Shown here: one piece after another, positions 1-64,000 of the stretch
Layout of the letters: every line of letters begins with the position of its first letter
Position numbering within the stretch: position 1 is the stretch's first letter
NCBI RefSeq assembly: GCF_030323025.1
Contig: NZ_CP097329.1
Coordinates: forward strand, 2,486,501 to 2,550,500
Source: Pseudanabaena mucicola str. Chao 1806
GTDB lineage: Bacteria; Cyanobacteriota; Cyanobacteriia; Pseudanabaenales; Pseudanabaenaceae
Reading direction: 5' to 3'
DNA length: 64,000 nt
Program-made: the position numbers and the translations under genes
The notes under the pieces: model-generated
Told to the model about the DNA's origin: nothing
Databases searched by the model: none
The model's input: only the letters and a program-made list of their open reading frames with translations

Positions 1-116
1 CGCCATCCGCGATCTGGATTTTGTTTGTCATATTGCCAAATGAGCCAAATTGCTAAAACCCATTCGATCACGCTAGATACATGAATGATCCAAGTTGGCA
101 AGGAGAGAGCGTGCAT
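1..116 (-). CDS. DUF2499 (Ycf49-like) membrane protein, N-terminal fragment
   Basis: The minus strand reads from an ATG at 116 to the window edge without a stop, giving 38 residues that begin MHALSLPTWIIHVSSVIEW. This opening is characteristic of the DUF2499 family found in cyanobacteria and plastids (Ycf49-like), which are small integral membrane proteins of unknown function. The first helix (about residues 8-33) is hydrophobic and is followed by a polar loop. The gene continues beyond the left edge. It is divergent from nothing visible here: the next gene (PfkB kinase) lies upstream on the same strand and is separated by a hairpin terminator. The family call rests on the N-terminal signature alone. 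Confidence 0.75.
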   Translation of the reverse strand, partial: MHALSLPTWIIHVSSVIEWVLAIWLIWQYDKQNPDRGW

Positions 117-133
117 AGTAGTTTATGTTCCTG

Positions 134-164
134 TTTATAGGTGGTACGAAGCGCCACCTATAAA
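134..164 (-). terminator. Hairpin terminator after the PfkB kinase gene
   Basis: An 11-bp perfect stem (134-144 with 154-164) and a 9-nt loop lie just past the stop codon of the sugar kinase gene and before the DUF2499 start. The position fits a rho-independent terminator of the kinase transcript, although there is no long U-tract. Confidence 0.5.
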
Positions 165-166
165 AC

Positions 167-1144
167 TTAGTGTTTTGCTTCGCGCATAGCTAGAAATTCA
201 CGAATTTGGCGATCATTGGGTTGTCCTGTGATCGCGCCGATATCTAGAGTCGATAGCGCACCTGCGGCACAGGCATAGGCAATAACCTCATCGGCAAACT
301 GCGGATCTTGTAAGTGGGTAAGTGGTCGATGATAAATCTTGTGAATGAAGGCTGCTAAAAAGGCATCCCCCGCACCCGTTGTATCAATCGAATAGACAGG
401 AAAAGCAGGATGTTTGCTCTGTTTCTCGCCTAAATAATAGCGACAGTCCTTATCGCCATTGGTAATAATAATGCCTTCAAGATGACTATAGGCTTGAGCG
501 ATCGCCGCAGGACTAGTTAAACGAAACAGTAACTTAGCTTCATCTTCAGTTAGTTTTAAGAAATCAGTGTATCTTAGCAATACTGGCAACAACTTAGCCA
601 CCTGTTGAGGGTTCTTCCAAAACATGGCTCTCCAGTTCACATCAACAATGACCTTCACAAAATTTTCTTCAGCAAGTTTGAGGGCCCGACCGATCACCCT
701 TGAAGTTTGTGGATTAGCTAGCCCTAATGTACCTAGTACAAGGAACTTAGCATCGACAAATAAATGCGCTGGCAGATGCTCCGCCGATAGCAAAGTGTCG
801 GCAAATACAGTTTGAGCATCACCATTGAAACGATTGAAGTGGCGATCGCCTTTAGTATCACGGGTGATATATACTTCACGGGTGACAGCTTCAGGATGCA
901 CTTGTACCCCTGAAGTTTCTACACCAGCGACTCCCAATTGCTTCAGTAAGTCGGCTCCTGTGGCATCCTGTCCCACAGCACTAATTAAGCTAACGGGCGT
1001 TCCCAGCTTGGCTAAGCCACAGGCAACATTTGCAGGTGCTCCACCTAAATAGGGTTTCCAAGTACTCACTTGGTCATAGGGGACACCTGCATCTTCAGCA
1101 ATTTGATCGATTAAGACTTCGCCAAGGCAAATTACACGCGGCAT
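167..1144 (-). CDS. PfkB-family carbohydrate kinase (probable fructokinase)
   Basis: 325 residues. The protein has both PfkB signatures: GGAPANVA near residue 34 in the sugar-binding region and DTTGAGDAF near residue 253, where the Asp is the catalytic base and the GAGD loop forms the anion hole. Family members transfer phosphate from ATP to a sugar hydroxyl in the cytoplasm. The length and motifs fit fructokinases of this family, but ribokinase-type or other substrate preferences cannot be excluded from sequence. It starts at an ATG 18 bp downstream of the cphA stop on the same strand, so it may be cotranscribed with cyanophycin synthetase. No lesions are seen. Confidence 0.85.
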   Translation of the reverse strand: MPRVICLGEVLIDQIAEDAGVPYDQVSTWKPYLGGAPANVACGLAKLGTPVSLISAVGQDATGADLLKQLGVAGVETSGVQVHPEAVTREVYITRDTKGDRHFNRFNGDAQTVFADTLLSAEHLPAHLFVDAKFLVLGTLGLANPQTSRVIGRALKLAEENFVKVIVDVNWRAMFWKNPQQVAKLLPVLLRYTDFLKLTEDEAKLLFRLTSPAAIAQAYSHLEGIIITNGDKDCRYYLGEKQSKHPAFPVYSIDTTGAGDAFLAAFIHKIYHRPLTHLQDPQFADEVIAYACAAGALSTLDIGAITGQPNDRQIREFLAMREAKH

Positions 1145-1162
1145 AGGCGGATTTTATCGCAG

Positions 1163-3754
1163 TTATGATGGCAATTTAGACTTTCGCGCTTCAATGATAC
1201 CAATAGCTGCATCCACTTTATCGGGGAATACAACAACGAGACTGCTCTGAGGGGCGCTATCCAATGCGGCTGTGAGGGCTTCCGCTTCATCAAGAATTGT
1301 AATACAGGGAATATTGCTATTTACGTCCTCTACTCCTTGGCGCAGGAGATCGGCAACCGCACGAGGTTTACGTCCGCGTAAGTCTTTATCCTCTTTAATA
1401 AAAACGCGACTAAACATGCCTGCCGCTAGCTGCCCTAGTTCAATGATGTCCTCATCGCGGCGATCGCCTGGTGCACCGATCACACCGATCGCTTCACCTT
1501 CCCATTTTTGGATAAAATCAGCGATCGCCTTAAATCCTGCAGGGTTGTGAGCATAGTCCACTAAGGCGTGATATTTACCCAAGTTAAATAAATTCATCCG
1601 TCCAGGGGTTTGAGCGCTGGAGGCAACAAAGGTAGCTAAGCCCAGACGAATTTGTTCGATCTGCACATCTTGAGTAAAAGCAGCTAAACTGGCTGCAAGG
1701 GAATTTTGAATGTTAAAAGCAGCGCGACCACCGAGGGTTAAAGGCACATTTACTGCTTCTTCGATTCGCAATTTCCAGTCACCCTTGAGAATGGTAAGGT
1801 AGCCTTCTTCGTAAACCCCTGCAATTCCACCTTGGGCGACATGGGCGGTAATCAAAGGATTATCGGGATTCATGCTGAAGTAGGCAACCTTGGCTTTGAC
1901 TTCCTTCGCCATCGCGACGACGAGAGGATCATCGGCATTAAGCACCGCATAGCCACTGGGTAAAGCAGTTCTGGCTACGACACTCTTCAATCTTGCCAGA
2001 TCATCGATAGTATCAATATCGCCAATACCAAGGTGATCGGCTTGGACGTTCATCACAACACCGACATCACAACCATCAAATCCTAAGCCTGATCGCAAAA
2101 TGCCCCCTCTTGCGGTTTCTAAAACTGCAACTTCCACAGTAGGGTCGCGCAGAATTACCTGAGCGCTGTAGGGACCAGTGGTATCACCTTTTTCAACCAA
2201 GCATTCGCCAATATAGATACCGTCGGTGGTGGTGTATCCCACGCGCTTACCCGTTTGCTTGAAAATATGAGCAATCAAGCGTGTAGTCGTTGTTTTGCCA
2301 TTTGTACCCGTGATCGCCACGATCGGAACTCGCGTCGGCGAACCTACGGGGAATAACATTTCGATGACAGGTGCAGCGACGTTACGTGGTGTACCGATGC
2401 TTGGCGCAGTATGCATCCTAAATCCAGGTGCAGCATTAACCTCGACGATTGCCCCATCGGTTTCGCGCACAGGTAAGGAGATATCTTCAGTAACGACATC
2501 GATCCCCGCAATATCGAGTCCGATAATTTTTGCTACCCGTTCTGCTAACCAAATATTTTCAGGATGAATCTCGTCGGTGCGATCTACAGATACGCCGCCC
2601 GTGCTGAGGTTAGCTGTTGCCTTAAGATAGCAGACCTGTCCTTTCGGAGGTACGGATTCGAGAGTAAAGCCTTGTCTAGCAAGGATATCTAAACTCGTGC
2701 GATCAATCTCTATACGGGTAAGCACATTATCATGTCCATCACCACGCCGCGGATCTTGATTGGTAATTTCAATTAGTTGGGAAATTGTGGATACGCCATC
2801 ACCTGTAACATTGGCTGGCACACGCTCTGCGACGGCGACAAATTTGCCATTAATTACCAAAACACGATGATCTCGACCTGTATGAAAGCGCTCAATAATT
2901 ACTTCCTCAGAGACTTCCTGCGCCATGTCAAAGGCACTGATCGCCTCTTTGATCGTGCGGACATCAATAGTAATTCCTCGTCCATGATTACCATTGAGGG
3001 GTTTAATCACGATCGGAAAGCCGCCCACTTCCGCGATCGCGTCTTCTAAATATTTAGGCGATCGGATCGTCGTTCCCCTTGGCACAGGCACACCCGAATC
3101 TCGCAAAATCTGTTTAGTTCCCTCTTTATCGCAAGCTAGTTCAACCGCTAAGATTCCTGTTTTATTAGATAAAGTTGCTTGAATGCGGCTTTGATGCACA
3201 CCATAGCCCAATTGAATCATGGCGCGGCTACCCAGTTCTAACCAAGGGATATTTCTTGCTTTCGCCTCAGCCACGATCGACTCAGTACTCGGACCTAACT
3301 GACCATCCAGACGAATATCTCTTAAATCCTTAAGATCCTCCTGTAGCTCACTGGTGGCATAGGTTCCCGTTTCCAGAATACTGCTGCAAATCCTGACTGC
3401 TGCCCGCGCTGCATAACGTCCCGCTTGTTCGGTTTGATATTCAAAAACCACTTGATAAACATTTGGCTCAACAGTTGCTCGGATTGCACCAAACTCGACC
3501 TTCATACCAACATAGCCCTGCAAAGCGATCGCAATATCTTTGACAATTTCCGCCAGAAAATCAGCATCGCTAATATTTGGTTGCTGAGCAATATCCTTTC
3601 CCGCTAAGCTAGGCAATACTTTTGTTAGATTTTGATAAAAACTAGCCCGTTGTACTTGAAAACCCTCTAGATCTAGGCGTGCAACTACAAGCTGATGCCG
3701 TTGAATACTCCAATAGTTTGGACCCCGTAATGTTTGGATTTTGAGAATTTTCAT
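1163..3754 (-). CDS. cphA: Cyanophycin synthetase
   Basis: 863 residues, close to the usual 870-900. CphA builds the nitrogen reserve polymer multi-L-arginyl-poly-L-aspartate using ATP. An N-terminal domain is followed by an ATP-grasp region (about 220-470) that adds aspartate, then a Mur-ligase-like domain whose P-loop GTNGKTTTT sits at 483-491 and adds arginine. The opening MKILKIQTLRGPNYWS is the classic CphA N terminus. The reading frame is open two codons further (TTG ACT), but the ATG at 3754 matches the family start. The cyanophycinase gene cphB, often adjacent in cyanobacteria, is not next to it here; its upstream neighbour is a GNAT-domain gene. Confidence 0.97.
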   Translation of the reverse strand: MKILKIQTLRGPNYWSIQRHQLVVARLDLEGFQVQRASFYQNLTKVLPSLAGKDIAQQPNISDADFLAEIVKDIAIALQGYVGMKVEFGAIRATVEPNVYQVVFEYQTEQAGRYAARAAVRICSSILETGTYATSELQEDLKDLRDIRLDGQLGPSTESIVAEAKARNIPWLELGSRAMIQLGYGVHQSRIQATLSNKTGILAVELACDKEGTKQILRDSGVPVPRGTTIRSPKYLEDAIAEVGGFPIVIKPLNGNHGRGITIDVRTIKEAISAFDMAQEVSEEVIIERFHTGRDHRVLVINGKFVAVAERVPANVTGDGVSTISQLIEITNQDPRRGDGHDNVLTRIEIDRTSLDILARQGFTLESVPPKGQVCYLKATANLSTGGVSVDRTDEIHPENIWLAERVAKIIGLDIAGIDVVTEDISLPVRETDGAIVEVNAAPGFRMHTAPSIGTPRNVAAPVIEMLFPVGSPTRVPIVAITGTNGKTTTTRLIAHIFKQTGKRVGYTTTDGIYIGECLVEKGDTTGPYSAQVILRDPTVEVAVLETARGGILRSGLGFDGCDVGVVMNVQADHLGIGDIDTIDDLARLKSVVARTALPSGYAVLNADDPLVVAMAKEVKAKVAYFSMNPDNPLITAHVAQGGIAGVYEEGYLTILKGDWKLRIEEAVNVPLTLGGRAAFNIQNSLAASLAAFTQDVQIEQIRLGLATFVASSAQTPGRMNLFNLGKYHALVDYAHNPAGFKAIADFIQKWEGEAIGVIGAPGDRRDEDIIELGQLAAGMFSRVFIKEDKDLRGRKPRAVADLLRQGVEDVNSNIPCITILDEAEALTAALDSAPQSSLVVVFPDKVDAAIGIIEARKSKLPS

Positions 3755-3946
3755 AGTCAAGCGTCTTTAAGGTGCATCCAATGCCTAAGTTTCGAGTATT
3801 TAATCCTAGCGATCTTATGGATCATCATTTTGTATAAATTGAACCAAATTGACATTTTCAGCACTCATATTACTGAAAATATCCTAATTAAATAACATAA
3901 GGGAACAAGAGAATTTAATCCCTTATTCCCCAAATATTTCTCAATA

Positions 3947-5110
3947 TTAAAGAGGCTCATCGGTATGCTGATGTTGTTGAGGCAAAGTCTCAATACGACC
4001 AGGGATTGGCTTTTGGTTTGGTTGTAAACCCGACAACATCCGTGATAGCTGTAAGCCATCCAGAACAGGCTTAGTCTCACGAATTTTATGCCATACCGAT
4101 CGCGCCATTAGCAAAGAATGCCCTTGACGCTTAGCCTGAATTCTTTCTAAGTAGTCCTCACGCTCAGGCTGGTAGTCGGCTGAGGACAGCTGTAAGCTTG
4201 CCCCTTCAGGAGATTGCTTCATGACTATTTGGGCAATTTGCGAGGTGAGTTCAGGATAAAGCCACGTATAGGCAGGATGTACCGTAAGCTGGCAATGGTG
4301 CATAAGCTTTTCGCCAAGTTGATTTACGTTAGGACGCTGTAATAGTAAATAAAAGTATCCGATCGCTGCTTTACGTTGAGGCTCATAGACATAGCCTGAT
4401 ACGTCTTGCAACTGGTTAATTAGTAGAGAACCATGATTAATCAGCTTATCGATCACTTTAGAGCGAAAATCGTCAACATTGAGGTCATAAACCTGCCGAA
4501 TTTGCGGTGGCATCGCCGCCGTATCGAGTTGATAGAGTAAACTGGCATCAGCGTTACTGACAGGCATCAAATTAGGCAAATCAGGAGAATGTTGGGCTAG
4601 TTCCTTGATGCTCTCCATACTAATTTCCCAATCCGTAAATTGAGCGAGGGGTTGAAATCCATTCTGGCGATACAGGGCAATTGTATCTTTTTGATTAATA
4701 TCAACCTGCAAGACCCATGTTCTAGCTTCCAAACAAGATTCTAAGCAATAGCGGATTAGTTGAGTGCCAACATTGTGTTGACCATTCTGAGCTTCAGGCA
4801 AAATAACAATGCGATCAATTTTCCAAGTACTACTGTTGCTATTGAATGGGGAAACCCGAATAAAACCTTGAATCACGCCATTGCATTCTGAGACATAGGC
4901 TCTTACATAGGGTTTAAGGAGAGTTTGCACAGGTGCAGGCAACCAGCTTGCGAGCTGATGCAAATTAATTTTTTGACGACTGCGACATCCACTTAGATCG
5001 CTGACAGCAATCTGTTCGAGATCTTGAGGCGAAGCAAATCGCTGGATAAACTCTAGATCTCGATGTTGAAGCGGACGGATCGTGTTACCAAGCACTGGGA
5101 AAGATTGCAT
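3947..5110 (-). CDS. GNAT-family N-acetyltransferase domain protein
   Basis: 387 residues. The N-terminal half (about 10-165) has the layout of a GCN5-type acetyltransferase: a beta-rich core, an acceptor segment around WKIDRIVILPEAQNG with the following helix, and a late IALYRQNGFQPL segment typical of the acetyl-CoA domain end. The second half (about 185-345) looks like a related, more diverged domain with no clear CoA loop and contains many helices. The tail is Pro/Gln-rich. Substrate unknown. It lies upstream of cphA on the same strand with a gap of about 190 bp, so cotranscription is uncertain. Confidence 0.7.
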   Translation of the reverse strand: MQSFPVLGNTIRPLQHRDLEFIQRFASPQDLEQIAVSDLSGCRSRQKINLHQLASWLPAPVQTLLKPYVRAYVSECNGVIQGFIRVSPFNSNSSTWKIDRIVILPEAQNGQHNVGTQLIRYCLESCLEARTWVLQVDINQKDTIALYRQNGFQPLAQFTDWEISMESIKELAQHSPDLPNLMPVSNADASLLYQLDTAAMPPQIRQVYDLNVDDFRSKVIDKLINHGSLLINQLQDVSGYVYEPQRKAAIGYFYLLLQRPNVNQLGEKLMHHCQLTVHPAYTWLYPELTSQIAQIVMKQSPEGASLQLSSADYQPEREDYLERIQAKRQGHSLLMARSVWHKIRETKPVLDGLQLSRMLSGLQPNQKPIPGRIETLPQQHQHTDEPL

Positions 5111-5246
5111 AGCACGTGCTAGAAAGGAATTTAGTGAAGCTTAGGAATTGTTAGCTCAATATTTAAGAGTGATCTTAATACATATCCACTCGAACTAGAC
5201 TGAAAAGCTATAAGTCTTCAGAAATAAGGTCATTAACCTATGAGGT

Positions 5247-5275
5247 TTATTTTCCCACCCTCGGTGGGAAAATAA
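5247..5275 (-). terminator. Hairpin after the nitrilase-family gene
   Basis: A perfect 13-bp stem (5247-5259 with 5263-5275) with a 3-nt loop lies about 12 nt beyond the stop codon of the nitrilase gene. The A/T-rich outer stem resembles a rho-independent terminator. Confidence 0.55.
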
Positions 5276-5286
5276 GATGTTACCAA

Positions 5287-6120
5287 CTAATTAAAAACAG
5301 TGCGATGTTGCAAGGATGGCATTTGGCGGCGAATTTGGTCAATGCGCGATGGTTGAATCTCTGCGATCGCTACACCTGTGCGATCGCCAGCATCTGCGAG
5401 GACAATGCCCCAAGGATCAATGATCATCGCATGTCCGTGGGAGTGGCGACGCGGAGTATGCATTCCCACCTGAGCAGGCGCAATCACATAACTCGTATTT
5501 TCGATCGCCCTTGCCTGTAATAAGACTTGCCAATGATCTTTACCTGTAAAGGCTGTAAAGGCGGCAGGCACAAACATCACATTTGCGCCATTTTTAGACA
5601 AGTGACGATATAGTTCAGGAAATCTCACGTCGTAGCAGACCGATAGCCCTAAATTGCCATACTGCTCAGAGTAGTAAACAGGTGGTGCTTCTTCGCCAGC
5701 GAGAATCGTGGCTGACTCTTGATAGGTATTACCGTCGGGCAGGTTGACATCAAACAGGTGCATTTTGCGATAACGGGCGAGTTCTTCACCCTCACGACCA
5801 ACTAATAAAGCCGTGTTGTACATCTTGCCAGCATTACCGTTACTAGCATTAGATACTGGTACTGGGAAACCACCACCAAGTAGCAGAATTTGATAACGTT
5901 GGGCGATCGTAATCAAAAACTTTTCGCTTTTTTCCGCAATTTCAGTAGCAAGCCTGATCTTTTCATTTTCATCGCCCAAAAATGGAAAGTTTTCAGGTAA
6001 ACAGACTAATTCTGCTCCTCGATTTACTGCCAGTTGGATCAAATCTTCTGCTTGAGCAAGATTTTTGTCTACATCCGAGACACTGGTCATTTGTACGGCA
6101 GCCGCCAAATATGACTTCAT
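5287..6120 (-). CDS. Carbon-nitrogen hydrolase (nitrilase superfamily, Nit1/Nit2 type)
   Basis: 277 residues. The catalytic Glu-Lys-Cys triad of the nitrilase superfamily is visible: E43 in LPENFPF, K119 in YRKMHLFD, and C162 in SVCYDVRFPELYR. The CYDVRFPELYR context is typical of the Nit1/Nit2 branch (omega-amidase or deaminated-glutathione amidase), which clears side products of transaminases in the cytoplasm. The exact substrate is not decided by these motifs. An AAGGA ribosome-binding site precedes the ATG at 6120. The gene stands between a GNAT gene and phoU, each separated by a hairpin, so it is probably monocistronic. Confidence 0.88.
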   Translation of the reverse strand: MKSYLAAAVQMTSVSDVDKNLAQAEDLIQLAVNRGAELVCLPENFPFLGDENEKIRLATEIAEKSEKFLITIAQRYQILLLGGGFPVPVSNASNGNAGKMYNTALLVGREGEELARYRKMHLFDVNLPDGNTYQESATILAGEEAPPVYYSEQYGNLGLSVCYDVRFPELYRHLSKNGANVMFVPAAFTAFTGKDHWQVLLQARAIENTSYVIAPAQVGMHTPRRHSHGHAMIIDPWGIVLADAGDRTGVAIAEIQPSRIDQIRRQMPSLQHRTVFN

Positions 6121-6143
6121 TGCAATCCTTAAAACTTTCCCAC

Positions 6144-6185
6144 GTAATCTAGATTAAGTGCTATAAAACACTTAATCTAGATTAC
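6144..6185. repeat. Perfect 17-bp inverted repeat with 8-nt loop
   Basis: Arms at 6144-6160 and 6169-6185 are exact reverse complements around the loop CTATAAAA. It lies between the phoU stop and the nitrilase start on the minus strand. No U-tract follows it, so it may be a terminator-like or attenuating structure or a dispersed repeat. Confidence 0.6.
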
Positions 6186-6310
6186 CCTGCTATAGCGCTT
6201 TACGCTCTAACAAAAAACAATTGGAGAAAATTGCTTGAGATCGTTTCTGAATACTATTCGTCAATTAAAAATGATGTAGCATACGCCACAGCCTTTGGGG
6301 TTTTAGCCAA

Positions 6311-6982
6311 TTATCCAATTTTTCCCGTCACAATGTAAGCAACTCTCAACCCCACATTAGTTGCATGATCTGCCATTCTTTCTAAATGGTGAATTGCTAA
6401 GACCATTAGCATGACAGGTTCCATGGGTTCACCAAATACCCTCTGGGAGGAGAGAAGGTTATAGATGTTTTGATAGTCATAGTCAACAACATCATCTTTA
6501 GCCTTGATCTCAAGCCCAATATTTTCATCAAGGTTAGCCAATGCTTCTAAACTCATGGCAAGCATCGCTCGGCAGCGATTAGACATGGTTTGTAATTCAC
6601 CTAAATAAGGAGATGGCGCATAAGGAAAAAGCTTAATTGCAATATCACCAAGGTTTTCGGCATAGTCGCCAATGCGTTCAATATCACGGATTAGTTGCAT
6701 CAAAGCACTCAATAATCTGAGATCGCGAGCAACTGGAGACTGTAAAGCAATTAAATTGATACAATCCATTTCAATTTGGCGATAGAGCTGATCAATCTGT
6801 TTGTCTTGAGGATCGATGCGAGTAGCAGCTTCTAAATCTCTTTCAAATAGGGCTGAGTGAGCTAAAAGAAATGAATTTTCGACAAGTGCACCCATCCGCA
6901 AAGTATCTTGTTCGAGGCGATGTAATTGGCGCTCAAATTCGCTTCTTGTACGTTTTTGTTCTCGATACGATGTTTCAACCAT
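6311..6982 (-). CDS. phoU: PhoU-family phosphate signalling protein
   Basis: 223 residues, the usual PhoU length, and almost entirely helical. Two PhoU repeats are visible: one ending in RLLSALMQLIRDIERIGDYAENLGDIA and the second ending in HHLERMADHATNVGLRVAYIV. The conserved E/DxxRxxD-type helices (IERIGDYAEN and LERMADHATN) bind metal clusters in the family. PhoU links the Pst phosphate transporter to the phosphate sensor kinase and represses the regulon when phosphate is high. No pst genes are adjacent. A GGGAG Shine-Dalgarno precedes the start. A sensor kinase of the type that could partner it lies at 18558-19919. Confidence 0.9.
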   Translation of the reverse strand: MVETSYREQKRTRSEFERQLHRLEQDTLRMGALVENSFLLAHSALFERDLEAATRIDPQDKQIDQLYRQIEMDCINLIALQSPVARDLRLLSALMQLIRDIERIGDYAENLGDIAIKLFPYAPSPYLGELQTMSNRCRAMLAMSLEALANLDENIGLEIKAKDDVVDYDYQNIYNLLSSQRVFGEPMEPVMLMVLAIHHLERMADHATNVGLRVAYIVTGKIG

Positions 6983-7346
6983 GGACTCCCACCAAAATTA
7001 AATGGGATAATTAAAGAAATAAAGCAATGTATAGTAATCCCAAATGAGTTGTGGAATCTCCCCTTTTGGGTAAGCTTCCACAAACCCAAAAATCCACAAA
7101 TTTAAGGCTTACGCATTGGGTAGATGTGGTGCAGGCTTTGCCCGCACCACATCTACCTCAAGCCTAATAAATTCGTTTGGTTTGCGTAAGTCCTAAAATT
7201 ATTTAAGACTGCTATATATTTCATATACTTATATTACATCGTTACATAGGCTGTAATACTTAGCAGTATTTGCAAATACTAATCAATCAATTAAAAAAAA
7301 CTTTTCAGTGAAAGATAGGCATGACTCTGCCATATGTCTTTTACTT
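6983..7346. other. Intergenic gap with repeat remnants and a hairpin
   Basis: No gene is seen. A segment at about 7031-7055 resembles the end of the repeat family whose clearest copy is at 22223-22333 (TATAGTAATCCCAAAT). A 14-bp perfect stem lies at 7119-7132 with 7144-7157 (loop of 11 nt). The rest is A/T-rich. Confidence 0.5.
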
Positions 7347-7817
7347 CTAGTAGGCATTGGCTTGAGTTAATTCCGCAGTTATTAATTGCCGATCGCTATC
7401 TAAATGCTTGTTGAATAAAACTAAGGTTGTAGAAGTATTTTGCTTAAAACCAATATGCTCGTAAAACTTTTGCTGATGGGTGGTCATGAGATATACCCGT
7501 TCCACATTACAAATATGGGGATGTGCTAGAACGGTTTGGACTAATTTGCGACCTAGCCCTGCGCCGCGATATTCTAGATTGATCACTACATCCCAGATGG
7601 TGGCGCGATAGATACCATCACTAGTAGCACGGGCATGTCCAATCAAGCGATCGCCATCCCATACAGTTACAACAGGTTTGGAGTTAGCAAGTGCGATCTC
7701 TAAACCTGCCACAGTACGATCCTTTGCCCAAAATGCCCCCATTTTTAATAATCCCTGTAATTGCTCTAAATCAACATCTTCTTGGCGATCACTAAAGCGG
7801 ATGTGGCGATGATCCAT
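7347..7817 (-). CDS. GNAT-family N-acetyltransferase
   Basis: 156 residues forming a single compact GNAT domain. The acetyl-CoA pyrophosphate-binding loop is seen in the segment LEYRGAGLGRKLVQTVL (R/QxxGxG/A), preceded by a beta strand (IWDVVINL) and followed by the KFYEHIGFKQ segment that closes the fold. The acceptor substrate is unknown. The gene stands alone on the minus strand between phoU and desC. The start ATG at 7817 is supported by the domain beginning within the first 10 residues. Confidence 0.85.
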   Translation of the reverse strand: MDHRHIRFSDRQEDVDLEQLQGLLKMGAFWAKDRTVAGLEIALANSKPVVTVWDGDRLIGHARATSDGIYRATIWDVVINLEYRGAGLGRKLVQTVLAHPHICNVERVYLMTTHQQKFYEHIGFKQNTSTTLVLFNKHLDSDRQLITAELTQANAY

Positions 7818-7962
7818 ATGCTTGATTTCCCTTATGTATTATTACTAATCCCCAAAATAGAACTGTCAATATAAACTTTGATTACCTATTGAACTAAGGG
7901 TGGCATATTTGCGATCGCATCAATGTATCTGTTTTTGCTACTTGCATTAGTTTCTCCTTAAA

Positions 7963-7997
7963 AACAGATAAAGGGCGCTTAGCGCCCTTTATCTGTT
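7963..7997 (-). terminator. Terminator of the desaturase gene
   Basis: A 16-bp perfect G/C-cored stem (7963-7978 with 7982-7997) with a 3-nt loop overlaps the stop codon of desC. On the minus strand it is followed by a T-rich run, fitting a rho-independent terminator. Confidence 0.75.
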
Positions 7998-8859
7998 ACT
8001 TAGCCTGCCAAGGCTCAGCTATGTATACTTTCTGAGCTAAGCCTAATGCTTGCAGCAAACTAATCACGCCCCAAGTTGGATCAATTTCCCACCATTTCAA
8101 ACCAGAGCGAGCAGACTTAGGATAAGCATGGTGATTGTTGTGCCAGCCTTCGCCGTAGGTCAAAATTGCTGCCCACCAGAGATTGGTGGAATGGTCAGGA
8201 GTTTCTGTAAAATTTTTGTAGCCCCACTTATGGCAAGCAGAGTTAATCAGCCAAGTGCTATGCCATAAAAAGACTGAACGCACAGCCATACCGTAAATCA
8301 AGAAGGACATGCCGAGTCCAGAGAATGCACTTTCGCCAACTACATAGAGCAGAGCCGCAAAGGGAACTTGTAAAAGCAAAAAGTATTTATCGAGAAATCC
8401 ATAGTAAGGATTGCTTGCGAGATCGGGCGCAAACTTATTGTAATAAGTACTCTTGAAATGTTCAGGCTTAGAGTACATGATCCACATGATGTGGCTCCAC
8501 CAAAAACCCTTATTTGCCGAATAAGGATCTTTTTGATTGTCTTCTGTAAAACCGTGATGCTGGCGATGTCCACCCACCCAGAATACAGGGCCACCCTGCA
8601 TGGCTAATGCACCGATGGTAGCGATGATATATTCCAACCACTGAGGGACTTGGAAACTGCGATGGCTCAGTAAGCGGTGATAACCTAGGGTAATGCCGAT
8701 GCTCCCAATGAACCAATGCAAGAAGATCGTAAGGATCGCAGCTTGCCATGAAAAATAAAAAGGAGCTGCGAGGGCAGCAATATGGAAAGTGCTGAAAAAG
8801 GCAACATTTGTCCAGTTCAGTTTTGGGTTAGTTGGGATGGCTTTAGTAGTGGCGGTCAT
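7996..8859 (-). CDS. desC: Acyl-lipid/acyl-CoA delta-9-type fatty acid desaturase
   Basis: 287 residues from the ATG at 8859. All three histidine boxes of membrane desaturases are present: HRLLSH at 61-66, HRQHH at 98-102 and HNNHH at 240-244. Hydrophobic pairs at about 23-58 and 157-200 cross the membrane. The box spacing and the CHKWG and GEGWHNNHH contexts are those of the delta-9 (stearoyl) class, which introduces the first double bond into membrane acyl chains. An upstream ATG at 8901 is in frame, but the family begins near MTATT, and 8901 falls inside an operator-like palindrome. The gene diverges from a TetR-domain gene across a short region with two matching palindromes, which suggests control by that regulator. 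Confidence 0.9.
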   Translation of the reverse strand: MTATTKAIPTNPKLNWTNVAFFSTFHIAALAAPFYFSWQAAILTIFLHWFIGSIGITLGYHRLLSHRSFQVPQWLEYIIATIGALAMQGGPVFWVGGHRQHHGFTEDNQKDPYSANKGFWWSHIMWIMYSKPEHFKSTYYNKFAPDLASNPYYGFLDKYFLLLQVPFAALLYVVGESAFSGLGMSFLIYGMAVRSVFLWHSTWLINSACHKWGYKNFTETPDHSTNLWWAAILTYGEGWHNNHHAYPKSARSGLKWWEIDPTWGVISLLQALGLAQKVYIAEPWQAK

Positions 8860-8889
8860 GAAATAACAACTTAAGGGGTGGTGAGGAGA

Positions 8890-8906
8890 TGCAAGTATCA
8901 CTTACA
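8890..8906. promoter_or_regulatory. Operator-like near-palindrome 1 (desC/regulator intergenic)
   Basis: TGCAAGTATCACTTACA matches site 2 in 15 of 17 positions and is a near-perfect inverted repeat with a 3-nt centre. It lies 31 bp upstream of the desC ATG. TetR-type dimers bind sites of this size; binding by the divergent regulator is inferred. Confidence 0.65.
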
Positions 8907-8940
8907 GTTATGCTAAGTCTAACTGTTTTTTAAGTAATAA

Positions 8941-8957
8941 TGCAAGTATCACTTGCA
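8941..8957. promoter_or_regulatory. Operator-like perfect palindrome 2 (desC/regulator intergenic)
   Basis: TGCAAGTATCACTTGCA is an exact inverted repeat (TGCAAGT, ATC, ACTTGCA). Its centre is 51 bp from that of site 1, about five helical turns, so both face the same side of the DNA. It lies 25 bp before the regulator's likely start codon and probably allows autoregulation. Confidence 0.7.
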
Positions 8958-8982
8958 AATCATCTTCATGGTACATGCTCCC

Positions 8983-10248
8983 ATGTCTGTATCTCGAATT
9001 CCCACTCGCCAACGCATTGTTAATACAGCATTGGAACTGTTTGCTAGCAAGGGAATTACCGAGACCACTACTCGCCAAATCGCTGATTTCGCTCAAGTGA
9101 ATGAAGTAACTCTATTTCGCCATTTTGGGAATAAACATGGTTTATTGTTAGCGGTATTGCAGGAATGTTTGCAAAAATATTTGGTACTGGCTCAAGTAGG
9201 GGAGTCTTTGATGGTGTCTGATATTTCTAGTCAGAGCGATTTACGCCGATTTCTCAAATACTACATTCAGAGTTCTTTGCGGGCTCTCGAAAGTGTGCCT
9301 GAGTTAGTGCGATCACTCGTTGGTGAGGCTGGGCAATATCCTGCCGAGAGTCGTCAAGCTCTTGCTCAAGGTATTAATCAGGTCAATCAAACGATCGCTA
9401 CGGCAATTAATGATGTCTTGGCAAATTCGCGGTTGCAATACACTTTGCCACCTATCAAGCTGGCTAATCTCTTAAACACCTGTATTTTGGGCTATGCCGT
9501 TATTACTTTGACGAGTGATGTGCATACGATCTGGCGTGATCGCGATGATTTTGTCAACACTCTAGTTGATATGTTTGTTCATGAGGTCAGTCAATTACCC
9601 CCCACTCATCTCATCATCGATATTCCATCGGAGACGGTGCGCGAAATTCTGCTTCAAGCCAAGAAATGTGGGGTAAAAGATTATGCGATCGCCTACTTAT
9701 TGTTTGGGGCAGGACTGACGGCTGTTGATATTACGTGTTTACGAGTTACGGATTATCAGATTCAAGCTAATCATGGGGTTTTACGGATTAAAGATACGTC
9801 GGATCAAGTACGCTCTGTACCCGTTAATCAAAAAATTCTCGGTCATCGTTACGGCTCAGCAACTAATAATCCCCTCAGTGCCTATTTAAAAAGCCGTAAA
9901 CAAGAGATCAAGGAACGTTATAAGGGTGTTCAAGGTGAAGATGCACTGCTTCTTGACCGTTTTGATCATAAAGAGACTATGTTTCTAAGTAGCAATCTTC
10001 AGCCTTTATCTTTGGAAGAAATCGAGCAAATGTGGTCAGGTTGGACACAAAATTATAGTAATCTCGATGGCACACCCTTGACACTGATGCAATCAAGACA
10101 TACTTGGTGCATCGAAATGTTAGCGCGAGGTATAGATGCGGATAGTTTTTGTATCATTGGTGGGATTAAACCCAAAGAACTCAAAGCTTATCAAACCCGC
10201 TTGAACGAGAAATTAGCGATTGATAAGGCGATCGCCCTTGACTCTTAA
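8983..10248 (+). CDS. TetR-family regulator fused to a degenerate tyrosine-recombinase domain
   Basis: 421 residues. Residues 8-60 form a TetR HTH domain (RIVNTALELFASKGI then TTTRQIADFAQVNEVTLFRHF), followed by helices of a TetR ligand domain to about 205. Residues 210-405 look like the catalytic domain of phage integrases: a helix-turn segment LLFGAGLTAVDITCLRVTD, then a beta-hairpin LRIKDTSDQVRSVPV, then SRHTWCIEMLARGID. The first catalytic Arg is replaced by Thr246, only the R372-H373 pair remains, and no LGH or nucleophilic Tyr motif is clear, so it cannot be an active recombinase of the usual kind. The start is uncertain: TTG 8953, ATG 8968 and ATG 8983 are in frame. The last fits TetR proteins best and leaves the operator outside the gene. 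It probably regulates desC and itself. Confidence 0.8.
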   Translation: MSVSRIPTRQRIVNTALELFASKGITETTTRQIADFAQVNEVTLFRHFGNKHGLLLAVLQECLQKYLVLAQVGESLMVSDISSQSDLRRFLKYYIQSSLRALESVPELVRSLVGEAGQYPAESRQALAQGINQVNQTIATAINDVLANSRLQYTLPPIKLANLLNTCILGYAVITLTSDVHTIWRDRDDFVNTLVDMFVHEVSQLPPTHLIIDIPSETVREILLQAKKCGVKDYAIAYLLFGAGLTAVDITCLRVTDYQIQANHGVLRIKDTSDQVRSVPVNQKILGHRYGSATNNPLSAYLKSRKQEIKERYKGVQGEDALLLDRFDHKETMFLSSNLQPLSLEEIEQMWSGWTQNYSNLDGTPLTLMQSRHTWCIEMLARGIDADSFCIIGGIKPKELKAYQTRLNEKLAIDKAIALDS

Positions 10249-10250
10249 TT

Positions 10251-10280
10251 TTTTGGCATTGCAAATTTGCAATACCAAAA
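10251..10280 (+). terminator. Hairpin after the TetR-recombinase gene
   Basis: A 15-bp imperfect stem (10251-10265 with 10266-10280) begins directly behind the stop codon. Its arms are T-rich on the left and A-rich on the right, and it probably ends the transcript. Confidence 0.5.
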
Positions 10281-10342
10281 ATCATCACCCAAAATCATCT
10301 TTTACTTTTTGAGCTACTTTCGCCAAGATAATCAACTTAGTG

Positions 10343-10348
10343 TATAAT
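10343..10348 (+). promoter_or_regulatory. Putative -10 element upstream of ftn2
   Basis: A perfect TATAAT lies 132 bp before the ftn2 start codon. No convincing -35 hexamer is seen at 17 bp. Between it and the gene a TTG-initiated 17-codon reading frame (10405-10458) follows an AAGGAG, which could be a leader peptide. Confidence 0.4.
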
Positions 10349-10479
10349 TCGGGCGTTAAATACGTTTTAGTGCGTTTTAATGCGTTGATTAAGGAGCATC
10401 TTTTTTGAGTGGCAAACAGGTTGGTATTATTGGCACTCAGATCGCTACCTCCAATTGAAGTTTTGGGTAGAAAAGCAAA

Positions 10480-12651
10480 GTGAGAGTTCCCCTCGACTGT
10501 TACCGCATTCTTGGTTTAACACAATTATCAGGGCTAGACAAAATCCAGCAAGCCCACCGAGATCGCCTGCTTTCTATGCCAAGGCGCGAATATTCTGATG
10601 CAGCGATCGCCTCTCGCAAACGTATCATTGATAAGGCTTACGAACTTTTAATCGAGCATATTAGTGCACCGAAAGATCAGAAAGATGATGTTGGTGATGA
10701 AATTAGCGATCGCGCTAATAACCGTCCCGTTATAACCCTACCGCCCCAAGTTGAAGCCGACGAAAAAGATTTTGCAGGTCTATTACTAATTTTGTCCGAA
10801 CTCGGCGAGTCCGAGAAAGTTCTTTCCATTGCAAAACCCTATTATGATCCTGAAGAAGCCGAATACCAATCGGCAAGGATCTCACCCCATGATCCCGATC
10901 TATTACTTTCGGTATCTTTGTCCTTCTTAGATCTCGGTCGCGAATATTGGAAACAAGGTCAATATGAATCCGCCGCATCGTCCCTAGAATCTGCTCAAGA
11001 CTTACTCTTGCGGGAGGGACTATTTCTCAGCATTCGTAGTGAGATTCAAGCTGATCTCTTTCGGTTACGCCCCTATCGGATTCTTGAATTGTTAGCGTCC
11101 CCTGACCATCATACCAATGAACATCGCAAAGGGATGTCATTGTTGCAGGAAATGCTGGAGGCACGTCGTGGTATTGATGGCTCAGGCAATGACTACTCTA
11201 GCCTCGGTATCGATGACTTTTTGCGCTTTATTCAGCAACTACGCAGTTATATGACGGCGATCGAGCAACAAACACTATTTGAGGAAGAAGCGCGTCGCCC
11301 CTCGTCGGTAGCCACTTACTTAGCAGTTTATGCCTTAATTGCACGGGGATTTTCGCAGCGTCAGCCCGCCTTGATTCGCCGTGCTAAGGGCTTGCTAGTC
11401 AAACTGAGCGCCAAGCAAGATATTTATCTGGAAAAAGCAGTATGTGCGTTATTGCTTGGACAAACCGAAGAGGCGAGTACAGCGATCGAAAATAGCTCCG
11501 AAGATGATCAAATTGCTTTTATTCGCCAAAATTCTGAGGGTGCGCCCGATCTCTTGCCTGGGCTATGTCTTTATAGTGAACGTTGGCTTCAAGAAGAGGT
11601 ATATCCACATTTCCGCGATTTGATGAACCAAATTGTGTCGCTTAAGGATTACTTTGCTGACGAACAGGTGCAAGCCTATCTCGAAGAATTGCCTAACACA
11701 GGTGCACTTTCATCGGATTGGACATCCCCTGTCGGTGGTGATCGCTTGAATTGGTCTACACCTGCTTCCGTAGAGGAGCCATCTGTAAGACGTGATTTGG
11801 GAACTAGCAAGAGCCACGAGCCAAGACTCTCTAACTATTCTCCTGAGGCTCCTAATCGCTTTCAGAGATCAAGCACGCCTGTCCTTGATAAACCAAACTA
11901 CAGCAATACTAGTAATGCCAAAAGTAGGGACAATAATGTACGTGATCTTCCTAGATCGCGTCGTCCCAGTAATGCACCATCTGTACGCAACAATCGCAAT
12001 ATCCACGATGCTGCTAAGGAAATTAATCGTTCTAGCCTTAGCCCAAGGTATTCAAGCTCAAAACGGAAGTTTAATGTTGGTCGATTAGTTACCGTTATTG
12101 TCGTAGCGATCGCCATGTTAGCAGGTTCGATTTGGCTAGTAGTTTGGGCGTTACGCACTTTGTCAGGAGCCTCTCGCTCTGGAGCATCTATTCCCCTAGA
12201 AAAAAATCTTGGACCCATCGTACAAACCATCAAAGAGAATGGCTCCGTAGCGATCACGCAATCTGGTCCTCTAGATAAGCAATCAGCAACCAAGGTTATC
12301 GAAACATGGCAGTTTACAAAAACCAAAGCGTTAGGTAAAACTTATGAAGATAATTTGTTAGAGGAAATCTTGACTGACCCCGCTCTTAGTGATTGGAAAA
12401 GTCGAGCCAAGGAATTAAAAGCAAGTAATTCCTATTTGCAGTATGAGGTAAAGTCCAGTGAAGTCGATAAGGTTACACCAGATGGAGATACTAAAGCTAA
12501 AGTAGTTGCGAAAATATCGGAATCCCGCAATTACTTTAGTAATGGTGAACTAGATCGCAGCGCCTCGAAGGACAACGCAAACTACACAGTTGAATATGAT
12601 CTTGTGAAAAAAGATAATAAGTGGCTGATTCGAGATATGTTGGTCTTCTAA
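10480..12651 (+). CDS. ftn2: Cell-division protein Ftn2/ZipN (ARC6 homologue)
   Basis: 723 residues starting at GTG. The N-terminal segment (RVPLDCYRILGL to about residue 65) is the DnaJ-like domain of the ARC6/Ftn2 family, followed by a long helical region to about 410. A Ser/Arg/Asn-rich low-complexity linker spans 415-525, one transmembrane helix lies at about 532-557, and a C-terminal IMS-type domain ends in TVEYDLVKKDNKWLIRDM. Ftn2/ZipN tethers and stabilises FtsZ at the inner membrane and recruits other division proteins; ARC6 does this in chloroplasts. It is convergent with recA, with two strong hairpins between them. Confidence 0.92.
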   Translation: MRVPLDCYRILGLTQLSGLDKIQQAHRDRLLSMPRREYSDAAIASRKRIIDKAYELLIEHISAPKDQKDDVGDEISDRANNRPVITLPPQVEADEKDFAGLLLILSELGESEKVLSIAKPYYDPEEAEYQSARISPHDPDLLLSVSLSFLDLGREYWKQGQYESAASSLESAQDLLLREGLFLSIRSEIQADLFRLRPYRILELLASPDHHTNEHRKGMSLLQEMLEARRGIDGSGNDYSSLGIDDFLRFIQQLRSYMTAIEQQTLFEEEARRPSSVATYLAVYALIARGFSQRQPALIRRAKGLLVKLSAKQDIYLEKAVCALLLGQTEEASTAIENSSEDDQIAFIRQNSEGAPDLLPGLCLYSERWLQEEVYPHFRDLMNQIVSLKDYFADEQVQAYLEELPNTGALSSDWTSPVGGDRLNWSTPASVEEPSVRRDLGTSKSHEPRLSNYSPEAPNRFQRSSTPVLDKPNYSNTSNAKSRDNNVRDLPRSRRPSNAPSVRNNRNIHDAAKEINRSSLSPRYSSSKRKFNVGRLVTVIVVAIAMLAGSIWLVVWALRTLSGASRSGASIPLEKNLGPIVQTIKENGSVAITQSGPLDKQSATKVIETWQFTKTKALGKTYEDNLLEEILTDPALSDWKSRAKELKASNSYLQYEVKSSEVDKVTPDGDTKAKVVAKISESRNYFSNGELDRSASKDNANYTVEYDLVKKDNKWLIRDMLVF

Positions 12652-12703
12652 ATAAAGAAGCAGCACTAGACGCTGATTTTTTGGTTTTAACATGAGTTCA
12701 ATA

Positions 12704-12770
12704 ACACCATTTGCGCCGCGCAAATGGTGTAAAACCACAAAAATTTCTAAGAAATTTTTGTGGTTTTACA
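12704..12770. terminator. Double hairpin between convergent ftn2 and recA
   Basis: Two perfect stems follow each other: 12 bp at 12704-12715 with 12719-12730, and 20 bp at 12728-12747 with 12751-12770, which overlap by three bases. The second is A/T-rich with T-runs on both strands. Together they can end transcription from both directions. Confidence 0.75.
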
Positions 12771-12792
12771 CTTCCGTCGAACTGACATTATT

Positions 12793-13947
12793 TTAGAAAT
12801 CATCTGGGAGAATATCATCATCTTCAGGCTCAACTTCTTCGGGAGCGACCTTTGTTGCGGAAACTGATACCCCTGTGGAAAGTTTTTCGCGAACTTGTCT
12901 TTCAATCTCTTGAGCAAATTCGGGCTTATCTTCCATATACTTGATCGTATTGTCGCGACCTTGCGCGATATTATCGCCTTGATAGCTATACCATGCACCC
13001 TTACGGACAATGATATTCATCTCTTCTGCAAGATCAACAAGACAACCGAGAGTGGAAATGCCCTTACCAAAGATAATGTCAAATTCAGCTATACGGAAAG
13101 GTGGGGCAATTTTATTCTTGGCAACCTTGACCTTGGCACGAATTCCAAATTCTTCTGTACCTTTTTTCAGGGTTTGAATGCGGCGAATATCGAGACGTAA
13201 TGAGGCATAAAACTTGAGAGCCGTACCACCTGTAGTCGTTTCAGGGCTACCATAGGATACACCAATCTTTTGACGTAACTGGTTTAAGAAAATCACAATA
13301 CAGTTTGATCGACCGACATTAGCGGTGATTTTACGCAGAGCTTGGCTCATCAATCGGGCTTGCAAACCAACATGGGAAGCTCCCATTTCCCCTTCGATTT
13401 CAGCACGGGGGACTAGAGCTGCTACGGAGTCGATCGCAATGATATCCACAGCCATTGATCTTACGAGATTATCAACTATTTCTAGTGCCATTTCCCCTGA
13501 GTCTGGCTGGGAAATCAACAGGTTATTAATATCAACACCAACACTGGCTGCATAGGTAGGGTCAAGGGCATGTTCGGCATCAACAAAGGCAGCTACACCA
13601 CCACGTTTTTGGACTTCGGCGATCGCATGGAGGACTAGGGTTGTTTTCCCAGAGCTTTCAGGTCCATATACTTCGATTACCCGTCCTTTGGGTAACCCCC
13701 CCCCAAGGGCAAGATCGAGGGGCAATGCGCCACTAGGAATTGTCTCAACACGCATGTTAGTCGCATCACCCAAGCGCATAATTGAGCCTTTGCCATGATC
13801 CTTCTCGATCTTTTGCATGATTGCATCGAGCGCTTTCTTTTTCTCAGGGCTAATGCTCACCTTTGCTAATTGAGCATTTGCTGCTTGGGCGATCGGGGTA
13901 GCCTTATCAACTTGACTATTTGCCGTTGCAGAAGAATTTTTCGCCAT
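12793..13947 (-). CDS. recA: RecA recombinase
   Basis: 384 residues. Walker A GPESSGKT lies at 95-102, followed by Walker B ([12 protein letters not shown]), the L1 loop region ([22 protein letters not shown]), the [11 protein letters not shown] segment, and the L2 region ([16 protein letters not shown]). RecA forms filaments on single-stranded DNA, pairs homologous duplexes and triggers SOS-type cleavage. The protein carries an N-terminal extension of about 30 Ala/Ser/Gln-rich residues before the conserved core. The tail is acidic ([12 protein letters not shown]), as in other RecA proteins. The start ATG at 13947 is followed by MAKNSS. Confidence 0.98.
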
Positions 13948-14109
13948 TGCCTTTCGAGGTTTATTTCGTTTAGTAATTCTGCATCATTATGACACTAATA
14001 TTCCTTAGTTGACTTAGTTAGATTTGTTCTAAATTTTAAGTGATTATCCTGCTATTGCTCAAATTTAGATATTTGTACTAAAAATTTGCAGCATTTACAA
14101 CATTTATTT

Positions 14110-14200
14110 GGTAGTCATGCAACGTAATTGTGTTGCGGGCGCAAAGTGCCCGCAACACAATTACTAAAAATTACTAAAAAAATTACTTTGCAGCACTACC
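14110..14200. mobile_element. MITE-like repeat family 1, copy A, with target duplication
   Basis: The 91-bp element begins GGTAGTCATGCAACGTAATT and ends with a near-exact inverted copy (17 of 20 matching). A central G/C-rich palindrome (TTGCGGGCG, CAAAGTG, CGCCCGCAA type) lies inside. It is flanked on both sides by CATTTATTT, a 9-bp direct repeat that looks like a target-site duplication. It has no coding capacity. Other copies are at 15572, 17469, 35014, 39065 and 45195. Confidence 0.85.
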
Positions 14201-14252
14201 CATTTATTTAACTACCCTCTATACCATTCCTTCGGCTTCGCTCAGCAACTTC

Positions 14253-14312
14253 GACTTCGCTCAAATAAAGTTGGCTTCGGCTTCGCTCAGCCAACTTTAT
14301 TTGAGCGAAGTC
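14253..14312. repeat. Perfect 23-bp inverted repeat with TTCGGCTTCGCTCA loop
   Basis: Arms at 14253-14275 and 14290-14312 are exact reverse complements. The loop and nearby bases repeat the motif CTTCGGCTTCGCTCAGC, also found in the repeat at 22223-22333, so the two may be related. Confidence 0.65.
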
Positions 14313-14360
14313 ATAGATACGATTATTACAATTGCCACTACTGGGCATAAATTTACAAAA

Positions 14361-14398
14361 CAAAGGCTACTGCGATCAATTGATCGCAGTAGCCTTTG
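14361..14398 (-). terminator. psaD terminator (perfect 38-bp palindrome)
   Basis: CAAAGGCTACTGCGATCAA and its exact reverse complement abut at 14379/14380. On the minus strand the stem is followed by TTTTGTAAAT. Its position 48 bp past the psaD stop fits a strong terminator for this highly expressed gene. Confidence 0.75.
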
Positions 14399-14446
14399 CA
14401 AAAAATAAAAATGAATGAGAGCAATAGTAATAGCTAAAGCTATTAA

Positions 14447-14896
14447 TTAGACATCGTAAGTAGCCTTACCTGTAAACTTAACGCTTATAGGATTGGGATT
14501 GTCACCAATCTTGCGGCTGACGCTATTAGCAGCAACACGACCAGCATTCACCTTCTCAGGGAATACTCCATCTTGAGGATGGAGATACACTTGGTCGCCA
14601 TTGGGAAATTCACGCCAAATTTTATAATTGGTGATCTTAAATTTACGCAACTGTGTACCCAAAGCAAGCGCCTGCTCTTTCTTTGCTAAGTAGAGTAAGT
14701 TGTCGCCCTTGACAGCAGTTGCAGCCCCGCCTGTAGGAAGCTCAAATACAAACTCTTTAGGAGCATTCCAAGAGATTAAGTACTTTTCTTCGGTAAAGGC
14801 TGAGTTGAGCAAACCACCTGTGCTACCGCCCCAGATTGGGGTTTTGCCAGTAGGTTTAGGAGCGGTAAAGCTCTCTGGTGCTTGTTCTTCTGACAT
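14447..14896 (-). CDS. psaD: Photosystem I subunit II (PsaD)
   Basis: 149 residues. PsaD sits on the stromal/cytoplasmic face of photosystem I, docks ferredoxin and holds PsaC in place. Family hallmarks are seen in order: [91 protein letters not shown] and the final [10 protein letters not shown]. The frame is open for 47 codons upstream, but the ATG at 14896 is preceded by GGGAGA and gives the normal protein. The N terminus is about 10 residues longer than in many homologues and rich in Pro, Thr and Lys. Confidence 0.97.
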
Positions 14897-15135
14897 TGAG
14901 ATGTTCTCCCAAATTGCGTATACGCTTTTGATATCAAGTGCAAAGATATCATTTCTACATACCCCTGCTTCAAGCTTACTTAATGTTACTTTACGAAGCT
15001 TGACAAAACTTTTCTCAAAAAAACACATACTTCGCATGAGCTTTTTGAACTATCATCACTGGGGATCGGGCGGCGTAAAGCGCCACTCTCTCTCATTTGT
15101 TTTTCTTTCTTTACTAATACAGGCGATGGCTATAG

Positions 15136-15537
15136 CTAAGAGCTAATTAGTCTGCTCAAATATCTCTCGATGAGGATCGCCGCCACAATGTCATCGATGG
15201 GTCGGTCGGGCGATCGCATGCCACGGGGGACTAATTTCATTAAACCCGTTGCAGGATAAATTTCCCAAAATCTTTGTCGCGCCTGTTCACTACTATAACG
15301 CTCGTCCACGGTAATGATCCGCAAATCGGGGAATGACGATTGCAACTTAGCTTTCCATTGCTGAGATGCGGTTTGATCACCCATCACCATCAATGATATG
15401 GGGTAACTATTTAATAAGCTACCAACTTTAGTGATCGCTTCAACACTGGGGATGACTGTCTGAAAATGTAGCTTCCGATCTAAGCCCATGACAGCAATAC
15501 CACATTTTTGTTTTCCTGGGTCGAAACCTAGCAGCAC
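15136..15537 (-). CDS. RuvX/YqgF-like RNase H-fold nuclease
   Basis: 133 residues. The RNase H-fold start MLLGFDPGKQKCGIAV supplies the first catalytic Asp, a strand ending LMVMGD follows, then ITVDERYSSEQARQRFWE carries the conserved DER motif and DDIVAAILIERYL the final acid. Family members act as pre-16S rRNA-processing nucleases or were described as putative Holliday-junction resolvases. It is somewhat shorter and more diverged than E. coli YqgF, so it may be a cyanobacterial paralogue. It starts 34 bp beyond a MITE-like repeat that occupies its upstream region. Confidence 0.8.
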   Translation of the reverse strand: MLLGFDPGKQKCGIAVMGLDRKLHFQTVIPSVEAITKVGSLLNSYPISLMVMGDQTASQQWKAKLQSSFPDLRIITVDERYSSEQARQRFWEIYPATGLMKLVPRGMRSPDRPIDDIVAAILIERYLSRLISS

Positions 15538-15571
15538 AGATAGATATTCCTAAGTTAATAATTCGTAATTT

Positions 15572-15652
15572 GGTAGTCATGCAATGTAATTGTGTTGCGG
15601 GCGCTAAGCGCCCGCAACACAATTACTAAAAAATTTACTTTGCAGCACTACC
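15572..15652. mobile_element. MITE-like repeat family 1, copy B
   Basis: 81 bp from GGTAGTCATGCAATG to TTGCAGCACTACC, with the central GCGGGCGCTAAGCGCCCGC palindrome. CGTAATTT directly precedes and directly follows it, an 8-bp apparent target duplication. It lies directly upstream of the yqgF-like gene. Confidence 0.85.
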
Positions 15653-15679
15653 CGTAATTTTTGTTTACGTCGATGATGA

Positions 15680-16558
15680 TTATATCTTTTGCGTAAATTC
15701 ATTGATGCCTTTGCGGTAGGTTTCGAGAGAATCTAGAAAGCCACCGTTATGATCACCGCGCAATTTAACTAATTTTTTAGGTATGTTGGCTACTTGAAAG
15801 TTTTTCTCGCCGTGATGAAATGGGATAATTTCATCATCGGTGCTGTGTATGATTAACATAGGGATTTTGATCTTCGGTAGACGCTCAATCGAATTATAGG
15901 AAAACTTTGATAATAGGCGAATTGGCAGGAATGGGTAAAGCTCGGCGGCGCGATCACTAATTGAGGTAAATGTCGATGCAAGGATCAACCCTGCTGGGGA
16001 ATTTTGAGGATTTTTTGTTGCCGTAGTTTGGGCAATGTAGGACGCGATCGCCCCCCCCAGAGATTCACCATAGATGATAATTCTTTGAGAGGGGATTTTG
16101 CGCTCTTGGGTGAGGTATTGCCATACTGCCTCGACATCTTGATAGGTTCCCACTTCACTTGGCTGCCCCTCACTTTTGCCATAGCCGCGATAGTCAAACA
16201 GAAATGTGGCGAATCCTAAGTCTTTAAATATCGGTAAATAGCTAAGGCGATTACTAATATTGCCGCCATTACCATGACAAAACAAAATCACGCCCTGCCC
16301 AATAGAATTATTATCTTGTGCAGGGACAAACCAAGCCGATAAATTGATATTGTCTTTGGTAGTTAGTTGAATATCTTCAAATTTTAAGCCAATAGACTTT
16401 GGTGTTTCAAGGATATCTTTGCTGGGCATAAACACCATATTTGACTGTCCGAAATATAAGGCGATCGCTAAGCCAATATAAGAAAGAACAATAACCCGAA
16501 TTACTGGCAGTAAAAATTTGTGCAATATTTGAAAGAATAGCTGCAAATTTTGGCTCAT
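15680..16558 (-). CDS. Alpha/beta hydrolase (BEM46/YheT-like), membrane-anchored
   Basis: 292 residues from the ATG at 16558, preceded by AAGAGG. A hydrophobic segment at about 12-35 is a likely membrane anchor. The fold motifs are the oxyanion segment LFCHGNGGN, FDYRGYGKSEG, the nucleophile elbow YGESLGGA (Ser nucleophile), an Asp in HSTDDEIIPFHHG and a late His in LRGDHNGGFLD, completing the Ser-Asp-His triad. This arrangement matches the BEM46-type hydrolases. Substrate unknown. The frame is open nine codons upstream from a GTG, but the Shine-Dalgarno supports the ATG. Confidence 0.85.
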   Translation of the reverse strand: MSQNLQLFFQILHKFLLPVIRVIVLSYIGLAIALYFGQSNMVFMPSKDILETPKSIGLKFEDIQLTTKDNINLSAWFVPAQDNNSIGQGVILFCHGNGGNISNRLSYLPIFKDLGFATFLFDYRGYGKSEGQPSEVGTYQDVEAVWQYLTQERKIPSQRIIIYGESLGGAIASYIAQTTATKNPQNSPAGLILASTFTSISDRAAELYPFLPIRLLSKFSYNSIERLPKIKIPMLIIHSTDDEIIPFHHGEKNFQVANIPKKLVKLRGDHNGGFLDSLETYRKGINEFTQKI

Positions 16559-16648
16559 ATTTCCTCTTTTATTAGCGATCTGCACTCAAGTTTGTTGAAA
16601 CAATTTAGAGTTTTTTTTAATCATTAGTTGCAAATTGCAATCGCATTT

Positions 16649-17365
16649 TTAATAGAAAGGTCTTAGCGTTTGTAAAATCACAGTCGAGGCTCGTTTTGCA
16701 CTCTCTGGCTGATCAAGGGTTTGGCTAACTTGAGTAAGTTGTTGCTCTAAAGCATCAAAAGTCTCATAGGTTTGAAAAACAAGCTGTATCAAATCATCAA
16801 GGTCATAGGCATAGAGTGCAGACCAATCCCGTTCCTGCGAACTGAACCGATAATGCAAACTAGAAAAGAGTAGAATCTTGGCATGGAGTGGACTTATATC
16901 GCGTGAAATATCAGCCCGTAGGTCAAATAAGTTAGTTAAGTACTTAAGATTACGCTCATGGAGTGTAGTTGACTGTTTGTCAAATTCACTGTTGTCATTG
17001 ACAGGCTCAGAAGAATTTTCAACTACTTCTTTTACACTTAAAAATTTATCGGGCAGTTTCCCTTCATCTCGCAAAGTATAGAGAAAACCGATCGCATCGA
17101 TAATATTATCGGCAGCAAGCAGATAGTCTGATTGTTTACTAAGTTGCTTGACGTGACTATTTAACTTTTGCTTGAGTAAATTGATATCTGGAAACCTGAG
17201 CATCAAGCACTGAACAAGCTGGTACATTTGTAGTGCTTTGACTTCGTTGACATCATTTGACCATGTGTCATTACAAGTAAAGAGGATGAGTCGTTTGATG
17301 CGAAGTACATTGCTGTCTTGCTCCAAGCTATCTATAACTTCCTCTAGAAGATTGAAATCTTCCAT
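16649..17365 (-). CDS. Conserved-looking helical protein of unknown function
   Basis: 238 residues, not recognised. It is soluble and mostly helical, with no signal peptide or membrane segment. The N-terminal half (residues 1-110) and C-terminal half (about 140-238) both contain leucine-rich helices joined by an acidic, Ser/Asn-rich linker at about 110-135. A segment LRIKRLILFTCNDTWSNDVNEVKALQMYQLVQCL resembles helical-repeat scaffolds. It is followed on the same strand by the alpha/beta hydrolase after 90 bp and preceded by a repeat and the pentapeptide gene. Codon use and open length support a real gene. Confidence 0.6.
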   Translation of the reverse strand: MEDFNLLEEVIDSLEQDSNVLRIKRLILFTCNDTWSNDVNEVKALQMYQLVQCLMLRFPDINLLKQKLNSHVKQLSKQSDYLLAADNIIDAIGFLYTLRDEGKLPDKFLSVKEVVENSSEPVNDNSEFDKQSTTLHERNLKYLTNLFDLRADISRDISPLHAKILLFSSLHYRFSSQERDWSALYAYDLDDLIQLVFQTYETFDALEQQLTQVSQTLDQPESAKRASTVILQTLRPFY

Positions 17366-17468
17366 AGATTTTTAGGTGATATGGCTAAAGATAGTATGAG
17401 GTAGGCGATGTGCTGTTGTCATCTTGTTTGATCAATGCTATCTACGTCAAGGCAAGAATATATAATTT

Positions 17469-17537
17469 GGTAGTGCTGCAAAGTAATTTTTTTTGTAATA
17501 GTGTTGCGGGGGCAAAGCGCCCGCAACACTGTTACAT
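17469..17537. mobile_element. MITE-like repeat family 1, copy C (one end lost)
   Basis: It begins GGTAGTGCTGCAAAGTAATT, in the opposite orientation to copy A, and includes the GTTGCGGGGGCAAAGCGCCC palindrome. The other end stops at about GTTACATTA, missing the last 12 bp. It directly follows the stop codon of the pentapeptide gene. Confidence 0.7.
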
Positions 17538-17545
17538 TATAAATT

Positions 17546-18538
17546 TTAGGCATGGTTTTTACCATCGGGCATAGTTGCATTATGGAAGATTGTACCAATT
17601 GTACTTGCGCCACTTAGCTCGGCTCTTGTAAGCACAGCACTAGTCAGATCTGCGCCATCCAGATTTGCTCTCACTAAATAAGCATCGACAAGACTGGCTT
17701 GGTTAAGATTAGCGTTATCTAGTAGCGATCGCGAACAATCAGTTCCTGTAAGAATTGCCTGAATTAATGAGGCACTGCTTAGGGTTGCCATACTGACATT
17801 AGCTTTGCTCAAATTCGCTCCAAATAAATTTGCCAGACGAAGATTGGCATTTTTGAGATCGGTCTTGATAAAATTGGCATTTTTGAGATTAGCTTCTGTC
17901 AAATTGGCATCACTGAGATTTGCTTCGGCAAAATTAGTACTGTTCGCAATTACGCCACTGAGATTTGCGCCATGTAAGTTAGCCCTTGCAAGGGTGGCAT
18001 CACTGAGATTTGCTTCGGATAAATCAACACTAGTGAGATCAGCTCCGCTCAGATTTGCCCCCCGCAAATCAGCTTTGCGTAGATTTGCCCCATTCATGGT
18101 AGTTGGTGGATATCCACGTTCCTCTCGCATTAGCGTGGCACTTAATATCGCACAACGTAAATTTGCCCCCCGCAAATTGGCACTACGTAAATCCGCTTCT
18201 CCTAGATTGGCATCCATCAAGTTAGCGAGAGATAAATTTGCCCCAAATAGGTTGACACGTTTCAACATTGCTCCATGCAGGTCGGCTTCAGAGAGATTAG
18301 CGCTTATCATGATTGCTTGGTTGAGAGTTGCGCCGCCTAATCTTGCCCCAGTTAAGTTGGCATGATTAACAGTCACTTTATTGAGATAAGCAAAGACTAA
18401 ATTAGTCCGTCGCAGGTCAGCTTTGGTTAAATTTGCGCCGATCAAATCACTGTTAAAGAGATTGGCATTAGCGAGATTGATTCTGGTAAAGTCTCGACGA
18501 CCAGCAATGTATTCTTTCAGAAATTTTTCTGCACTCAT
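17546..18538 (-). CDS. Pentapeptide-repeat protein
   Basis: 330 residues, built almost entirely of A(D/N)LXX pentapeptide repeats from about residue 20 to 320 (for example ANLTKADLRRTNLVFAYLNK). Such proteins form a right-handed quadrilateral beta helix. Roles in the family vary (scaffold, gyrase-protecting mimic, thylakoid lumen proteins). No signal peptide is seen, so this copy is probably cytoplasmic. A short non-repeat interruption lies near 130-145 (REERGYPPTT). It starts 19 bp after the histidine kinase gene on the same strand, so the two are probably cotranscribed and may be linked in function. Confidence 0.9.
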   Translation of the reverse strand: MSAEKFLKEYIAGRRDFTRINLANANLFNSDLIGANLTKADLRRTNLVFAYLNKVTVNHANLTGARLGGATLNQAIMISANLSEADLHGAMLKRVNLFGANLSLANLMDANLGEADLRSANLRGANLRCAILSATLMREERGYPPTTMNGANLRKADLRGANLSGADLTSVDLSEANLSDATLARANLHGANLSGVIANSTNFAEANLSDANLTEANLKNANFIKTDLKNANLRLANLFGANLSKANVSMATLSSASLIQAILTGTDCSRSLLDNANLNQASLVDAYLVRANLDGADLTSAVLTRAELSGASTIGTIFHNATMPDGKNHA

Positions 18539-18557
18539 GATACCTATTTAAGAAGCT

Positions 18558-19919
18558 TTATTTACGAAGAGGCTGAGAAGTTTGCAAATTTTCTGATGTC
18601 ATAGGCTTTTGATATGGTAGCGTGATTGTAACCCATGCTCCCCCTACATCAGGATGATTGCTGGCGGTTATTGTACCTTTATGCAATAGGACAATTTGAT
18701 GGGCGATCGCTAATCCGAGTCCACTACCACCATGATCTAACCCTGATCGAGTGCGTGACGACTCCACCCGATAAAAGCGCTCAAAAATATGTGATAGGAC
18801 ATCTTCAGGAAAACCTTCACCTGCATCAATTGTTTCAATATGAACTTGACTACCCACTATATTTGTCTTGATTGTAATGTGTTGAAGTGCAGGGCTGTGC
18901 TTAATGCTGTTGTCCAATAAATTTAGAAATAGCCGATAAATGCGAGATTCATCTATCTGTAAAGTTAGTGTTTCGTCACCAATATATTGCAGGCTAACTT
19001 GTTTACGGTTAGCCAATGGCTCTAAGGTAGTCCATACTGTTCGCACTAAATCCGCTAAATTTACCTCGCTAATTTGCAAATGCGGTTCGATCCCCACATC
19101 CATCTGACCTAAATCTAGTAAATCCTTAACAAGATTGGTGAGGCGCTCAATTTCACTGAGAAGTCGCTCTACCCAAATGCGGGCAGATGGCTCGACACGC
19201 GACTCAAGGGTCTCGGCGACTAGGCGGATAGCTGTTAGGGGAGTTTTTAGCTCATGAGCAACATCAGATGTCCAGCGATCGCGCTGCTGGGCAATGGCGA
19301 TCGCTTCTTGGCGATCTTCCAGAAAAATGCCTATCTGACCATGTTCTAAGTAAATACTGTAAGCCCGAATCGGTCGTCCCTGCTGTGGTACTGGATCAAC
19401 TGGATCAGGAATTGCGGGATGAAATACCCAATCAACTTGAAATCCCCTACTTTGTGAGCGGGTTTGCTCGATTAAATGGTCTAACTCATAGGAACGGATT
19501 ACTTGCAATAAAAATGATTTGCGAAGTAGTCCCTGTTGATGGTTCATAATCCTCAGCATCGTTGCAGCTCTTTGATTAAAGATATTTAAGTGGTTATCTT
19601 GATCAACTTGGATATAACCAATGGGAGCAGATTCGATGATGTTTTCCCACAATTGTCGTTCAGATTCATGGTCAATGAGGCTATTATCGCCCAATTGATC
19701 ACGATACTTTTGTTGGAGATCCTGTTGGAGGTTTTGTTGAATATTTTTTGCCCAAGATTTTAGGCTATGGATTGACCTAACTTTAAACACATGTTGCGAT
19801 CGCTTCCGCAATTTGCGATTCCATCTTTTCTTGGGATATTGCCAACTCAGCCAGCAAGAACTAGTAGCGATCGCTCCGATGAAAATTCCTACAAGCAGCC
19901 AGAGTAATTCTAGTTTCAT
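18558..19919 (-). CDS. Membrane sensor histidine kinase with PAS domain (SphS-like)
   Basis: 453 residues. One N-terminal transmembrane helix (about 5-26) is followed by a basic linker, a PAS-like domain at about 92-205 (ENIIESAPIGYIQVDQDNHLN), a HisKA domain with the phosphoacceptor H222 in DVAHELKTPLTA, and a HATPase domain with NLLDNSIKHS, DAGEGFP and GSGLGLAI. The single N-terminal helix, PAS domain and H-box context resemble the cyanobacterial phosphate sensor SphS, but identity is not proven and no response regulator is adjacent. phoU lies about 11.6 kb away. The following gene encodes the pentapeptide protein. Confidence 0.88.
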   Translation of the reverse strand: MKLELLWLLVGIFIGAIATSSCWLSWQYPKKRWNRKLRKRSQHVFKVRSIHSLKSWAKNIQQNLQQDLQQKYRDQLGDNSLIDHESERQLWENIIESAPIGYIQVDQDNHLNIFNQRAATMLRIMNHQQGLLRKSFLLQVIRSYELDHLIEQTRSQSRGFQVDWVFHPAIPDPVDPVPQQGRPIRAYSIYLEHGQIGIFLEDRQEAIAIAQQRDRWTSDVAHELKTPLTAIRLVAETLESRVEPSARIWVERLLSEIERLTNLVKDLLDLGQMDVGIEPHLQISEVNLADLVRTVWTTLEPLANRKQVSLQYIGDETLTLQIDESRIYRLFLNLLDNSIKHSPALQHITIKTNIVGSQVHIETIDAGEGFPEDVLSHIFERFYRVESSRTRSGLDHGGSGLGLAIAHQIVLLHKGTITASNHPDVGGAWVTITLPYQKPMTSENLQTSQPLRK

Positions 19920-19970
19920 GCCGCAACAGGTACAGTTACCTAAATTATATACAGATCAATTTGTTTAGAC

Positions 19971-20009
19971 ACAAAAAAGGGAGGAGTGCTTTGCACCCCT
20001 CCCTTTTGT
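19971..20009 (-). terminator. petH terminator
   Basis: A G/C-rich stem (GGGAGG paired with CCTCCC, loop TTT) flanked by A-runs and T-runs lies 10 bp beyond the petH stop codon on the minus strand. The left and right arms pair with one mismatch. Confidence 0.7.
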
Positions 20010-20018
20010 TATGAGAAA

Positions 20019-20918
<900 letters not shown>

Positions 20919-21219
20919 TTATGTGGTCGATATATGACAGAAGAACACGCAGTTATTATATTTTTAAATGCGACTTGTCTGTATTCTGTAGCAGAAAGAT
21001 CTCTTTGATGGGGCAAAGATTACATGTTTATTAATATTTTGTCGCTATTAATATTGAATTTATAGCACCCCTTAAAAGCGTTATTTCTAAAGATAAATAG
21101 AAGTTTTCAGAAGTTTTCGCACTTTAGCTTTGGTTTATCACAGTAATTTGCTCAGTGTTGGCATGAAACACTATAGATGTCATATAAATTAAAGTTAGGT
21201 CTTAGAGGAGTCTTGAATC

Positions 21220-22206
21220 ATGCAAATGGGCATCACGTTACGGAAAGCGATCGCTAATGGCACTATCGGTTTGGGACTTACTCTGGTAGTACCTGCTGCA
21301 AGCTATGCCTTTACATTTCAGTTTGACTATACCTACGACACCAATAGCTTTTTTACAAATAATCAAGCTGCCAGAGATCGGCTGGCTGATGCAGCTTCAT
21401 ACTACAACAGCTTCACAGATAATTTAACCTCTATATGTGTGCCTAGTTGTGGGGGTACAAATACTTGGACACCTAGTTTTTTTAATCCTGCAACAGGAAT
21501 AGTGATTAATGGCTCAACAGATCAACCCATTAGCGCAAATACTCTGCTAATTTATGTTGGAGGACAAGATTTAGGATCAAGTACTCTTGGAGTGGGTGGC
21601 TTTGGCGGTTATTCAGCAGGTGGAACAACAGCATTTATTAATACCTTAAAGTCTCGTGGACAGAGTGGAGTGCTTGCTACTACTCCAACAGACTATGCTC
21701 CTTGGGGCGGCTCGATCTCTTTTACGACTAATGCATCTGTTGTTTGGAATTTTGGAGATGTTTCTGCACCCCCAACAATTGGTCAAAGTGACTTTCTCTC
21801 AGTCGCTATCCATGAACTTGGTCACATTATGGGGATTATCTCAGGAAATCCGTCTTGGGATAATAAAATTTCTAGTGGATCATTTACAGGTACAAACTCG
21901 GTTGCGTTATATGGCAGCAATATTCCTCTATCAAGTGGTAATTCACACTGGGCAGATGGAACGATGAGTACCTTACCTGTGACGAATACTACTCAAGAAA
22001 CATCTATGGATCCTACACTTACTCAAGGTACGAGAAAACTATTAACTAAACTGGATTATGCTGGGTTTAAAGATATTGGTTGGGAAGTACCTGATAATTT
22101 GACCTCAATTCCCTTTGAGTTTAAACCTGATATGGCGATCGCAATGTTAGCGACTTGTGTAGTTGGAAATAAAATTTGGCGACTGGTACGTAAATCTAGC
22201 AAATAG
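21220..22206 (+). CDS. Exported metzincin-like metalloprotease with C-terminal anchor
   Basis: 328 residues. A signal peptide (about 1-30, ending near AASYAF) precedes a Gly/Ser/Asn-rich domain. The zinc site is HELGHIMG with H198, E199 and H202; a third His ligand may be H243 (SHWADG) and a Met-turn candidate lies in TSMDP near 263. The end has the order PFEFKPDMAIAMLATCVVGNKIW followed by RLVRKSSK: a Pro/Phe motif, one hydrophobic helix and a basic tail. This is the architecture of C-terminal sorting or anchoring signals such as PEP-CTERM. Substrate unknown. GAGGAG precedes the start. Confidence 0.8.
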   Translation: MQMGITLRKAIANGTIGLGLTLVVPAASYAFTFQFDYTYDTNSFFTNNQAARDRLADAASYYNSFTDNLTSICVPSCGGTNTWTPSFFNPATGIVINGSTDQPISANTLLIYVGGQDLGSSTLGVGGFGGYSAGGTTAFINTLKSRGQSGVLATTPTDYAPWGGSISFTTNASVVWNFGDVSAPPTIGQSDFLSVAIHELGHIMGIISGNPSWDNKISSGSFTGTNSVALYGSNIPLSSGNSHWADGTMSTLPVTNTTQETSMDPTLTQGTRKLLTKLDYAGFKDIGWEVPDNLTSIPFEFKPDMAIAMLATCVVGNKIWRLVRKSSK

Positions 22207-22222
22207 TTGTGCAATCACAAAC

Positions 22223-22333
22223 TATAGCAATCCTAATTGGTTATGGGTGGCTTCGGCTTCGCTCAGCCACCCATAACCAATGACTAAGCGAGGCTAAAGC
22301 CAATGATTTTTACAACTGATTTTGGATTGCTAT
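22223..22333. mobile_element. MITE-like repeat family 3, copy 1
   Basis: A 111-bp element with ends TAGCAATCC (22225-22233) and GGATTGCTA (22324-22332), which are exact inverted repeats. It contains an inner palindrome of the form GGTTATGGGTGGC, loop, GCCACCCATAACC and the phrase CCAATGATTTTTACA. A diverged copy lies at 51412-51520, and one end is seen at 53154. Confidence 0.75.
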
Positions 22334-22368
22334 GTTTGCTACAGACTATTAAGTTTTTAGATGGGGAG

Positions 22369-22405
22369 GAAGACTGTTTGAAAGCTCCGCTTTCAAACAG
22401 TCTTC
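22369..22405. repeat. Perfect 17-bp hairpin upstream of ilvB
   Basis: Arms 22369-22385 and 22389-22405 with a 3-nt loop. It may be the terminator of the metalloprotease gene. The rest of the gap to ilvB (22406-22654) holds no recognisable gene; it must contain the ilvB promoter and leader. Confidence 0.55.
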
Positions 22406-22666
22406 TGTGCTTTAAGTCAGCATAAAACACTGTAATTATTATTTGAGTTCTTGGATTAAAATTGCCTTTTGGGCTTGTTGCCTAGCAGCTTTGTGTCAGC
22501 TTGTCTATGTTATTATCGATACAATTGCTACAAATTATAAACTTAAGGTACTTGCTTCAAGCTACTTGTTCGTAGTATAGAGCGCCAAGGGTATCTGCCA
22601 AGGCTTCAGCAGTAGGTTGATTAGATCGCGAACAATTTTAAGTATAAGAGTCTAGAGGAGGCTACT

Positions 22667-24433
22667 TTGCGAACAACGGGTGCATTTGCTCTCATCGACA
22701 GTGTGAGAAGACAGGGTGTAAAACATATTTTCGGCTACCCCGGTGGAGCAATTCTGCCAGTGTATGACGAGATTTATAAGGCAGAGGCAAGAGGTGAGAT
22801 TCAACATTATCTTGTGCGCCATGAACAGGGAGCCGTCCATGCTGCCGATGGATATGCCCGTGCAACTGGACAGGTGGGAGTATGTGTGGCAACTTCAGGA
22901 CCCGGAGCTACTAACCTCGTCACGGGTATCGCCACCGCGCAAATGGATTCTGTCCCTATGGTAGTAATTACTGGGCAAGTCCCTTCCTATGCGATCGGTA
23001 CGGATGCATTTCAAGAGACGGATATTTGGGGCATTACTTTACCAATCGTGAAGCATTCCTATGTGATTCGCCGACCTGAAGACATTGCTCGCATCGTTGC
23101 TGAAGCTTTTCATATTGCAGGTACTGGTCGCCCTGGTCCTGTATTGGTGGATATTCCGAAGGATATTGGTCAGCAAGAGTTTGACTACAATCCTGAAGAA
23201 GTCAGAATTGATCTCCCCGGATACCAACCTCGAGTTAAGGGCTATCTCCATCAGATTGCCGCCGCGATCGCTTTAATTCGCCAATCTAAACGCCCATTAC
23301 TTTACGTAGGTGGTGGGGCGGTAATCTCTGATGCCCATGCTGAAATTGCGGAACTCGCGAAGCGATTCCAATTACCTGTGACTACAACCCTAATGGGTAA
23401 AGGAGCTTATGATGAAAATAATCATCTTTCCCTTGGCATGTTGGGAATGCATGGCACTGCTTATGCCAACTTTGCAGTACAGGGTTGTGATTTATTGATT
23501 GCGGTTGGCGCAAGATTTGATGATCGCGTTACAGGTCGTTTGGACAAATTTGCTCCTGAAGCGAAAGTCATTCACATCGACATCGATCCTGCGGAAGTTG
23601 GTAAAAATCGCAAGCCTGATGTTCCTATTGTTGGTGATGTTAAGGAGGTATTACAAGCGATCCTCGAAGCTACCAGCTATGAGGAAACTATTCAAACTAA
23701 GGATTGGTTTAAACAACTCAATGAGTGGAAAGAAGATTATCCCCTTGAAGTACCTGCCTATGAGGGTGTGCTCTCGCCGCAGCAAGTAATTCACGAGTTT
23801 GGTAAACAGGCTCCTGACGCTTATTTCGCAACTGATGTAGGACAACATCAAATGTGGGCAGCACAGTTGATCAAGACTGGTCCTCGTAAATGGATCTCTA
23901 GTGCAGGGCTTGGCACGATGGGCTATGGAATGCCTGCAGCCATGGGTGCAAAAGTTGCTCTACAAAATGATCCCGTCATTTGTATTAGTGGTGATGCTAG
24001 TATTCAGATGAATATTCAGGAGCTTGGCACATTGGCGCAATATGGCATCAATATCAAGGTGATTGTTGTTAATAATGGCTGGCAAGGTATGGTGCGTCAG
24101 TGGCAAGAGAGCTTCTACAATGAGCGCTACTCTTCTTCCAATATGGAAGTAGGGATGCCTGATTTCGTCAAACTTGCTGAAGCCTTTGGAATTAAAGGGG
24201 TTAAGGTAATTGAGCCAAGTGACTTGCAATCCGCTGTTGCCGAAATTCTGGCTTATGATGGTCCAGTTTTTGCCGACTTCCGCGTTAAGCGTGATGAGAA
24301 CTGTTATCCGATGGTTCCCCCTGGAGCAAGTAATGATCAGATGGTCGGTTTACAAACACCTCAGCGATCGCAGTTAAGTAAAGAAGCTCAAGAGCTTGCC
24401 TCTGAACTTGAACGTACTGCCCAACTTGTTTAA
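22667..24433 (+). CDS. ilvB: Acetolactate synthase, large (catalytic) subunit
   Basis: 588 residues. The enzyme condenses pyruvate with pyruvate or 2-oxobutyrate in the first common step of Val, Leu and Ile synthesis, using thiamine diphosphate, FAD and Mg. The catalytic Glu53 ([18 protein letters not shown]), the central FAD region ([13 protein letters not shown]) and the ThDP/Mg motif [15 protein letters not shown] near 442 with the later NN pair are present. The start is a TTG at 22667: a GAGGAGG lies 7 nt upstream and a TAA stands in frame six codons further up. The small subunit ilvN is not nearby. A terminator hairpin follows at 24530-24564. Confidence 0.96.
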
Positions 24434-24529
24434 TCAAACCCAAAACATGTGACGTATACTGAGCGTGCGCTATAGTTTTTGGCATCGCTCTGTTGAGGGC
24501 GTTGCTTTCAATTCTCTTAACAAAATCTT

Positions 24530-24564
24530 AAAGAATGCTGTATGTCGTGCGTGCAGCATTCTTT
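24530..24564 (+). terminator. ilvB terminator
   Basis: An 11-bp stem (AAAGAATGCTG, 24530-24540, with 24554-24564) with a 13-nt loop is followed by TTTTTT, a textbook rho-independent form. It separates ilvB from rppH. Confidence 0.8.
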
Positions 24565-24618
24565 TTTGGTGATAATTAGCGACGGTGCTATGCCTTGGAC
24601 TTATCAAATTAGTAAAGT

Positions 24619-25104
24619 ATGAAACCTGAAAAATCTTATCGCCCAAATGTCGGGCTGATCGTTTTTAATCGCAAGGGAGAAGTGCTAGTTGGTGAGCGTC
24701 TGGGCGTGCCTGATTCATGGCAATTCCCACAGGGTGGCATTGATGAGGGCGAAGATCCACAGGTAGCAGCTCTACGGGAGCTTTATGAAGAGGTTGGTAT
24801 TGATAATGCTGAGCTTGCCTATGTTCATCCTGAATGGCTATATTACGATTTTCCACCTTCGCTGAAGTTAACAGGCAAATGGGCAAATTATTGCGGACAA
24901 AGACAGCGTTGGTATGCTTTTTACTGGGATCATCCTGCCTCTGACTGCAAGCTCGATGTCCATGATCGCGAATTTCGGGTAGTGCAGTTTATGGAGATCG
25001 AGCAAACTCTTGACTCCATAGTTAGGTTTAAAAGAGAAGTTTATCAGCAGATAGTAAAGATCTTTACACCTGTTATTCACGATTATATTGGTAAATTGCA
25101 ATAA
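24619..25104 (+). CDS. rppH: Nudix hydrolase, RNA pyrophosphohydrolase type (RppH)
   Basis: 161 residues. A full Nudix box spans residues 39-61 (GGIDEGEDPQVAALRELYEE then VGI), matching Gx5Ex7REUxEExGU. The opening YRPNVGLIVFN and the WQFPQGG segment are typical of the RppH/NudH/Ap4A hydrolase group, which removes pyrophosphate from 5' triphosphorylated mRNA or cleaves dinucleoside polyphosphates. Which activity dominates in cyanobacteria is not decided by sequence. The gene is separated from ilvB by a terminator. Confidence 0.88.
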   Translation: MKPEKSYRPNVGLIVFNRKGEVLVGERLGVPDSWQFPQGGIDEGEDPQVAALRELYEEVGIDNAELAYVHPEWLYYDFPPSLKLTGKWANYCGQRQRWYAFYWDHPASDCKLDVHDREFRVVQFMEIEQTLDSIVRFKREVYQQIVKIFTPVIHDYIGKLQ

Positions 25105-25408
25105 AATTTATGTTAGTTCAAGCTTATATAAAACATATATCATTTTCTATGGCTCTGATTGTTCCTAGATATAAATCGATTAATTACAGCGCTTTGAGCT
25201 TACTTAGAACCCAGAAATATTTTTAAAAGTGATGCAAATCGCCTCTTTTAAAAATATTTCTGTACTGCTCAAAGCGTCAATAGGCTGTATCAGCTTAAGA
25301 ATTAAGAAATTTAAAGCTACAAGATTAACTAGCTCGACATTCCTATAGGCTTACGATATTGCTAAAAGCATCGCGTTTTGTCTTGAAAATATTTTAGGAG
25401 TGTCATCA
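25105..25408. other. Intergenic gap with a family-2 hairpin repeat
   Basis: No gene is seen. A repeat at 25189-25276 has ends GCGCTTTGAGC and GCTCAAAGCG, with an inner stem made by CAGAAATATTTTTAAAAG and its reverse complement. It is related to the copy at 45119-45190. An AGGAG immediately before 25409 serves the next gene. Confidence 0.6.
25189..25276. repeat. Hairpin repeat family 2, copy 1
   Basis: The outer ends GCTTTGAGC and GCTCAAAGC are inverted. The inner arms CAGAAATATTTTTAAAAG and CTTTTAAAAATATTTCTG are exact reverse complements around a GATGCAAATCGCCT-type loop. Confidence 0.7.
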
Positions 25409-25777
25409 GTGAATTTGTTGAAATATTTACCTTTGCAGTATCTGAGTGTAACTTGGCGTAGAGTTGCTCTATTTTTGATTACTTTATTTGCAGTTGTGAG
25501 TTTACAGCATCTCATAGCTGCTCCCAGCCCTGCGGCGAGTTCGCTACCAAACAACTCCACATCTAGTGCGATCGCTGTAGCTTCTGTTCAAAATAACAAT
25601 CAAAACAATGATCAACTGATCGCTCAAAGTTCTGATTCAACTACTATTAACCTTGATTCGCTGACCGAAGAGCAACAAGCCCAGTTTAATCAAATCATGC
25701 TTTTCGCAGGGGGTTTTGGTCTTCTTGCTTATGTTTTCATCAGTTATTGGGTGTATTTCTCTACTTTGGTCTGTTAG
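25409..25777 (+). CDS. Small membrane protein of unknown function
   Basis: 122 residues from a GTG preceded by AGGAG at a spacing of 8. It was not recognised. A hydrophobic helix near residues 17-36 ends in an Ala/Ser/Pro-rich stretch (AAPSPAASS), which could be a signal peptide or anchor. The middle (about 40-80) is Asn/Gln/Ser-rich and low in complexity. A short acidic helix (LTEEQQAQFNQIM) is followed by a second membrane helix near the C terminus (FAGGFGLLAYVFISYWVYF). Both ends are therefore membrane-bound with a polar loop between. A strong terminator follows directly. Confidence 0.6.
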   Translation: MNLLKYLPLQYLSVTWRRVALFLITLFAVVSLQHLIAAPSPAASSLPNNSTSSAIAVASVQNNNQNNDQLIAQSSDSTTINLDSLTEEQQAQFNQIMLFAGGFGLLAYVFISYWVYFSTLVC

Positions 25778-25786
25778 CCTTTACCT

Positions 25787-25819
25787 AAAAGAAAGGGACG
25801 CATCGCGTCCCTTTCTTTT
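25787..25819 (+). terminator. Terminator between the small membrane protein and the DJ-1 gene
   Basis: A 15-bp perfect stem (25787-25801 with 25805-25819) with a 3-nt loop and A/T-runs on both sides lies between converging genes and can serve both strands. Confidence 0.8.
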
Positions 25820-26359
25820 TTAGACAATCATGTCTTTAGCTAATTTATTGGCGATCGCTTCCCCTTGCAAGATCGCTACTAATTTGAGGGCAAATGCCAT
25901 CGCTGTTCCTGCGCCACGACTGGTGACCAGATTACCATCAACTACCACAGGTAATTCTAGATATTTGTCCACTTCTAGTTGATCTTTAACTGCGGGGAAG
26001 GATGTAGCTTGTTTACCTCGTAGTAACCCCGCATTAGAGAGGACAGTGGGAGCTGCACAAATTGCCGCAACGAGTTTATTTGCTGCTGCTTGTGCTCTGA
26101 TTATTGATGCGATGCGATGGTCTTTACGCAAGCGGAAAGTGCCTGCACCACCAGCAAGGATGATCGCATCAAATTGGCTAGTATCAACTACATCGAGAAG
26201 CTGATCGGCGGTAATAGCGATCGCGTGAGCGCCCATCACTGTCTGCTCAGCGAGGCTAGCCGTAACTACTTCAATATTGCCACGACGCAATACATCAATA
26301 ATCGTAATCGCCTCGATTTCTTCAAAGCCTTCAAATAGTGGGACAAGTGCAGTGGGCAT
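25820..26359 (-). CDS. DJ-1/PfpI (ThiJ) family protein
   Basis: 179 residues. The fold signatures are a Glu in the opening LFEGFEEIEAITIIDVLRR (the acid that contacts the active Cys), IILAGGAGTFRL, and the nucleophile elbow VAAICAAPTVLSNAGLL with the reactive Cys. SFPAVKDQL and VDGNLVTSRGAGTAMAFAL are typical of the DJ-1/YajL branch. These proteins are linked to oxidative and glyoxal stress defence; the exact activity is debated. It is convergent with the preceding small membrane protein and shares its terminator. Confidence 0.88.
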   Translation of the reverse strand: MPTALVPLFEGFEEIEAITIIDVLRRGNIEVVTASLAEQTVMGAHAIAITADQLLDVVDTSQFDAIILAGGAGTFRLRKDHRIASIIRAQAAANKLVAAICAAPTVLSNAGLLRGKQATSFPAVKDQLEVDKYLELPVVVDGNLVTSRGAGTAMAFALKLVAILQGEAIANKLAKDMIV

Positions 26360-26465
26360 GTTTTTTTAGCTATTGGCTATTAGCTTTGGGGAATATTGAG
26401 TAGTAGGATGAAATGCATTGCCATTTTACAGTTTTGATTTACATCACAATTGATAAAGCTAATAG

Positions 26466-26855
26466 CTAATCACTATTCTCCTGACATTGACTACACATAC
26501 CAAAAAATTCAAGAGTGTGATAATAAATCTGAAAGCTATGTTTTTTGGCGAGTTGATTGCCTAAATCGAGTATGGGGCAGCTATCAATCGGTAAGGACTT
26601 ACCACAGTTCAGACAATTAAGATGATGGCGATCAGCACGGTTGACACTGTAAACCGTTTCGCCATTGGGTAAGGTGAGAGCCTTAATTAAGCCTTGCAAT
26701 TTGAGCGTTTCTAGCGATCGATAAACCGTCGCTAATCCCACGCTTTTTTCACTATTGCGTAATTCCGAATGAATATCTTGCGCGGATACCGCGTGATCGT
26801 GATGTTGGAGGAGATGGAGCACTCGTTCTTGACTACGAGTGAGTTTTTCTTTCAT
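26466..26855 (-). CDS. Fur-family metalloregulator (Zur-like)
   Basis: 129 residues. The N-terminal winged helix (TRSQERVLHLLQ to VYRSLETLKLQGLI) holds the Fur recognition helix with the ATVYRSLETL motif. The dimerisation domain has the metal-binding HHLNCLNCGK, where CxxC is part of the structural zinc site, and a second CxxC (CSQC) close to the C terminus. The layout resembles cyanobacterial zinc-responsive Zur proteins more than the iron regulator, but Fur, PerR and Zur cannot be separated with certainty by eye. No metal transporter gene is adjacent. Confidence 0.82.
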   Translation of the reverse strand: MKEKLTRSQERVLHLLQHHDHAVSAQDIHSELRNSEKSVGLATVYRSLETLKLQGLIKALTLPNGETVYSVNRADRHHLNCLNCGKSLPIDSCPILDLGNQLAKKHSFQIYYHTLEFFGMCSQCQENSD

Positions 26856-26910
26856 GCTTTTATCAAGTTTTGCAGCAGTCAGACCACAGCCCTTTTTGCT
26901 GCAACAGAGA

Positions 26911-28134
26911 TCAGAACTTAAATGGATTATAAATCACGCATGGGGTAAAGGCGTTTTCTAATAATTTGAAAGTAACTGGATTTAGCTTGGTAATCCATTG
27001 TTTATGAACGAGTTCAGAGATAGTATAAGTGCCATAAATCAAAGCAGATATACCTGTGATCGTTGCCCTAAAGTCGATCGCTATGTTTTGCACATCACTG
27101 TTATAGCGTTTGACTGCGAGGCTACCGCGATCGCTATCTACTCGAAAAATACTCTCATTCCAACTGCATTGAGGATCGCTAATGGCAAAGTTAAATGGCT
27201 CACAGGTGATCGGCAAACCGTTCAAAGCCTCAACAATATCTACAATCCTGATCATCCAAGGCTCTGTTATTGATGATTGTAACTTCCCTGCATTGTTGAG
27301 CCATGAATGTACATTTGCATTTAGCGGGACTGGCATTTTCAGGCTATGGATTTGATCGCGATGGCTAGCAAAAAATGCGAATAGGCGATCACGTGATGTT
27401 AAATCTGTCCAAAATATCGATGAAATTTCGATCTGGCGATCGCTCATGGATAAATTGCCACTGCTATCAATTCCATAAATCGCTAGGGCGACAGGTTGAT
27501 GCTCGCGCTTTAATACCACACAGAGCTTTTGGCGATGCAAATGCCACCATTGGTCATAGGTGAAATTGGTAATTGCTAAGCCGTGACTATGGGGCTTTAT
27601 TGTGTGCGAGCGCAGATTTTCGTAGAGAAAATTAGACAAAATATCTCTGACTTCAGTAGCGGGAAAGCGATCGCATGACCAATTATTTTGATTTGGCAGT
27701 TTTAAGTAATTGCTCAAGGACGCAATCGGAATCGTGATTTCATTAGTGGAGTTGGCGATTGCATAGCCCAGCGATTCATAAAAACTCTCTTTAAAGGGCG
27801 TAAGCATACTCACACAAATACCTTGCATTCGCATTTCTAAAAAGACACTTTTCATTAATGCTTTCACACAGCCACGATTGCGGTATTCAGGGTATGTCCA
27901 AACGCCACCGATGCCCCCCATTGACTTAATCACACCTCGAACTGACTGCTGAAAATGGAAACATTGCAGCGCCGCCACAATTTTGCCATCGATTTCGGCT
28001 GCCAATACATCATCAGGATTGATTGCGTTTAGGTGCGATCTCGGTAAATCCTGATTAGTCCATCGCGAATAGGCATACAAATCTCCCTTGAGTATTTCAA
28101 TACGTTCATTCTTATCAATCTTGCGAATTTTCAT
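26911..28134 (-). CDS. Eis-like GNAT acetyltransferase
   Basis: 407 residues from the ATG at 28134. An N-terminal GNAT domain (about 1-140) carries the acetyl-CoA loop in VWTYPEYRNRGCVKALMKSVF and ESFYESLGYAIANST. It is followed by a second, diverged GNAT-like region and a C-terminal domain resembling a sterol-carrier fold, the three-part plan of the Eis family. Family members acetylate amines such as aminoglycosides in some bacteria; the substrate here is unknown. The frame is open from a TTG two codons earlier that overlaps the xisI stop. Starting at the ATG leaves a gap of 2 bp, so translational coupling to xisI is likely. Confidence 0.82.
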   Translation of the reverse strand: MKIRKIDKNERIEILKGDLYAYSRWTNQDLPRSHLNAINPDDVLAAEIDGKIVAALQCFHFQQSVRGVIKSMGGIGGVWTYPEYRNRGCVKALMKSVFLEMRMQGICVSMLTPFKESFYESLGYAIANSTNEITIPIASLSNYLKLPNQNNWSCDRFPATEVRDILSNFLYENLRSHTIKPHSHGLAITNFTYDQWWHLHRQKLCVVLKREHQPVALAIYGIDSSGNLSMSDRQIEISSIFWTDLTSRDRLFAFFASHRDQIHSLKMPVPLNANVHSWLNNAGKLQSSITEPWMIRIVDIVEALNGLPITCEPFNFAISDPQCSWNESIFRVDSDRGSLAVKRYNSDVQNIAIDFRATITGISALIYGTYTISELVHKQWITKLNPVTFKLLENAFTPCVIYNPFKF

Positions 28135-28136
28135 GA

Positions 28137-28472
28137 TCAACTTACGGCATACTCCGTAAATTTACGCATGAAAGTAGAATAAAAACCGATGACAATATCT
28201 TGCTTTAGTACGCCTTGATTCACTAATTCTTCAGCAAAATCGATTTCCGTACCGTTGTATTGCAACCAGATTTTACCTTGTTTAATATCGAAGTGCAGGA
28301 TGCAACCATAAATACGATGATCGTTCTCCCAGCTAACATTAATAATTTGGTAATGATCATGCTCTACATCAAAAACTAGTTCGCGATCGACACCATTTCT
28401 TCTATAGTCATCATGGGCATATTCTTTGATTAATCGTTTCACAATTTCTCGGTATAGGTTTAATTTATCCAT
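28137..28472 (-). CDS. xisI: XisI-family protein
   Basis: 111 residues, the usual size. The family signatures DKLNLYREIVKRLI at the start, then VFDVEHDHYQIINVSWENDHRIYGCILHFDIKQGKIWLQYNGTE in the core and GVLKQDIVIGFYSTFMRKFTEYAV at the end are all present. XisI was named as a controlling factor for excision of the fdxN DNA element in heterocystous Anabaena, but XisH/XisI pairs are spread widely through cyanobacteria that have no such element, where their role is unknown. Its usual partner xisH lies directly upstream and is broken here. The reading frame of xisI itself is intact. Confidence 0.88.
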   Translation of the reverse strand: MDKLNLYREIVKRLIKEYAHDDYRRNGVDRELVFDVEHDHYQIINVSWENDHRIYGCILHFDIKQGKIWLQYNGTEIDFAEELVNQGVLKQDIVIGFYSTFMRKFTEYAVS

Positions 28473-28887
28473 TGAGATATCTCCTCTCTGTTTGGGTTGT
28501 AAATAATCAATTTTATGTTTTGGGTTTTAATAATTATTTGGATTAATTCCAGTATAAAAAATGTTTCATAAATAGTGTTGGAAAAAGCTAAATACATTAT
28601 GCGATCTGGCTCTTTTTGACTCAGGGCTGTGCGATAGTTAATAAATTGCCCTAGTGGTTTGTGAAATTCAGAAATTGCTGAGCCACTAATAAATCTCTTA
28701 ACTTCAACTGCAATTTTTTTCTCCTTTTCTTTCTGCGGTAATTAATTTTTCTGCCCCTAAATCAATATATATCAATATATATTTCAACTCCACCAAAGTC
28801 TAAATACATGGGATCATGAGTAATTTTTCATCCTTCTTTCTCTAATCCAATTTTGAGCGTATTATGAAAAATATCTTTGGCTGGTAT
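28460..28887 (-). pseudogene. xisH: Decayed xisH
   Basis: Minus-strand pieces in three frames spell the XisH protein from PAKDIFHNTLK through GAEKLITAERKGE and IAVEVKRFISGSAIS to the C terminus NREEISQWIN. Four lesions are seen. The start codon is ATA in place of ATG at 28885-28887. A TGA interrupts the EKEG-KITHDP segment. A 10-bp tandem duplication (ATATATTGAT twice) shifts the frame within VEIYID. A run of seven A bases shifts it again before IAVEVK. The last codons overlap the start of xisI by 13 bp, as in intact xisH-xisI pairs. XisH has a restriction-nuclease-like core in the family. Confidence 0.85.
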
Positions 28888-29017
28888 ATAGCTAGAGAAA
28901 CAATAATTTTTTTGGAAATGGCTAGAGGTTTTCTCGCAGTTTAACGACTAATACTGAAGTATTTGTGATTTCATCCTGTGAACGGGGTATTGTTTTAGCT
29001 CTGTGATCGCAACTTGG

Positions 29018-29023
29018 TACAAT
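29018..29023 (+). promoter_or_regulatory. Putative -10 element of the psbEFLJ operon
   Basis: TACAAT lies 55 bp upstream of the psbE ATG in an A/T-rich leader. No strong -35 hexamer is seen. The leader to the gene contains AGAGGACTG as the ribosome-binding site. Confidence 0.4.
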
Positions 29024-29078
29024 AGTAAATTATTATTTAAAATAAAGATTTTAGACATTACACATTTAGAGGACTGTT

Positions 29079-29324
29079 ATGGCAGGTACTACTGGAGAGC
29101 GCCCATTTTCCGACATTATTACCAGCGTTCGTTATTGGCTAATCCATAGCCTTACCATTCCTGCACTGTTTTTAGCAGGCTGGTTGTTTGTAAGCACAGG
29201 TCTGGCATATGACGTATTTGGCACACCCCGCCCTAACGAGTACTACTCTCAAGAACGTCAAACTGCTCCAATTGTGAACGAGCGTTACAATGTTGACGCT
29301 GAGATTTCCGCAACTGGGAAATAA
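29079..29324 (+). CDS. psbE: Cytochrome b559 alpha subunit
   Basis: 81 residues, the standard length. PsbE and PsbF each give one His ligand to the haem of cytochrome b559 in the photosystem II core. The haem ligand is H23 in [19 protein letters not shown], within the single transmembrane helix. The conserved [10 protein letters not shown] and the C-terminal [10 protein letters not shown] segment follow. It is the first gene of the psbE-psbF-psbL-psbJ cluster. The rubredoxin (rubA) and ycf48 genes that often precede this operon in cyanobacteria are not here; xisI and the xisH remnant lie upstream on the other strand. Confidence 0.98.
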
Positions 29325-29411
29325 CTCTGAATAATTTCTATACTAAATATTGTAAAACTCAGTTCATTCTGTTTATCGCGTTAAACCACTGCAAAACTTT
29401 ACTCACTTACT

Positions 29412-29546
29412 ATGGCAAGCAATAATCCTAACCAACCCGTTCAATATCCTGTATTCACCTTCCGTTGGCTAGCAGTTCACGGTTTGGGCGTTCCTACCGT
29501 GTTTTTTATTGGCGCGATCGCAGCAATGCAATTCATTAGCCGCTAG
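29412..29546 (+). CDS. psbF: Cytochrome b559 beta subunit
   Basis: 44 residues, found by translating the gap after psbE. A short polar N terminus ([19 protein letters not shown]) leads into one transmembrane helix with the haem ligand H23 in [21 protein letters not shown]. It pairs with PsbE to hold the haem of cytochrome b559. The ATG is 87 bp after the psbE stop, with no terminator between them. Confidence 0.97.
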
Positions 29547-29601
29547 TTATTATTCATTCCAGACGTGATCTAGAAACAAAATACAAGAAAACTATTTACT
29601 T

Positions 29602-29718
29602 ATGGCTCCTAAAAATCCAAATAGCCAACCTGTAGAGTTGAATCGTACTTCTCTCTTCTTGGGACTATTACTCATTTTCGTAACTGTTTTGCTATTTTCC
29701 AGCTACTTCTTCAACTAA
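29602..29718 (+). CDS. psbL: Photosystem II protein L
   Basis: 38 residues with the invariant pattern [20 protein letters not shown], then a membrane helix ending SSYFFN. PsbL lies at the photosystem II dimer interface and stabilises QA function. It is placed between psbF and psbJ as in all cyanobacteria and plastids. Confidence 0.97.
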
Positions 29719-29827
29719 GTACCTAAATTTTTGTAGATGAAGAAAGCTTTTGCTTAGACAGATGCGCCGCATCTATGCAATTTTTTAATTCTTTTCATAA
29801 AATTATTTTCTCTGGAGGTCTCAATTC

Positions 29828-29947
29828 ATGTTTAAAGATGGACGCATTCCACTTTGGTTAGTAGCTACTGTTGCTGGTACTGGTGTACTAGTTGTTGTAG
29901 GTCTATTCTTTTATGGTTCCTACGTTGGTTTAGGATCTGCAACCTAA
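29828..29947 (+). CDS. psbJ: Photosystem II protein J
   Basis: 39 residues: [18 protein letters not shown], a single membrane helix, ending [12 protein letters not shown]. PsbJ is needed for photosystem II assembly and for QB-side electron flow. TGGAGGTC precedes the start. It is the last gene of the operon and a strong terminator starts right behind it. Confidence 0.97.
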
Positions 29948-29999
29948 GTTTCCATAAAAAAGAGGGTTCGCATTGCGAACCCTCTTTTTTATGGAAACT
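29947..29999 (+). terminator. psbEFLJ operon terminator
   Basis: A perfect 24-bp stem runs from 29947-29970 with 29976-29999, with the loop CATTG and A-run and T-run in the arms. It is one of the strongest terminators in the window. Confidence 0.9.
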
Positions 30000-30167
30000 A
30001 GCTTTATTTTTGGTGCGATAACTACCTTTAACCCCTTCTAAGTCGATAATTGCAAGGGCTAAAATCTCTACATTTTTAACATCAATTACCCAATATTCTT
30101 TACCCAAATCTTCATACATCAAGCATTTTTTAACGATATCGTCAGCCCAAGAGCTATTTGCGATATT
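29998..30167 (-). pseudogene. Remnant of a Uma2-family (PD-(D/E)XK-type) protein
   Basis: The minus strand reads IANSSWADDIVKKCLMYEDL then GKEYWVIDVKNVEIL without a start codon. This matches the core of Uma2/DUF820 proteins (EIANTTLADD..KKxLYxxLGVxEYWVVD), which have a nuclease-like fold. The N-terminal part with the preceding Glu is missing; the sds gene begins directly upstream on the same strand. The C-terminal part runs into the psbJ terminator. It looks like a fragment left after a deletion. Confidence 0.6.
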
Positions 30168-30168
30168 T

Positions 30169-31152
30169 TTAATACAACCGATCTAAAACGTAGTTAGTTA
30201 AGCCAATGAGGGACTGTTTGGGCGCAGAAGATGGCAGCCACTCGATCGCAGTTAAAGCAGACTTAACATGGCTCTTAGCTAATTCCCGCGATCGCGAAAT
30301 GCCTTCACTGCTGTAGACAAGCTCTAAAGCTTTATCAAGATCACCCACTTCACTAAACTCACGCTCGATTAAACCACGCAATTGCGGATGCTCCTCTAGG
30401 GCAAATAGGACTGGTGCGGTCAAATTACCTTGCTTGAGATCGGAGCCTGCGGGTTTACCCAAAGTCTCTGTGGAACTGGTGAAATCAAGGATGTCATCGA
30501 CCACTTGGAATGCGATGCCAAAATGCTTACCAAAGTTAAATAATTGCTCAGCCTGTACTTGACTAACACCACTTAATACCCCTGCCGCCTTGACACTACC
30601 TGCCATTAGCGAAGCAGTCTTATAAAAACTCTTTTCTAAATAGTCCTCAAAGGTCAAGCTACTATCAAAAGATGTCAGACTCTGACGAATTTCACCTTCG
30701 GCAAAATCAGTAATCACTTTAGACAATAGCTTAACGACTTCGAGATGATCTAAATTTGCTAAATACCAAGATGCTTGGGCGAAGAGAAAATCTCCTGCAA
30801 GTACAGCAATGCGATTGCCAAAGCTATTGTTTACTGTTGGCATCCCGCGTCTTATTTCGGCGGAGTCGATCACATCGTCATGTACCAAACTTGCTGTATG
30901 GATCATTTCAGTGATTTCAGCGAGGCGGCGATGGCGTGCGGTAATATCACGATCACTCATTGTCGCCCGTGAAGCCAATAAGACTAAGGCAGGGCGCATA
31001 CTCTTGCCCTTAACTTCAAATAGGTGTTCCGCAGCAGCGTAGAGAATAGGATGTCTTGCGCCTACCAACTGCTTCAGGTTATCCGTGAGAGTACGCAAGT
31101 CATCCTTGACTGGTGCAAAAAGTTCGGTGACAGAAGTAGTTGGAAGACTCAT
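30169..31152 (-). CDS. sds: Solanesyl (all-trans polyprenyl) diphosphate synthase
   Basis: 327 residues. The two Asp-rich motifs of trans-prenyltransferases are present: DDVID at 92-96 in LVHDDVIDSAEIRRG and DDILD at 219-223 in FQVVDDILDF. Between them lie GDFLFAQASW and KTASLM. The enzyme extends farnesyl or geranylgeranyl diphosphate with isopentenyl diphosphate to give the C45-type side chain of plastoquinone. The small residue pattern before the first Asp motif (Ile-His-Thr-Ala-Ser) fits long-chain rather than C20 products. It diverges from rpaA across 317 bp in which no motif was recognised. Confidence 0.9.
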   Translation of the reverse strand: MSLPTTSVTELFAPVKDDLRTLTDNLKQLVGARHPILYAAAEHLFEVKGKSMRPALVLLASRATMSDRDITARHRRLAEITEMIHTASLVHDDVIDSAEIRRGMPTVNNSFGNRIAVLAGDFLFAQASWYLANLDHLEVVKLLSKVITDFAEGEIRQSLTSFDSSLTFEDYLEKSFYKTASLMAGSVKAAGVLSGVSQVQAEQLFNFGKHFGIAFQVVDDILDFTSSTETLGKPAGSDLKQGNLTAPVLFALEEHPQLRGLIEREFSEVGDLDKALELVYSSEGISRSRELAKSHVKSALTAIEWLPSSAPKQSLIGLTNYVLDRLY

Positions 31153-31469
31153 GCGAATAAACCAGTTTTATATCAATTTTTACATATCTTCATATATTGT
31201 AAGAGTAATGTTGTAAGAGTTAAAGATAAACTCGGGATGTTTTGTTAATGATTATGGTATCGATGCCTATAAATAGCTGATAATCTGTACCTACTATTCC
31301 TTTAGCCAGAAATTTTTTCAGTGATCGACATAAGTTCAAGAAAGCAGTAATTCCCCTAAGTTTTACTAGTAATATCTGATGTTTATGGGCTAGCTTTACT
31401 GAAAATTGCTATAGGATATATTATGTAACAAATTGTATTAATCCAATCATATAGATGGAACTTTGACTA

Positions 31470-32219
31470 ATGATGCCTAGGCTGCTCTTGATCGATGATG
31501 ATCCCATAATCTCTGAAATGGTCACGCTCAACCTCGAAAATGCTGGATATCAAGTCACTCAAGCGAGTGATGGCATTAAAGGGCAAGCACTTGCCATTCA
31601 GTTGATGCCAGACATGATCATCCTTGACTTGATGTTACCAAGGGTTGATGGTTTTACAGTTTGCCAAAGACTACGTCGCGATGAACGCACCAGAGAAATT
31701 CCTGTGATGATGCTCACGGCTATGGGGCAGACTCAGGATAAGGTAGAAGGTTTTAATGCGGGGGCTGATGACTATCTAACCAAACCATTTGAGCTTGAAG
31801 AAATGCTTGCAAGAGTACGTGCTTTGTTGCGGCGTACTAACCGAATTATTGATACAGCAAAACATGGTGAGATCTTAATTTTTGGCTCTTTAACCCTTGT
31901 ACCTGAACGTTTTGAGGCGATCTGGTTTAACAAAACTGTGAAGCTGACACATCTAGAATTTGAGCTATTGCATTGCCTGTTGCAACGTCATGGTCAGACG
32001 GTATCACCAAGTGAAATTCTCAAAGAGGTGTGGGGCTATGAGCCTGATGATGACATTGAGACGATCCGCGTGCATATTCGCCATTTACGTACCAAACTTG
32101 AACCTGACCCCCGTCATCCGAAATATATCAAAACTGTTTATGGTGCGGGTTATTGTTTAGAGCTGCCCCATGACAATGACAACGAAAATCAAGAAGAAGA
32201 AGTGATCGCTGAAGAGTAA
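31470..32219 (+). CDS. rpaA: Response regulator RpaA
   Basis: 249 residues. The receiver domain has the phospho-acceptor D53 ([13 protein letters not shown]) with acidic pocket D10-D11 and K105. The C-terminal OmpR/PhoB-type winged helix follows from about 135. The sequence agrees closely with cyanobacterial RpaA through [13 protein letters not shown] and [17 protein letters not shown] in the receiver and [26 protein letters not shown] and [15 protein letters not shown] in the DNA-binding part. RpaA receives the clock output from SasA and switches genes between day and night programmes, including glycogen metabolism. Start could be this ATG or the next codon. A terminator follows, then glgA. 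Confidence 0.95.
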
Positions 32220-32602
32220 AAAATAAAACCTGCTTTGCAGGTTTTATTTTTTATTAAGCCACTTATAACGTTTACCAATCTGGTGAAGTACAGGCTTGTC
32301 TCCCCGCCTTTGGAGGGGAAACAAACCTATCTGCCTCGCTTGCTTAAAAAACGCTATATCAAAATCACTACTTTAGCGATCAAGCTATGCCTCCTCAAAA
32401 AATTGCAAGGCGGTGTTTCTTCCCGCATCAAGAGACACTTGTAAAAATTACTGATAGCGATCGCGCTATGCCTAATAAAAAAGTAAAACCTCAAAACGGG
32501 TTCCCTTTTTTATTAGGCACTTATCAAAAAATTACTGCTGTAGCGATCGCGCTATGCCTGAAAATAATTTAGATAGCCTGAAATACGAGTAATGATCAAC
32601 GA
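32220..32602. other. rpaA-glgA intergenic region with a terminator and a triplicated repeat
   Basis: A stem at 32221-32233 with 32237-32249 ends rpaA. After it a unit of about 33 bp (AAAAATTACTG, then TAGCGATCGCGCTATGCCT) occurs three times, near 32358, 32444 and 32526. The second and third are close copies centred on HIP1; the first is diverged. A hairpin with TGCCTAATAAAAAAG and its complement lies between the second and third. No gene is supported. Confidence 0.65.
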
Positions 32603-33979
32603 ATGAAAATTTTATTTGCGGCGGCTGAAGTTGCTCCTCTTGCAAAAGTTGGTGGCATGGCAGACGTAGTGGGCGCACTACCCCCCATTCTCAGAAAGAT
32701 GGGGCATGATGTGCGAATTATCATGCCTTACTACGGCGTAGTTCCAGACAAGCTCAAGTCAAATCCTGAATGGATCTGGAAAGGCTATGCCATGTTTCAG
32801 GAATTTGATGTTTTTCAGACAGTTTTGCCTGGGACAGATGTCCCCCTGTACTTATTGGGGCATGGCTCCTTTATTCCTGCCCGCATTTATGGTGGTGAAG
32901 ATGAAGATTGGCGATTCACCATGTTTGCTAATGCCGTTGCTGAATTTGCTTGGAACTATTGGAAACCTAACCTCATTCACTGCCATGATTGGCACACAGG
33001 TATGATCCCCGTATGGATGCACCAAATCTCAGACATTGGCACTGTATTCACAATTCATAACTTGGCTTATCAAGGTCCTTGGCGTTGGTATCTAGATCGG
33101 ATTACATGGACTCCTTGGTACATGGATGCTCATAACACTATGGCAGCAGGAATTAAATATGCTGATCGCGTTAATACTGTTTCCCCGACCTATGCCCAGC
33201 AAATTTGTACGTCAGGCTATGGCGAAGGATTAGAAGGAATACTTTCTTTTCTCAGACCTTGGGGTATTTTGAATGGCGTGGATACGGAGGTCGAAAATCC
33301 CGCGACCGATCCTTCCATAGTCCAAAACTATTCTGTAGATACCATTGAAGACCGCATCACCAATAAAATCGCCTTGCAAAAAGAATTAGGACTAGCCGTT
33401 AATCCTAGTACTTTCTTAATTGGCATGGTTGGTCGCTTAGTGGAGCAGAAAGGTATTGACCTATTACTGCAAATCCTAGAGCGTTACATGGCTTATACCG
33501 ATGCCCAATTTGTGGTTTTAGGTACAGGTGAGCGTTATTACGAATCACAACTCTGGCAAATAGCAGCTCATTACCCTGGACGTATGTCGGCGCAAATTTT
33601 ATTTAATTCTGCGCTATCTCATCGAGTATACGCAGGGTCGGACGCTTTCTTGATGCCGAGTCGCTTTGAACCCTGTGGCATTAGTCAACTGATTGCTTTA
33701 CGTTACGGTTCTGTGCCAATTGTGCGGCGTACAGGTGGGCTAGTGGACACTGTTTCCTTCCATGATCCAGTCAATCAGACTGGTACTGGTTTTAGTTTTG
33801 ATCGGTATGAGCCACTTGATATGTATACCTGTATGGTACGTGCATGGGAAAGCTATCGTTATAGCGATGCTTGGCGCCTGCTACAAAAACGCGGCATGAG
33901 TTGTAACTTCAGTTGGGAAACTTCAGCCGAAAAATACATCCAGTTGTATCGTTCCATTCCTGGGCTATACAACGTTTAA
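32603..33979 (+). CDS. glgA: Glycogen synthase (ADP-glucose type)
   Basis: 458 residues, GT5 family. The N-terminal ADP-glucose loop is [13 protein letters not shown] at 15-27, the HCHDWHTG segment lies in the first Rossmann domain, and the C-terminal catalytic region has [32 protein letters not shown] with the conserved Glu and the GGL turn. It adds glucose from ADP-glucose to the non-reducing ends of glycogen. Cyanobacteria often have two GlgA forms; this is nearest GlgA1 in its motifs, but that is a judgement by eye. The branching enzyme glgB lies 20 kb downstream. A terminator follows at 33989-34019. Confidence 0.95.
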
Positions 33980-33988
33980 ACGCTGATC

Positions 33989-34019
33989 AACAAAAGGGGG
34001 GCTACATCCCCCTTTTGTT
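33989..34019 (+). terminator. glgA terminator
   Basis: A 12-bp stem (AACAAAAGGGGG with CCCCCTTTTGTT) with a 7-nt loop and a T-run begins 9 bp after the glgA stop. Confidence 0.8.
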
Positions 34020-34085
34020 TAGAAACTTGCCAAATCTTTAAAGCACTGTAAAAATCACATCTAATCGACCATTCAGTCCCCATTG

Positions 34086-34994
34086 ATGATGCGCCAGTTT
34101 CCCATTATCCTAATTCCACCAGAAGTGCAGCGCATTGCTCAGTCTAAGCCTCCAGCTCCTGAGTTTAATATTGATATTCCTAGTGTGCCTTCTTTTCGTC
34201 AACCGAAACCCATTCATATTCAAGAGGCGTTGGGTTTGACTATTGGCTTAGTGGTAGTAGTGGCGATCTTGACTCAGGTGAACAAGATATTTGGGCTGGT
34301 CTTGCTGATTGTGGGGATAGTGGTGATTTTCCTGCGGGTTCGGTATCAGTTTCAGACTTATAAAAAGCGCTATAAAAAACATCAGGATACCCTTCAACAT
34401 TACTTAGCTAAGTTTGAAGCTTATTCCCATCAAGAAATTAAGTATCAGCGAGAGTTAGCGCTCGCCCATGCTCCAGACCGAATAATGGAGTTTCGCCATC
34501 AACAATATCATGACTTTTTTGCGAAAGTATTGACAAGTGGGGAAGCGATCGCTATTAGGGACTGTGCTAATCCCTTTGGCAAAAATCAACCAACAGATGA
34601 GCAAGCGATTGAGGGCGTTGTTTACTATTTTGGGATTACCCTTCAGCAATATGTAACGGGAACCCTCTATCAATGCGTAAAGTTATTTATTCCCAGTATT
34701 AATTATGACTGGTCGCCTGCATTGGTATATGTTGACCATACGCTAAATTTACACATTGCGATCGAAATTAGCATCCCCTCAGATAATGCGGCTATTATCA
34801 TGCGCGATGATCTAGCTGAGAGGTTTTTAGTGGATTCTGGCTGGATTATTATCAAGTTTGCCCAAGAGCAAATTTTGCAAAGTTCGATGGAATGTTGTAA
34901 GGAATTTGCGAAGTTACTTGACCGTCTTAGCTTAGATCCCCATATATTAACTAGGTTTGCTGATACTCCTGATTTATTAATGGTTAAACGCTAG
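34086..34994 (+). CDS. Unknown membrane protein with a nuclease-fold-like C terminus
   Basis: 302 residues. Two adjacent hydrophobic segments (about 50-83) form a membrane hairpin after a Pro-rich N terminus. A basic coiled coil (residues 85-140) follows. The C-terminal part (about 150-295) contains SPALVYVDHTLNLHIAIEISI, then RDDLAERFLVDSGWIIIKFAQEQI, an order of strand with Asp, strand with Glu, helix and strand that resembles DUF559-like PD-(D/E)XK proteins; the catalytic Lys is not evident. I do not assign a function. Several start codons lie in a row (TTG, ATG, ATG); I use the first ATG. Confidence 0.6.
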   Translation: MMRQFPIILIPPEVQRIAQSKPPAPEFNIDIPSVPSFRQPKPIHIQEALGLTIGLVVVVAILTQVNKIFGLVLLIVGIVVIFLRVRYQFQTYKKRYKKHQDTLQHYLAKFEAYSHQEIKYQRELALAHAPDRIMEFRHQQYHDFFAKVLTSGEAIAIRDCANPFGKNQPTDEQAIEGVVYYFGITLQQYVTGTLYQCVKLFIPSINYDWSPALVYVDHTLNLHIAIEISIPSDNAAIIMRDDLAERFLVDSGWIIIKFAQEQILQSSMECCKEFAKLLDRLSLDPHILTRFADTPDLLMVKR

Positions 34995-35013
34995 GGAAAT
35001 AGCTACGAATTAA

Positions 35014-35094
35014 GGTAGTCATGCAATGTAATTGAGTTGTAGGCGCTTCGTGCCTGCAACTCAATTACTAAAAAAATTACTTTGCAGCACTACC
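35014..35094. mobile_element. MITE-like repeat family 1, copy D
   Basis: 81 bp from GGTAGTCATGCAATG to TTGCAGCACTACC. Its central palindrome has changed to GTTGTAGGCGC, TTCG, TGCCTGCAAC, with compensating base changes on both arms. No clear target duplication remains. Confidence 0.8.
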
Positions 35095-35294
35095 CAGCTT
35101 GCTTGAAAAACGCTACAAGTATAAACATTTGAATGTGTAGCGAAACCATACACTCAAACATGCTTTCAAATATGGGGAATGATAACAATCGCTACAGCGA
35201 TCGCGGGATGAGTCGATTTATGGTATGCAAATGCTAGAATCAGCTACCAAAGGCTGATAAGGCTTTGTTTTGTAGGTATGTGAGGAGTCTGCCC

Positions 35295-35717
35295 ATGAAT
35301 GCTGCCGAACAAGCTAGAAATGTTGACATCGCAACTAAAATCGCTACGGTTGTTAATTTGTTTAAAACCATTTATCCTGCGGCTCGTTCTGATCTCAAAC
35401 CTTGGATTAACAATTCAGATACTCGCAGATTGCTTGATCCTGATTCGATTGATTTGGGGTTTCATTTCCCTGGGGTAAGTTGGCGGCTCAGAGTAAGGAG
35501 CATTCTCTTTCAAATCCGCCTATATGAAGACCCTGTGGAAGGAGATCTGCGAGCGATCGGTATTGAGGCAAGTGGGCATGATTACAAGGGCGAACGTTGG
35601 CGATTCTCAACGGTGGAGAATTGGAAATTTTTTGGGGATACTTTGCCGAAGGATGATGGAGCTGAAAATCTGCGTGAGTTCTGCCGCCAAACCTTAGAGG
35701 TTTTCAATCGTAAATGA
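35295..35717 (+). CDS. Small soluble protein of unknown function
   Basis: 140 residues from an ATG with GAGGAG 7 nt upstream. It was not recognised. The N-terminal third is helical and the middle has alternating beta strands (IDLGFHFPGVSWRLRVRS, then ILFQIRLYED). It ends with a helix (AENLREFCRQTLEVFNRK). Trp and Arg are common and there is no signal peptide. The phrase WRFSTVENWKFFGDTLPKDD suggests a conserved core. The frame is well supported by codon use and the ribosome site. No linked operon partner is seen. Confidence 0.6.
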   Translation: MNAAEQARNVDIATKIATVVNLFKTIYPAARSDLKPWINNSDTRRLLDPDSIDLGFHFPGVSWRLRVRSILFQIRLYEDPVEGDLRAIGIEASGHDYKGERWRFSTVENWKFFGDTLPKDDGAENLREFCRQTLEVFNRK

Positions 35718-35929
35718 TTTGCACGACTACCACTTGTTTAGGACTACCAATACCAAAGAAACCGTAATTCGCATTCCCCGAATACAATCCCTACCGCCCA
35801 TAATCTGCGGATTGAACGTAATGCGATCCAATGGCTTTTACATACATTCCTTACATTCCTTAGAGACCTTGCGATTAATTAAAGTACCTGCGACTTTGCT
35901 CAGCTAACTTTGGCTGAGCGAAGTCGCAG

Positions 35930-37621
35930 CTAGATAACCTTGGTGGGACAATTTTTATCCACAAGAGCCTTAAAAGATATTTCACGATGTTTAATCAAAG
36001 TCTCTAATGGCAAAGCACTCCGTAAATGTTGCCAAGGCAGAACCTGATGAATATCCCAATTCTCATGAACATACCAAGATAACGGTGGCAACTGCCCACG
36101 GAGTTCCTTAAAAGCGCGTTTATAAGAACCATCACTCGGGACATCCCCATTACTATAGCTGCAAGCCAAACGTAATAACTTAGTCAGACGGCGATCGCCT
36201 CTTGAAATCATCGCTTGCATAATGGAATCTTTATAACTTTCAGGACGAAATTCAACCCCTTTCGGTACAAGCTTCTTGCGGAAATGCTGCATCTTCTTCT
36301 CGGCAGTAGTGCTGACCCCCTGCCATTGCCAAGGCGTATGGGACTTGGGCACAAAAGTACTACAGCCAAAGGTGATTTTGAGCTTTGGAGCAATTTTACG
36401 CAGAGAGAGCAACATCTCAATCGTCTGCTCAATATCACCATCATTTTCCATCGGCACACCTGCCATACCGTAAAGCTTCAGCGACTTCAATCCTCCAGCC
36501 TGAGCATTAATTGCAGCTTGTTTGATTTCATCGTTATGTAACTTCTTATTGATGATTTCCCGCAAGCGTTCAGAACCACTCTCGATCGCAATTGTCGCGG
36601 ATCGGCTATCACGGCTAGAGAGAATTCGTGCTAATTTTTCTGTGAGGGTATTAGTACGAACCGAGGCAAGACTGAGCCGCACATCATCAAATTGCGGATG
36701 AGCAAGATAATCCAATAAAGTTTCAAACTCAGGATGTTGAGTAATCGATGCCCCAAGCAGACCTAAGCGCTTGGTGACAGTTAAGCCCTTAGCGATCGCA
36801 GGAATTAAGCTGGTTTCCAAATTTGCAGTCCGAAAAGGTAGCGTGAGATAACTAGCCAAACAGAAGCGACACATTTCTGGACAACTCCGCACCACTTCCA
36901 CCATGAAAATACTCTCCCAAACTGCTTTTTCAGTAACGACCGTAGAAGCTGAAAGAGTATTTCCTTTATAGGTTTGCTTATGGATGATAGCGGGAATATC
37001 AGAATCTATGGGTTGAATTGAAGTGATCGCCCCATCCTCTGATTCATAGGATACTTCATAGAGTTGCGGTACATAAACGCCTTCTAGTTTCACTAAATGA
37101 CGCAGTTTTACTTCTCGACTAGCATGACGGACTTCTTGATAAGCATTCAGGAAGTTGCCAATTAAGTCTTCACCATCACCCAGCAAAATAACATCAAACC
37201 AAGCAGCGAATGGTTCAGGATTGGCAGTTAGCACTGGTCCTCCACCAAATACTAGTGGATGCTTGTCGGTGCGATCGCTAGTATCAATGGGAATGTCAAA
37301 CTTCTGTAAGGCTGCAAGAATATTGACATAATCCAATTCCCATGAAAAGGAGAAGCCCAAAATCTCCATCTGTCGCGGTAAGTCCTCATGGGCATCCGTA
37401 AACCAACGCCTCACATTAACCTGCGATCGCGTGGCTAAATTTGCCCAAACCCCTTGATAGCCTAAGCTTGTAATTCCCACACTGTAGGTACTAGGAAAAG
37501 CAAAAACAAGATTAATTGCATTGCGATCGGGTGTAGCTGGTTCAAAGAGCAAATGTTCGGACTGGAAGTATGATTGATTCAAGGATTCGGCAATAGAGTG
37601 CAGTATTGCTATACTACACAA
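35930..37621 (-). CDS. B12-binding-like radical SAM protein
   Basis: 563 residues. The N-terminal part (about 35-190) resembles the B12-binding-type domain of the large radical SAM group (YSVGITSLGYQGVWANL, GGGPVLTANPEPFAAWFDVILLGDGED). The radical SAM core follows: CPEMCRFC near residue 247 supplies CxxxCxxC for the 4Fe-4S cluster, with later LRTNTLTEKLARIL, TIAIESGSERLREIINK and KLYGMAGVPMENDGDIEQ strands. It is related to the uncharacterised TIGR03960-type proteins. The substrate is unknown. The frame begins with a TTG at 37621, and the true start is uncertain by several codons. Confidence 0.8.
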   Translation of the reverse strand: MCSIAILHSIAESLNQSYFQSEHLLFEPATPDRNAINLVFAFPSTYSVGITSLGYQGVWANLATRSQVNVRRWFTDAHEDLPRQMEILGFSFSWELDYVNILAALQKFDIPIDTSDRTDKHPLVFGGGPVLTANPEPFAAWFDVILLGDGEDLIGNFLNAYQEVRHASREVKLRHLVKLEGVYVPQLYEVSYESEDGAITSIQPIDSDIPAIIHKQTYKGNTLSASTVVTEKAVWESIFMVEVVRSCPEMCRFCLASYLTLPFRTANLETSLIPAIAKGLTVTKRLGLLGASITQHPEFETLLDYLAHPQFDDVRLSLASVRTNTLTEKLARILSSRDSRSATIAIESGSERLREIINKKLHNDEIKQAAINAQAGGLKSLKLYGMAGVPMENDGDIEQTIEMLLSLRKIAPKLKITFGCSTFVPKSHTPWQWQGVSTTAEKKMQHFRKKLVPKGVEFRPESYKDSIMQAMISRGDRRLTKLLRLACSYSNGDVPSDGSYKRAFKELRGQLPPLSWYVHENWDIHQVLPWQHLRSALPLETLIKHREISFKALVDKNCPTKVI

Positions 37622-37865
37622 TTTGCGGGTTAATCCTTAAAGACTACAGCGCGTTCCATTGAAAGCATTATTTTGCAAAGCCTTCAAAGGGGAGTATCTC
37701 AATTAGTCGCTAAGTATAAATATTTATAACTAAAATTCAACGTTTCAGGCTTAGGCAGCAACGAAAATACTGCAAATCTCATTAATTAGTCATATATTTA
37801 AACACCCAAAACAACGATTTTAGGCGTTTTCAATACTAAGTATAATTACTCGGCGCTAAAGTGAG

Positions 37866-38173
37866 ATGCCCTCCCTAGACATCGCCCTCCGCCGCAGGTT
37901 CACCTTTATCGAACTCAAACCCGATCCAGAATTGCTCAAAGACAAAGTTATCGAAGGCATCAAACTAGACCAACTGCTCATCCAACTCAACAAACGCATT
38001 ACCCTCCTCATCTGAGAGTAGCGATCGGTGAACAATTTATGCCAGTGATGACCATAGACCCCGCATTGCAAAAAGCACTCGGTAATTTCTTCCCTTCTGA
38101 ACCTCAGTATGAAATCACAGAATTAGAAGATGATAACTTTAGAGATGCGTTGTCGAAATTGACTGATAGGTAA
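37866..38173 (+). pseudogene. McrB-like AAA+ remnant fused to other debris
   Basis: From 37866 to 38015 the frame reads MPSLDIALRRRFTFIEL followed by KLDQLLIQLNKRITLL, then TGA. SLDIALRRRFTFIEL is the sensor/arginine-finger region of McrB-type AAA+ restriction GTPases (D..ALRRRF.F.E). The expected continuation LDxDHxIGHSYF is absent. A second frame then runs to 38173 (FMPVMTIDPALQKALGNFF, ending KLTDR) and I do not recognise it. There is no gene start upstream. This is a fragment of a lost type IV restriction system joined to something else. Confidence 0.6.
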
Positions 38174-38192
38174 TGCGTGTTTGCGCTTAGTC

Positions 38193-39041
38193 CTATTGAG
38201 ATTGATTGAAAAGATTATTAAAATTGAGAGTTTCTTGACGACTGGCTCGAAACCTTGTGGTTTCATCATCTATCTGTTGAGCGATTTCCTGCTCACTCTT
38301 AGTAGCCGCAGGCGAAGATGCCATCACATTCAACTTAAAAGTTACCTGCTTCACCATGAGCTGCTGCATATCCAGATCAATGTGAATTGCATTATTACCT
38401 ATAATTTCAGCTAGTTTGCTATTAACTAGAGATTCAGTAATTTGATCAAGGGGTTGGTTCAGCAATTGATGCTCACCGATGAGAGTTTGCTTTACCAATT
38501 CCTCGATATCACCAAATTGTAATAATTTGGCTAACTGATCAGCGATCGCCATAGTATCATTGCCAACGACCTGCGCTAACGCATCTTCCCACTTAAATTG
38601 TGATGAGACTCTTTGAATTAGCGATGTGATTTCCAATTGATGTAGTTGTGCGTTCTCAACTAAAGGAATAATCGCTAAAATTGTATTAACCACATCAGGC
38701 ATCTGCTCAGGTTGAAATTTCTGAGCATAAGCCGTGAGAGTTTGCAGTACCTGATGTTCTAGAGTTTGTTGCCATTGCCTGACTCCCTGTACCAAGGTTA
38801 GCGTCGCATTATCTGTAATCGAATTAGCGATCGCCTTAATATCAAATTGACTAGCTACTTGCTGAACTAGAGATGTAACTTGAGTTGGAGATAACTCAGG
38901 AATACCGAGTTGCTTTTGCTTAAACGTGACAATTGAACTAGCGATCGCCATTACCTCTTCAGGAAAAGTTGGCACACCAAAGCTCTTAGTATATGCCTTG
39001 AGGCTATCGAGTAGCTCTTGCTCAGTAATTACATCATTCAT
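38193..39041 (-). CDS. Helical repeat protein of unknown function
   Basis: 282 residues from the ATG at 39041, which is preceded by AGGGAG. It was not recognised. The protein is nearly all helix with no membrane segment. Two modules are similar: TSLVQQVASQFDIKAIANSI and TSLIQRVSSQFKWEDALAQV, each followed by a helix ending in a polar turn, so it is an internal duplication. Gln is very frequent. The frame is open for 29 more codons upstream, but those lie within a family-1 MITE repeat (opening MCCGRFAPATQL) and are probably not translated. Confidence 0.65.
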   Translation of the reverse strand: MNDVITEQELLDSLKAYTKSFGVPTFPEEVMAIASSIVTFKQKQLGIPELSPTQVTSLVQQVASQFDIKAIANSITDNATLTLVQGVRQWQQTLEHQVLQTLTAYAQKFQPEQMPDVVNTILAIIPLVENAQLHQLEITSLIQRVSSQFKWEDALAQVVGNDTMAIADQLAKLLQFGDIEELVKQTLIGEHQLLNQPLDQITESLVNSKLAEIIGNNAIHIDLDMQQLMVKQVTFKLNVMASSPAATKSEQEIAQQIDDETTRFRASRQETLNFNNLFNQSQ

Positions 39042-39064
39042 CGCATGATTCTCCCTAGAAAAAG

Positions 39065-39144
39065 GGTTAGTGTTGCAAAGTAATTTTTTTAGTAATTGTG
39101 TTGCGGGCGCAAAGCGCCCGCAACACAATTACATTGCATGACTC
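39065..39144. mobile_element. MITE-like repeat family 1, copy E
   Basis: About 80 bp, opposite in orientation to copy A. It runs from GTTAGTGTTGCAAAG to ATTGCATGACT and keeps the full GTTGCGGGCGCAAAGCGCCC palindrome. It sits between the DUF2330 stop and the start of the helical protein gene. In both directions it opens a reading frame that begins MCCGR.APATQL. Confidence 0.8.
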
Positions 39145-39149
39145 AGCAG

Positions 39150-40532
39150 TTATTTCCAGATATTTTCCCAGAAAGGAACCTCTACTGGCTTAGGCAAACC
39201 AGAAAGATTCATCTTACGACGAATATCGGCAATATTCCAACCCGTGAGATTTGCGAGGGTTTGGGCTTCTTTTTCAAAGCGTGGACGCAATGATTTTTGA
39301 TATTCGCGACCAGCATCACAGTTTGTCTCACCCTTAAATGGATGGCGCAACACATAACGACCTTGGAAAGATTCTTGATTGGAAGTTTCCTTAAAAGCTA
39401 GGTCTTCAGGGAATTTATCACGGTTATAGCGAATATGTAAGCGCGTAATGAAAACGCGACCACCATTAGGAGGAAATATTGGGCGAATTCGCCGACTTGA
39501 TGGCTGATTTGAACTGGGGGAATCGAGCCAGAATACACCCGCTTTGCGAAGTTCTTCCTGTGACAGCGGATCAGCCGAGCAAGGATCACAGCTTGACATA
39601 TCCCAAGCATATTCCAAGAAAGCGACTTTGCGACCTTCTTTGTTATAGGAATTCTTGAACATGGACTTATAGAATTCGCCAAATTCATTCTTTACATATA
39701 CAGGAATATCGTCGCCCGATGGGACTTTAATCGTGCGATAGTTGGCGACCTCAGCTTGTCCCTTAGGCGAGAGAATATAAACTAACAAATCTTGATCACC
39801 ATTAGCATTCAACATTCCTAGACGAATCGGTAGCATGAACTTGTTTGATTCGTATGCCATCATTAAGGGACGGAGAACCTGCGAACCTGTTTTGTTCAAT
39901 TCGGCAATATTCACCTTTGCCACAAAGAACTTCATGTTTTGGCGAATATAGGGCTGAAGTAATTCCTTTGCCCCTTTGGGGATTTTGTAATCATTATCAA
40001 CTAACCAAGCTTCTAACCCGTCGGATTCCTTGGCACTGAGAATGAGAATGTCATATTCACCAACAGAAAACTTCGCTTCAATCGTAACTTGATAATTATC
40101 ACGACTTGCCTTTGCTTCCATCGGAGCCGCCGCACTTGTTCCGCGTATCACGCTCATGCGGTCATAGGCTTCATATCTTGCACAGGGATCAGAATCATAA
40201 TATTCGACTAGGCGAGGAGCACTAAAAGAATCAAGGCGATCGATGATTTTCTGTTCTCCAATGCGAACTTGCTTTTCTTTTAACAATACTGGTACTGGCA
40301 CAACGAGTGCAAAGTCTTTAACATCGCCTTGATAGTCATTCGCCATCGTCAAAACCGTGCGCTTGCCATCACGAGCAATCACCACCTGCGAAGCCTTATT
40401 AAACAGACTAGCATCAGCTTGGGATACATAAAATCCACAAAAGGCAAATACTGCAGGGGAATAGGCAAAGACAACTACACAGACAAGGGTAGTACTGATG
40501 AGTACTTGCATCCAATTCAAAAAGCGTTTCAT
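39150..40532 (-). CDS. Exported DUF2330 protein
   Basis: 460 residues. A signal peptide (about 1-31, ending AVFAFCGFYV) leads to the DUF2330 core: CGFYVSQADASLFNKASQVVIARDGKRTVLTM, then YQGDVKDFALVVPVPV, which are typical of the family. Several Cys (near 32, in YDSDPCARYEAY, in DMSSCDPCSADPLSQEE) are conserved and may form disulphides. The function of DUF2330 is unknown. It lies 67 bp after an RnfD-like gene on the same strand, with one hairpin between them, and the pair may work together at the membrane surface. Confidence 0.85.
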   Translation of the reverse strand: MKRFLNWMQVLISTTLVCVVVFAYSPAVFAFCGFYVSQADASLFNKASQVVIARDGKRTVLTMANDYQGDVKDFALVVPVPVLLKEKQVRIGEQKIIDRLDSFSAPRLVEYYDSDPCARYEAYDRMSVIRGTSAAAPMEAKASRDNYQVTIEAKFSVGEYDILILSAKESDGLEAWLVDNDYKIPKGAKELLQPYIRQNMKFFVAKVNIAELNKTGSQVLRPLMMAYESNKFMLPIRLGMLNANGDQDLLVYILSPKGQAEVANYRTIKVPSGDDIPVYVKNEFGEFYKSMFKNSYNKEGRKVAFLEYAWDMSSCDPCSADPLSQEELRKAGVFWLDSPSSNQPSSRRIRPIFPPNGGRVFITRLHIRYNRDKFPEDLAFKETSNQESFQGRYVLRHPFKGETNCDAGREYQKSLRPRFEKEAQTLANLTGWNIADIRRKMNLSGLPKPVEVPFWENIWK

Positions 40533-40555
40533 AATATTTCAAATAATAAAGGTTG

Positions 40556-40600
40556 GAGAATCGTTAAAAGCTTTACTAAGTAAAGCTTTTAACGATTCTC
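40556..40600. repeat. Perfect 21-bp hairpin between RnfD-like and DUF2330 genes
   Basis: Arms 40556-40576 and 40580-40600 with loop TAA are exact reverse complements. It starts at the stop codon of the RnfD-like gene. It may be a terminator or an mRNA-stabilising element that sets the ratio of the two products. Confidence 0.65.
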
Positions 40601-41502
40601 TAGATCTGAATGCTCAATCGTCTTGGCAACCATTGGAATCTCGGGGCATTCCATAGGCGATCGCCTAAAACTGTAAGAGGCGAGATTAGAAATAACGCAT
40701 AAAACATCGCGTCATTATTAAAAAACACATTGCGGAAGATAAAGGCTAAAACTGCGATCGCTATAGCCCAAATTAGTCTGGCGATCTTGGCATTGGGGAT
40801 GGAACGTGGATCAGTAATCATAAACAATGCAAACAGCAACAAAGAGCCACTAGTCAAACGATGGACTAATACATCCCAAGTCCAACCCAGCCAGAGATTG
40901 CGTAATCCTTCTAATAGGGCATAGGTAACAAAAAACATGACGCTCGTATCCCAACGCCCAACTTTTTTGAGAACGATGCCACCTAAACCGAGAAATATCA
41001 AAGCGTATAAACTATCTTCGCCCCATTGCCCGTTAGAAACCCATGCGTGATTGTCCCAAACAAAACTATCCAGCAACAAAACAACCACAATCCCAAAATT
41101 TGCAGGATTAAACCAATGTTTGCCATTGGTACGAAAAATAAATTTGCTGGTGATCGCTAAAAATGATGCACAGGCGATCGCACCATAACTATCGGAGCGT
41201 AATAATAAACTTAATCCCAAAGCCGTAATCGTGGCACTCTTGAGTGATAACCAGCGCTCCTGTTTTGAAGCCACTGGTGGGAATAGACTGACCATAGCTA
41301 TTTGCGTAAGCCAACAAGTCATAAAGGTCAGCGCGATCGCCATTGGTTTCAATGACCAATCACGAGTACTTACACCTAAAATCAAAAATACAGATAGAAA
41401 CAGAATCTGATAATCGCGAGCATCTTTGAAAAGATGTGTGCTAACTGCGAAAATTCTGGAAAGCGATCGCGGCATCGCGAAAGGCAACTTCAATGACTGC
41501 AT
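40600..41502 (-). CDS. RnfD/NqrB-like integral membrane protein
   Basis: 300 residues from the ATG at 41502 (a TTG 15 codons earlier is also in frame). About eight hydrophobic helices are present. The segments GKHWFNPANFGIVVVLLL and RLTSGSLLLFALFMITDPRSIPNAKIAR match the RnfD/NqrB family of flavin-bearing membrane subunits, where NPxxxGI and TDP motifs are conserved. The family's covalent flavin site (S/T-G-A-T) is not evident; SGSL stands at a nearby place. No other rnf or nqr gene is adjacent, so it cannot be a normal Rnf complex. The next gene is DUF2330. Confidence 0.8.
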   Translation of the reverse strand: MQSLKLPFAMPRSLSRIFAVSTHLFKDARDYQILFLSVFLILGVSTRDWSLKPMAIALTFMTCWLTQIAMVSLFPPVASKQERWLSLKSATITALGLSLLLRSDSYGAIACASFLAITSKFIFRTNGKHWFNPANFGIVVVLLLDSFVWDNHAWVSNGQWGEDSLYALIFLGLGGIVLKKVGRWDTSVMFFVTYALLEGLRNLWLGWTWDVLVHRLTSGSLLLFALFMITDPRSIPNAKIARLIWAIAIAVLAFIFRNVFFNNDAMFYALFLISPLTVLGDRLWNAPRFQWLPRRLSIQI

Positions 41503-41596
41503 AGCTTTCTGATCAACAATAAATTTTGCATCAGTATAGCCACTCAAATCTTAGGAATATTGACTGTTGCAATTTTTGTAACGATCACTCGCTCTC

Positions 41597-41633
41597 AAAT
41601 AAGAAAGGGGTGCAATGCACCCCTTTCTTATTT
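41597..41633 (-). terminator. apcD terminator
   Basis: An 18-bp perfect inverted repeat (AAATAAGAAAGGGGTGCA, 41597-41614, with 41616-41633) with almost no loop lies against the apcD stop codon. The inner bases form the loop in RNA. Confidence 0.75.
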
Positions 41634-42119
41634 CTAGGATAAAGCCTGAACGATGTAGTCGAAATAAGGCTCGGCAGTGTCAGCATCTTCTTTGCTCAGC
41701 AATGCGAGAGATGCATTTTTGAGAGCGCGAATGGCATCAGCCATACCAGCTAAAGGCACTCCGAGGGAGTTATACATTTCACGAGCGCCAATGATCCCAA
41801 TTTGCTCAATTGGCTCTTTGTCACCTGCTAAGACCCCGTAGGTAACGAGGCGTATGTACCAAGTGAAGTCTCTCAGGCACTGGTTGCGCTGCTTCTGTCC
41901 ATAGGCATTACCTCCAGGAGAGATGTAGTCAGGGTGAATTCTAAATAGTTCTGTTGTTGCTTTCTTGACGATTTTATCTTCGCTTTCTGCCAAGACTGTG
42001 GCAATCCGCACTCTTTGAGCGCCAGTAGCGAGAAAGTTCTTTACGCTCTGTAGCTCGGCAATGGTGGGATAACGAAGTTCTTCGTCAGCTCTTTCTAAAA
42101 CTTGAATAACTACACTCAT
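41634..42119 (-). CDS. apcD: Allophycocyanin-B alpha-type subunit (ApcD)
   Basis: 161 residues. ApcD is a terminal emitter of the phycobilisome core and passes energy mainly to photosystem I or II. The chromophore-binding Cys is C81 in [22 protein letters not shown]. Opening [19 protein letters not shown], the [12 protein letters not shown] segment and the ending [13 protein letters not shown]-like tail fit ApcD rather than ApcA, ApcB or ApcF. The frame is open 27 codons upstream, but the ATG at 42119 is the family start. It stands alone, away from the apcABC cluster, as is normal for apcD. Confidence 0.93.
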
Positions 42120-42251
42120 GATTAAAATAGGAAATTTAATATATTCGCCATCTAGTCTACCAAAAGCAGTGGATGCGCTAAGACTTTGTAATAAAATCAC
42201 AAATCTTCACGTAACTTTACAGCACCTTGCCCTGCAATAAATGAGAAAGAT

Positions 42252-42288
42252 TTTTTTAAAAAGCTTACCAATTAAGCTTTTTAAAAAA
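42252..42288. repeat. Hairpin upstream of apcD / after the transglutaminase-fold gene
   Basis: A 16-bp perfect stem (TTTTTTAAAAAGCTTA with its complement) with the 5-nt loop CCAAT lies 63 bp past the stop of the next gene. On the minus strand it ends in a T-rich tract, fitting a terminator for that gene. Confidence 0.6.
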
Positions 42289-42350
42289 TGTTTATCTCTA
42301 GTCAACTTTGTCGAGACCTTGATAAGAACTGTATAAGAATAGTTACAATC

Positions 42351-44714
42351 TTAAACCTTGGATTTAAGTTGTTTCAGTAACATTTGTAGCTCTGTGTCTA
42401 AACTGTAATCACGACGCTGATCGCTATGCCGATCACCATAACGCCAGTCTTGATAAATCTGAGTGATTTGAGCGATCGCTGAAGCCTGTTGATCTGATAC
42501 ACGATCACGCAGGCTTACCACATATTCTTGTGGCGTTTGCTGGGGTGATTTGGGTTTACCTTGCTCAGCGAGCCATTGCAACATTTGTTGATAGGTGCGT
42601 TGAGGTATGGGCATCTTGCCTAACTGCTGCACACGCCACCACCAGATAATCAACTGCCATAAAGCCCAGCATCCAATGCCAAAGCCAAAGGCAATCGCTA
42701 GCCCAAAGGCAATTCCAATCCAACCCATTTCGATCAACCAGCTAATCACCCCACCGATAAACTTGCCAATACTGTCAAATAAATTGCCGAAGAAATTATT
42801 GACAGGAGTAGGTAAAAGTTTGGCGATCCAACTCCAAAAGGTTTGAATTACGCCGAAGGTGCGATTGTTTTCAATTGAGGGAGGGAATAGGGGACGACTA
42901 GGGACGGGATCAAAGGCAAACCACCCATAAACAGGAAAAAATACTTCAACCACAGATTGTGTATCTGTATTTTGCACCTCATATAGCCCTGTAAATGGGT
43001 TGAATTTCCCTGAAGCAAAGCCAACCACATAGCGGGTAGGAATACCGAGCGATCGCAACATAATCGCCAATGTGGACACAAAATGACTCTCCTCGCCACC
43101 ACCCTGCTCCACAAATTGCGATACCACATCGCCTTTGGTTTCATCAAATTTGAGTGGTTTCACCACAAAGTTTTGTTTCAGCCCCTGCGTGAGTTGTATT
43201 GCTAGATCATAGGGATTATCCACGGTGATTGGCTTACCCTGAGCGTCTTGAGCATTTGCGATTAAACTTAAAGCCTTATCCCGCACCTGCGGTGACAAGT
43301 TCGGCGGGATTTTTAAATAATAGTTACGAATTGCGCGAGGATATTCGTTGGGCATCTGGCGCAATAGTTGCGGATCACGTTCTGGCACATTTGAGATCAC
43401 CGTATAGGTCATGTCCTCAGGCAATGGACCAGGACTGCGAATCATCCCTTCGAGATCTACATCCAACTCTTCACTAGGAAAAAAGATGCGATTGGGCACT
43501 GCTGCCGCAGGGACAAGGTTTGGGAAATTCTTAGAAGTAATCGTGTATGTCTGGACAACCTCTTGGAATGCGATCGGCTTGATGGCTTTACTAGAACCAA
43601 TAAAAGCATAGGTCGGAATTGGCAAGAGAAATTCGTAATTAAGGGGATTACGTTTGAGAGTGCGGAGTTGCTGCGGATTGTTTCGAGAAATGCGCCATCC
43701 TTTACCCGTAAATTCATCGTATGCCATCACTTGCCAAAATAGCTCTGCTTGCGATCGCACCCGCATAACTAATTCCGATCTGCGTTTTTTATTAAGTTGA
43801 CTTGCCCCCGATGAAGTTGTATCAATCTCAGGGGCAAATAACGGTGGTAAAGTATCTTGATCATTATTACTTTCACCCGTATTGCTGCCAGTGCCAACAT
43901 TCCCCGAGCCATTAGTTCCAGATTGACTCTGTTGAGTTTGCTGCTGTCTGTTTAAAATTCCCCCACGTGGAATTTCACGCTGAATCGAAAGATTAACACT
44001 AACAGGAAAGTTGCGTAGTTGAAACCCTGGTAAACGTGGCAAAAAGGCAAATATAGTTAAACCCAAGACTAAAATGATCGCCAGTAATCCTAGTAAAGGT
44101 CTTAGGGAGACCCCCATCTTTTCTAGTTGAAAACTCTGAGTTTTTACGCCTAAACGTGATCTGTGATCCAGAAATAAAATCGGTAGCCCAATGATCAAAA
44201 AAACAATTAACCAGAGTGCAAAGATCATTGTCTGGCTCAAGGTTGCCGCTACAGCCATCAGGATCAAGCCAATCACAATCGAATAGCCTAAGTCCTTGCG
44301 ACGAGGAAGGTCAAAGCTATGCAACACCTGTAACTGAATCAACAATCTCGCCAACAATAGCTTTGTATCTTCAGCCATTCGCACAAGGTCGTTGATAAAG
44401 ATCACCAACATTGCAATCATGGTGATTGCAATGCATAATTTCACAAGCACATTGCGTTTGCGTCTGGCATACCATGCCCAGACAGCCGCGATCGCACTGA
44501 GAGGTATCGCCCAAATACTGTTATTTGTACTTGCCACAGCATCAATTGCCCCAATGCTGATAAATACAAAAATTTGCACCATCACCCGCAAAGGAATCGA
44601 GTCTTCAACCCCTTTAACTGTAAATTCTGAGGCTTGTCGCAATTTCTCAAATGCACCAGTCTTTTTTGGAGGCTGTGATGGGGGATCTACTTGGGGTTGC
44701 CGAATCGTATCCAT
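42351..44714 (-). CDS. TgpA-like membrane protein with a transglutaminase fold lacking catalytic residues
   Basis: 787 residues from the ATG at 44714. Several membrane helices in the N-terminal third (DUF3488-like), a periplasmic transglutaminase-core domain, a late membrane helix (MGWIGIAFGLAIAFGFGIGCW) and a cytoplasmic helical tail (DUF4129-like) give the TgpA layout. In active members the catalytic Cys lies in GxCEHFAS and the His in DAHAW. Here the matching segments read GGGEESHFVSTLAIMLRSLG (about 535) and NTDTQSVVEVFFPVYGWFAFDP, so Cys is replaced by Glu and His by Gln; only the Asp region remains. It is probably not a protease or transglutaminase. A Gln/Ser-rich linker lies near 250-280. 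Confidence 0.82.
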   Translation of the reverse strand: MDTIRQPQVDPPSQPPKKTGAFEKLRQASEFTVKGVEDSIPLRVMVQIFVFISIGAIDAVASTNNSIWAIPLSAIAAVWAWYARRKRNVLVKLCIAITMIAMLVIFINDLVRMAEDTKLLLARLLIQLQVLHSFDLPRRKDLGYSIVIGLILMAVAATLSQTMIFALWLIVFLIIGLPILFLDHRSRLGVKTQSFQLEKMGVSLRPLLGLLAIILVLGLTIFAFLPRLPGFQLRNFPVSVNLSIQREIPRGGILNRQQQTQQSQSGTNGSGNVGTGSNTGESNNDQDTLPPLFAPEIDTTSSGASQLNKKRRSELVMRVRSQAELFWQVMAYDEFTGKGWRISRNNPQQLRTLKRNPLNYEFLLPIPTYAFIGSSKAIKPIAFQEVVQTYTITSKNFPNLVPAAAVPNRIFFPSEELDVDLEGMIRSPGPLPEDMTYTVISNVPERDPQLLRQMPNEYPRAIRNYYLKIPPNLSPQVRDKALSLIANAQDAQGKPITVDNPYDLAIQLTQGLKQNFVVKPLKFDETKGDVVSQFVEQGGGEESHFVSTLAIMLRSLGIPTRYVVGFASGKFNPFTGLYEVQNTDTQSVVEVFFPVYGWFAFDPVPSRPLFPPSIENNRTFGVIQTFWSWIAKLLPTPVNNFFGNLFDSIGKFIGGVISWLIEMGWIGIAFGLAIAFGFGIGCWALWQLIIWWWRVQQLGKMPIPQRTYQQMLQWLAEQGKPKSPQQTPQEYVVSLRDRVSDQQASAIAQITQIYQDWRYGDRHSDQRRDYSLDTELQMLLKQLKSKV

Positions 44715-44834
44715 AGCTTTATAAAAAATTGGAATGAGATAGCGCACAATGCACGTCTCTCTACTCTAACCCGATCTTATGGGTTTCGTCTTGCAACTAT
44801 CTCATACATCCTCATACATCACTTTGCACCTTTC

Positions 44835-44877
44835 AAGATCAAGAATAGCGACACTTTGTGTCACTATTCTTGATCTT
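44835..44877 (+). terminator. Terminator-like hairpin with no obvious gene upstream
   Basis: Arms of 20 bp with one mismatch (44835-44854, 44858-44877) and a TTT loop are followed by TTTTTTG on the plus strand. No plus-strand gene precedes it, so it may end antisense transcription or be a repeat. Confidence 0.45.
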
Positions 44878-44942
44878 ATTTTTTGTCTTAATAATATGCA
44901 AAAGCTACTTACCATCAGTTCGGGTTAATCAGGCAAATTTTA

Positions 44943-45031
44943 AAAGCCCAAAAGTAAAAGCCTTGCTAAGAAATACTTTTACTTTTGGGCTTTGAGAGAG
45001 GGTTTGCTACACAAACCATCTCTCAAAGCCC
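44943..45031. repeat. Two mutually exclusive hairpins sharing GGGCTTT
   Basis: The first stem (18 bp) joins 44943-44960 with 44976-44993. The second (20 bp, one mismatch) joins 44987-45006 with 45012-45031. The seven bases 44987-44993 belong to both, so only one can form fully at a time. Confidence 0.65.
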
Positions 45032-45118
45032 GTTTCAAATTATCCAGAGCTCGCGTTACTTAATAAAAATTGAATAAGCCGTAAATGCTAAATACTTAAT
45101 CTGCAACCACAGTACTTT

Positions 45119-45190
45119 GTGCTTACTTAAAGCCCAGAAATACTTTTGAAAGTGTCCCTTCGCAACACTTTCAAAAGTATTTCTGTACTA
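45119..45190. repeat. Hairpin repeat family 2, copy 2
   Basis: Arms 45135-45155 and 45165-45185 form a perfect 21-bp stem, with the loop CCCTTCGCA. Outer sequence (GTGCTTACTTAAAGCC on the left, TACTAGTC on the right) resembles copy 1 at 25189. Confidence 0.75.
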
Positions 45191-45194
45191 GTCA

Positions 45195-45262
45195 GGTAGT
45201 GCTGCAAAGTAATTTTTTTAGTAATTGTATTGTGGGCGCTTCGCGCCCACAATACAATTAAT
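45195..45262. mobile_element. MITE-like repeat family 1, copy F (one end lost)
   Basis: It begins GGTAGTGCTGCAAAGTAATT and has the changed but still paired palindrome ATTGTGGGCGC, TTC, GCGCCCACAAT. The other terminal repeat is missing after CAATTAATTCGC. It abuts the family-2 repeat. Confidence 0.7.
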
Positions 45263-45323
45263 TCGCTTATAGCATTGAGCAACCCCAATAAGAGACAGAC
45301 CGCGCAAAGTGCTGTAGATGTTA

Positions 45324-46133
45324 TTACTTTTGTGATGTTGTAATATCGAGATTTAAAAAGGGAACTGCACCATTTCCTCCTAAAACTTGGGGAAACTTGC
45401 CATCCCACTTTTCGATCGCTTGTTTTTGCAGAAGCTCAGGAGTCAGGGTTTCCCGTAATAGACGTTGTGCCTCAGCCTGACCCTTAGCCCGGTTAATGAT
45501 TGCTTCTGCTTCTTGCTCCGCTTCTCTGGCAATATATACCGCCCTTTGAGCGCGTTGTTCGGCAATTTGTTTTTCCTCTACAGCCTTAGAGAACTCCGTG
45601 GAGAAGTTCAAATCGACAACACTAGTATCCAAGACAATGATGCCATATTTGCTCAATCTCTGGCTAAGAGCCTCATCAAAATCTAACTTCAGTTCATCAC
45701 GTTTAGTAATTGCTTCTTCGACTGTGCGTCTAGCAGCCGCAACTTTAAATGATTCTTGGGTCTGTGGGGCGATGATTTTGGAGACAATATTTTGCAAAGT
45801 GCCTTGAGTTCGTCGAATTGTGACAACTTCGATGGGATCAAGACGAAAGTTAATCGCAAAACTAGCTGTAAGCTGTTGCAAATCCTTAGTAGAACTTTGG
45901 GCGGGTACTTCAAATTTCTGGACAGTTAGGTCATAGACATCGACCTGTGATATTACAGGCGGCTTGAAATGCACTCCTTCTAGCAGCACACCATCTTTTG
46001 CTTTGCCCAAGATACTCAATACTCCAGCCTCACCAGGGTTAATAATCACGAAGGAATTAAAACTGATCAGTGCGAGAATTCCTAATATGACAACTAGGAT
46101 TAAAGATTGCCAGCTTGTTTCTTGGTCTTGCAT
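45324..46133 (-). CDS. Prohibitin/SPFH-family membrane protein
   Basis: 269 residues. One N-terminal membrane helix (about 10-32) leads to the SPFH/prohibitin domain (NPGEAGVLSILGKAKDGVLLEGVHFKPP, YDLTVQKFEVPAQSSTKDLQQLTA), followed by a long coiled coil (about 170-240) rich in Ala, Glu and Arg. Prohibitin-like proteins form large ring assemblies in membranes and influence proteases and lipid domains. In cyanobacteria a homologue is found in cytoplasmic or thylakoid membranes, and its function remains open. The gene is divergent from the lipoprotein gene at 46519. Confidence 0.9.
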   Translation of the reverse strand: MQDQETSWQSLILVVILGILALISFNSFVIINPGEAGVLSILGKAKDGVLLEGVHFKPPVISQVDVYDLTVQKFEVPAQSSTKDLQQLTASFAINFRLDPIEVVTIRRTQGTLQNIVSKIIAPQTQESFKVAAARRTVEEAITKRDELKLDFDEALSQRLSKYGIIVLDTSVVDLNFSTEFSKAVEEKQIAEQRAQRAVYIAREAEQEAEAIINRAKGQAEAQRLLRETLTPELLQKQAIEKWDGKFPQVLGGNGAVPFLNLDITTSQK

Positions 46134-46518
46134 TACTTGTTCCTAAAAGAATATAAAAAGAGGCAACGCGAAGCGTTACTTCTCTATACATTCTATTGTT
46201 GACTAAGCTGTTTTTGTTCTGGAGACTTTGTTCTGGAGACAATGTTAGTGTGTATGTAATGGGTTTTAAGTAAGCGCAAAGCGCTGTAAGCTATAAAGCG
46301 TCAATTTAGTAAGATTCAGTCTAGCGAGATACATGTATACCTAAACCTCTGTAACTCGTTTGCCTGCAAAACGCTATAGAGAGTTTAACGTGGTCTACAG
46401 TAATATCAAACCTCAAGCTAGCAAAAACTATAGATTCATTGCTAAATACATGAGCTTAATGCCCAAGCATTTGCTAACAAACTCTTTAAAAAACACTAAG
46501 ACTTATAAAAAAACATCT

Positions 46519-47757
46519 ATGCGTCAATTGCGCCAATGGTGCTTTTTTGCCAGCTTAATGATCGCCCTCCTATCAGGGTGTCAGAACCAACCAACACCAA
46601 GTCCCATTGCGATATCGACTGCTACTAACAAAACAACTACGGTGATCACGAAGGAACCTGAAAGCATTTTAGGGAGGGTAAAATCCCGTGGCAAATTGAT
46701 CTGTGGCGTAAATGGTAAATTACCAGGATTTAGCTATGTTGATGAAAAAGGGGTCTGGAGTGGATTAGATGTAGACTATTGTAGGGCGATCGCGGCGGCT
46801 GTTTTTGGAGATGCCAAGGCTGTTGATTTTAGACCATTGCTAGCTAAGGATCGCTTTACCTCTGTCCAAAATGGCGAAGTCGATATCTTAATGCGAAACA
46901 CGACACGTACCTTAACCCGTGATGTCACTCCCAATATTTCCTTTGCTCCCACAACTTTCTTTGATGGTCAAGGGATAATGATCAGAATCGGTGCAAAACC
47001 CAATGTGCCCAATAGCTCTCCCAGCCCAAGCGTAACATCTAATTCTGCACCTACAACATCTCCAAGTTCTACAATTACCCCTACTCCTGAAAAGTCTAGT
47101 AAGTCTGAATCCAAAGACAGTAAATCCGATAATCAAGTTAAATCTCATGAAGATAATGCCCTTTCTCTCAAGGAGTTAACTGGTAAAAAAGTCTGTGTAG
47201 AAACAGGGCTAAATGCCACCAATCTAGAATCCTCAATTAAGGAAGCAAATATTGATATAGAATCGACAATTTTACCTGATTTGGATAGTGTCTTGAATGC
47301 CTACGCCAAGGGTGACTGTGATGCCATATCGTCGGAAAAATCGCAACTCGCAGCTTGGAGAAGCAAGCTACCTCGTCCTGCAGATCACAAAATTCTTGAT
47401 ATCAGCTTTTCTAAAGAACCCCTAAGCCCTGTAATAGTCGCGAATGATAAAAGCTGGCGCGATGTTGTCACTTGGGTCGTTTATGCCACCTTTTATGCTG
47501 AAGAATTGGGTATCAGTATGGATAACTATAATATTTTTAAAGATTCCAAAAATCCTGAAGTATCAAGGTTTCTTGGTACTTCTGACTCACTGGGTATTGA
47601 GTTAGGACTTGCGCCAGACTGGACAACGCAAATTCTCAAGCAAGTTGGTAACTACAGCGATATCTATAGTCGTAATCTGTCACCATTGGATATTCCTCGC
47701 GGCATCAATCGGACTTGGAAGCAAGGTGGTTTGCTCTATTCGATGCCTTTTCGCTAA
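46519..47757 (+). CDS. Amino-acid ABC transporter substrate-binding lipoprotein (AapJ/BztA type) with insertion
   Basis: 412 residues from the ATG at 46519. A lipoprotein signal ends in LLSGC with the lipidated Cys21. The domain matches the general L-amino acid-binding proteins: KGVWSGLDVDYCRAIAAAVFGD, KDRFTSVQNGEVDILMRNTT, FFDGQGIMIR, KKVCVETG, KGDCDAISSEKSQLAAWRSKL and IFSRN-like GDIYSRNLSPLDIPRG. Inside the core, right after FDGQGIMIRIGAKP, about 50 residues (about 160-212) of Ser, Pro, Thr and Lys repeats are inserted. The permease and ATPase genes are not adjacent. The frame is open for 53 codons upstream, but that would bury the signal peptide. Confidence 0.85.
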   Translation: MRQLRQWCFFASLMIALLSGCQNQPTPSPIAISTATNKTTTVITKEPESILGRVKSRGKLICGVNGKLPGFSYVDEKGVWSGLDVDYCRAIAAAVFGDAKAVDFRPLLAKDRFTSVQNGEVDILMRNTTRTLTRDVTPNISFAPTTFFDGQGIMIRIGAKPNVPNSSPSPSVTSNSAPTTSPSSTITPTPEKSSKSESKDSKSDNQVKSHEDNALSLKELTGKKVCVETGLNATNLESSIKEANIDIESTILPDLDSVLNAYAKGDCDAISSEKSQLAAWRSKLPRPADHKILDISFSKEPLSPVIVANDKSWRDVVTWVVYATFYAEELGISMDNYNIFKDSKNPEVSRFLGTSDSLGIELGLAPDWTTQILKQVGNYSDIYSRNLSPLDIPRGINRTWKQGGLLYSMPFR

Positions 47758-47803
47758 AAACTTTATATGAGGTATGGCGAAGCCATACCTCATATAAGTT
47801 TTT
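47756..47803. terminator. Bidirectional terminator
   Basis: A stem of about 22 bp with one bulged T (47756-47778 with 47782-47803) and loop GAA lies between the lipoprotein gene and the convergent P-type-ATPase-like gene. A-run and T-run edges allow it to act on both strands. Confidence 0.8.
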
Positions 47804-49748
47804 AGCCAGTTTTGATGAGTTCCTGTACCCAGAAAACCGCAGTAGCACTGAGAATAGCGATCGCCCATTCAAGACCATTGAGTGGTACTGTTGCCATCAT
47901 GTCACCAAACCAAGGAAGTTCCACAAATATCACTTGGCAAACTGCCACAAAGGAGATACCTAGCAAAAGTGGCAAATTGCTCAAAACGCTATGTCGGGCG
48001 ATCGCACAGGCATGGAATATTAAACTAAAGGCAAGAGTGACAAATGCCATCGATCTTGCCTGTGAAAACATGGCAGTCTGTCCTTGATATTTCAACCCAA
48101 AAACCACTGCAATCGCAGAGATAGTTGCCGAAACCGCTAGCAAAATCCGTAGATAGTTGCTAGGGCGGAGCATGGTTTGAAAACGCCGTGCGGGTTGCAA
48201 GAGGAGGCTGTCGTGGGTAGGTTCAAATACTAGGGGGAAGGCAATAATTGGAGTAGCGATCGCTCCGACCCAGATTAATTGCAATGGGGGAATAGAGAAA
48301 CCTGCGGCGGTATCTATTAGAGTTAATACTGCTAAAATAATGGAACTGGATGCAGTAATTAGAGCCGTTCGTTGGAGCCTATCAAAGATAGATCGTCCTT
48401 CGAGAATCGCCATCGGTAAATAATGGAAGTCTTCTTTGGGTAAAATTAGTCCAGAGCTATCCTGTAATTCTTTGCGACAGTTGCGATCGCAAATTCCCAC
48501 ATCCGCTAAACGTAATAGAGGAATATCTTCAATATCACTGCAAATTACTGCAACTGCATCCCTTGCTTTCGGAGGATTGCCTTGCCATTGCCGAATTTTC
48601 TCTTGAGGTACATCAAAGTAACTATGGGTCTCAATGCCAATTACTTCGCCAAAGGCTTGAGCATCTGCCTCAGAGGTTCTGAGCAAGGCTCGCCACTCAA
48701 TCCCTGCTCGCCGCAAATTATCAAAACTCAATACCACATCTGATTCTAGAATTGGCACAATTGTTGTGACTCTAGCTAGAGCATCTAGCACCGATGGAAA
48801 TCTCACCCAAATACGCTGTTTAGCAAGATCTCGCATTCCTAATAGTTGCACCTGTGTGGCAATGCGGAGCAGATTTTGGGGATAGGTACTTACAATCAGG
48901 GCAGCCGCAGTCATCGCATTAATGATAATGCCGCGATGCCACGCAAAGGCGATCGCTATAACTGAGACTAATCCCAATAGGCATAACCACACCTTTCGCA
49001 ATTGACGTAGTTCAGCATGGACTGCTGAAAATGAATGTTCTTTAATCAAGGAAATTTGCTCATAGGTAAATCGACCCGTGGCAACTACCACACCCTTAGC
49101 TATGCCTGAAGAAATTTCCGTTCCTGCATAGACCATATTTCCCTGTTCAAGTGGTGGAGTTTTTTCTTCAAAGGAGAGCACTTGCTTAGAACAAATTGCC
49201 TCGCCTCCTAAATTAGTTTGATTAACGAGGAAATCCTCTGACACTTCCAGTAAGCGGATATCCACATTCGGGCGATCGCTTGCCCTTAAAAGCAGGACAT
49301 CACCGATTACCAAATCCCTCGCTGGTATTTCCATCTCTTCATGATCACGTAACACAATCACTGAATTAGATAGTTCATTTTGATGGCGTTGAGGGCGATC
49401 ACGGATGACTTGCCCTCGTGTCTTCATTGCCCAAAAAGAAATACCAATGCCAATCGTTCCATGCAAGACTCCCACTAAAATCAAAGCCCATCCTTCGGCT
49501 CCATTCCATTGGAGATAAATAGCCGCAATCAATAACAGATAGGTCAAGGGATCAAGCAAAGGTTGCAATAGTAATTTGCTAACTGGACGTGATTGCGGTA
49601 GTTTATTTGCCCCCAGATACCGCAATCTTTGTCTTGCATTGACATAGGATAAACCTTCTACCGCCGACTCCAACGATGTCAATACCTGCTCCACATCCAT
49701 GTGATGCCAAGATTTGTGAGTATCCGATAGAAAGTCAAATTTTGTCAT
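47802..49748 (-). CDS. P-type-ATPase-like membrane protein lacking catalytic motifs
   Basis: 648 residues in one intact frame. The layout follows cation P-type ATPases: N-terminal segment with the Cation_ATPase_N feel (MDVEQVLTSLESAVEGLSYVNARQRLRYLGANKLP), paired membrane helices, an A-domain with RDLVIGDVLLLRASDRPNVDIRLLE, helices M3-M4, a small soluble part, then C-terminal helices. Every catalytic motif has been lost. TGES is replaced by LGGEA (about 175). The M4 PEGLP is replaced by YPQNL (about 288). The invariant DKTGT is absent where VTTIVPILESDVVLSF stands (about 326), the nucleotide domain is about 100-150 residues shorter, and GDGVNDAPAL is reduced to CSDIEDIPLLRLADVGI. It cannot form the phospho-aspartate. 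It is the second gene of a pair, 12 bp behind a coiled-coil protein. Confidence 0.85.
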   Translation of the reverse strand: MTKFDFLSDTHKSWHHMDVEQVLTSLESAVEGLSYVNARQRLRYLGANKLPQSRPVSKLLLQPLLDPLTYLLLIAAIYLQWNGAEGWALILVGVLHGTIGIGISFWAMKTRGQVIRDRPQRHQNELSNSVIVLRDHEEMEIPARDLVIGDVLLLRASDRPNVDIRLLEVSEDFLVNQTNLGGEAICSKQVLSFEEKTPPLEQGNMVYAGTEISSGIAKGVVVATGRFTYEQISLIKEHSFSAVHAELRQLRKVWLCLLGLVSVIAIAFAWHRGIIINAMTAAALIVSTYPQNLLRIATQVQLLGMRDLAKQRIWVRFPSVLDALARVTTIVPILESDVVLSFDNLRRAGIEWRALLRTSEADAQAFGEVIGIETHSYFDVPQEKIRQWQGNPPKARDAVAVICSDIEDIPLLRLADVGICDRNCRKELQDSSGLILPKEDFHYLPMAILEGRSIFDRLQRTALITASSSIILAVLTLIDTAAGFSIPPLQLIWVGAIATPIIAFPLVFEPTHDSLLLQPARRFQTMLRPSNYLRILLAVSATISAIAVVFGLKYQGQTAMFSQARSMAFVTLAFSLIFHACAIARHSVLSNLPLLLGISFVAVCQVIFVELPWFGDMMATVPLNGLEWAIAILSATAVFWVQELIKTG

Positions 49749-49760
49749 GAATTCATCCCA

Positions 49761-51101
49761 CTATTTTTCTTGACGCAATAACTTCAACTGTTGCTGTACT
49801 TGCAGTTTTAATTCTTGGGCTTTCAAATAAACAGTAGTTCCGTTTTGAATTTTTTCTAAGTCATTGTTAATTGCCATAAAACTCGCAATCATTTGATTAC
49901 GATTGAGATCCTTCCCATTATTGGGTAAACTTGCCCACAAATTTGTTAGTTTCTGGTTTGCCAGATCTAAAGCTTGGACTGATTCCTGCTCATTTTTTAA
50001 GCGTACCTTTACTTCTGAAAGATTAGCACGATATTCGGCAAGACGCTTTTGCGCCTCAGTATAACCAACAGGATCTTCTGAAGTGATCTTCTCCAGACGT
50101 TGAATTGACTCTTGCCACATACCTGCAATCTCAATCCAGCGATCGCTAGAATGGGGAGGATTTCGACCTGCTTCAGCAGCTTTTTTCGCAAATTCCTCGG
50201 CTCCACCAATTAGATAGACAACCTTCTCATTCCCAATGTTCAGTCCTGCTAACGCTTTTAAATCCCTCGTAGATGTATTGACTAACTGCTGAGCCTTGCG
50301 ACCTGCTAATGTCTGTGGGGGAATTTGACTTAATCGATCAATCGCTGCTTGCCAATTCTGGACAGCCATTTTTTTGTCCGTAGGTGAGTTCGACTGTTGT
50401 AACTGCACCTTCGCAAGTTCCACTGTTTTTTCAGCATCAGTCAAAGTTATTTGAGCATTTTTTTCTTGAAAAACTTTTGCCTCTAATTGTCCTGCCTTAA
50501 TCCTTGCTGCCTGTAAACCAGAAGGCGAAAATTCCCAATATCCCCAATATCCTCGCGAATAGTCTGCCCAGTCAGCCACATACCAGGCAGGAATTGCATC
50601 TAGGGCGGTTTTACCCTCTTTAAGTTTCAACTCTCCTCGATCTAAATCAGCCGCACTAGTTGGCGATTCAATTAATTGTCTAGATTCCTCAATAGTAGCC
50701 TGTCCTTTCTTAAAATTTGCCTCAATCGTCATATTGCTAGGCAACAATAATAGAGGCGCTGATTTAGATATCGGTTGGCGAATTGCAGGATAGGGCAAAT
50801 TCACCACATAGATAATCCCCGCAGGAATACCTAATAAAACCCCAGTCCAAAATAATCTCTTACCAAACTTCTTAAGTCCGACAGTGTTTATGGGAGAGTT
50901 AATAGACTTGGTTGAAAAAGCTTGGGGCGATCGCGTTAAGGAAGCCTCTAGTTCTGTATAGCGTTGGACTGCTGAACTTGGCTGTGCTAATGGTTGGGGA
51001 GTCGTTGAGCTAGGATTTGCTATAACTTGAATATCTGGATTGTTTCTTTCCCCCTGTTGAGGATGTTTCCATTTCGCAAACATTGAATTAAGAATACCCA
51101 T
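49761..51101 (-). CDS. Coiled-coil membrane protein of unknown function
   Basis: 446 residues, not recognised. A Pro/Ser/Gln-rich N-terminal region (1-75, probably cytoplasmic) precedes one membrane helix (about 83-103, LFWTGVLLGIPAGIIYVVNL). The rest (about 125-446) is a helical, Gln/Lys/Glu/Ala-rich domain with heptad-like stretches, broken near 170-195 by an aromatic cluster (PAWYVADWADYSRGYWGYWEF). The protein therefore has a membrane-anchored helical rod on the far side. It is directly upstream of the P-type-ATPase-like gene (12-bp gap), so the two are very likely translated from one message. Confidence 0.7.
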   Translation of the reverse strand: MGILNSMFAKWKHPQQGERNNPDIQVIANPSSTTPQPLAQPSSAVQRYTELEASLTRSPQAFSTKSINSPINTVGLKKFGKRLFWTGVLLGIPAGIIYVVNLPYPAIRQPISKSAPLLLLPSNMTIEANFKKGQATIEESRQLIESPTSAADLDRGELKLKEGKTALDAIPAWYVADWADYSRGYWGYWEFSPSGLQAARIKAGQLEAKVFQEKNAQITLTDAEKTVELAKVQLQQSNSPTDKKMAVQNWQAAIDRLSQIPPQTLAGRKAQQLVNTSTRDLKALAGLNIGNEKVVYLIGGAEEFAKKAAEAGRNPPHSSDRWIEIAGMWQESIQRLEKITSEDPVGYTEAQKRLAEYRANLSEVKVRLKNEQESVQALDLANQKLTNLWASLPNNGKDLNRNQMIASFMAINNDLEKIQNGTTVYLKAQELKLQVQQQLKLLRQEK

Positions 51102-51198
51102 GATTATTTCCCAAATCGGATATGCAGATTATAACTGATGTTACAATGCCAACCAATCTATCGGCATATGGCATATTTTTATCACACTTCTCTACTAA

Positions 51199-51259
51199 AG
51201 CCTAAAATCAGAGTGTGGGTTGCCCGCTACGCGGGCAACCCACACTCTGATTTTAGGCT
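51199..51259. repeat. Perfect 29-bp inverted repeat with 3-nt loop
   Basis: Arms 51199-51227 and 51231-51259 are exact reverse complements around TAC. The outer part is A/T-rich (AGCCTAAAATCAGAG) and the inner part G/C-rich (GGGTTGCCCGC). It is the longest perfect hairpin in the window. Confidence 0.8.
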
Positions 51260-51411
51260 ATTTACACATAGCTACTTTACATACTGTTCAAGTTGCGACA
51301 ACTATACAGTCTATTGAGGCTTTGATTAGTAAAGAAATATTGAGGAAAGTGCCTCGAAGTGCCACTTTCCTCGTTTCGTACTGCAACTCTCTACTGAATT
51401 TGTTAACGGGC

Positions 51412-51520
51412 TATAGCAATCTCATTTGAGATTGCTTTGGCTTCACTCAGACACCTGTAAACAAATGGCTAAGCGATGCCAAAACCAATGATTTTTACAG
51501 CTTATTTCGGATTTGAGATT
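51412..51520. mobile_element. MITE-like repeat family 3, copy 2 (diverged)
   Basis: It starts TATAGCAATCTCATTTGAG and shares TTGGCTTCACTCAG, AATGGCTAAGCGATGCC and AACCAATGATTTTTACAGC with copy 1 at 22223. The right end (TTTCGGATTTGAGATT) is diverged from GGATTGCTA. Confidence 0.65.
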
Positions 51521-51529
51521 AAAACTAGT

Positions 51530-52639
51530 TTAGATCAAACCTTGTAAAGTACTAACAACTCGATCTTGCTGTTCTTCGGTTAGCTCAGGAAACATAGGCA
51601 AGGACAGAACGCGATCGCAGATATCTTCAGTGACTGGAAAAGCACCTTTTGTATAACCTAAATCCTTATAAACAGATTGCAAATGGAGAGGTAAAGGATA
51701 ATAGATCATCGTGATAATGTCTTGCTCGCGCAATTTTGCTTGGATATCGTTACGTTTGCCATCACCAATGCAAATCGTGTACTGATTCCAGACACTTCCA
51801 GGGCAATGGTGCGGTGTAACAAGATTAGGGATATTCGCTTCCTTGAGTAGTTGCGTATAGCGATCACTTATTTCCCGTCGTTGGGCATTCCACTTATCTA
51901 AATAGGGCAACTTCACCTGCAATAGGGCAGCTTGCAGAGAATCAAGGCGTGAATTCATCCCAATATATTCATGATAATAGCGTTGGGGGCTACCATGTTC
52001 ACGCAAAATTCTCAGCTTTTTATGAATGTCTGCATTATTGGTAGTCATCAAACCACCATCCCCACAACCTCCCAAATTTTTGGTGGGGTAAAAACTAAAA
52101 CAGCCAACATCCCCGATACTACCAACCTTTTCCCCATTAGAGATTGCTCCTGTAGCTTGAGCGCAGTCTTCAATCACGTAAAGATTATGCTTTTTGGCGA
52201 TCGCCATCAATTTCGGCATATCCACAGGACGACCGAACAGATGCACAGGCATAATCGCTTTAGTGCGCTCAGTAATTGCGGATTCTAGTAGATCTAAATT
52301 TAGGTTAAAGCTATGGGCTGCAATATCAACAAATACCGGCTTAGCGCCTGTCATACTGATTGTCTCGGCGCTGGCAAAAAACGTAAATGGTGAAGTGATT
52401 ACTTCATCACCCTCCCCTATATCTAAAGCTCGCATTGCTAAATACAAAGCATCTGTACCTGAATTACAAGCGATGCCATGCTTTGAGCCAATATAACTTG
52501 CAAACTCATTCTCAAACTGACTTACAGTTTGTCCGCCAATATATTGCCCCGATGCGAGTACGGCTAAAGCAGCCTGATTTAAGCGATCGCCAATTTGTTG
52601 ATACTGCTGCGATACATCAAAGGGAGGGATTTTGTTCAC
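51530..52639 (-). CDS. DegT/DnrJ/EryC1/StrS-family sugar aminotransferase
   Basis: 369 residues. PLP-binding Lys187 lies in the classic SFYPTKNLGGCGDGG, preceded by VIEDCAQATGA with the conserved Asp and the NSGTDALYLAMRAL start of the PLP fold. This family transfers amino groups to keto sugars that become parts of surface polysaccharides or glycosides. The sugar is not known. The GDEVITSPFTFFASAE and GMNSRLDSLQAALLQVKLPYL segments are intact. It is a single gene, with no other sugar genes beside it in the window. Confidence 0.92.
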   Translation of the reverse strand: MNKIPPFDVSQQYQQIGDRLNQAALAVLASGQYIGGQTVSQFENEFASYIGSKHGIACNSGTDALYLAMRALDIGEGDEVITSPFTFFASAETISMTGAKPVFVDIAAHSFNLNLDLLESAITERTKAIMPVHLFGRPVDMPKLMAIAKKHNLYVIEDCAQATGAISNGEKVGSIGDVGCFSFYPTKNLGGCGDGGLMTTNNADIHKKLRILREHGSPQRYYHEYIGMNSRLDSLQAALLQVKLPYLDKWNAQRREISDRYTQLLKEANIPNLVTPHHCPGSVWNQYTICIGDGKRNDIQAKLREQDIITMIYYPLPLHLQSVYKDLGYTKGAFPVTEDICDRVLSLPMFPELTEEQQDRVVSTLQGLI

Positions 52640-53459
52640 GTTGAAACGGGTCTAGATTGTCTCATCTATTTTAAACGTTATCTCGCAACTATTAGCTTTT
52701 AGTTTTAGCATTATGGTTTTTGACAACAACTTTACATTTAAAATTAATTTTTAATAGCTGTGAAATATGTACTCTTATAGCTTTCACAACTTCTTTATAA
52801 ATTGAATAACATACCTACTGCCTCTAGAAGCTTTGAGTAGTACAGAAGTATTTTTGAAAGTGTCACGAATTCAACTTTAAGCACTAAGTACTACCTTTAT
52901 TTCATATTTAAAAGTACGAAATTATCATATTCTGGGCAACAGATCACATTTACTATCAAGGTATTGAATAGGATCAATAAAGAATTTATAAATTTTTTTA
53001 GACATAGTTTGCCATCAAATATTAGACGAAATGTTGGTAGTTTTTAAGTGCCTATTTGTCAATTTCAATGATTTATCTAATCCTGAAATAGCAGCCACAC
53101 TTGATCAATTTTAGGCTACCTGTAATTTTAAATTTTTTAGCAACAATTGCGTTTATAGCAATCCTAAATAGTTTGTGGAGAGAATGCTTTGAAGGTGGTG
53201 TTTTCTAACTTAGAGATCGCCTCTTGTTCTCGATCTGTCCAATTAAAGCCATTACTCAAGTCATATTCAAATAAAGATAGTTCCACAATTGTTTGCATGT
53301 TACTAACCTACAGCAAACTCATTACTTTTTCCCATATCACGGAACCATTACTCTAGTTCATGCTTTCGTAGGATGGTGATATGTAGGTATAAGAATTAGA
53401 CTCTTGTGCAAAGATTTGGATTAAAAATTCATTGTGTAACAACTGATAGAGGTCTTGTT
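52640..53459. other. 820-bp A/T-rich region with repeat fragments and one tiny frame
   Basis: It holds half of a family-2 repeat (about 52829-52865, TACAGAAGTATTTTTGAAAG), one end of a family-3 repeat (53154-53168) and a 44-codon frame (53164-53298). Otherwise nothing recognisable is seen. Confidence 0.5.
53164..53298 (-). CDS. Possible small protein, perhaps truncated by a repeat
   Basis: A 44-residue frame begins MQTIVELSLFEYDLSNGFNW and ends with TAG supplied by a family-3 repeat end (TATAGCAATCCTA). The amino acid mix is normal for a soluble protein and codon use looks coding. It may be the N-terminal part of a longer gene whose rest was cut away by the repeat. I do not recognise it. Confidence 0.35.
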   Translation of the reverse strand: MQTIVELSLFEYDLSNGFNWTDREQEAISKLENTTFKAFSPQTI

Positions 53460-53741
53460 ATGAATACCCAAGATGCCACCATCGAAGTATTACAGAATCG
53501 AATTAAATATCTCGAAGCTCATCTCCATCTGGCTTTACAGGTTTTAGGAGAGATGGAACGGGATATGCAGAATTTTGCTCAATATGGAGATGGTAATCAC
53601 CAAGAACAGTTTATTGATATTGCTCCTACTAGTGATGTACGGCTACCGACATTTCTCAATTCCCGCACATGGAAGCATCAACATCCTGAGTCAATGAACT
53701 TATGTGAATCACGCGATCGCCTATTTGCTAATGCTTCATAA
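53460..53741 (+). CDS. Small protein with N-terminal coiled coil
   Basis: 93 residues from an ATG preceded by AGAGG. It was not recognised. Residues 5-40 (ATIEVLQNRIKYLEAHLHLALQVLGEMERDM) form an amphipathic, coiled-coil-like helix. The rest is polar with Asn, His and Arg and no membrane segment. A terminator follows immediately, so the unit is a monocistronic small gene. It faces glgB, which is convergent. Confidence 0.6.
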   Translation: MNTQDATIEVLQNRIKYLEAHLHLALQVLGEMERDMQNFAQYGDGNHQEQFIDIAPTSDVRLPTFLNSRTWKHQHPESMNLCESRDRLFANAS

Positions 53742-53754
53742 ATAAATCCCCAAC

Positions 53755-53789
53755 AAAAAAGAAGGCTTGCTAATCAAGCCTTCTTTTTT
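53755..53789. terminator. Terminator between the small gene and glgB
   Basis: A 15-bp perfect stem (53755-53769 with 53775-53789) with loop CTAAT and A/T-runs on both sides lies between converging genes. Confidence 0.85.
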
Positions 53790-53828
53790 TATTCACTTAA
53801 AATTTGCTATGCAAGGTTTGTGAAAAAT

Positions 53829-56087
53829 CTAAACTTCGCCGATATATTTCAGGACAACTACACCGAGAGGAGGCGCAGTCACATCTACGGAATAGGGCTT
53901 GCCGTGAGTACCATAATCATCTGCATACTTACCGCCCATATTGCCAATGCCGCTACCGCCGTAAATTACCGAATCACTATTAAGAACCTCCTTATAGAAG
54001 CCCTTTTCGGGAACGCCGACACGATAGTTATGATGAGGAACGGGGGTGAAATTACAGACGACCAGCACAAATTCACCATCTATACCTTTCCTTAAGAAAG
54101 AAATAACGGAATTTTGCGTATCGTTACATTCAATCCATTCAAACCCTTTTGGAGAAAAATCTTGAGTATAGAGTTCAGGTAGCGATCGCAAAAGTTTGTT
54201 AAGGTCGCTAACATATTTTTGGAGGGTCTTGTGGCTAGGATATTGGAGTAAATGCCATTCCAGATCTCCCCAGACGTTCCATTCTGCCCATTGTCCAATT
54301 TCCATGCCCATAAACATGGTTTTCTTCCCAGGGTGGGTGAACATATAGCCATAGAGACAACGTAGGTTGGCAAACTTTTGCCATTCATCCCCAGGCATCT
54401 TGCCGATCATCGGGCTCTTGCCATGTACTACTTCATCATGGGAGAGTGCCAACATGAAATTCTCACTGAAGGCGTACCAAATGCTGAAGGTGACATAGTT
54501 ATTATTATGTCCACGGAAATAGGGGTCAAGCTTGAAATAATCGAGCATATCGTGCATCCAGCCCATATTCCACTTTAGGTTAAATCCTAAGCCTCCTGAA
54601 TAGGCGGGCCATGTCACCATCGGCCAGGATGTTGATTCTTCAGCGATCGATAAGGCTCCTGGGTAATAGGTGAAGAGAATGCTATGCAAGTGTCGAAATA
54701 GCTCGATTACTTCGAGGCTTTCACGACCACCATATTCGTTGGCAAGCCATTCGCCATCTTTGCGGTTGTAGTCGCGGTAGATCATTGAAGCTACGGCATC
54801 GACGCGAATCCCGTCAATGTGATACTTGTCGAACCAGAACAGCACATTAGCGATCAAGAAGTTTTTGACTTCACTGCGCTTGTAGTTAAAGATTTTGGTT
54901 CCCCATTCCTTATGCTCACCAATACGGACATCCTCAGGCTCATAGAGGAATGTACCGTCAAAGAAGGACAATCCATGACCATCTTTGGGGAAATGGGCAG
55001 GAACCCAGTCCACAATGATGCCGATGTCATTTTGGTGACACTTGTCGATGAAATACATCAAGTCTTGGGGTGTACCATAACGTGAAGTCGCGGCATAGTA
55101 ACCTGTGACTTGATAGCCCCACGATCCGTCAAAGGGATGCTCTGCGATTGGCATCATTTCGATATGGGTATAGCCCATCTCCTTGACATAGGGGATTAGG
55201 TCTTCAGCGAGTTCGCGATAGGTGAGAAATCTTGCCCCTGGCTTGAGATCGGCTGCGGATACCGCAGGATAACCACTAGCGGGAGGATTTGCTATAGATG
55301 CGTGCATCCATGAACCGAGGTGTAGCTCATAGACTGAGATAGGCTTCTTGAGTGGATCTTCGGTACGACGAGTTTCAAGCCAATTTTGATCGCCCCATTC
55401 GTAGGTGTCGAGATCGGTGACAATGGAGGCAGTTTTTGGGCGAATTTCTTGGAAGAATCCATAGGGATCGGATTTTTCGTAGATATGTCCTGCGGGGCTT
55501 TTAATTTCATATTTATAAACTGTGCCAACTTTGAGTTCAGGGATAAACAAGTCCCAAATACCTGTATTGCCTCTACGCATTTGGTGTTTGCGTCCATCCC
55601 AGCTATTGAAGTCACCAATGACAGAGACATTACGTGCATTAGGAGCCCAAACTGCAAAATACACCCCATCTACTCCATCAATAGTGGCAGGGTGAGCACC
55701 CATTTTTTCGTAAATCTGGTAATGGGTTCCTTCACCAAATAAATAGCTGTCAAATTCAGTCAGTAATTGCGATTTGAAGTAGTAGGGGTCGTGAATGAGT
55801 CGATCTCTATTGCCAGACTTGACTTTAAACTGATAGCTAAAGAGGTGGGGCGCGTCGGTAATCACACATTCAAAAAAGTGGGGATGATGCACTGAATGCA
55901 TCGGATATTCTTTGTGCTGATCTGGTGTAACTACTGATACCTCGTCTGCGTCGGGTAGATACGCTCTAATCACCCATACCAACTTACCATCTTGCTCAAT
56001 TTCATGGGGACCAAGGACTGTAAATGGGTCGTGGTTTTGATTCCACACAATGCGATCGATTTGCTCGGTGGGGAGGGTTGGGGTCAT
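53829..56087 (-). CDS. glgB: 1,4-alpha-glucan (glycogen) branching enzyme
   Basis: 752 residues, GH13 subfamily. N-terminal carbohydrate-binding regions (GVYFAVWAPNARNVSVIGDFNSWDG) precede a TIM-barrel catalytic domain with GIRVDAVASMIYRD (nucleophile Asp, about 430), SIAEESTSWP (acid/base Glu, about 480) and ALSHDEVVHGKSPM (Asp, about 547), and a C-terminal beta domain. It cuts alpha-1,4 chains and reattaches them through alpha-1,6 links to make glycogen. Together with glgA in this window it covers elongation and branching. It ends close to the terminator at 53755. Confidence 0.97.
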   Translation of the reverse strand: MTPTLPTEQIDRIVWNQNHDPFTVLGPHEIEQDGKLVWVIRAYLPDADEVSVVTPDQHKEYPMHSVHHPHFFECVITDAPHLFSYQFKVKSGNRDRLIHDPYYFKSQLLTEFDSYLFGEGTHYQIYEKMGAHPATIDGVDGVYFAVWAPNARNVSVIGDFNSWDGRKHQMRRGNTGIWDLFIPELKVGTVYKYEIKSPAGHIYEKSDPYGFFQEIRPKTASIVTDLDTYEWGDQNWLETRRTEDPLKKPISVYELHLGSWMHASIANPPASGYPAVSAADLKPGARFLTYRELAEDLIPYVKEMGYTHIEMMPIAEHPFDGSWGYQVTGYYAATSRYGTPQDLMYFIDKCHQNDIGIIVDWVPAHFPKDGHGLSFFDGTFLYEPEDVRIGEHKEWGTKIFNYKRSEVKNFLIANVLFWFDKYHIDGIRVDAVASMIYRDYNRKDGEWLANEYGGRESLEVIELFRHLHSILFTYYPGALSIAEESTSWPMVTWPAYSGGLGFNLKWNMGWMHDMLDYFKLDPYFRGHNNNYVTFSIWYAFSENFMLALSHDEVVHGKSPMIGKMPGDEWQKFANLRCLYGYMFTHPGKKTMFMGMEIGQWAEWNVWGDLEWHLLQYPSHKTLQKYVSDLNKLLRSLPELYTQDFSPKGFEWIECNDTQNSVISFLRKGIDGEFVLVVCNFTPVPHHNYRVGVPEKGFYKEVLNSDSVIYGGSGIGNMGGKYADDYGTHGKPYSVDVTAPPLGVVVLKYIGEV

Positions 56088-56286
56088 ATCTCTTTAAATA
56101 AACACACATAATTAAATTACTGCATATTACTCACCAAATTACAGTGTGTAATCTAAACTAAAGGCTGATATCTCTTTTCTTGTAATTTTTGAGTATGTGT
56201 GTTAATTCTAAATTCTAGTTATTGAGGGTTTCTGTTAGGTAATGATCAACATGAGTTTGTCGATAGGATTGTGTCAAGGAAAAAAG

Positions 56287-57450
56287 TTAGAGGGGAAAGC
56301 GATCGCCAAACACAATAGCAAAACGATTGAGAGCAGCTATCCAATCTTTAATGGGCAACGTCCATGTTTTAGCAATATTGTTAATTCCCAAGAAAACGAC
56401 CTTGAGAGCTGAATCATCAGAGGGAAAAGAACAATGCGTAAGACCCTACGCAAAGTCATATTCATCGATTCAATAGCATTGGTGGTGTAAATAGCTTTGC
56501 GGATATCCAAGGGAAAAGCAAAGAAAGGAATTACCCGAGTCCAGTGGCTCAGCCCAGACTTGCTAATCGTGGGATAAAGACTGTCCCTGCGCTCGGCAAA
56601 ATCAACCAAAGCCTGCTCCGTCTCAACCGCAGTAATTGCCGTATAGATTTTCCGCAGGTCAGCCGCCACAGATTTGCGGTGTTTCTAAAAAACATAATTC
56701 AGAGAATTTCTGACCATATGGACGATGCAGAGTTGGTTCTGGGTTTTGGAAAAACAGTTTCTATAGCAGCAGGAAAACCCGTCAACCCATCGATACAGGC
56801 GATAAAAATGTCCTTGACTCCCCGATTCTGTAATTCGGTGAGGACTGAGAGTCAAAACTTGGATGACTCATTTTCGGTCATCCACATGCCCAATAATTCC
56901 TTTAGCTCTTGCAATGCTTCTTGGATATCTTGCACCATCATGCCTCTGACGTATAGGGCTAATATTTTGTCGTCAACGCCGTTAAATCTGGTTTGTACTT
57001 TGGCTATCAGGATTGTTTCGTATTCACCTTTCCTGTCTCTTGGCACGGCGATCGTCGCTTCGCCAAATGTCCCTTTGATTGTTTTTTGGCTATACCCATT
57101 CCGTCGATTGTTGGAAGCGTCATGAGTCAGGTTGTCTTTCTCTTCTTGCGTCTAGTATTAGATTTCGGCGTTTAAACACCTTTCTACCAGCGCTTTGGTC
57201 AATTCTTTGAGGATGCCTCCGTCTGCCATTAGATCTTCTAGTTTCTTGTATTCTTTCAGCAGTTCGTCTAGTATAGCGGTTTTCAAATGAGTGTGTACTC
57301 ATTTGAAAACAAAAAAACAGTCCCATTAAGAGTTTTGAGTTTTCATTTTGCCTACGGCAAAATGAAAACCGCTATAGTTCGGTGCGGATAGTCTTGGCTT
57401 TTTCTTGTGTGGTTTGTTTGAGGTTTATTTTCTCCTTTTCCCCCTGACAT
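56287..57450 (-). pseudogene. Decayed IS256-type (mutator) transposase
   Basis: Pieces in several frames spell an IS256-family transposase: MSGGKGENKPQ at the start, ELTKALVERCLNAE, NRRNGYSQKTIKG then AVPRDRKGEYETILIAKVQTRFNGVDDKILALYVRGM, a large deletion, [68 protein letters not shown], and the end IKDWIAALNRFAIVFGDRFPL. Lesions are a MITE inserted near the start (57272-57376), TAA and TAG codons after CLNAEI, two Trp-to-stop changes, at least two frameshifts, and a missing block that includes the first catalytic Asp region. The family acts by a DDE mechanism; this copy is dead. Confidence 0.9.
57272..57376. mobile_element. MITE with TATAGCGGTTTTCA ends inserted in the transposase
   Basis: Ends TATAGCGGTTTTCA (57272-57285) and TGAAAACCGCTATA (57363-57376) are exact inverted repeats. 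TA occurs at both outer edges, as with the TA target duplication of IS630/Tc1-type elements. It interrupts the transposase a few codons after its start and holds no gene. Confidence 0.85.
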
Positions 57451-57574
57451 AATCTATTTTACAGTCTCGATATTTGAGGAGAGCCATCGGCAACTTTTAG
57501 CTTAGAAGATGAGACGGTTGGACAGGTGCAAATCCAGTAATGGTCTGATTTACACCTTTAAAAAAGCATCGCAA

Positions 57575-58069
57575 TGACATTTCCAAGTTATTCGAGTCAC
57601 CCATCCCCATTGCTCTGGTTTGTGGTTAGCTTGGGTGGGTGAGCAAATGCCTTCTTTAGAGCAGATTTGGAGACTGTACTTACGTCGTTTTGCTATCGAC
57701 CACTGGAATCGTTTTGCCAAACAACGTTTACATTGGACTTGACCAAAATTACTGACTCCTCAACAGGCTTTGCACTGGAGTGACCTCATGCTTCTATTGT
57801 CTTGGCAATTGTGGTTGGCGCGTCAACTAGTTGTTGATACTTCTTTACCTTGGTAGAAACATCAATCCAATCTTACTTTTGGTCGGGTCGCTCAGGGCTT
57901 TGCTGCACTTTTAGTCAGAATTGACTCTCCTGCTTGTTATCCCCAACCTCGCGGTAAGTCTCTTGGTTGGCAATCTGGACGCAAGTGCTCTCCTTTTCCT
58001 TGCTTTCCCATCTTCAAAAAACGGGCTTTCCGTCCTAAAAAGGTCGATAAAGACAACCTTAATTCCTAA
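57575..58069 (+). pseudogene. Decayed transposase fragment (DDE, C-terminal half)
   Basis: One plus-strand frame reads VIRVTHPHCSGLWLAWVGEQ then MPSLEQIWRLYLRRFAIDH, WNRFAKQRLHWT, stop, PKLLTPQQALHWSDLMLLLSWQ, LWLARQLVVDTSLPW, stop, then RVAQGFAALLVRIDSPACYPQPRGKS and a Lys/Arg-rich tail. The IWRLYLRRFAIDHWNRFAKQRLHW block is the C-terminal catalytic region of a cyanobacterial DDE transposase group (possibly the NF041680 type; unsure). TGA and TAG break the frame and the N-terminal half is absent. It lies next to the IS256-type remnant. Confidence 0.8.
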
Positions 58070-58182
58070 CCCTCAATATTCTCAGGCTCATTCTCTTAGC
58101 TTTGCTCAGTTCACTATTCTCAGAGTTATTTTTTCCTGATCTTTTTCTGCTTGTCTCAATCAATTTAGTCTAAACTCCAGTA

Positions 58183-58217
58183 AAAAAAGAAGCGACACAT
58201 AATGTCGCTTCTTTTTT
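58183..58217. terminator. Terminator after the transposase remnants
   Basis: A 15-bp perfect stem (58183-58197 with 58203-58217), loop CATAA, with A-run and T-run, lies behind the MFS gene (minus strand) and serves it. Confidence 0.8.
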
Positions 58218-58248
58218 GAGAACCCTAGAAATTTTGGTGCTTTATTTT

Positions 58249-59505
58249 TCACATATGAGATACTGCACCTTTGATCGCATAGAGATCGCTAGTTTGCCCG
58301 ATCGCAAATTTAAAAGATGCGGCTACCGTTTTATTAGATTGGGTGGCAAAAATTACTAGTCCCACTATACAAAGTCCAGTAGCGATCGCAAAGATATTGG
58401 TGATTCCCACAACGGTAATCAACTTACCCATAGTTGGACCTGCAATGGCAATCCCAACATCAAAGCCAATCCATGTCATTCCAAATACATAGCCACGCTC
58501 TTGAGGCATAGTGCGATCGGCTAGCAATGCGACAATAGCAGGAATCACAATTCCTGATCCGATACCCTCAGCAATGCCTGACAACAGAAATTCATAACTT
58601 TGGCTAGCGAAATAGATTAAAGCCATGGATATGCCATAAAATAGAATGCCAATAGAAATAAAGATGCCACGTCCCCATTCATCACTAAGCCGCCCCACAG
58701 GAAAGCGAATGATAAATCCAGACAAAGCCGCTGACATATAGAATAGTCCTGCATTGAGTGGAATATGCTTCTGTTGCATCAACAAAGGCATGAAAGAACT
58801 GAGAGTTCCAAAAGATAGTCCCACTAATAAGAGAACAGTAGAAGGTACTCTCACCCTAGGATCGAGAAAAGTATGCCAGAAGCCTAGTTTAGCATTGGTT
58901 TTAGAAGAGATTCTTTGGTGATGTTCCTCATAACCAATCTGCATTGTCAGCAATAGCCCTGCGACTGATAACAATGAAGCTGTAACAAATAGAGGCTGAT
59001 ATCCCCAAAATTCCTGCATTAAACCTCCGATTGCGGGACCAAAAGCCAATCCCAGTGGATTCACCAAGCTCATATAGCCAATGATTTCACCACGTTTCTC
59101 AATTGGTGCAAGATCAGCAACTAAGGCACTATAGCTTGAGGCAAAAGCGGCAATACTAATCCCATGTACTGCTCTAAATAAGATCAACAGAGGAATAGAA
59201 GGTAAAATGGCATAGCATAGAGGGATGATCGCTGCCACGATTAAACCCACACGCATTGTATAGACTCTTCCTCTACGATCCGAAAGTCTACCTAAATAGG
59301 GACGGAAAATGAGTAAACCGATCGCAAAGGAACCCATTACAATTCCAATTTGCTCATAGGACTGTGTTAAGGTACTGATATATAGAGGAATAGTTGGCAA
59401 TTGCGATGCCATACTCGACCAGAAAAATAATCCTGCCCAAAAAATCGCAGTCAGATTTTTGCGAAGGTCAGTATCAAGTTTTGAAAAAGTATTTAAGGAC
59501 TGCAT
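58249..59505 (-). CDS. Major facilitator superfamily transporter
   Basis: 418 residues from the ATG at 59505 (another ATG six codons earlier is in frame). Twelve membrane helices are spaced as in MFS. The loop between helices 2 and 3 reads GRLSDRRGRVYTMRVG (the MFS A-motif) and is echoed in the second half as GRLSDEWGRGIFISIG. The protein is likely a drug or metabolite efflux permease of the DHA group; the substrate cannot be told. The C terminus has a short cytoplasmic tail. It is alone between the transposon remnants and the helicase gene. Confidence 0.88.
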   Translation of the reverse strand: MQSLNTFSKLDTDLRKNLTAIFWAGLFFWSSMASQLPTIPLYISTLTQSYEQIGIVMGSFAIGLLIFRPYLGRLSDRRGRVYTMRVGLIVAAIIPLCYAILPSIPLLILFRAVHGISIAAFASSYSALVADLAPIEKRGEIIGYMSLVNPLGLAFGPAIGGLMQEFWGYQPLFVTASLLSVAGLLLTMQIGYEEHHQRISSKTNAKLGFWHTFLDPRVRVPSTVLLLVGLSFGTLSSFMPLLMQQKHIPLNAGLFYMSAALSGFIIRFPVGRLSDEWGRGIFISIGILFYGISMALIYFASQSYEFLLSGIAEGIGSGIVIPAIVALLADRTMPQERGYVFGMTWIGFDVGIAIAGPTMGKLITVVGITNIFAIATGLCIVGLVIFATQSNKTVAASFKFAIGQTSDLYAIKGAVSHM

Positions 59506-59523
59506 GTTCTCAAAAATGATCAT

Positions 59524-59826
59524 TCAATGATCACAAAAATATAGAACCCAAGCGATTTGCAATAACTCCATATCAAAGGGGCTTCTACAAAAGGCTTGGG
59601 CTAAAATTCGGTACTCTTGATTATCTCTTAAGTTCCAAATAAAAATATCAAGCGATAGGGTGAAGTACTTTCCAATTACCAGCTTTGGTAAGAAAGCTTG
59701 TAATCACTGATGTTACATGGAACAAATATTACCCTCACCCCCAGCATCTTCTCCCATCAAGGGAGAGGGGAAAAAGAAATTAGTCTTGTTTCCCTCTCCC
59801 CTTTTGGCAGAGGGGCTAGGTAGGAA
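59524..59826. other. Intergenic gap with a CTCTCCC repeat
   Basis: No gene is seen. Around 59740-59820 the sequence CCCTCACCCCCAGC, then a hairpin of AAGGGAGAGGGG type and CCCTCTCCCCTTTTGG occurs, a form common as a dispersed repeat in cyanobacterial genomes. Confidence 0.5.
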
Positions 59827-61323
59827 TTATGCAAAAGGAGCCGAAGAGCGATCGCGGGAAGGGCGACGGGAATCATAGCCGCCATCTCGATCACGACTAT
59901 CACGACCGCGATAACCATTTTGACCACGCTTAATCGGTCTACCACTGTTATAGGAATCCCGATCGCGATCGCGACCTTCAGGTCTATGAGGTTGCTTCGC
60001 TAAGACCTGCAAAGCCGCTTGTTCTGCTTTATCCGATTGCAATTGGGTATAGGCAAGTTGCAAGGCTGCCGCCGCGATCGCTTGGGGATCGTAGTCCTCA
60101 ACTAGTTGTGATACCAAAGGCAAGAAGGAAGCCAAACGCTCACCTGCTAATGCTTCTAGAATTTGCTCACTGAAGCGACCAATACGACGCTCCTGAATCT
60201 GAGTGATGTTAGGTAAAGGCTGAGGCTGAAGAGGCATTCCTACTTGCTGTTCCAATTGGCGCAACTTGTAGCGCTCTTTCCCAGAAATCAAGGTAATAGC
60301 AATTCCTTTCTTACCAGCACGACCAGTCCGACCAATACGATGAACATAACGCTCGGGATCGTCAGGTATATCAAGATTAAATACGTGAGTCAAACCATCA
60401 ATATCCAAGCCCCGTGCTGCAATATCAGTTGCAACCACCCAACGCACTTGTTGATTACGGAAGCGTCGCAATAGATTCTCCCTCTGAGACTGTGACAAGT
60501 TGCCATGGTACTCATCAACGCTATGTCCAGATGATTGCAGAATCTCTGTCAATCGGCTTGCAGAATCCTTAGTTCGCACAAAGATAATTGCTGAAGTTGG
60601 GGCTTCATATTCCAAAACAGGCAATAGAGCCTCTTCCTTTGTTAAATGATAAGGAACGAGATAAATTTGTTGATCAATGCGAGTAGGAGTAGAGTCTTGA
60701 GTCTCCACCTTCACCGTTACAGGAGATTTCAAGAAGTTCTTCACCAACCTCTTGACCGCAGGAGGCATCGTTGCTGAAAAGAAAGTGCTTTGCTTAGTTG
60801 AAGGAGTAGTTACCAAAATTCTTTCTACATCTTGAATGAAGCCCATATTGAGCATTTCATCAGCTTCATCTAACACAAACCAAGATAGATTATCTAATTT
60901 GAGCTTGCCACGCTCCATCAAATCGATGACGCGCCCAGGAGTACCTACAACAACATGAACACCGCGATCTAGTTGAATCATTTGGCGATCAATCGCTGAA
61001 CCACCATATACAGTAAGAATTTTCGCACCAGGTTTAGTATTAAAACTACGCAGTGCCTGACCAACTTGGATTGCTAATTCACGGGTTGGAGTCAAAATCA
61101 ACGCTTGCAAAGAGTCATTACTCAAATCCAAACGTTCTAAAATTGGTAATGCGAAGGCAGCAGTTTTACCAGTACCAGTCTGGGCTTGACCAAGTACATC
61201 TGCGCCTGCGAGTAATTGAGGAATTGCTTGTTCTTGAATAGCTGTAGGCTCTGTAAAGCCTATAGATTCGAGCTTAGCAACTCGTGCTTCCGAAATACCA
61301 AGAGAAATAAAAGATGAGGGCAT
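59827..61323 (-). CDS. DEAD-box RNA helicase
   Basis: 498 residues from the ATG at 61323, preceded by AGGAT. All core motifs occur: Q-motif (GFTEPTAIQEQAIP), AQTGTGKT at 47-54, PTRELA, TPGR, DEAD at 152-155, SAT in FFSATMPP, ARGLD and HRIGRTGRAGKKG. The tail (about 455-498) is rich in Arg, Asp, Gly and Tyr and probably binds RNA. It is related to the cyanobacterial CrhR-type helicases, which unwind and anneal RNA and are induced in the cold. The 332-bp region upstream, to the DUF7219 gene, is long for a leader and could hold regulation; none was recognised. Confidence 0.93.
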   Translation of the reverse strand: MPSSFISLGISEARVAKLESIGFTEPTAIQEQAIPQLLAGADVLGQAQTGTGKTAAFALPILERLDLSNDSLQALILTPTRELAIQVGQALRSFNTKPGAKILTVYGGSAIDRQMIQLDRGVHVVVGTPGRVIDLMERGKLKLDNLSWFVLDEADEMLNMGFIQDVERILVTTPSTKQSTFFSATMPPAVKRLVKNFLKSPVTVKVETQDSTPTRIDQQIYLVPYHLTKEEALLPVLEYEAPTSAIIFVRTKDSASRLTEILQSSGHSVDEYHGNLSQSQRENLLRRFRNQQVRWVVATDIAARGLDIDGLTHVFNLDIPDDPERYVHRIGRTGRAGKKGIAITLISGKERYKLRQLEQQVGMPLQPQPLPNITQIQERRIGRFSEQILEALAGERLASFLPLVSQLVEDYDPQAIAAAALQLAYTQLQSDKAEQAALQVLAKQPHRPEGRDRDRDSYNSGRPIKRGQNGYRGRDSRDRDGGYDSRRPSRDRSSAPFA

Positions 61324-61655
61324 GGATGATCCTAAGATTTGCAGCAAATTTGTTCTAAGAACAGTTCGCCTATTCTGCCAATCGCACGCGATAAACAATC
61401 AATGACAAAGCCGAAGGACATCTCTGCCCTAAATTTTAAGCAGTTTAAACAGAGCTTTTTAATAAAAACCTCAGCTTCCAAAGATTAAGATTGCTTTGGA
61501 TAGTCATGCAATGGAAGAAGTAAGCAAAATGAAGTTAATTATTACCAGTATAAACCTATGTTAAAGATTGTAAACAAACTTTTCGAGGATTTATACCTAT
61601 GGTAAGGGTTTGTTTGAGCCAATAGTAACTACTGGGACTAGATTTCACGTCAATA
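61324..61655. other. Upstream region of the helicase gene
   Basis: No gene is supported. Two related phrases TATAAACCTATGTTAAAG and TATACCTATGGTAAGG occur near 61550 and 61592 and may form an imperfect repeat. The helicase promoter and leader lie here. Confidence 0.4.
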
Positions 61656-61889
61656 TTAGTCGTCAGCCAAGAGATTTTGTTTGGATTGATCCAATTCTGT
61701 CCACAGATCTTTAATTTGTCTATAAGCTTCACTGGGTGAAATCTTACCACCAGTTTCTAAGGCACATATGATCGACACGCGATTCGTAAATTCTTGCAAG
61801 TTAGCATTAAAAGCTAAATTCTCTGGAGAAAACTCGCCCCTGTAACTTGGGATAGGGTTTAAAAAACGATCTTTGTCAATATTAGACAT
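61656..61889 (-). CDS. DUF7219 family protein
   Basis: 77 residues from the ATG at 61889 (a second ATG lies two codons earlier). The sequence DKDRFLNPIPSYRGEFSPEN, then LAFNANLQEFTNRVSIICALETGGKIS and PSEAYRQIKDLW is characteristic of a small, soluble, helical family found throughout cyanobacteria (DUF7219 by recall). No function is known. It lies between rpsT and the helicase gene on the same strand. Confidence 0.75.
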   Translation of the reverse strand: MSNIDKDRFLNPIPSYRGEFSPENLAFNANLQEFTNRVSIICALETGGKISPSEAYRQIKDLWTELDQSKQNLLADD

Positions 61890-62199
61890 GGGCATTTAGC
61901 CAATAGTTGTAAGCGGGACAGGCTGAGAAGATCTCAAGATCGCAGACGGATGCAGATGTGGGGAAAAGCGATTATTCTGCAACCTGCCCGAGTACTCAGG
62001 TCATCAACAAAACGTCATTTGACCATCATCTAAGTTGATCAATCTCAAATCATTACTAAATTAATCATAGCAAATTCATATTTAGTAGCTAGTGATCTAG
62101 ACTACTTAAAAACAATTTAATACTGCTATAACAGTGATTAATTGTGAATACTAATGATCATGCAGTACTAGTTCTTAACACTGCTAAAGATAATGGGAC
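61890..62199. other. Gap between rpsT and the DUF7219 gene
   Basis: Nothing recognisable was found: no repeat family member, no gene and no strong terminator. Confidence 0.4.
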
Positions 62200-62493
62200 T
62201 TACTTGGCAACAGTAGCTTTATTGTAAGCAACTGCAAGTTTTGCTTTGCGACGTGCACCTGTGTTGCTATGTAACACGCCACGCTTGACAGCGCGATCAA
62301 TTTTGCTATAAGCAAGAGACTGTTTAGCATTTACTGCTTCTAAAGCCTCAGGGGTAGGATTTGCTTTGTAGGTATCGACCGCTTCTAAATAGCTTTTAAT
62401 TAGAGTCTTGACGGCTGATTTATATGATCTATTATGCAGACGGTTGCGCTCAGCGATTTGAATGCGCTTTTTTGCGGACTTGATATTTGCCAC
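62200..62493 (-). CDS. rpsT: 30S ribosomal protein S20
   Basis: 97 residues, basic and helical. The start [20 protein letters not shown] is the S20 signature, and [16 protein letters not shown], then [22 protein letters not shown] follow in the usual order. S20 binds 16S rRNA early in small-subunit assembly. The ATG at 62493 fits the family start. Confidence 0.97.
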
Positions 62494-62618
62494 AGTTTAT
62501 TCCTTTGACGAAATGACATGGTTTAAAGCATTTATCATCATAACATTTTGATTAGATTTTGCAAGTATAAGACCAATTTACTTTTTTAATCTTTGACTTA
62601 TCTCATCCTCAAACGCCA

Positions 62619-64000
62619 ATGACCTATCTGAATTTTGTATCTTTTTTCGGCATTTTTGGCTTGTGCTTTGTGGCTTGGATCTTTTCTGAGGATCGGCGCG
62701 TCATTCCTTGGCGCGTCATTATCTGGGGCATCGGCTTGCAACTGGTTTTAGGATTTTTTGTATTTAAACTACCCATCACTAGAGAGTGGTTACAGAAATT
62801 TAGTGATTTGTTGAATGTGTTATTTGACTCGGCGGATACTGGCGCAAGATTTGTGTTTGGGCGTTTATTTGTTCCGCCGACAGGACAGGAGCCTTATTCT
62901 TTAATACCTGTGAGACCTGATGGTACTTGCGCTCCAGGGCAGGTGCTGCTAGATGATCTTACTAGTGCCGCCAATGCGGCGGTGAAGTACTGCACAACTA
63001 ATCGCTTGTCCTATGTGTTTGCGTTTCGAGCTTTACCTGCGGTGATTTTTTTCTCAGGTTTTATGGCGTTGTTAGAAAATCTGGGAATTATTCAGATCAT
63101 TGTTAATATTTTTGCCAAATTATTTTTCTGGACGATGCGTTTGAGTGGTGCAGAGGCGCTCAGTGGTTCAGCAAATATTTTTGTGGGTATCGAAGCAGCG
63201 ATCGTGGTTAAGCCTTACTTACCCAAAATGACTCGCAGTGAGTTATGTGCAATTTTGGCTTGTTGTTTTGGGACGGCGGCTTCTTCGACCTTGGCAATTT
63301 ATACGAGTTTTTTAAAGCCAGTTTTCTTCAATATCCTCGGTCACTTAGTTTCAGCCTCAATTATTGCGATCCCCGCTTGCTTTGTCCTATCAAAAATCCT
63401 TGTCCCAGAAACAGAAGTGCCCTTAACTATGGGTGGGATTCCTAAGGAAGATAAGTCGGCAAAACCTCAAGATGACGGAGCGCTAGAAAATGCTGGTGGC
63501 GAAACCATGAAGAGGATGAGTCCGATGGATGCCACGATTATTGGTGCTTTGGATGGCTTGAAGATGGCAGCTTCGATCGCGGCAATCTTGATTTTGATCG
63601 TGGGCTTAGTGGATTTGATTAATCAGCTTTTTGCTTCACTCGCCTCGGTCAGCGATATTTTCAAAGTAATTAATCTGCCCAATATCCAAGGAGCTTTGTT
63701 TTATCCTTTGACTTTGCTGACAGGAGTATCATTAGATGATTCTTGGACTGCTTCAGTGATTATTGGTCGTCGCTTGTTAGAGACAGCGATCCCCCCCTAT
63801 CAGGCTTTGGCACAAGCAGCCGAGGATGGACTGATTAGCGATCGCACGGTAATTATCGTCAGCTATGCCCTATCAGGATTTGCTCACCTTGCTTCAGTCG
63901 GTATTTTCGTAGGTGGCACGATCGCGCTTATTCCATCACGGCGTAAAGACATTTCCGATTTGGGCTGGAAAGCTCTATTTGTCGGCACGTTAGCAACGAT
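62619..64000 (+). CDS. Concentrative nucleoside transporter (CNT/NupC), truncated by window end
   Basis: 460 residues are visible from the ATG at 62619, with no stop before the edge. Hydrophobic helices begin right after the start (YLNFVSFFGIFGLCFVAWIF). The CNT family motif is present as EALSGSANIFVGIEAAIVVKP, followed by YLPKMTRSELCAILACCFGTAASSTLAIY, which is typical of the sodium- or proton-coupled nucleoside carriers. A polar cytoplasmic loop (about 275-300, KEDKSAKPQDDGAL) divides the halves. The window ends near helix 8 or 9. Substrate specificity is unknown. Confidence 0.9.
   Translation, partial: MTYLNFVSFFGIFGLCFVAWIFSEDRRVIPWRVIIWGIGLQLVLGFFVFKLPITREWLQKFSDLLNVLFDSADTGARFVFGRLFVPPTGQEPYSLIPVRPDGTCAPGQVLLDDLTSAANAAVKYCTTNRLSYVFAFRALPAVIFFSGFMALLENLGIIQIIVNIFAKLFFWTMRLSGAEALSGSANIFVGIEAAIVVKPYLPKMTRSELCAILACCFGTAASSTLAIYTSFLKPVFFNILGHLVSASIIAIPACFVLSKILVPETEVPLTMGGIPKEDKSAKPQDDGALENAGGETMKRMSPMDATIIGALDGLKMAASIAAILILIVGLVDLINQLFASLASVSDIFKVINLPNIQGALFYPLTLLTGVSLDDSWTASVIIGRRLLETAIPPYQALAQAAEDGLISDRTVIIVSYALSGFAHLASVGIFVGGTIALIPSRRKDISDLGWKALFVGTLAT

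Follow-up and report, generated by a model that had tools for sequence, protein, structure and literature searches.

Computational analysis of the 64,000-nucleotide stretch of DNA considered here (the window) reveals a regulator in which a TetR-type protein is fused to a degenerate tyrosine-recombinase (CAT) domain that has lost its catalytic residues and evolves under purifying selection. The regulator is encoded next to desC and divergently from it, with two palindromes that co-occur with the regulator and overlap the predicted desC promoter. The fusion is genuine, by sequence and by fold, and the regulator probably acts as a dedicated local repressor of this DesC2-like delta-9 desaturase gene via promoter occlusion, with the CAT domain as an auxiliary module. 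The two genes and the domains of the regulator are laid out as follows:

7996..8859, minus strand: desC, acyl-lipid delta-9 desaturase of the DesC2-like clade, the presumed target (PF00487, E 4.3e-18)
8968..10248, plus strand: regulator gene, TetR plus degenerate tyrosine-recombinase CAT domain, 426 aa
9016..9156, plus strand: TetR_N helix-turn-helix, residues 17-63 (PF00440, E 1.7e-13)
9157..9582, plus strand: helical TetR-type ligand/dimerisation domain, residues ~64-205 (structure matches of the model)
9616..10245, plus strand: degenerate tyrosine-recombinase CAT domain, residues ~217-426 (PF00589, XerA profile, model fold)

Residues are numbered from the start at 8968; an alternative ATG at 8983 would give a protein of 421 aa, and the numbering of the first-pass annotation, counted from that ATG, is lower by 5. 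That annotation, made from the sequence, described a TetR helix-turn-helix followed by an integrase-like C-terminal half, and both parts are confirmed. The TetR_N match scores 50.6 bits against a curated Pfam cut-off of 24 and recurs in 49/49 diverse homologues, and the NEVTLFR core of the helix-turn-helix is invariant or almost so. Residues ~10-209 of the regulator model, which is of middling confidence there, match TetR structures including FadR, EthR, and QacR at Z 16-17, with 4gfk, 3whb, and 2g3b among those at Z ~17; the acyl-CoA-binding FadR and other TetR proteins are resembled to an equal degree. In the C-terminal half, Phage_integrase (PF00589) was matched at residues 222-392 with an E value of 2.3e-6 and 28.0 bits, slightly above the curated threshold (27.1); searched alone, this part gives 3.5e-7, and the same domain is detected in 36/49 homologues, with a top E value of 1.2e-11. 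A family profile of the C-terminal half matches XerA of P. abyssi (4a8e) at 3.3e-11, so that the recombinase assignment of the first-pass annotation withstood the profile search by which it could be challenged. The AlphaFold2 model of the C-terminal part alone reaches a pLDDT of 92.6, and its nearest solved structure is, again, XerA (Z 18.8, rmsd 3.5, 176 residues), followed by an integron integrase (2a3v, Z 16.3), XerH, Cre, and lambda Int. Thus, the Pfam matches, the XerA profile, the CAT model, and the TetR structure matches jointly establish the fusion.

The likeness to XerA, XerC, XerD, and the integron integrases, in CAT fold and in sequence, does not extend to their core-binding domain or their catalytic residues. 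The N-terminal core-binding domain is missing, and the TetR module fills the N-terminal half; of the catalytic set R...H-x-x-R...H/W...Y that characterizes active tyrosine recombinases, the regulator family keeps only the Tyr. At the ArgI position, 37/49 homologues have S or T and 2/49 have R, the residue in the window being T251, and the LGH motif is lost as a family feature across these 49 diverse homologues; both losses had been recognized in the first-pass annotation, where T251 appears as Thr246. At the HisII position, H is found in 0/49 homologues, and the ArgII position is occupied by Q in 27/49 and by R in 14/49. Two other readings made there require correction. The Tyr motif, considered missing, is represented by Y408 at the nucleophile position, which is Y in 43/49 homologues and lies in a loop that is shortened by one residue relative to XerA. 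The pair R372-H373 (R377-H378 here), presented as a retained feature, is not family-wide (R in 14/49, H in 12/49); the two residues are lineage remnants. Judging from these residues, the CAT domain has no recombination chemistry left. Nor is it decaying: within the genus, its dN/dS is 0.10-0.13 (0.006-0.03 for the TetR part), and 45 CAT columns show at least 85% identity across the cyanobacterial class, two signatures that, together, indicate purifying selection.

The start of desC is most likely the ATG at 8859 rather than the GTG of the longest open reading frame. In a phylogenetic tree, the linked desaturases, along with three unlinked paralogues, form a group apart from the DesC1 proteins of desA/desB clusters (100/100 support). 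Two delta-9 classes, DesC1 (sn-1) and DesC2 (sn-2), have been proven by experiment, and lipid-bound acyl chains are the substrate of cyanobacterial DesC (PMC4390868); furthermore, all4991 of Anabaena 7120 is a second delta-9 gene that lies apart from the desA/desB cluster (PMC2593844). Given the separate clade, the two known classes, and the location of all4991, we label the regulator-linked desaturase DesC2-like, a designation by clade and literature. In the sigE disruptant, all4991 (desC) is among the genes with lower transcript after nitrogen deprivation (PMC4390870), which hints at a possible heterocyst-lipid link, if all4991 is an orthologue of the linked desC.

The association with desC is a feature of the class. 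Relatives of the regulator were found in 191/390 cyanobacterial genomes (profile matches with E up to 1e-15), and most of the matches listed are full-length fusions covering the whole profile. The expectation that the same fusion would turn up beside desC elsewhere is amply realized: desC is divergent from the regulator in 80/80 named-record loci and in 30/30 family loci. Among the neighbours tested, no gene besides desC is conserved next to the regulator across the class.

The space between the two genes contains the following features:

8890..8906, no strand: operator 2, desC-proximal, TGCAAGT-ATC-ACTTACA with one mismatch, just past the predicted desC start
8916..8921, minus strand: predicted desC -10 hexamer TAGACT, 18 bp from the -35 (conserved block in homologues)
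8940..8945, minus strand: predicted desC -35 hexamer TTGCAT (TTGCA invariant in 102 divergent sequences)
8941..8957, no strand: operator 1, regulator-proximal, TGCAAGT-ATC-ACTTGCA, perfect, containing the predicted -35

The two near-identical palindromes, reported in the first-pass annotation at these positions with starts 51 bp apart, are likely to be operators of the regulator. Within the window alone, chance plays an appreciable part, as two matches arose in 3/100 shuffles; in the whole 4.53 Mb genome, TGCAAGT-N3-ACTTGCA with at most one mismatch occurs only at 8890-8906 and 8941-8957. Almost every relative inspected has kept both palindromes. In the genome search suggested by that annotation, a degenerate pattern of the pair was detected in 132/390 genomes, with 0 for a reversed-pattern control, and the regulator is present in 132/132 of the pair-bearing genomes, the pair being found in 0/199 regulator-negative ones (Fisher 1e-57, shared ancestry uncorrected). 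No such pair was found in viral contigs. Among the 80 named-record loci, 72/80 have two sites at up to 2 mismatches, and in 7 of the remaining 8 a second site appears at 3 mismatches, which brings the count to 79/80. Matching sites elsewhere in the genome are almost nil in 15 genomes, so that a wider regulon was rejected.

The two sites are not equivalent. Operator 1 is perfect in 88/122 distinct sequences and operator 2 in 7/122, which suggests a strong primary and a weaker secondary site, respectively; the G-to-A change of operator 2 is common to 102/122 distinct homologous sites, making the asymmetry nearly fixed. We considered an RNA hairpin or terminator, given one terminator-like match, and rejected it because the conserved A of operator 2 breaks a stem pair and the sites track the promoter. 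In one genome (G050), the regulator is followed by desC on the same strand, and the operator pair sits between the end of the regulator gene and desC, with no site found before the regulator; judging by this arrangement, the operators track desC.

When 102 divergent sequences are aligned on the regulator-proximal palindrome and followed in the direction of desC, the predicted promoter comes into view. The invariant TTGCA is the inner half of that palindrome, and 17-18 bp beyond it the homologues share a TGTTAG...T block that fits an extended -10. The distance from operator 1 to the -10 is, accordingly, fixed at 17-18 bp, unlike the spacing of the site starts, which ranges over 42-60 bp in 122 distinct sequences (outside the genus, mostly 46-48 bp or about 4.4 turns), so that the helical phase between the sites is not constant. 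A plain promoter consensus scan found no promoter at desC: the predicted -35 is weak compared with the consensus, and the T that belongs to the extended -10 of the homologues is absent from the promoter predicted in the window. No conserved sequence beyond the promoter was found between the operators. The palindromes had been thought to flank the desC promoter; the predicted elements place one of them on the -35 and the other just past the start.

Nature provides built-in controls in the form of unfused versions of the regulator. Such TetR proteins occur in G036 as well as in one further family (G041, G065, G078, G102, G111, G129), with a probable further case in G137, where the open reading frame is broken; they adjoin desC and keep the palindrome, and the TetR-domain tree requires at least two changes between the fused and unfused states. 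Since these relatives keep the same operators, operator recognition appears to belong to the TetR part, and the CAT domain is, by this comparison, dispensable in some lineages. In a 146-genome sample searched with a CAT-only profile, members of the cyanobacterial class carry the domain solely inside the TetR fusion. At E 1e-5, this profile recovered no stand-alone CAT ancestor in cyanobacteria save four weak matches (~1e-6) to ordinary-sized open reading frames in distant families of the phylum.

From the divergent linkage and the position of the operators on the predicted promoter, we infer that the regulator controls desC, and we picture operator binding, repression, the ligand, and the contribution of the CAT domain as follows. 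A dimer of the TetR part would bind the regulator-proximal palindrome and cover the desC -35, the weaker palindrome just past the start would be bound secondarily, and RNA polymerase would be blocked. A ligand would then release the repressor, the most plausible being a fatty-acyl thioester or a lipid signal of membrane saturation. In divergent loci, the regulator probably also controls its own promoter. The CAT domain, to judge by its conservation, would be retained in an auxiliary role, most likely to stabilize dimers or oligomers or to add DNA affinity. Regulation by acyl thioesters is suggested by analogy with MadR, DesT, and FabR, which are acyl-CoA-responsive TetR regulators of desaturases (PMC8872791).

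The locus is most simply explained by occlusion by TetR dimers, and other interpretations can be weighed against this one. Operators over the -35 or just past the start are typical of occlusion by TetR repressors, and this is where operators 1 and 2 lie, an arrangement that makes activation of desC by the regulator rather improbable, even if a weak predicted -35 is what one would expect of an activated promoter. Far more remote is phase variation, whereby a working recombinase would invert the promoter segment between the palindromes. The recombinase fold, the retained Tyr, and near-identical palindromes around a promoter-sized segment invite this scenario, which is scarcely credible given that the catalytic Arg, His, Arg, and LGH are lost family-wide and that the same sites lie beside unfused forms. 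With the -35/-10 pair readable in one orientation in 122/122 distinct segments and the site asymmetry nearly fixed, we rejected it on the loss of catalytic residues and the single orientation.

Within the occlusion model, what the CAT domain contributes is a separate question. It could bind DNA itself, as does the phage repressor MrpR, which has a recombinase fold and binds DNA non-catalytically (PMC10516654), and so bridge or loop the two operators; the conserved basic residues R282, R294, R310, and K311 and the nearly constant presence of two sites beside the fused form (the 72/80 and 79/80 loci above) are compatible with such a role. We nevertheless deem it unlikely: the phase between sites spaced 42-60 bp apart varies, the inter-site sequence beyond the promoter is not conserved, unfused G129 and G137 keep both sites and fused G006 a single one, and the net charge of the domain is only about +1 (pI about 8). 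The same facts tell against the proposal in the first-pass annotation that the regulator joins the two sites across five helical turns, although its reading of a desC-linked regulator with likely operators and a dead recombinase fold stands, and the dimer or DNA contacts that it assigned to this fold may occur. A related idea, which we regard as doubtful, is that the domain re-uses the protomer interface and the DNA-contact surface of recombinases, joining TetR dimers across both operators; if so, a recombination synapse would have been turned into a lipid-homeostasis repressor complex and kept across a bacterial class. The near-neutral charge and the highly conserved C-terminal helix ending in A..A..LD are in line with a protein- or ligand-interaction module that plays no role in DNA binding, for which there is a precedent in TnsF, a recombinase-derived protein that contacts TniQ through this region (PMC10293859). 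This possibility, too, is unlikely, with desC as the sole class-wide conserved neighbour among those tested.

Some elements of this system are known already, such as TetR regulators of desaturases and repressors with a dead recombinase fold; what appears new is the joining of the two and the link of the fused regulator to desC throughout the class. The closest parallels to the recombinase part are MrpR (YopR) of prophage SPbeta and SroF of phage phi3T, repressors with a tyrosine-recombinase fold whose structures are among those retrieved when the CAT model was searched by fold (8a0a, Z 11.1, and 9rgl, Z 12.2). MrpR has lost the catalytic Arg (ArgI) and His and kept the Tyr, the replacement of which yields a temperature-sensitive protein (PMC10516654). 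MrpR, however, has its own core-binding domain, in the place of which the regulator has the TetR domain, with the CAT domain alone derived from a recombinase; moreover, the regulator is encoded by a chromosomal gene, is widespread in its class, and has a host lipid gene as its apparent target. DesT, FabR, and MadR are likewise of the TetR type and target desaturase or unsaturated fatty acid genes; the available part of the source makes no mention of a recombinase domain in them (PMC8872791). Dead recombinases combined with other DNA-binding or regulatory domains are also found in the Crypton-derived DUF3504 genes (KCTD1, ZMYM, QRICH1) and in TnsF (PMC3212892, PMC10293859), but the former have lost the Tyr and belong to eukaryotic hosts, the latter functions in transposon targeting, and both are presumably of independent origin. 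Open-access literature searches for the fusion, for TetR proteins with desC, and for the Anabaena locus tags found no description, and an unseen report is possible.

Control of membrane unsaturation in cyanobacteria matters for cold and light tolerance, and the system described here provides a concrete candidate regulator, with operators and a target gene, across about half of the sampled genomes. It also shows, in a conserved bacterial example, the catalytic domain of a recombinase exapted for the regulation of a host gene and joined to a second DNA-binding domain.

Several further observations concern the surroundings and the fringes of the family. In the window, an ARC6/Ftn2-type division protein is encoded downstream of the regulator (10480-12651), an arrangement seen almost exclusively in the genus and its nearest relatives, and a GNAT acetyltransferase follows desC (7347-7817), in an order shared with G036, and is found near a few other loci; as functional partners, both were rejected, being absent from 40 diverse loci of the class. 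The linkage has an exception in G093, where a full-length fusion (L054/L236) is accompanied by one weak palindrome and desC was not found within 2 kb upstream. In G137, the TetR part (L249/L257; G137:C120:3252-3775) extends over two reading frames, adjoins desC, and has two operators, and is best viewed as a broken or mis-sequenced unfused regulator. Finally, G006 contains a 132-aa open stretch (L261; G006:C3:2527463-2527645), the end of which is 53% identical to regulator residues 369-425; located near transposase-like open reading frames, it looks like a copy of the terminal CAT segment that has become detached.

Follow-up and report, generated by a model that had tools for sequence, protein, structure and literature searches.

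The xisH/xisI locus described here lies in a 64,000-nucleotide stretch of the Pseudanabaena mucicola str. Chao 1806 genome (hereafter the window) and is the remnant of a known gene pair. We consider it probable that the nuclease gene of this pair died recently and that XisI is antidote-like towards a costly XisH. Behind this reading stands a one-way decay of the two genes that is strong across 28 genomes from 14 genera. The recurrence of this one-sided loss in the further cyanobacterial genomes examined suggests that XisI might serve as an antidote to XisH, a proposal drawn from sequence comparisons. The available parts of earlier papers present the two proteins either as helpers of excision or as an endonuclease with a directionality factor (PMC4853749, PMC4874684, PMC2674450). 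Searches of the open-licence literature for XisH toxicity data or for a toxin-antitoxin account of XisH/XisI found none.

In the window, xisI (positions 28137..28472, minus strand) is an open frame of 111 residues that matches the whole PF08869 profile (1-110 of 110, 144 bits), and its product has both the full profile and the fold of the XisI family. The xisH pseudogene (28460..28887, minus strand) belongs to PF08814, whose intact relatives have a PD-(D/E)XK nuclease fold. Its pieces match positions 2-79 and 43-133 of the profile and are collinear with intact orthologues, as befits a homologous pseudogene. Four lesions were found, all on the minus strand: ATA in place of the start codon (28885..28887), an in-frame TGA at codon 20 (28828..28830), which replaces a conserved Trp in the alignment with orthologues, a 10-bp tandem duplication (28763..28782) and an expanded run of A (28714..28720) just before the (D/E)XK motif. 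In the duplication, the 10-mer at 28782-28773 is copied at 28772-28763 and covers the region that encodes the conserved active-site Asp. There are 7 A in the run, compared with 5 or 6 in five intact orthologues. With its ATA start, its TGA and two frame-changing lesions before D..ExK is completed, the window xisH fails as a working protein.

The end of xisH and the beginning of xisI share 13 nt, in the window as in the orthologous locus of a relative (G002), and the two genes are thus adjacent, small and overlapping in the manner of type II toxin-antitoxin genes. An AGGAG, Shine-Dalgarno-like for xisI, sits within the 3' end of xisH (28481..28485, minus strand), 9 nt before the xisI ATG, so that xisI would be translatable without xisH. 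Downstream, a gap of 2 bp separates the xisI stop from the ATG (at 28134) of an acetyltransferase gene (26914..28134, minus strand). The latter matches Acetyltransf_9, Acetyltransf_17 and SCP2_2, a combination of GNAT and SCP2-like domains that we take to be an Eis-like make-up. On the far side of the site lies the divergent gene psbE (29079..29324, plus strand), identified from the Pfam match of its relatives. A promoter search returned 6 predictions, with 9.9 expected from shuffling, and inspection of the window copy revealed no excision element. A preliminary description of this DNA had listed the four xisH lesions, the whole xisI and the acetyltransferase 2 bp away, all of which we found as described.

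The window xisH is a real pseudogene. In a second genome of the same species (G024, locus L133), the ATA codon, the TGA and the duplication are identical to those of the window, and the A-run is 8 long. The lesions thus did not vanish in an independent assembly, and a sequencing or assembly error, which the homopolymer nature of one lesion might have suggested, has a negligible probability and is ruled out because three lesions recur exactly in that genome and the fourth site is abnormal there as well. Comparison with related strains, as the preliminary description had proposed, uncovered intact xisHI pairs between psbE and the acetyltransferase gene in four genomes (G002, G032, G027 and G006), with an xisH of 138 residues. 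In a fifth (G031), an intact pair precedes the acetyltransferase gene, on a contig that stops short of psbE. In four others (G008, G009, G005 and G010) the psbE/acetyltransferase site is empty and about 80 bp long; the acetyltransferase gene, present there without xisHI, is therefore an old neighbour. Because both intact and empty sites occur in relatives, we conclude that the pair was gained at this site and that xisH died later. The gap between psbE and the acetyltransferase gene (28135-29078 in the window) is variable, since it contains an xisHI pair, a broken pair, nothing, filler or an ORF depending on the genome (L034, L038, L039, L041-L044). The filler is a 480-bp non-coding segment in G004, and the site of G012 harbours a Uma2-like ORF, named by reading of its sequence.

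The window genome, a single contig of 4.53 Mb, encodes 12 full xisI and one fragment. Four of the full copies are beside an intact xisH, and the other eight have a broken xisH, only a stub of it, or none at all. The check for further xisH genes thus yielded four intact pairs elsewhere in the genome, and the earlier suggestion that the window xisI uses another xisH is possible in that sense. Comparison of the two P. mucicola genomes at loci about 98-99% alike revealed three xisH losses that only the window genome has. One is due to an IS66 insertion, one to a nonsense codon and one to a deletion, and xisI is intact in both genomes in all three cases. This amounts to a natural experiment, in which three xisH genes of one species survive in G024 but have died in the window genome. 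The IS66 insertion is a 489-aa ORF, an IS66-type transposase by its look, inside an xisH of the window genome other than the window copy (L169:1250-2719); that xisH is intact in G024.

We then counted intact and broken genes in 13 of the 26 Pseudanabaena genomes, those with complete lists, with a preference for assemblies of few contigs. The first classification of the 138 loci gave 75 apparent intact pairs, 25 broken xisH with intact xisI, 23 intact xisI without xisH, 10 broken xisI without xisH, 2 loci with both genes broken and 3 with a piece of xisH alone, and no intact xisH with a broken or absent xisI. Inspection of the xisH start codons, performed for these 13 genomes only, showed that 2 of the 75 apparent pairs lack a start codon and are frameshifted at the xisH start, leaving 73 pairs. 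All 73 intact xisH genes are therefore beside an intact xisI, and 50 of the 123 intact xisI lack an intact xisH (30 with an xisH remnant, 20 without). The preliminary statement that the two genes normally occur as a pair thus needs correction for this genus. Broken xisH with intact xisI was observed at 27 loci and the reverse at none. Broken xisI genes are found at 0 of the 73 loci with intact xisH and at 12 of 62 loci without one (Fisher p 5e-5, for loci that are not fully independent). Four apparent exceptions (L123, L151, L011 and L144) were discarded, as each is frameshifted near the XisH N-terminus.

A second count covered 15 genomes, complete or nearly so, from 13 genera outside Pseudanabaena; they were chosen among the 40 genomes of the phylum with xisI by the same preference for few contigs and complete lists, and the intactness thresholds differed slightly from those of the first count. 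Its 125 loci comprise 67 intact pairs, 18 intact xisI with a broken xisH and 17 with none, 1 shortened xisI beside an intact xisH, 4 loci with both genes broken, 12 broken xisI alone and 6 pieces of xisH alone. Thus 67 of 68 intact xisH are accompanied by an intact xisI, and 36 of 103 intact xisI lack an intact xisH (Fisher p 8e-6, again for loci that are not fully independent). At L261, counted as one doubtful case, XisI stops about 7 residues before the end of its relatives, and at L262, one of the 4 loci classified as broken in both genes, the end of XisI is normal for its subfamily.

We also collected 80 loci from a wide sample of named genomes, picked by xisH likeness and therefore no measure of how frequently xisH breaks. 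Of these, 77 have an intact xisH, with an intact xisI beside 74 and a defective one beside 3: an early TGA in a metagenome-assembled genome (L334), an insertion carrying stops in Nostoc sp. CCCryo 231-06 (L343) and a truncation in a metagenome-assembled genome (L349). The short insertion that splits the Nostoc gene (L343:2880-3340) resembles an interspersed repeat. Exceptions to the expectation that an intact harmful gene is never kept without its antidote gene number 0 of 73 in Pseudanabaena, at most 1 of 68 in the other genera and 3 of 77 in the wider sample. Because of these three loci, the requirement for XisI is not absolute, unless another xisI acts in trans. Two xisI genes in tandem were found at G054:C1:2333267-2333933 and G135:C1:4159773-4160623.

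Structural comparisons give XisH a nuclease fold. The closest match of the XisH model is 2okf (Z 23.8), followed by PD-(D/E)XK nucleases such as EndoMS (Z 9.3) and PaqCI (Z 8.0), and the available part of an earlier survey lists XisH as a member of that superfamily (PMC1189080). The D..ExK motif is present in all 73 intact XisH of the genus, 68 by pattern and 5 by eye. The modelled XisH fold is thus one able to harm the cell, a statement about capacity, toxicity aside. The XisI model superimposes on 2nlv_A (Z 19.6, rmsd 1.8, 111 aligned residues). The fold search revealed no likeness of XisI to a known antitoxin fold, the best hit outside its own family being frataxin-like (Z 4.7), and no immunity protein above Z 2.7 outside that family, an absence that excludes nothing. 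A comparison of XisH and XisI with the PADLOC models gave 0 matching families at E values up to 1.

We examined the genetic environments by scanning neighbours with Pfam. Intact pairs, for which 140 of 144 neighbours were scanned, are mostly flanked by household genes, and neither toxin-antitoxin enrichment nor defence islands were found among those 140 neighbours, in which the commonest Pfam family is Uma2 (5 of 140). Near solo xisI, PemK_toxin accounts for 7 of 98 neighbours, including four near-identical loci. At eight loci (L082, L224, L184, L205, L229, L231, L183 and L127), xisI without xisH is directly behind PemK/MazF-like, PIN-like or DUF433/DUF5615-like genes, the latter two names being assigned by reading, as if the partner had been swapped. 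Two other loci (L097 and L154) encode an in-frame mini-xisH of about 63 codons, in which profile positions 1-35 are joined to 113-135; the catalytic core is gone and the overlap with xisI is retained. As for mobile replicons, xisI was found on 46 plasmid records and xisH on 38 (e.g. NZ_CP046705.1), and both are nearly absent from viral contigs, with xisI in 1 locus and xisH in 2.

We propose that an ancestor gained the xisHI pair between psbE and the acetyltransferase gene. XisH would be a small PD-(D/E)XK nuclease, costly when unrestrained, and XisI an antidote-like partner that would neutralise it. As long as xisH works, loss of xisI would be selected against; once xisH is broken, xisI would be free to linger and would later decay. 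A lingering xisI may be kept whole for a while by chance or by its own ribosome-binding site, or because it counters XisH encoded by plasmids or by the four other intact pairs. The nuclease gene falls first nearly always and broken xisI occur almost only where xisH is dead, a pattern that fits XisI guarding against XisH.

Alternatively, XisI might have a useful function of its own, with xisH dispensable and selection keeping xisI after the loss of its partner, a scenario that we regard as unlikely. It would account for the excess of xisI over xisH (241 versus 184 among the matches listed for the 26 genomes) and for the fact that some solo copies are behind other genes such as PemK/MazF-like toxins. 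It would also account for the equally low dN/dS of solo and paired xisI (medians of 0.08 and 0.09, respectively), which gives no sign of relaxed constraint in solo copies, although the xisH losses may be too recent for this test to have power. We compared dN/dS between xisH remnants and the xisI of the same pairs as well; the difference looked significant, but we set the p-values aside because, at deleted parts of xisH, many rows of the alignment paired sequences that are not homologous. Among rows with 130 or more aligned codons, the dN/dS of xisH is only 0.04-0.22, which indicates that the xisH breaks are young and that the remnant test is low in power. In a tree of the 123 intact xisI, whose few columns leave some joins unsure, there are 39 changes between paired and solo states, at least 25 of which are forced by well-supported branches. 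Solo xisI are scattered tips amid paired copies, and the deep solo-only clade that an independent function would lead one to expect is missing. Nor does such a function predict that broken xisI are almost wholly confined to loci with a dead xisH. Finally, the window xisI carries two private changes, Gly47 to Ser and Pro89 to Leu, in columns that are at least 90% conserved in relatives, whereas intact orthologues have 0 or 1 changes at near-invariant columns. The earlier idea that XisI acts without its partner thus retains the low dN/dS of solo copies in its favour, and the youth of the solo tips and the breakage of xisI where xisH is dead argue against it.

It is improbable that XisH and XisI assist site-specific recombination as an obligate complex, on the model of the fdxN element, and that the window locus is a dead helper. 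The available portions of PMC4853749 and PMC4874684 report the fdxN role and propose an XisF-XisH-XisI complex. The window genome encodes a large serine recombinase domain (PF07508) in a single frame of 490 aa, away from the window site. However, an obligate two-protein complex should decay symmetrically, with the first loss about proportional to gene length, and this does not agree with the 27-to-0 ratio in the 13 genomes. By hand count, 13 broken loci retain an almost full-length xisH that was hit by an insertion or a point-type lesion, and comparable lesions are not found in xisI beside an intact xisH (length-weighted chance 5e-4). Furthermore, genomes contain up to 24 xisI matches, which far exceeds the number of known excision elements. 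Still less probable is that the window xisI persists only to relay translation to the acetyltransferase gene: the 2-bp gap is in keeping with a relay, as is the fact that the xisHI insert took the place of the former intergenic leader, but it would explain a single site and the same pattern recurs at many unrelated ones.

The window copy is therefore best read as a leftover antidote-like gene, the best supported of the three options initially put forward, in line with the repeated loss of xisH, the persistence of xisI and the near absence of the reverse. The pair has the same families, gene order and folds as the XisH/XisI of the fdxN element (PF08814/PF08869; PDB 2okf, 2inb, 2nlv, 3d7q, 2nwv, 2nvm), but its xisH is dead and it lies at a site with no excision element in view. 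The role reported for the fdxN pair, in the portions of PMC4853749 and PMC4874684 available, is help with recombination rather than that of an antidote. In common with type II toxin-antitoxin and restriction-modification systems, xisHI consists of small overlapping genes with a nuclease-fold partner, occurs in many copies and is carried by plasmids. It differs from them in that no antitoxin or methyltransferase domain is recognised in XisI and that the nuclease gene comes first. As with solitary antitoxins and methyltransferases, the harmless half outlives the harmful one, harm and neutralisation being putative for XisH and XisI. According to the accessible part of a review, solitary restriction enzymes are rarer than solitary methyltransferases (PMC3874152). 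Uma2 (DUF820) is also nuclease-like, but it has no xisI-like partner and showed no relation to XisH in these searches. An excess of xisI is likewise apparent in Candidatus Thiomargarita nelsonii Bud S10, with four xisH and seven xisI (PMC4853749), where the available part of the paper gives counts without an analysis of breakage.

The window remnant is of value for the strong, replicated asymmetry to which it led, which makes XisHI function testable. One-way decay offers a testable answer, that XisI restrains XisH, to the question of their role outside the fdxN element, open since 1997, the date of the fdxN paper. If that answer is true, the nuclease-antidote systems would gain a very common and poorly named gene pair. 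More tentatively, XisH-XisI could represent a large unrecognised nuclease-antidote family, of addiction or defence type, in cyanobacteria and certain other filamentous bacteria, many of whose genomes would have 10 to 20 copies. Solo xisI would then be spent antidotes that may shield the cell against plasmid-borne XisH, and the fdxN role would be a later use.
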